Assembly (NCBI GenBank): GCA_020853175.1
Contig: JADYZK010000087.1
Coordinates: 1-10,975 of the forward strand
DNA: 10,975 nt
Source: Bacteroidales bacterium
Lineage (GTDB): Bacteria > Bacteroidota > Bacteroidia > Bacteroidales > F082
Direction of reading: 5' to 3'
This document shows, one piece after another, positions 1 through 10,975 of this stretch. Position numbers and translations under genes: made by a program. A model generated the notes under the pieces. The model worked only from the letters and a program-made list of their open reading frames with translations, was not told where the DNA came from and made no database searches. Every line of letters starts with the position of its first letter. Positions within the stretch are counted from its first letter, which is position 1.

Positions 1-1058
1 CCAGCATGAGCGATCAAAACTGGCAAAATCTAACGAATGAAAATATTCGGGTCATCTATAGCCACGACGTGATCAGTTTTGCCCGTCAAAAAGGTTATTT
101 CGATGGAAATGATGCTGATTTCAGCTTCAGCGATGTGTATGCACCGCTCGATTTTAGTGCTGTACGCTTTTGCGAATTGCGAGTTTGGAGCATGTTCAAT
201 CATGTGAACGACGAGATGGATGCCTATTGGGAGTATGCCACCGGCAAAGAAAATACACAACGGATGCCTTTGTTTATAAAACCCAACCGAAAGCTCACGC
301 CACAAGACCTGATGTCGTTTAAGCGCGATTATCTGCAAGGAACCGACCTCGATATGTCGAAAGATGCGGGTGCAGGTCCTTTTGGATTGCCCTACCGTTG
401 GAGGCCGCTCACTTGGAAAACCGATGATAAGGAATATTTTCACGAAAGGGTTACAGCAACGCAACAAACCGGTTTTTCATTTATCGCTCAAATGCGGTCG
501 TGGTTGCCCAACGCCATTGGCGGCATTTTTTGGATGGGTGTTGACGATGCAGGCACAAGCGTTTATGTTCCTTTTTACAGCTCCATCACGCGGGTCCCAC
601 AATCGTGGTCGGAAGGCTATGGCGACATCCTTATCTACGAAGAAAATGCAGCTTTTTGGGTGTTCAACCGCGTGGCTCATTTTGCTTACCTTTTCTACAA
701 TAGGGTGATGCCCGATATTCAAAATGTACAACAAGAATTGGAAAATAAATTCCGCGATTACACTCCGGCCGTAGATGCCGCAGCCCTCAAGCTCTATGAA
801 AACGATCCTGCCGTAGCCGTTGCTTTTCTTACCGATTATAGCGCCAATATGGGCGACTATACAGTGAAAAGATGGAAAGAGTTGAATGAATTTTTACTTG
901 TTAAGTACTTGGATGGTAATGTAAAACAAGAAAAAGACGGACGTTTTTTAAGGAATCCTTACGGCTATCCCGAGCCACCAAAATTTCCGGGTTATGATGA
1001 AAGTTTCAAGAAAAATCTCCTCAATCAAACGGGAGATCAGTTTTTGATGCCGAACTAA
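1..1058 (+). CDS. C69-family dipeptidase, C-terminal part (5' end outside window)
   Basis: Peptidase family C69 (PepD-type) enzymes are N-terminal-nucleophile hydrolases that cut dipeptides; many Bacteroidota members carry a signal peptide and act in the periplasm. The visible ~351 residues match my memory of the C-terminal two thirds of this family almost end to end: DVISFARQKGYF, YAPLDFSAVRFCELRVWS, GAGPFGLPYRWRPLTW, ATQQTGFSFIAQMRSWLP, GVDDA, ITRVP, AFWVFNRVA, FLTDYS, and a C-terminal VKYLDGNVK. The reading frame is open to the window edge and the first Met (base 6) falls in mid-domain, so it is not the start. Family members are usually about 530-560 residues, so roughly 200 residues are missing here, including the N-terminal nucleophile Cys. 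Stop TAA at 1056-1058, followed at once by a terminator. The gene converges with the giant minus-strand gene and appears unrelated to it. Confidence 0.88.
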   Translation, partial: SMSDQNWQNLTNENIRVIYSHDVISFARQKGYFDGNDADFSFSDVYAPLDFSAVRFCELRVWSMFNHVNDEMDAYWEYATGKENTQRMPLFIKPNRKLTPQDLMSFKRDYLQGTDLDMSKDAGAGPFGLPYRWRPLTWKTDDKEYFHERVTATQQTGFSFIAQMRSWLPNAIGGIFWMGVDDAGTSVYVPFYSSITRVPQSWSEGYGDILIYEENAAFWVFNRVAHFAYLFYNRVMPDIQNVQQELENKFRDYTPAVDAAALKLYENDPAVAVAFLTDYSANMGDYTVKRWKELNEFLLVKYLDGNVKQEKDGRFLRNPYGYPEPPKFPGYDESFKKNLLNQTGDQFLMPN

Positions 1059-1072
1059 AAACAAATTTTTCG

Positions 1073-1118
1073 AAATAAAAAAAGCCGCTTCATTTTTTTG
1101 AAGCGGCTTTTTTTATTT
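1073..1118. terminator. Bidirectional intrinsic terminator between convergent genes
   Basis: The core stem AAAGCCGCTTCA (1081-1092) pairs perfectly with TGAAGCGGCTTT (1099-1110) around a six-T loop. Flanking A and T runs extend the pairing out to about 1073-1118, giving a U-tract on either strand. It lies 14 bp after the dipeptidase stop and 8 bp after the stop of the minus-strand 2006-aa gene, so it can serve both transcripts. Confidence 0.92.
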
Positions 1119-1126
1119 CACACCAA

Positions 1127-4100
1127 TTATGGATTGGGTTGTGCAGGAACTTGATAAATCAGGCTTTGGTTGCGGTATCCCGTGAGGTTTTTATACCAGT
1201 CGGGGAACTGAACTCCACCACTTGTTGCCCATTCGGCAAACTTGAGGTGAGCCCAAATGATCTCTTGTTTTTCCTGAGGATAATCAAACTTTTCATAGAT
1301 GTTAATGGCCCAAGGTAAATTGGTGTCAGTAACATAATATCTATTGCTGGCCGGATTGCTGTTGTCTTCATACTGACCAAACAACGCTGGATTAACTAGG
1401 TCGGTTGGTGGGTAATAAGGTAAATGCACTTCGTGGCTGCGAACTTTATTGACAATCAAGAAAGGATTGAAGTTGCTTATATCCAAATCAGAGATTGAAT
1501 AAGTGTTGGGTTTTAGCACAATGTTAATGACCACAGTATCCGGAGTAACATAAGGTGCTCCTGGGGTGGTGTTCACACCAATTCCGATGCCCGGGTGTTC
1601 CATTTGTTTGAAGGCGTTGTCATATACAATGATGGTAGGTTTGGATTGACCGGTTTCGGTTCCGTTACCTTCGAGGCTAATGAAATTCTCGCTGAGCTCG
1701 TATCCGGTAACTGTAAGGTCGCTGCTGTTGATAGCTCCATTGAGTTGGAATCCGAATCCGTTTTCATAAGAGGCTCCAAAAGCCTTAATGATGAAGGTTC
1801 CTGTTACTTTTTCAACTTTGTTGTAAGCATTGATCACTACTTTGAACTGATAATCCAACACAAGGTCGTTGAAATCATAGTCGCCTTTGCCGGGCCACAA
1901 ATCTTCAAAAGCTAAGGTTCCAAAACCGGTGGCAGGATATAAAATATCAGCACCTGGAACAACTGTTATTGTTATTGTGGCAATATCGCATAAGTTGTTC
2001 AAATCACACACTTGGTAGTTGATGGTAGCGGGTCCAGTGAAGCCGAGTGCGGGGGTAAAAGTAACCACACCTGTAGCAGGATCAACAGTAAAGACGCCCA
2101 CCGTAGATGGATTGGGTGCGGTAGCCGCGATGAGTGTTACAGTAGTTGGGTTCAAGGCAGCATCGCCGATTTGATCGTTCGATAACACCATGATATCAAC
2201 AGGAGTGTTGGCAAGGGTTGAGGCATTGTCATTGATGGCGTCGGGGCCTACTAAAGCAACAGGAGTGATGGTTGCGGTTGAAGTGTTGTTTTCTTCCACA
2301 GGATCAGTTTCGTTGCCGTCAATGGTAGCTGTGTTGGCATAAGGACCGTCAGCTTTCACTTTAGCTTTCAGGATTAATGTTGCACTGGCGTCTTTAGCTA
2401 AGTTGCCAATTGTCCAAGTGGGTGCTGCCCAAGTTCCGACGGAAGTCGTGGCACTAACAAATGTATAACCTACTGGCAGAGCGTCAGTTACCTTCACAAG
2501 GGTGGCATTGCTGAGGCCGTAGTTGGTGGCAGTAATGGTGAAAGTTACGGTATCATTTACTTTTGGAGTTGTAACGTCAATGGTTTTTAGCACACCAAGG
2601 TCAGCAGAGGCTGCAGGTCCGGGAGTAATTGTACTGGTATTGTTGTCAGTGTTAGGATCTGTTTGGTCACCGCTGATGGTGGCTGTGTTGGCATACGGTC
2701 CGGTTACATTTACTTTGGCAATCATAATCAAAGTAGCTGTGTTTCCTGAATTCAAGTTGCCGATGGTCCAGTTGGGCGAAGCCCACGTTCCTGTTGATGT
2801 GGTGGCACTTACATAGGCATAACCTTCGGGTAGCAGGTCAACAACTTTCACGTTGGTGGCATTGCTGGGGCCTATGTTTGAAGCCGTGAGGGTAAATGTG
2901 ACATTGTTTCCTACTGTAGGAGTTGCATTGTCAACGGTTTTAACGATAGAGAGGTCTGCAGAAGACACCGGGACACAGGTAGCTGAATTGCTATTGTTTC
3001 CCATATTGGGATCGGTTTCACTTCCCGAAATGGTAGCAGTGTTCACATAAGATCCGCTGGCGTTTACTTTGGCTACAATGTTCAAGGTGGCACTTGCGCC
3101 ATTGGCCAAATTGCCGATGGTCCAGTTGGGAGCCGTCCAATTTGCTGTTGAAGGACTAAAGCTTACGAAAGTGTATCCCGCAGGTAAAATATCATTTACC
3201 TTCACATTGGTGGCTGAGCTCGGGCCATTGTTGGTGGCAGTAATCGTAAAGGTTACATTGTTGCCAACGGTAGGTGTTTCGTTGCTCACTGTTTTTTCAA
3301 CGCTAAGGTCGGCCGCCGCTGATGGTCCCGGAGTTACTGTACTCGTGTTGTTTCCAGCAATGGGATCATTGGTAGTAGTGGTGATGGTTGCGGTGTTGGT
3401 GTAAGAACCTGTCGCCTTCACTTTGGCTTCAATGGTAAGCGTTTTGGTGTCGCCATTGTTTAAGGTTCCGATTGTCCAATTGGGTGCTGCCCATGTTCCA
3501 GAAGAAGGATTAGCATTTACAAAGGTGTAACCTGACGGCAAAACATCGTTCACTACCACATTGGCTGCATTGCTTGGGCCGTTGTTGGTGGCTGTGAGCG
3601 TAAAAATTACATTGTTTCCAACGGATGGATTGTTGTTGTTCACCGATTTCACAATGGCCACATCAGCCGATGCTGCCGGAACGGGTGTAACAGTGCTGGT
3701 GTTGTTGGCATTATTGGGGTCTGAGGTAGTTCCGCTGATGGTGGCCGTATTAGCATAACTTCCGGTAGCCAAAACGGTTGCCACAATATTTAAAGTAACG
3801 GTAGCACCATTGGCCAAGTTGCCAATGGTCCAATTGGGAGCAGTCCAAGAGCCTGATGGTGATGCACTCACAAAGGCATATCCTGAGGGTAAAACATCGT
3901 TGACGTTTACGCCGGTGGCAGCGCTGGGACCATTATTTTTGGCTGTTAAGGTGAAAGTAACATTGGTTCCCACAGCAGGTGCGGCATTGCTAACGGTTTT
4001 AATAACTGAAAGATCAGCCTTAGCAACAGGAACACAAGTTACCGCTGAGGTATTGTTTGCGGTATTAGGATCAGGTTGTTGACCGGAAATGGTTGCAGTG

Positions 4101-7100
4101 TTCACATAAGGTCCGGCGGCGTTAACCATGGCTGTGATGGACAAAGTAGCGGTAGCATTAAAAGCAAGGTTACCGATGCTCCAATTGGGTGAGGTCCATG
4201 TTCCGGCACTTGCAGTTGCACCGGTGAGGGTGAATCCTGCGGGTAAAACATCGTTTACATTCACTCCAGTGGCGGCACTTGGGCCATTGTTTTTGGCAGT
4301 AATGGTAAAGGTTACTGTTGAACCAACGTCAGGAGTGGTATTGTTGACTGTTTTTGTAACTTGTAAGTCAGCAACGGCTGAAGGCGTTACGGTAGCAGTG
4401 CTGCTGTTGTTGGTTGTAACCGGATCGGTTTGGTTGCCAGTGATGGTTGCCGTATTTTCATAACTTCCTGTAGCTTGAACTGTAGCAACAATACTCAAAG
4501 TAACAGTTGCATTATTGGCCAAGTTGCCAATTGTCCAGTTGGGAACAGACCATGAACCTGCTGAAGGTGTGGCACTTACAAAGCTATATCCTGATGGTAA
4601 AACATCGTTTACATTTACTCCGGTGGCTGCACTGGGGCCGTTATTTTTAGCCGTGAGGGTGAAGGTGACGTTTGTTCCAACACTGGGTGAGGCATTGTTG
4701 ACCGTCTTTGTAATGGAAAGATCAGCCGCACCAACAGGAACTGGAGTTACTGTGCTGCTGTTGTTGCCGGGTGTGGGGTCGGTTTGACCGCCACTAACTG
4801 TTGCCGTGTTGGCATAAGGGCCGGTAGCATTTACAGTAGCAACAATAGCAAGGGATGCTGTTCCGCCATTGGCCAAATTGCCGATTGTCCAATTGGGAGC
4901 AGTCCAAGAGCCTGATGGTGTTGCGCTCACAAAGGTATATCCAGCGGGTAATACGTCGTTGACTATTACTGCTGTTGCCGCGCTGGGACCATTATTAACA
5001 ACCGAAAGGGTAAATGTAACATTTGATCCCACAACAGGAGCAGCATTGCTCACTGTTTTGGTGATTGCAAGATCGGTAGCAGCTGTAGGCACAGGTGTGG
5101 AGGTGCTGCTGTTGTTAGTTGGCGTAGGGTCAGTTTGGTTTCCCGAAATGGTAGCCGTATTGGCATACACTCCGGTAGATTTAACAGTGGCAACAACGGT
5201 GAGTGTGGCACTGGCGTTGAGTGCCAAATTGCCAATGTTCCAATTGGGAGCACTCCAGGTGCCTGTTGAAGGTGTTGCGCTCACAAAAGTATATCCTGAA
5301 GGAAGATTGTCGACAACTTTCACCCCTGTGGCAGCTAATGGCCCGTTGTTGGTAGCAGTAATGGTAAAAGTAACATTGCTGCCTACAGCAGGAGTAGCAC
5401 TGCTGGCAGTTTTTACAACGGCTAAATCAGCTGCTGAAACCGGAACGGGTGTTACGGTACTGGAGTTGTTTCCTGGAGTAGGGTCTGTTAGAGTGCCGCT
5501 TATTGTAGCAGTATTGGCATAGTTCCCGGTTGTTTTTACAGTTGCAATAATAGCTAAGGTTGCTGAGGCTCCGTTAGCAAGGTTTCCAATGGTCCAGTTT
5601 GGAGCAGACCATGAACCAGTTGAAGGTGTTGCACTTACAAAGGTATAACCGGAGGGTAAAACATCATTTACAACAACACCTGTTGCATTGTTCTGTCCAT
5701 TGTTAGTTGCTGTAATCGTGAATGTTACATTCGTTCCAACAACAGGGGCTGAATTACTAACAGTCTTAACTACCATTAGGTCAGCCTGAGGAGGCATCAC
5801 AACTACAGTTTCTGATGAGATACTAAATCTACCGCAGTTATCAGTTACAACAACTGAAATAACACAATTAGTAAGGGTTGTTACACTTGGAGCCGTGTAG
5901 GTTGTACTTGAGCCAGTTGTGTTTGAAAATGATCCACCTGCACAAGAGCTTGACCAGAGGTAAGTATATGGACTATTTCCTCCTGTGACAGAAGCAGAAA
6001 GATTAAGTGTTGAACCAGAATATACAGTTTCTGGAATGTTGTTAGTAACTTCGATTTCTTTATTTACGCCAGCTAACAGAATAAAATTAAAGTAAGCCCT
6101 CATTGCAGCAATATTGGCGGCTGCAGTCCCATCATGATCATGACCAGCTTCATACATTACCATACCATAATTTGAATTGCCATATGCATGACCATAAGCA
6201 ACAACAGCAGCTTCATTAGGGTCTGCCTGACTATGAGAAGGTTGATAAACAGCTACACTTGTGGTAGGGCGCCAGTCACTTGTACCTTTGTATGGAATAT
6301 AAATTTGTTCCGATCCATTGGTAGTTGCAGCATTGAGTGTGCCCATAAATTGCATAATAGGATCCCCGGCATATGATGGATTGTAAACATAAGATGCTGG
6401 TGTACCATCATTGTGACTTCCCCATGGTATTAATCCGTTGGTTGATAAGTACTTAAATCCAAGGTAGGTGGGGGTATTTGCCTCAAGTGCACTTACAGCA
6501 TGACAGGCTGCCCACAAGTATCCACCGCTTTTGATATAGTTATCCAATGCCGTTTTCCAACTGCTTACCCATTGATGTGGGTCGGCATGGGGTAAAACAT
6601 AAATATCGTCGCAGCCATCGAGCATTGTTGGATTTCCGGCAAGTGTGTAGGATGATGTAGGGATTTCGGCACGAGTGTAATAATCTTTAACAATGTTTCC
6701 GTTATCCTCATCAAGAACGGCATTTGGCCAACTCGATAATTCTTTATAAACCGGCGCAGTAAAGCTGGTATTGATAGGTCCATCAACAACTACACCTTTT
6801 GATTTCCAGGTATTAATTTTGGCTAAAACAGTGGCGTTAATATACTCTGCAGGAATAATGAACGATCCGCCCTTATAATCTTTGGAATTCACTGTAAAGT
6901 CAACACCGTCTTTAACTTTGGAGGGATTAATTGCCCAGCGTACTGGTACCTGATGGTCTTTAAGCAATGTATAAACCAGACCATATGGTTTTAGTCCTTT
7001 TGCTACTGTTTGAGAGGACTGCCCCATATCAATGATATATGCGCCACTAATAAAGGTTTCATTTTGAGCAGTTACGCTTTCAATGAGCAACGTCATCAGA

Positions 7101-7147
7101 ACCATCAAGAAGCTGGTTCTAAAAATGGAACGTAGGTTATTTTTCAT
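1127..7147 (-). CDS. Giant secreted protein: GATase1-like domain, 10 DUF11 repeats, LruC C-terminus
   Basis: This 2006-residue protein has a Sec signal peptide (residues 1-27, probable cut after VTA). Residues ~30-362 look like a class I glutamine-amidotransferase/ThuA-like fold: an opening GAYIIDMG-type strand, a nucleophile-elbow-like segment YLWAACHAVSALE with Cys215 and His216, and YEAGHDHDG with His336 and His338. Residues ~363-453 are a PKD/Ig-like domain, 455-1632 are ten DUF11 repeats, and 1634-~1730 are an Ig/cadherin-like domain (VLSND, FTPALGFTG, INYQVCD). The C-terminal ~270 residues are an LruC domain (DUF4842), recognised by its acidic motif FEDLWPGKGDYDFNDLVLDY at 1747-1766. 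No type IX sorting domain or membrane anchor is evident. Start at 7147, 28 bp after the lipoprotein stop at 7176, so the two are probably co-transcribed. Likely a cell-surface or secreted adhesin-like protein; function is inferred, and whether the N-terminal domain is catalytic is unknown. Confidence 0.9.
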   Translation of the reverse strand: MKNNLRSIFRTSFLMVLMTLLIESVTAQNETFISGAYIIDMGQSSQTVAKGLKPYGLVYTLLKDHQVPVRWAINPSKVKDGVDFTVNSKDYKGGSFIIPAEYINATVLAKINTWKSKGVVVDGPINTSFTAPVYKELSSWPNAVLDEDNGNIVKDYYTRAEIPTSSYTLAGNPTMLDGCDDIYVLPHADPHQWVSSWKTALDNYIKSGGYLWAACHAVSALEANTPTYLGFKYLSTNGLIPWGSHNDGTPASYVYNPSYAGDPIMQFMGTLNAATTNGSEQIYIPYKGTSDWRPTTSVAVYQPSHSQADPNEAAVVAYGHAYGNSNYGMVMYEAGHDHDGTAAANIAAMRAYFNFILLAGVNKEIEVTNNIPETVYSGSTLNLSASVTGGNSPYTYLWSSSCAGGSFSNTTGSSTTYTAPSVTTLTNCVISVVVTDNCGRFSISSETVVVMPPQADLMVVKTVSNSAPVVGTNVTFTITATNNGQNNATGVVVNDVLPSGYTFVSATPSTGSWSAPNWTIGNLANGASATLAIIATVKTTGNYANTATISGTLTDPTPGNNSSTVTPVPVSAADLAVVKTASSATPAVGSNVTFTITATNNGPLAATGVKVVDNLPSGYTFVSATPSTGTWSAPNWNIGNLALNASATLTVVATVKSTGVYANTATISGNQTDPTPTNNSSTSTPVPTAATDLAITKTVSNAAPVVGSNVTFTLSVVNNGPSAATAVIVNDVLPAGYTFVSATPSGSWTAPNWTIGNLANGGTASLAIVATVNATGPYANTATVSGGQTDPTPGNNSSTVTPVPVGAADLSITKTVNNASPSVGTNVTFTLTAKNNGPSAATGVNVNDVLPSGYSFVSATPSAGSWSVPNWTIGNLANNATVTLSIVATVQATGSYENTATITGNQTDPVTTNNSSTATVTPSAVADLQVTKTVNNTTPDVGSTVTFTITAKNNGPSAATGVNVNDVLPAGFTLTGATASAGTWTSPNWSIGNLAFNATATLSITAMVNAAGPYVNTATISGQQPDPNTANNTSAVTCVPVAKADLSVIKTVSNAAPAVGTNVTFTLTAKNNGPSAATGVNVNDVLPSGYAFVSASPSGSWTAPNWTIGNLANGATVTLNIVATVLATGSYANTATISGTTSDPNNANNTSTVTPVPAASADVAIVKSVNNNNPSVGNNVIFTLTATNNGPSNAANVVVNDVLPSGYTFVNANPSSGTWAAPNWTIGTLNNGDTKTLTIEAKVKATGSYTNTATITTTTNDPIAGNNTSTVTPGPSAAADLSVEKTVSNETPTVGNNVTFTITATNNGPSSATNVKVNDILPAGYTFVSFSPSTANWTAPNWTIGNLANGASATLNIVAKVNASGSYVNTATISGSETDPNMGNNSNSATCVPVSSADLSIVKTVDNATPTVGNNVTFTLTASNIGPSNATNVKVVDLLPEGYAYVSATTSTGTWASPNWTIGNLNSGNTATLIMIAKVNVTGPYANTATISGDQTDPNTDNNTSTITPGPAASADLGVLKTIDVTTPKVNDTVTFTITATNYGLSNATLVKVTDALPVGYTFVSATTSVGTWAAPTWTIGNLAKDASATLILKAKVKADGPYANTATIDGNETDPVEENNTSTATITPVALVGPDAINDNASTLANTPVDIMVLSNDQIGDAALNPTTVTLIAATAPNPSTVGVFTVDPATGVVTFTPALGFTGPATINYQVCDLNNLCDIATITITVVPGADILYPATGFGTLAFEDLWPGKGDYDFNDLVLDYQFKVVINAYNKVEKVTGTFIIKAFGASYENGFGFQLNGAINSSDLTVTGYELSENFISLEGNGTETGQSKPTIIVYDNAFKQMEHPGIGIGVNTTPGAPYVTPDTVVINIVLKPNTYSISDLDISNFNPFLIVNKVRSHEVHLPYYPPTDLVNPALFGQYEDNSNPASNRYYVTDTNLPWAINIYEKFDYPQEKQEIIWAHLKFAEWATSGGVQFPDWYKNLTGYRNQSLIYQVPAQPNP
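2249..5785 (-). repeat. Ten tandem DUF11 repeats (117-118 aa, ~354 nt each) inside the giant protein
   Basis: Repeats begin at residues 455, 573, 691, 808, 926, 1044, 1161, 1279, 1397 and 1515, each opening with an [AT]D[LV]xxxK[TS] motif and carrying NNGPSxAT, DxLPxG[YF], PxWxIGxL, GxYxNTATI and DPxxxNN. Lengths are 117 (third and sixth) or 118 residues with no larger indels. DUF11 is a beta-sandwich module common in bacterial and archaeal surface proteins, where tandem arrays act as a stalk. The uniform length and high similarity also at DNA level suggest recent tandem duplication. Several long open frames on the plus strand here are by-products of the repeats. Confidence 0.93.
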
Positions 7148-7175
7148 GGTTATTATTTTTTAGATAGAATGTGTG

Positions 7176-7529
7176 TTATTGAAACCTGTAGGATAAGTTT
7201 TCACCTGTTAATTCAAGCGTAACATCTTTACCAGCAAATAACAAGCGGATATTTTGTTCATAAGCAGGTACTGTAATTTTCATCATATAAGCCAGATTAG
7301 TCGAAAGATATGCTTTTTGGTAAGGTATGCCATCCTGGTTTGCTACAATTGCAATTCCTGAAGATGATCCTGTAAGCTCCAGTTGAAAACTTTTTGTAGT
7401 TTTCCAGTTAAAGTTGTCTGGTACAACCAATTCTTCCATTTTATCAGGGGTTGTGTCTGGCTGTGGCGTGTCTTTTCTGCATGAGAAAAAAACAACCGAT
7501 AGAATAATAAAGATAAATAAATTTTTCAT
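7176..7529 (-). CDS. Small lipoprotein of the local paralogous family (copy A)
   Basis: A 117-residue lipoprotein with signal segment MKNLFIFIILSVVFFSC: lipid-attachment Cys17 after VFFS, then RKD. The mature part has a Pro/Asp/Thr linker, the family core KMEELVVPDNFNWKTTKSF, then YQKAYLSTNLAYMMKI and VPAYEQ, predicted all-beta and about 85 residues. The frame is open to an ATG at 7556, but copies C and D both start with a Met three residues or fewer before the hydrophobic stretch, so I chose the Met at 7529; 7535 (MTMKN) is also possible. It is first in a two-gene unit with the giant LruC protein 28 bp downstream. I do not recognise a named Pfam family. From memory, some Bacteroidota LruC proteins carry a similar F-N/D-W/F-x-T-T segment at their own lipidated N-terminus, so this may be a split-off equivalent (inference). 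Confidence 0.85.
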   Translation of the reverse strand: MKNLFIFIILSVVFFSCRKDTPQPDTTPDKMEELVVPDNFNWKTTKSFQLELTGSSSGIAIVANQDGIPYQKAYLSTNLAYMMKITVPAYEQNIRLLFAGKDVTLELTGENLSYRFQ

Positions 7530-7702
7530 AGTCATGTTTTTTTTAATAGTTACCATAAATTATGCCTGCTTATCTTTAGTATTATAAATCAGTTATTTGC
7601 ATAATTATTTGAAAATATTTTTTGTTTAAAAAATCTCATTTTTAGACAAATAATTTTGTTTTTAGAATGATTTCTAATTATTTAACAATTCTCAAGAATA
7701 TT
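7530..7702. other. Very AT-rich intergenic stretch, probable promoter region of the copy A operon
   Basis: This is a strongly AT-rich gap between the 171-aa gene and lipoprotein copy A, with long A and T runs and no convincing ORF. It is where a promoter for the copy A plus giant-gene operon should lie. I found no exact TAnnTTTG (the Bacteroidota -7 consensus) with a properly spaced upstream box, so no promoter is called. No GC-rich terminator for the 171-aa gene is visible. Confidence 0.45.
7662..7677. promoter_or_regulatory. Small dyad TTAGAA-N4-TTCTAA upstream of copy A
   Basis: A perfect 6-bp inverted repeat with a 4-bp spacer, centred about 140 bp upstream of the chosen copy A start. 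It shares the GAA-N4-TTC core with the longer palindromes upstream of copies C and D, at similar distances (125 and 120 bp). In DNA this AT-rich a dyad of this size can arise by chance, so a regulatory role is only a suggestion. Confidence 0.22.
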
Positions 7703-8218
7703 TTAATAAATTTTACTCCATCCAAGGTCGTCAGTATCACTTTTGAATAGTTGAAAAAAATGCTCGGGATTTTTAATCGCTGATCTGTCAAAGGTCTCAA
7801 AGTGAATAATACCACCACAAACATGACCGTCATTCTGATACATATTGCCTATATGATCAATGGCTAGTGTCATGTCACCAATATTTGAATCTTTATGTGA
7901 TGAAAAACTAACAAAATATATCCAGGTTGCTTTATTAAGCTGAAGAAACCCTTCACCAATTACTCTGATTGATTTTTTAATCGTTTGATCATCAATTTCT
8001 GTTTCTTTCAACTCCAGAACTGCAGTTTGATCGTTTGGCTTAAAGGCCTTTAACGTTTGAATTATTTCATTCTTTTTAATCTCACGTTGCTTGTAATCTA
8101 GCTTATGAGCATTATCATGTTGACCAAAACCAATTTTCCAACTTCCAACAAGAAGAATCATTATGATAATAAATCCTGTCGTTTTTGATGCTAATTTAAA
8201 TGATGGGTAAAGGCTCAT
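7703..8218 (-). CDS. Secreted protein of unknown function, 171 aa
   Basis: I do not recognise this protein. Residues ~14-33 form a hydrophobic segment (TTGFIIIMILLVGSWKIGFG) followed by Gln, which reads as a signal peptide with a likely cut before Q33; a retained N-terminal anchor is possible. The mature ~138 residues are soluble and mixed, with a Lys/Glu-rich stretch (YKQREIKKNEIIQTLKAF), then alternating strands, and a single Cys in NDGHVCGGIIHFETF. No catalytic motif is evident. Its start codon lies 11 bp after the stop of the broken lipoprotein copy B, mirroring the 28- and 30-bp gaps between copies A and C and their partners, so it is probably the original partner of copy B. With the upstream lipoprotein disrupted it would now depend on read-through from the copy C operon or a promoter of its own. 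Confidence 0.75.
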   Translation of the reverse strand: MSLYPSFKLASKTTGFIIIMILLVGSWKIGFGQHDNAHKLDYKQREIKKNEIIQTLKAFKPNDQTAVLELKETEIDDQTIKKSIRVIGEGFLQLNKATWIYFVSFSSHKDSNIGDMTLAIDHIGNMYQNDGHVCGGIIHFETFDRSAIKNPEHFFQLFKSDTDDLGWSKIY

Positions 8219-8229
8219 GGTATTCAGAT

Positions 8230-8457
8230 TTAAAACTGTATTGTTGCTGCAAGTGATGTAAGTTCAATCGTTTTTTGCTCACCATTGAATTTAACAATCA
8301 CAATTTTTTCGTAAGCTGGAACAGTGAGTTTCATTGTATAGGCTTGTCCGGTAGACAGATAGGCCTTTTGGTAAGATATGCCGGAGGTGTTATTTACTTC
8401 AGCAATACCATTTGAATTGGCGCTAAGAGTCAGACTGTAATCCTTTGTAGTTTTCCA
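8230..8457 (-). pseudogene. 3' remnant of lipoprotein copy B
   Basis: Reading the minus strand from 8457, a 75-codon open stretch starts at WKTTKDYSLTL and runs through YQKAYLSTGQAYTMKLTVPA and YEK to a TAA at 8230-8232. It aligns colinearly with residues 45 to the end of copies C and D, ending within a residue or two of them. The first ~44 codons (signal peptide, lipobox, linker and MEEL-VP-xFN) are absent, and the codon directly upstream in this frame is TGA (8458-8460). It overlaps the 3' end of the 300-aa gene, which runs through it in another frame. It cannot make a lipoprotein as it stands. The retained frame with no internal stops suggests recent truncation. Confidence 0.88.
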
Positions 8458-9332
8458 TCATAAAGGTCATTGTCAAGAACATTGTTCACTGCTGTTCCGC
8501 CTGTGCTGCTGTTCACGGGTGTTCCCACGTCATCAATAGCAACAGGAAGCGGGTTGTTTACAATCACTGGATTGGAAAACACACCTCCTGCAATGCCAAT
8601 TTGAACGGAATAGAAACGTTCGTCGTTTTTACCGCTTTGTCCCAAAGCAAATGAGATTTTATTGTTTGCATTCAGGTAGTTGGCAATAAAGGCGGCACTG
8701 TTGTCAAAAGTTACGCCATTTAGGCTGTAGCTGATGCCATAAAACTTGGTTCTTCCTGTGGAATTGTTCGTGCTAACAGTGAGACCTGTTGGGTTATTCA
8801 CAGCGTATGAAGTATAGCCTCCCACTTCAACATATTCTCTGTTGTCGCCGTTACCATCAATGTCAATGGCAGTAAGGTTGTAGTTGAACACGAATACGGA
8901 TTCGTTGTCAGCCGTATTAAAAAACTCTAACTCATATACTACGTATCCTCCGCTGTTCTTTGTAGCTCCTATCCGCGGTTGAAAACGTGTTGATTCGCCG
9001 GTTATGGCATCGTCATCGAAGTTGGTAATATTGGCATTCACTTTTTCTGCAATCTTCATTAAAGCATACACCACAATACCATCTTTGGTGATTACATTGC
9101 TGTATTTATGCACTGATCCGGCGTTGGTGCCGCCGTTGCCGGTATTGGTAACAATGGTGCGTTGCGCATTGGTAAAACTCAAAGTTTCACCTTGAAGGTT
9201 GAGGATAAAAGAGGACTGCGCCCTAAGGTTCATTCCGGAAAAAAGCATAACAGTCAACAAGAGTACTGAAGCCAAAAGAGAACTTTTGAACTTTTTGTCT
9301 TGATGAAATTGTTCAATTTTTTGTGTTTTCAT
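8430..9332 (-). CDS. Secreted Ig-domain protein, truncated at its 3' end by fusion into copy B
   Basis: This 300-residue frame has a signal peptide with a long charged n-region (residues 1-38, cut after LRA before QSS). Residues ~40-265 form a beta-rich N-terminal module with a calcium-binding-like loop DIDGNGDNRE at 157-166. From about 268 an Ig-like domain opens with PLPVAIDD and NVLDNDL (284-290), the same family of module as the Ig-like domain near the end of the giant protein. That domain normally needs about 80 more residues, but the frame stops 10 residues after NVLDNDL. The last eight residues (GKLQRITV) are encoded by DNA that in another frame encodes WKTTKDY of lipoprotein copy B. 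The original protein was therefore probably much longer. Start 9332 lies 30 bp after the stop of lipoprotein copy C, so they form an operon. Whether the truncated product is stable or exported is unknown. Confidence 0.8.
   Translation of the reverse strand: MKTQKIEQFHQDKKFKSSLLASVLLLTVMLFSGMNLRAQSSFILNLQGETLSFTNAQRTIVTNTGNGGTNAGSVHKYSNVITKDGIVVYALMKIAEKVNANITNFDDDAITGESTRFQPRIGATKNSGGYVVYELEFFNTADNESVFVFNYNLTAIDIDGNGDNREYVEVGGYTSYAVNNPTGLTVSTNNSTGRTKFYGISYSLNGVTFDNSAAFIANYLNANNKISFALGQSGKNDERFYSVQIGIAGGVFSNPVIVNNPLPVAIDDVGTPVNSSTGGTAVNNVLDNDLYDGKLQRITV
8454..8462. other. Probable deletion (or misassembly) junction
   Basis: On the minus strand, the reading frame of the Ig-domain protein (GAC CTT TAT GAT) meets lipoprotein sequence (TGG AAA ACT ACA AAG G) at about 8457-8460. 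Homology to the lipoprotein family begins exactly at the Trp codon, and the preceding TGA replaces the conserved Asn codon. The join links the middle of a large gene to the middle of the next module's lipoprotein gene, as expected when the DNA between them is lost. Confidence 0.75.
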
Positions 9333-9362
9333 TTCAGTTTATTTTTTTTGGTTTGATTCGAT

Positions 9363-9725
9363 TTATGGAAGGTCAACAGACATGCTGGTGGCAGTGAGGT
9401 TCAGCACTGTAGTTTGACCCCCAAATTTTAAAATAACACTCTTTTCATAAGATGGAACGACAACCTTCATTGTATAAGGTATCCCGGCTGTGAGATAGGC
9501 TTTTTGATAGGTGGCGCCATTGGCGTTGTTCACCTCCACTATTCCATTTGCGGTGGCGGTGAGGGTTAAGCTGAAATCAGAAGTGGTTTTCCAATTGAAG
9601 CTGGCGGGAACCTGCAGTTCCTCCATGGTAGTTGGTTTGTTGTCAGGTTGTTGAGGCGTATCCTTTTTACAAGAACTCATGAACAAAATGAATCCGAGTG
9701 CGATCAGTAAGGTGGTCTTTTTCAT
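9363..9725 (-). CDS. Small lipoprotein of the local paralogous family (copy C)
   Basis: A 120-residue lipoprotein. The signal segment MKKTTLLIALGFILFMSSC puts the lipidated Cys at residue 19, followed by KKD. A short PQQPDNKP linker precedes the core: MEELQVPASFNWKTT (34-48), a central YQKAYL (73-78) and VPSYEK (90-95). Hand alignment to copy D gives about 60% identity over the full 120 residues with no gaps. A Lys-Asp pair just after the lipidated Cys is compatible with outer-membrane or surface display in Bacteroidota, but it is weaker than the acidic export signals known from Capnocytophaga and Bacteroides. The truncated 300-aa secreted protein starts 30 bp downstream. The upstream region shares a palindromic element with copy D. 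Function unknown; anchoring or assembly of the partner is inference. Confidence 0.92.
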   Translation of the reverse strand: MKKTTLLIALGFILFMSSCKKDTPQQPDNKPTTMEELQVPASFNWKTTSDFSLTLTATANGIVEVNNANGATYQKAYLTAGIPYTMKVVVPSYEKSVILKFGGQTTVLNLTATSMSVDLP

Positions 9726-9844
9726 TGTAATTATATTTTCAATTTGGTTAATTCTAATATCGTGCCAAAAAATGAAAAGAACTTAAAATGCTGATAGATA
9801 AATAGTTATAAAAATACTTGAAAATAAAACGCGCGTTTAAAATC

Positions 9845-9868
9845 GGAATTAATTCCAAAAATCGGACA
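9845..9868. promoter_or_regulatory. Shared palindromic element upstream of copy C
   Basis: GGAATTAATTCC (9845-9856) is a perfect 12-bp palindrome followed by AAAAATCGGACA. The 24-bp block matches 20 of 24 positions of the block at 10824-10847 upstream of copy D, in the same orientation. Its palindrome is centred about 125 bp upstream of the copy C start. It could be an operator or activator site for the lipoprotein operons. Sequence conservation is seen; function is inferred. Confidence 0.5.
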
Positions 9869-10223
9869 AAAATCTATCGTAACGAAACCTTTCATGAATA
9901 CTCTTTAATAGTTGTAACATCACGATCATTGGGGGAAGGGTAGCTTTTTTTAGACTTTAAAGGAGTTTTTCTTGGTGATGTTGAATAAACTGCACACAAA
10001 TGTAACTATAAGTTAGACACTTATGACAACATTATAAGTTTTTATTTGCTGTTGCAATCAAAAGGTTTAAAAATGCCATCATTACAAGCGGCGACGCATT
10101 TAAGGTTTCTATCATTTTTTGTGCTGTAAGAGGTGATGGGTATAGGAAGACCATTTCTATATGGTGGTGAGCAGAAATGGGGGAAAAGATTTTTGTCGTT
10201 TTGCAGAAGGGCAAAAACGACAA
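9869..10223. other. Stretch with no confident gene; possible decayed partner of copy D
   Basis: Between the copy C upstream region and the copy D terminator I see no gene I can support. Minus-strand frames of 65-67 codons at 10032-10239 begin inside the terminator hairpin and lack recognisable motifs. A weak AT-only inverted repeat (ACTTAT at 10019-10024, ATAAGT at 10034-10039) and one copy of a short repeat (10046-10083) are present. By analogy with copies A and C, this is where a partner for copy D would be expected, so the stretch may be a scar left by its loss. Confidence 0.4.
10046..10083. repeat. Degenerate short direct repeat, copy 1
   Basis: TTGCTGTTGCAATCA at 10046-10060 and GCCATCATT at 10075-10083, separated by 14 nt. 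The same two blocks recur at 10273-10297 with a 1-nt gap. The 13-nt length difference is not a multiple of three, so if the repeat came from coding DNA one copy is frameshifted. Confidence 0.5.
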
Positions 10224-10255
10224 CACCCGAAGCATTCATTTAAATGCTTCGGGTG
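10224..10255 (-). terminator. Intrinsic terminator downstream of lipoprotein copy D
   Basis: CACCCGAAGCATT (10224-10236) pairs perfectly with AATGCTTCGGGTG (10243-10255) around a 6-nt loop. Read on the minus strand, the 13-bp stem is followed by TTGTCGTTTTTGCCC, a short U-tract. It lies about 92 bp after the copy D stop, and no other credible gene lies between, so it probably ends the copy D transcript. On the plus strand the T run is further away (10265-10270). Confidence 0.75.
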
Positions 10256-10272
10256 CAACATATTCTTTTTAA

Positions 10273-10297
10273 TTGCTGTTTCAATCAGGCCATCATT
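10273..10297. repeat. Degenerate short direct repeat, copy 2
   Basis: TTGCTGTTTCAATCA (10273-10287) matches 14 of 15 bases of the block at 10046-10060 and is followed one base later by GCCATCATT (10289-10297), also found in copy 1. On the minus strand this reads as KNDGLIETAIKKN in one frame, which may be the tail of a lost coding sequence. It lies between the copy D stop and its terminator. Confidence 0.5.
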
Positions 10298-10347
10298 TTT
10301 ACCTACAACCAAGATCGAATATCAAGTGTAATAATCTTTTTCGAGGA

Positions 10348-10710
10348 TTAGTTGAATTGGTACTGCATAACATCGGCTGTCAATTCCAAATTTGCAGTTT
10401 GGCCGAGGAATCTCAGTTGAACAGTTTTTTCGTAACTGGGCACGGTCACCTTCATGGTGTAGGCTACACCGCTGCTGAGGTAAGCTTTTTGGTAAGCCAC
10501 ACCTGCTGAGTTAGTCACCTCAACCAATCCATTTGCATTTCCACTGAGGGTAAGGCTGATGTCTTTCGTGGTTTTCCAGTTAAAACTTGCCGGAATTTGC
10601 AGTTCTTCCATGGTGTTGGGTTTGCTGATAGGATCTTCTACCTTGTCTTTTTTACATGATGTAAATGCGAGTGCCAATCCTAGGGTCAGTAATAATGTGA
10701 TCTTTTTCAT
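10348..10710 (-). CDS. Small lipoprotein of the local paralogous family (copy D)
   Basis: A 120-residue lipoprotein with signal segment MKKITLLLTLGLALAFTSC (lipidated Cys19), then KKD and a KVEDPISKP linker. The family core follows: MEELQIPASFNWKTTKDISL, a central YQKAYLSSGVAYTMKV, and VPSYEK at 90-95. Same length as copy C and about 60% identical to it by hand count. The start is fixed by this alignment and by the n-region length. Unlike copies A and C it has no secreted partner close downstream: about 92 bp later comes a terminator, then DNA with no confident gene. It is either a stand-alone gene, perhaps serving partners encoded elsewhere, or the survivor of a broken module. Predicted all-beta and envelope-located; molecular function unknown. 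Confidence 0.9.
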   Translation of the reverse strand: MKKITLLLTLGLALAFTSCKKDKVEDPISKPNTMEELQIPASFNWKTTKDISLTLSGNANGLVEVTNSAGVAYQKAYLSSGVAYTMKVTVPSYEKTVQLRFLGQTANLELTADVMQYQFN

Positions 10711-10747
10711 AATATTTTCGTTTTATCTACTTATTCCAAAATGATGC

Positions 10748-10755
10748 CAAACCTA
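10748..10755 (-). promoter_or_regulatory. Candidate -7 promoter box for copy D
   Basis: On the minus strand this reads TAGGTTTG, an exact match to the Bacteroidota -7 consensus TAnnTTTG, 37 bp upstream of the copy D ATG. No TTTG-type -33 box sits at the usual spacing upstream. The adjoining TTTGGCA is also present 37 bp or so upstream of copy C (9763-9769), though copy C lacks the TA of the box. Weak call. Confidence 0.3.
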
Positions 10756-10823
10756 ATAAATATATAAATCATTGATATTGATTTGATTATAAATCTCTTT
10801 CTTTTTTCTAAAAACCATTATTT

Positions 10824-10847
10824 GGAATTTATTCCAAAATATGGACA
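10824..10847. promoter_or_regulatory. Shared palindromic element upstream of copy D
   Basis: The block GGAATTTATTCCAAAATATGG plus ACA matches 20 of 24 positions upstream of copy C. Here the dyad extends to TTTGGAAT-N2-ATTCCAAA (10821-10838), an 8-bp inverted repeat. It is centred about 120 bp upstream of the copy D start, nearly the same place as in copy C. A half-site-like ATTCCAAAA also occurs at 10733-10741, close to the start. Confidence 0.5.
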
Positions 10848-10921
10848 TAGTGTATAATTTAGATTAAAGTTTTAGTCTTGTTTGAATCTATCAATTTTGT
10901 CAATAGGCTCATCAAAAGTAA

Positions 10922-10975
10922 TCATTTATAGCTGAGTTGCACATAGAAAATCCCCCGATCTCTTCAAGAAGAAAC
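10922..10975 (-). other. Possible 3' tail of an outer-membrane beta-barrel gene, broken
   Basis: On the minus strand, the codons ending at the TGA in 10922-10924 read RDRGIFYVQLSYK, which resembles the final beta-strand of Bacteroidota outer-membrane barrels such as TonB-dependent receptors. However, a TGA in the same frame lies immediately upstream (10964-10966), so an intact gene would require a frameshift at this point, or the match is chance. Only about 54 bases are visible before the window edge. Confidence 0.2.

Follow-up and report, generated by a model that had tools for sequence, protein, structure and literature searches.

The LruC (DUF4842) domain is widespread among surface proteins and has no assigned function. 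In Leptospira, three proteins that share such domains, LruC, LIC20172 and LIC13086, are described as outer-membrane proteins, and LIC13086 combines a predicted lipid signal and DUF4842 in one chain (PMC8280789). Ice-binding proteins of polar bacteria carry a C-terminal DUF4842 behind a different N-terminal working domain, and the accessible sections of that source mention no separate lipoprotein (PMC9957290). BACOVA_00967 of Bacteroides ovatus (PDB 3oqq), a putative lipoprotein of 435 aa in which the LruC domain is recognised at E 8e-23, has no repeat region. The Bacteroidales locus analysed here is akin to all of these in its LruC domain, but differs from LIC13086 and BACOVA_00967 in that the lipidated N-terminal part, which we call the head, is a separate gene, and its partner has an ordinary signal peptide. 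Searches of the openly licensed literature on LruC/DUF4842 and BACOVA_00967/3OQQ found no description of the head or of such a split arrangement.

The window, that is, the whole stretch of 10,975 nucleotides analysed, contains four copies of a small lipoprotein, A to D, with B a remnant, all on the minus strand (Table 1). A sequence-only reading had assigned them to one family, and both the positions and the likeness hold up: compared with copy A, the other copies are 45-53% identical (in the aligned part only), 27 alignment columns are invariant across all four, and the DNA is 62-73% identical over a 79-base stretch, so that the resemblance is not due to chance. The distances of 28 bp from A to the giant, 11 bp from B to the 171-aa ORF and 30 bp from C to the Ig-type ORF were also correctly given. 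The reading frame of copy A could begin at 7556. Copy B retains 75 aa, the initial ~45 being gone, and its intact counterpart, at 9998-10360 of the related locus L012, is 92% identical; the closest relatives of copy C are P0001-P0003.

Table 1. Coordinates of the head copies, their partners and the putative control elements in the window
Feature	Position	Strand	Description
Perfect 21-bp inverted repeat	1072..1119	.	between 3' ends of giant and convergent C69 peptidase gene
Giant	1127..7147	-	2006 aa; ordinary signal peptide, Big_9, C-terminal LruC domain
LruC/DUF4842 domain of giant	1190..1921	-	residues 1743-1986; TIGR04456 match
Copy A	7176..7529	-	stand-alone head lipoprotein, directly upstream of giant
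171-aa gene	7703..8218	-	secreted protein in giant's operon
Copy B	8230..8457	-	5'-truncated head; remnant 8457-8233 plus stop
Ig-type ORF, partner of C	8430..9332	-	3'-truncated LruC protein; signal peptide, Ig/Big_9-like end
Junction of C partner and middle of head B	8454..8464	-	shared ATGG, up to ATGGAAAAC
Copy C	9363..9725	-	stand-alone head lipoprotein, 120 aa
Sigma-54-like -24/-12 element before C	9753..9767	-	TGGCACGATATTAGA, 2 mismatches, 42 nt upstream
Palindrome upstream of C	9845..9856	-	GGAATTAATTCC; candidate activator site
Terminator-like hairpin after D	10223..10256	-	15 pairs; between D and head C
Copy D	10348..10710	-	stand-alone head lipoprotein, 120 aa
Sigma-54-like -24/-12 element before D	10735..10749	-	TGGCATCATTTTGGA, 3 mismatches, 39 nt upstream
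Palindrome upstream of D	10824..10835	-	GGAATAAATTCC; candidate activator site

The small lipoprotein has a lipobox followed by a domain that matches the N-terminus of fused LruC lipoproteins and, by sequence, is what LruC/DUF4842 proteins have as their N-terminal head, here encoded on its own. That it might belong to a known family with an unrelated role was not borne out: neither Pfam nor NCBIfam gave a match, nor did Pfam for 53 members, and the same searches found no LruC domain in it. The head is an unnamed protein family, which we define here. Searches that used stand-alone heads as seeds gave 80 distinct heads of this kind. For 69, an LruC gene comes next on the same strand, at a median gap of 20 bp, and for another four, the partner runs past the contig end; the anticipated preference for secreted, LruC-type neighbours is thus evident. 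DUF4842 was matched by Pfam in 62 of the 64 partners scanned, the five longest of the 69, with the window's giant among them, having been omitted for size. DUF11 is not the common link among partners, being present in 4 of these 64; the five omitted giants include DUF11 proteins. Looking for heads could reveal what anchors those giant secreted proteins for which annotation shows no anchor.

The converse sample comprised 62 of the 75 rows of one LruC search (all but the window's own and the 12 weakest) and all 32 rows outside the window's own genome from a second one; some genomes are common to the forward and converse samples. Once 12 cut ORFs and two fused ORFs open at the 5' end are set aside, 88 distinct LruC genes with intact starts are left, and iterated profiles, which contain fused heads, find a head for every one of them, 74 fused and 14 as the directly upstream gene; uniterated profiles find heads in 68 of the 88 with the signal peptide and in 52 without it. 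As raw counts, the first set gave 44 fused and 10 paired genes, 9 with a cut 5' end and 2 with none, and the second, which includes two left-over first-set rows, gave 28, 4, 3 and 2, respectively; in the four genes scored as having none, the iterated profile recognises a head (in three, also without the signal peptide). Judged by these profile matches, the head is present either in cis or in trans, in a complementary distribution across intact-start LruC genes. Most of the examined Bacteroidota LruC proteins carry the head at their own N-terminus, with a cysteine where the signal peptide ends; in this locus, as in dozens of relatives, the arrangement is split, with the head gene directly upstream and the LruC partner equipped with only an ordinary signal peptide.

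The description of the locus as a constant first gene followed by a variable second one is misleading, inasmuch as the second gene is constant in its C-terminal LruC domain and varies in the middle (Big_9, cadherin-like, CshA, SdrD_B, DUF11). Two things made the window appear variable: the truncation of one partner and the 171-aa gene, which is an extra in the operon and is found in 4 of 61 relatives' genomes, each with this type of giant. The giant, with ten DUF11 stretches, has an LruC domain (TIGR04456, 247 bits against a curated cut-off of 36; PF16130, 187 bits against 22). The LruC domain occupies the C-terminus, and a search of NCBIfam at E <= 1 found no type IX secretion C-terminal sorting domain of the TIGR04183/TIGR04131 type. 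The Ig-type ORF after copy C has no LruC-domain match in Pfam or NCBIfam, but nearly all of its residues 1-294 align at 50-73% identity with intact LruC-bearing proteins of 621-1830 aa; homology ends at residue 293-294, and the final residues are copy B read out of frame. By alignment, then, it is the LruC-less front of an LruC family member. Identity with L012 starts at ~8464, and the C partner was apparently joined to the middle of copy B by a deletion, misassembly being less likely. This deletion, which would have cut both the C partner and head B, probably brought the C promoter in front of the 171-aa gene, head A and the giant.

The reading that we favour, with a probability of about two in three, is that the head serves as a lipidated anchor subunit for LruC proteins, supplied in trans. 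The LruC protein would be exported by Sec and dock on the lipidated head, which would tether it to the outer membrane in the way that a fused head would in cis, with the middle repeats displayed as an adhesive or structural part; for the LruC domain, the pairing offers a testable role, namely, docking to a membrane anchor. The earlier proposal, that large surface proteins have an anchor or co-secretion subunit of their own, fits the pairing with LruC in 69 of 80 cases, but its chaperone variant fares less well, since the head is a permanent part of most LruC proteins examined. A role as a periplasmic chaperone or pilotin, acting transiently to assist folding or outer-membrane crossing and staying outside the mature structure, appears improbable for the small lipoprotein. 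In favour of it, the protein is small and lipidated, and the partner encoded directly downstream is often very large (28 of 69 exceed 832 aa, the maximum among fused proteins of the converse sample). Against it, the domain is covalently attached in 74 of 88 LruC proteins, a better fit to a structural role, and beyond that sample there are fused proteins in frames of 852-923 aa, so that a split is not dictated by size alone.

The N-terminal stretch of BACOVA_00967 is collinear with the head, one chain spanning both in the structural match, but the sequence similarity of head and BACOVA_00967 (1.9 bits) is far below significance, and because the whole-chain superposition of a fused model on 3oqq is poor (Foldseek TM 0.46, rmsd 10.8), it does not demonstrate a fixed arrangement of head and LruC domain. 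TssJ is a transthyretin-like outer-membrane lipoprotein of type VI secretion; its resemblance to the head is an analogy, with no sequence relation, another partner and another system, and fold resemblance of this kind is common.

A strict lipobox rule is passed by 72 of 80 stand-alone heads (that of copy D reads SCKKDKVE) and by none of the 69 partners. Fused heads are less clean, 49 of 74 passing, but in all 73 that the mature profile caught, a cysteine lies within residues 13-60. At the lipidated cysteine, the window copies read CRKDT, CKKDT and CKKDK. In Capnocytophaga canimorsus, surface export of lipoproteins requires, minimally, C-X-K-(D/E)2, with two acids after the lysine (PMC5080379). 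Most heads share the lysine at +3 and the acid at +4 (C-X-K-(D/E) in 57 of 76), but the window copies have one acid, both acids are found in 5 of 76, and two acids within +4 to +6 in 22 of 76; furthermore, in contrast to the Capnocytophaga lipoproteins, an unlipidated partner would need to be carried along. With the signal half present, the heads may face either the surface or the periplasm.

With respect to regulation, a sigma-54-like -24/-12 element (GG-N10-GC near the gene start, <= 3 mismatches, 30-95 nt upstream) precedes 59 of 85 heads, copies C and D included, compared to 30 of 450 other genes; the base after the -12 G, where C is expected, is A in 37 of 53 head elements and C in 6. RpoN is present in 14 of 15 genomes and was not found in the window's own, incomplete one. 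Sigma-54 control of the unit would imply that anchor and cargo are co-produced under particular conditions. A fuller scenario, which we put forward tentatively and consider rather unlikely to hold in all its parts, is that Bacteroidota display very large adhesins by means of a split anchor. The head would bind, in the periplasm, the C-terminal LruC domain of an otherwise soluble protein exported by Sec and take this protein along to the surface of the outer membrane; LruC would be a docking domain that acts mostly in cis and here in trans, within a sigma-54-switched regulon in which lone heads like D would be spare anchors. Alternatively, head and LruC protein could be merely co-regulated neighbours, the head acting alone, for example, as an envelope-stress lipoprotein. 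The same sigma-54-like promoter precedes htpG-like and small lipoprotein genes, and lone heads such as D would suit this possibility, but we give it little credence, given that repeated fusion and fission and the cis/trans complementarity would be difficult to account for if the two had no function in common. The LruC tree used is a quick one, with weak support on 52 of its 137 inner branches.

Heads and LruC domains are co-inherited as fixed pairs, not shuffled. Such co-inheritance could come from linkage alone. Least probable is a surface-variation locus, in which variable surface proteins would be recombined in and out beside a constant anchor gene: species within the genus and the family do vary in the number and order of modules (one to five heads per array), the lengths of orthologous giants are unequal (1912, 2006 and 2183 aa) and the window bears a recombination scar, but no recombinase-like gene is evident among its ORFs, all its modules share one orientation, the four copies are too divergent for recent exchange and, within the same genome, a head fits the LruC domain with which it is paired better than one assigned to it by re-pairing.

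Lone heads are not explained by a strict one-to-one anchor. For copy D, no LruC partner was found in the contig, the next gene, 622 bp further, being head C; likewise, the first head of the locus L018 is followed by another head. Copy D has its own promoter-like site and terminator-like hairpin, the hairpin scan overall giving no excess over shuffles (3 against 2.8). The inverted repeat beyond the giant is likely a terminator.

The small lipoprotein encoded four times in the window, whose other copies are 45-53% identical to copy A, is not covered by any Pfam or NCBIfam family, and the 53 members scanned against Pfam likewise lack a match. The genome to which the window belongs (84.7% complete, in 517 contigs, one of which is the entire window) encodes this domain two further times, in each case as the N-terminus, hereafter the head, of a full-length LruC protein; its other two LruC genes begin beyond the ends of their contigs. 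Across the order, matches at E <= 1e-10 occur in 34 of 393 genomes and fall into two classes of frames, short (~120-180 aa) and long (~440-920 aa). Given these fused copies and the two frame classes, the small lipoprotein is the free-standing form of the LruC protein head.

The converse search, from LruC to the head, examined 99 genomes from the order (24 matching) and 296 of the phylum (16 matching), with 62 of the 75 places in the order and all 32 in the phylum fetched together with upstream sequence. An iterated profile detects the head within 74 of the 88 distinct LruC ORFs whose start is intact, and the 14 that lack it are exactly those with a stand-alone head upstream. The first, uniterated profile recognized 68 of the 88 as fused, and a profile devoid of the signal peptide 73 after iteration and 52 before; in the control, the latter profile matched 1 of 474 non-LruC ORFs (>=200 aa), which turned out to be a cut fused LruC protein.

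The forward sample comprised all short-frame places from the head searches and 13 loci of named genome records (relatives that are uncultured, mostly Bacteroidales/Bacteroidetes), leaving 80 stand-alone heads once duplicates and weak matches were dropped. The next gene encodes a LruC protein in 69 of these, with a median gap of 20 bp (within 120 bp in 66 of the 69 pairs), so that the pairing with a secreted partner noticed in the sequence-only reading is real and general. In four cases, the next gene is cut by a contig end; among the remaining seven, three heads precede a gene for a 171/173-aa protein, with a LruC giant later in the same gene run, copy C has a truncated partner, copy D has none, one is a broken pair where LruC sequence follows farther downstream, and one is followed by another head. 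Pfam DUF4842 was found in 62 of the 64 partners scanned (the five longest of the 69 were left out), the middles of which contain Big_9 (23), cadherin-like (18 and 11), CshA (14), SdrD_B (5) and DUF11 (4) domains. Copy D stands alone: it has a promoter-like site and a terminator-like hairpin of its own, and no sign of a gene for a partner was found.

Features of the window and of related loci (L, loci of relatives)
Feature	Position	Strand	Remark
Palindrome GGAATNNATTCC	10824-10835		~125 nt before D
Sigma-54-like element	10735-10749		before D
Head D	10710-10348	-	first in transcription order
Terminator-like hairpin	10256-10223	-	between heads D and C
Palindrome GGAATNNATTCC	9845-9856		~131 nt before C
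Sigma-54-like element	9753-9767		before C
Head C	9725-9363	-
Secreted ORF after head C	9332-8430	-	300 codons
Head B	8457-8230	-	5'-truncated
Secreted ORF	8218-7703	-	171 codons
Head A	7529-7176	-
Secreted giant	7147-1127	-	2006 codons; ten DUF11 stretches, Big_9, C-terminal LruC/DUF4842 domain
N-terminal domain of giant	6023-7090		356 residues
DUF11 repeats	2301-5790		351-354 bp each
C69 peptidase gene end	6-1058		convergent with array; Pfam 123.6 bits, cut-off 23
171/173-aa protein gene	L174 9748-10263
171/173-aa protein gene	L176 15600-16121
171/173-aa protein gene	L181 13482-14003
C69-type peptidase-like gene	L176 268-2013		beside array
C69-type peptidase-like gene	L182 4988-6712		beside array
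C69-type peptidase-like gene	L189 10118-11848		beside array
C69-type peptidase-like gene	L190 4515-6251		beside array
Regulator-like protein	L178 2391-5000		divergent
Regulator-like protein	L182 10212-11999		divergent
Regulator-like protein	L179 2-1765		divergent

All genes of interest in the window lie on the minus strand. The partners there do differ, as had been noticed, but their apparent variability comes down to a single truncated LruC protein and a single additional gene of an operon. Residues 1-294 of the ORF after C align almost completely to intact LruC-bearing proteins of 621 to 1830 aa (50-73% identity), and the homology ends at residue 293-294; from position ~8464 onward, the window matches a relative's locus, L012, where head B is intact (92.9% over 1465 bases). 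Such a junction would follow from a deletion over a few shared bases that took with it the end of the C partner, whatever lay in between, and the initial 45 codons of B along with its promoter. The truncated protein was found in the window contig only, among the sequences examined, and therefore the junction may be either a strain-specific deletion or a misassembly.

The 171-aa gene is best regarded as an additional gene belonging to this giant. The genome of L012 (G395) and G398 share the order head, 171/173-aa gene, second head, giant, and G396 has head, 173-aa gene, giant. Four of the 61 relatives' genomes have this gene, and in each of them the giant has the same N-terminal domain. That domain matched no Pfam or NCBIfam entry and occurs in five of the 61, namely, these four and one more; the four belong to one genus and hence are not independent evidence. 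Orthologous giants are 1912, 2006 and 2183 aa long, so the number of DUF11 repeats may vary between species.

The head is most likely the lipidated anchor of LruC proteins, acting in cis in most of them and in trans in the window. A strict lipobox rule is passed by 72 of the 80 stand-alone heads compared to none of the 69 partners, and by 49 of 74 fused proteins; all 73 fused proteins found by the profile without the signal peptide have a cysteine within residues 13-60. Under a looser rule, 76 heads pass and 14 partners are flagged, in which the cysteine seems to lie within the mature part. Of the alternatives originally offered, that of an anchor or co-secretion subunit is the preferred one; the covalent attachment of the head in most of the family members examined favors a permanent structural role over that of a transient chaperone. 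The split arrangement represents a variant form of a known, uncharacterized kind of surface protein. Lysine occupies +3 in 74 of the 76 heads, and C-X-K-(D/E), found in 57, resembles the Capnocytophaga export signal (PMC5080379), although a second acid adjoins the first in only 5 of 76; the putative head-LruC complex may face the surface.

The fused or split state, mapped on a quick tree built from 140 LruC domains (72 fused, 68 split), changes at least 12 times, with five changes forced by well-supported branches, against ~47 with shuffled labels. Head and LruC distances correlate at 0.77 (62 pairs with a complete partner), a value never reached in 2000 trials of within-genome re-pairing (mean 0.70; 13 of 42 genomes have more than one pair), and hence the pairs are inherited as units, which fits joint function but also simple linkage.

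Heads share TTTGGCAYA-N4-TTTGA ~40-50 nt before the start codon. A search for the sigma-54-like TGGCAC-N5-TTGC, 30-95 nt upstream, at all head loci with enough upstream sequence recovered it, with <=3 mismatches, in 59 of 85 heads (opposite strand, 7 of 85), 6 of 87 LruC partners, 16 of 71 fused LruC genes and 30 of 450 other genes; with <=2, the counts are 38 heads (opposite strand, 1), 0, 7 and 9. The element precedes C, D and the intact B of L012 and was not found before head A, as expected were A part of an operon that starts with B. Its spacing fits sigma-54, but the -12 box reads GA in 37 of 53 cases versus GC in 6. In seven genomes of the genus, an exact form occurs 26 times (reversed pattern, 9), 13 within longer open frames and four before heads; others precede genes that we take, by recognizing their sequences, to be htpG-like (two species), Hsp20-like and small lipoprotein genes. 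A form with one extra base occurs 42 times (versus 10), never at a head array. The sigma-54 reading is supported by a survey that links HSP90, GrpE and GroES to sigma-54 in Bacteroidota (PMC12316311). Among the 15 genomes tested, 14 encode RpoN, which was not detected in the window's own, incomplete genome. With <=1 mismatch allowed, 8 of 31 heads of the genus, several from sister species among them, have the palindrome GGAATNNATTCC 105-181 nt upstream, versus 3 of 48 others (~0.036 expected per stretch); it is a candidate binding site for an activator.

The window and several relatives have a C69-type peptidase-like gene next to the array (in the relatives, judged from protein starts). Regulator-like proteins are divergently encoded beside head-LruC units at three loci, and both of those scanned contain response-regulator and PAS domains.
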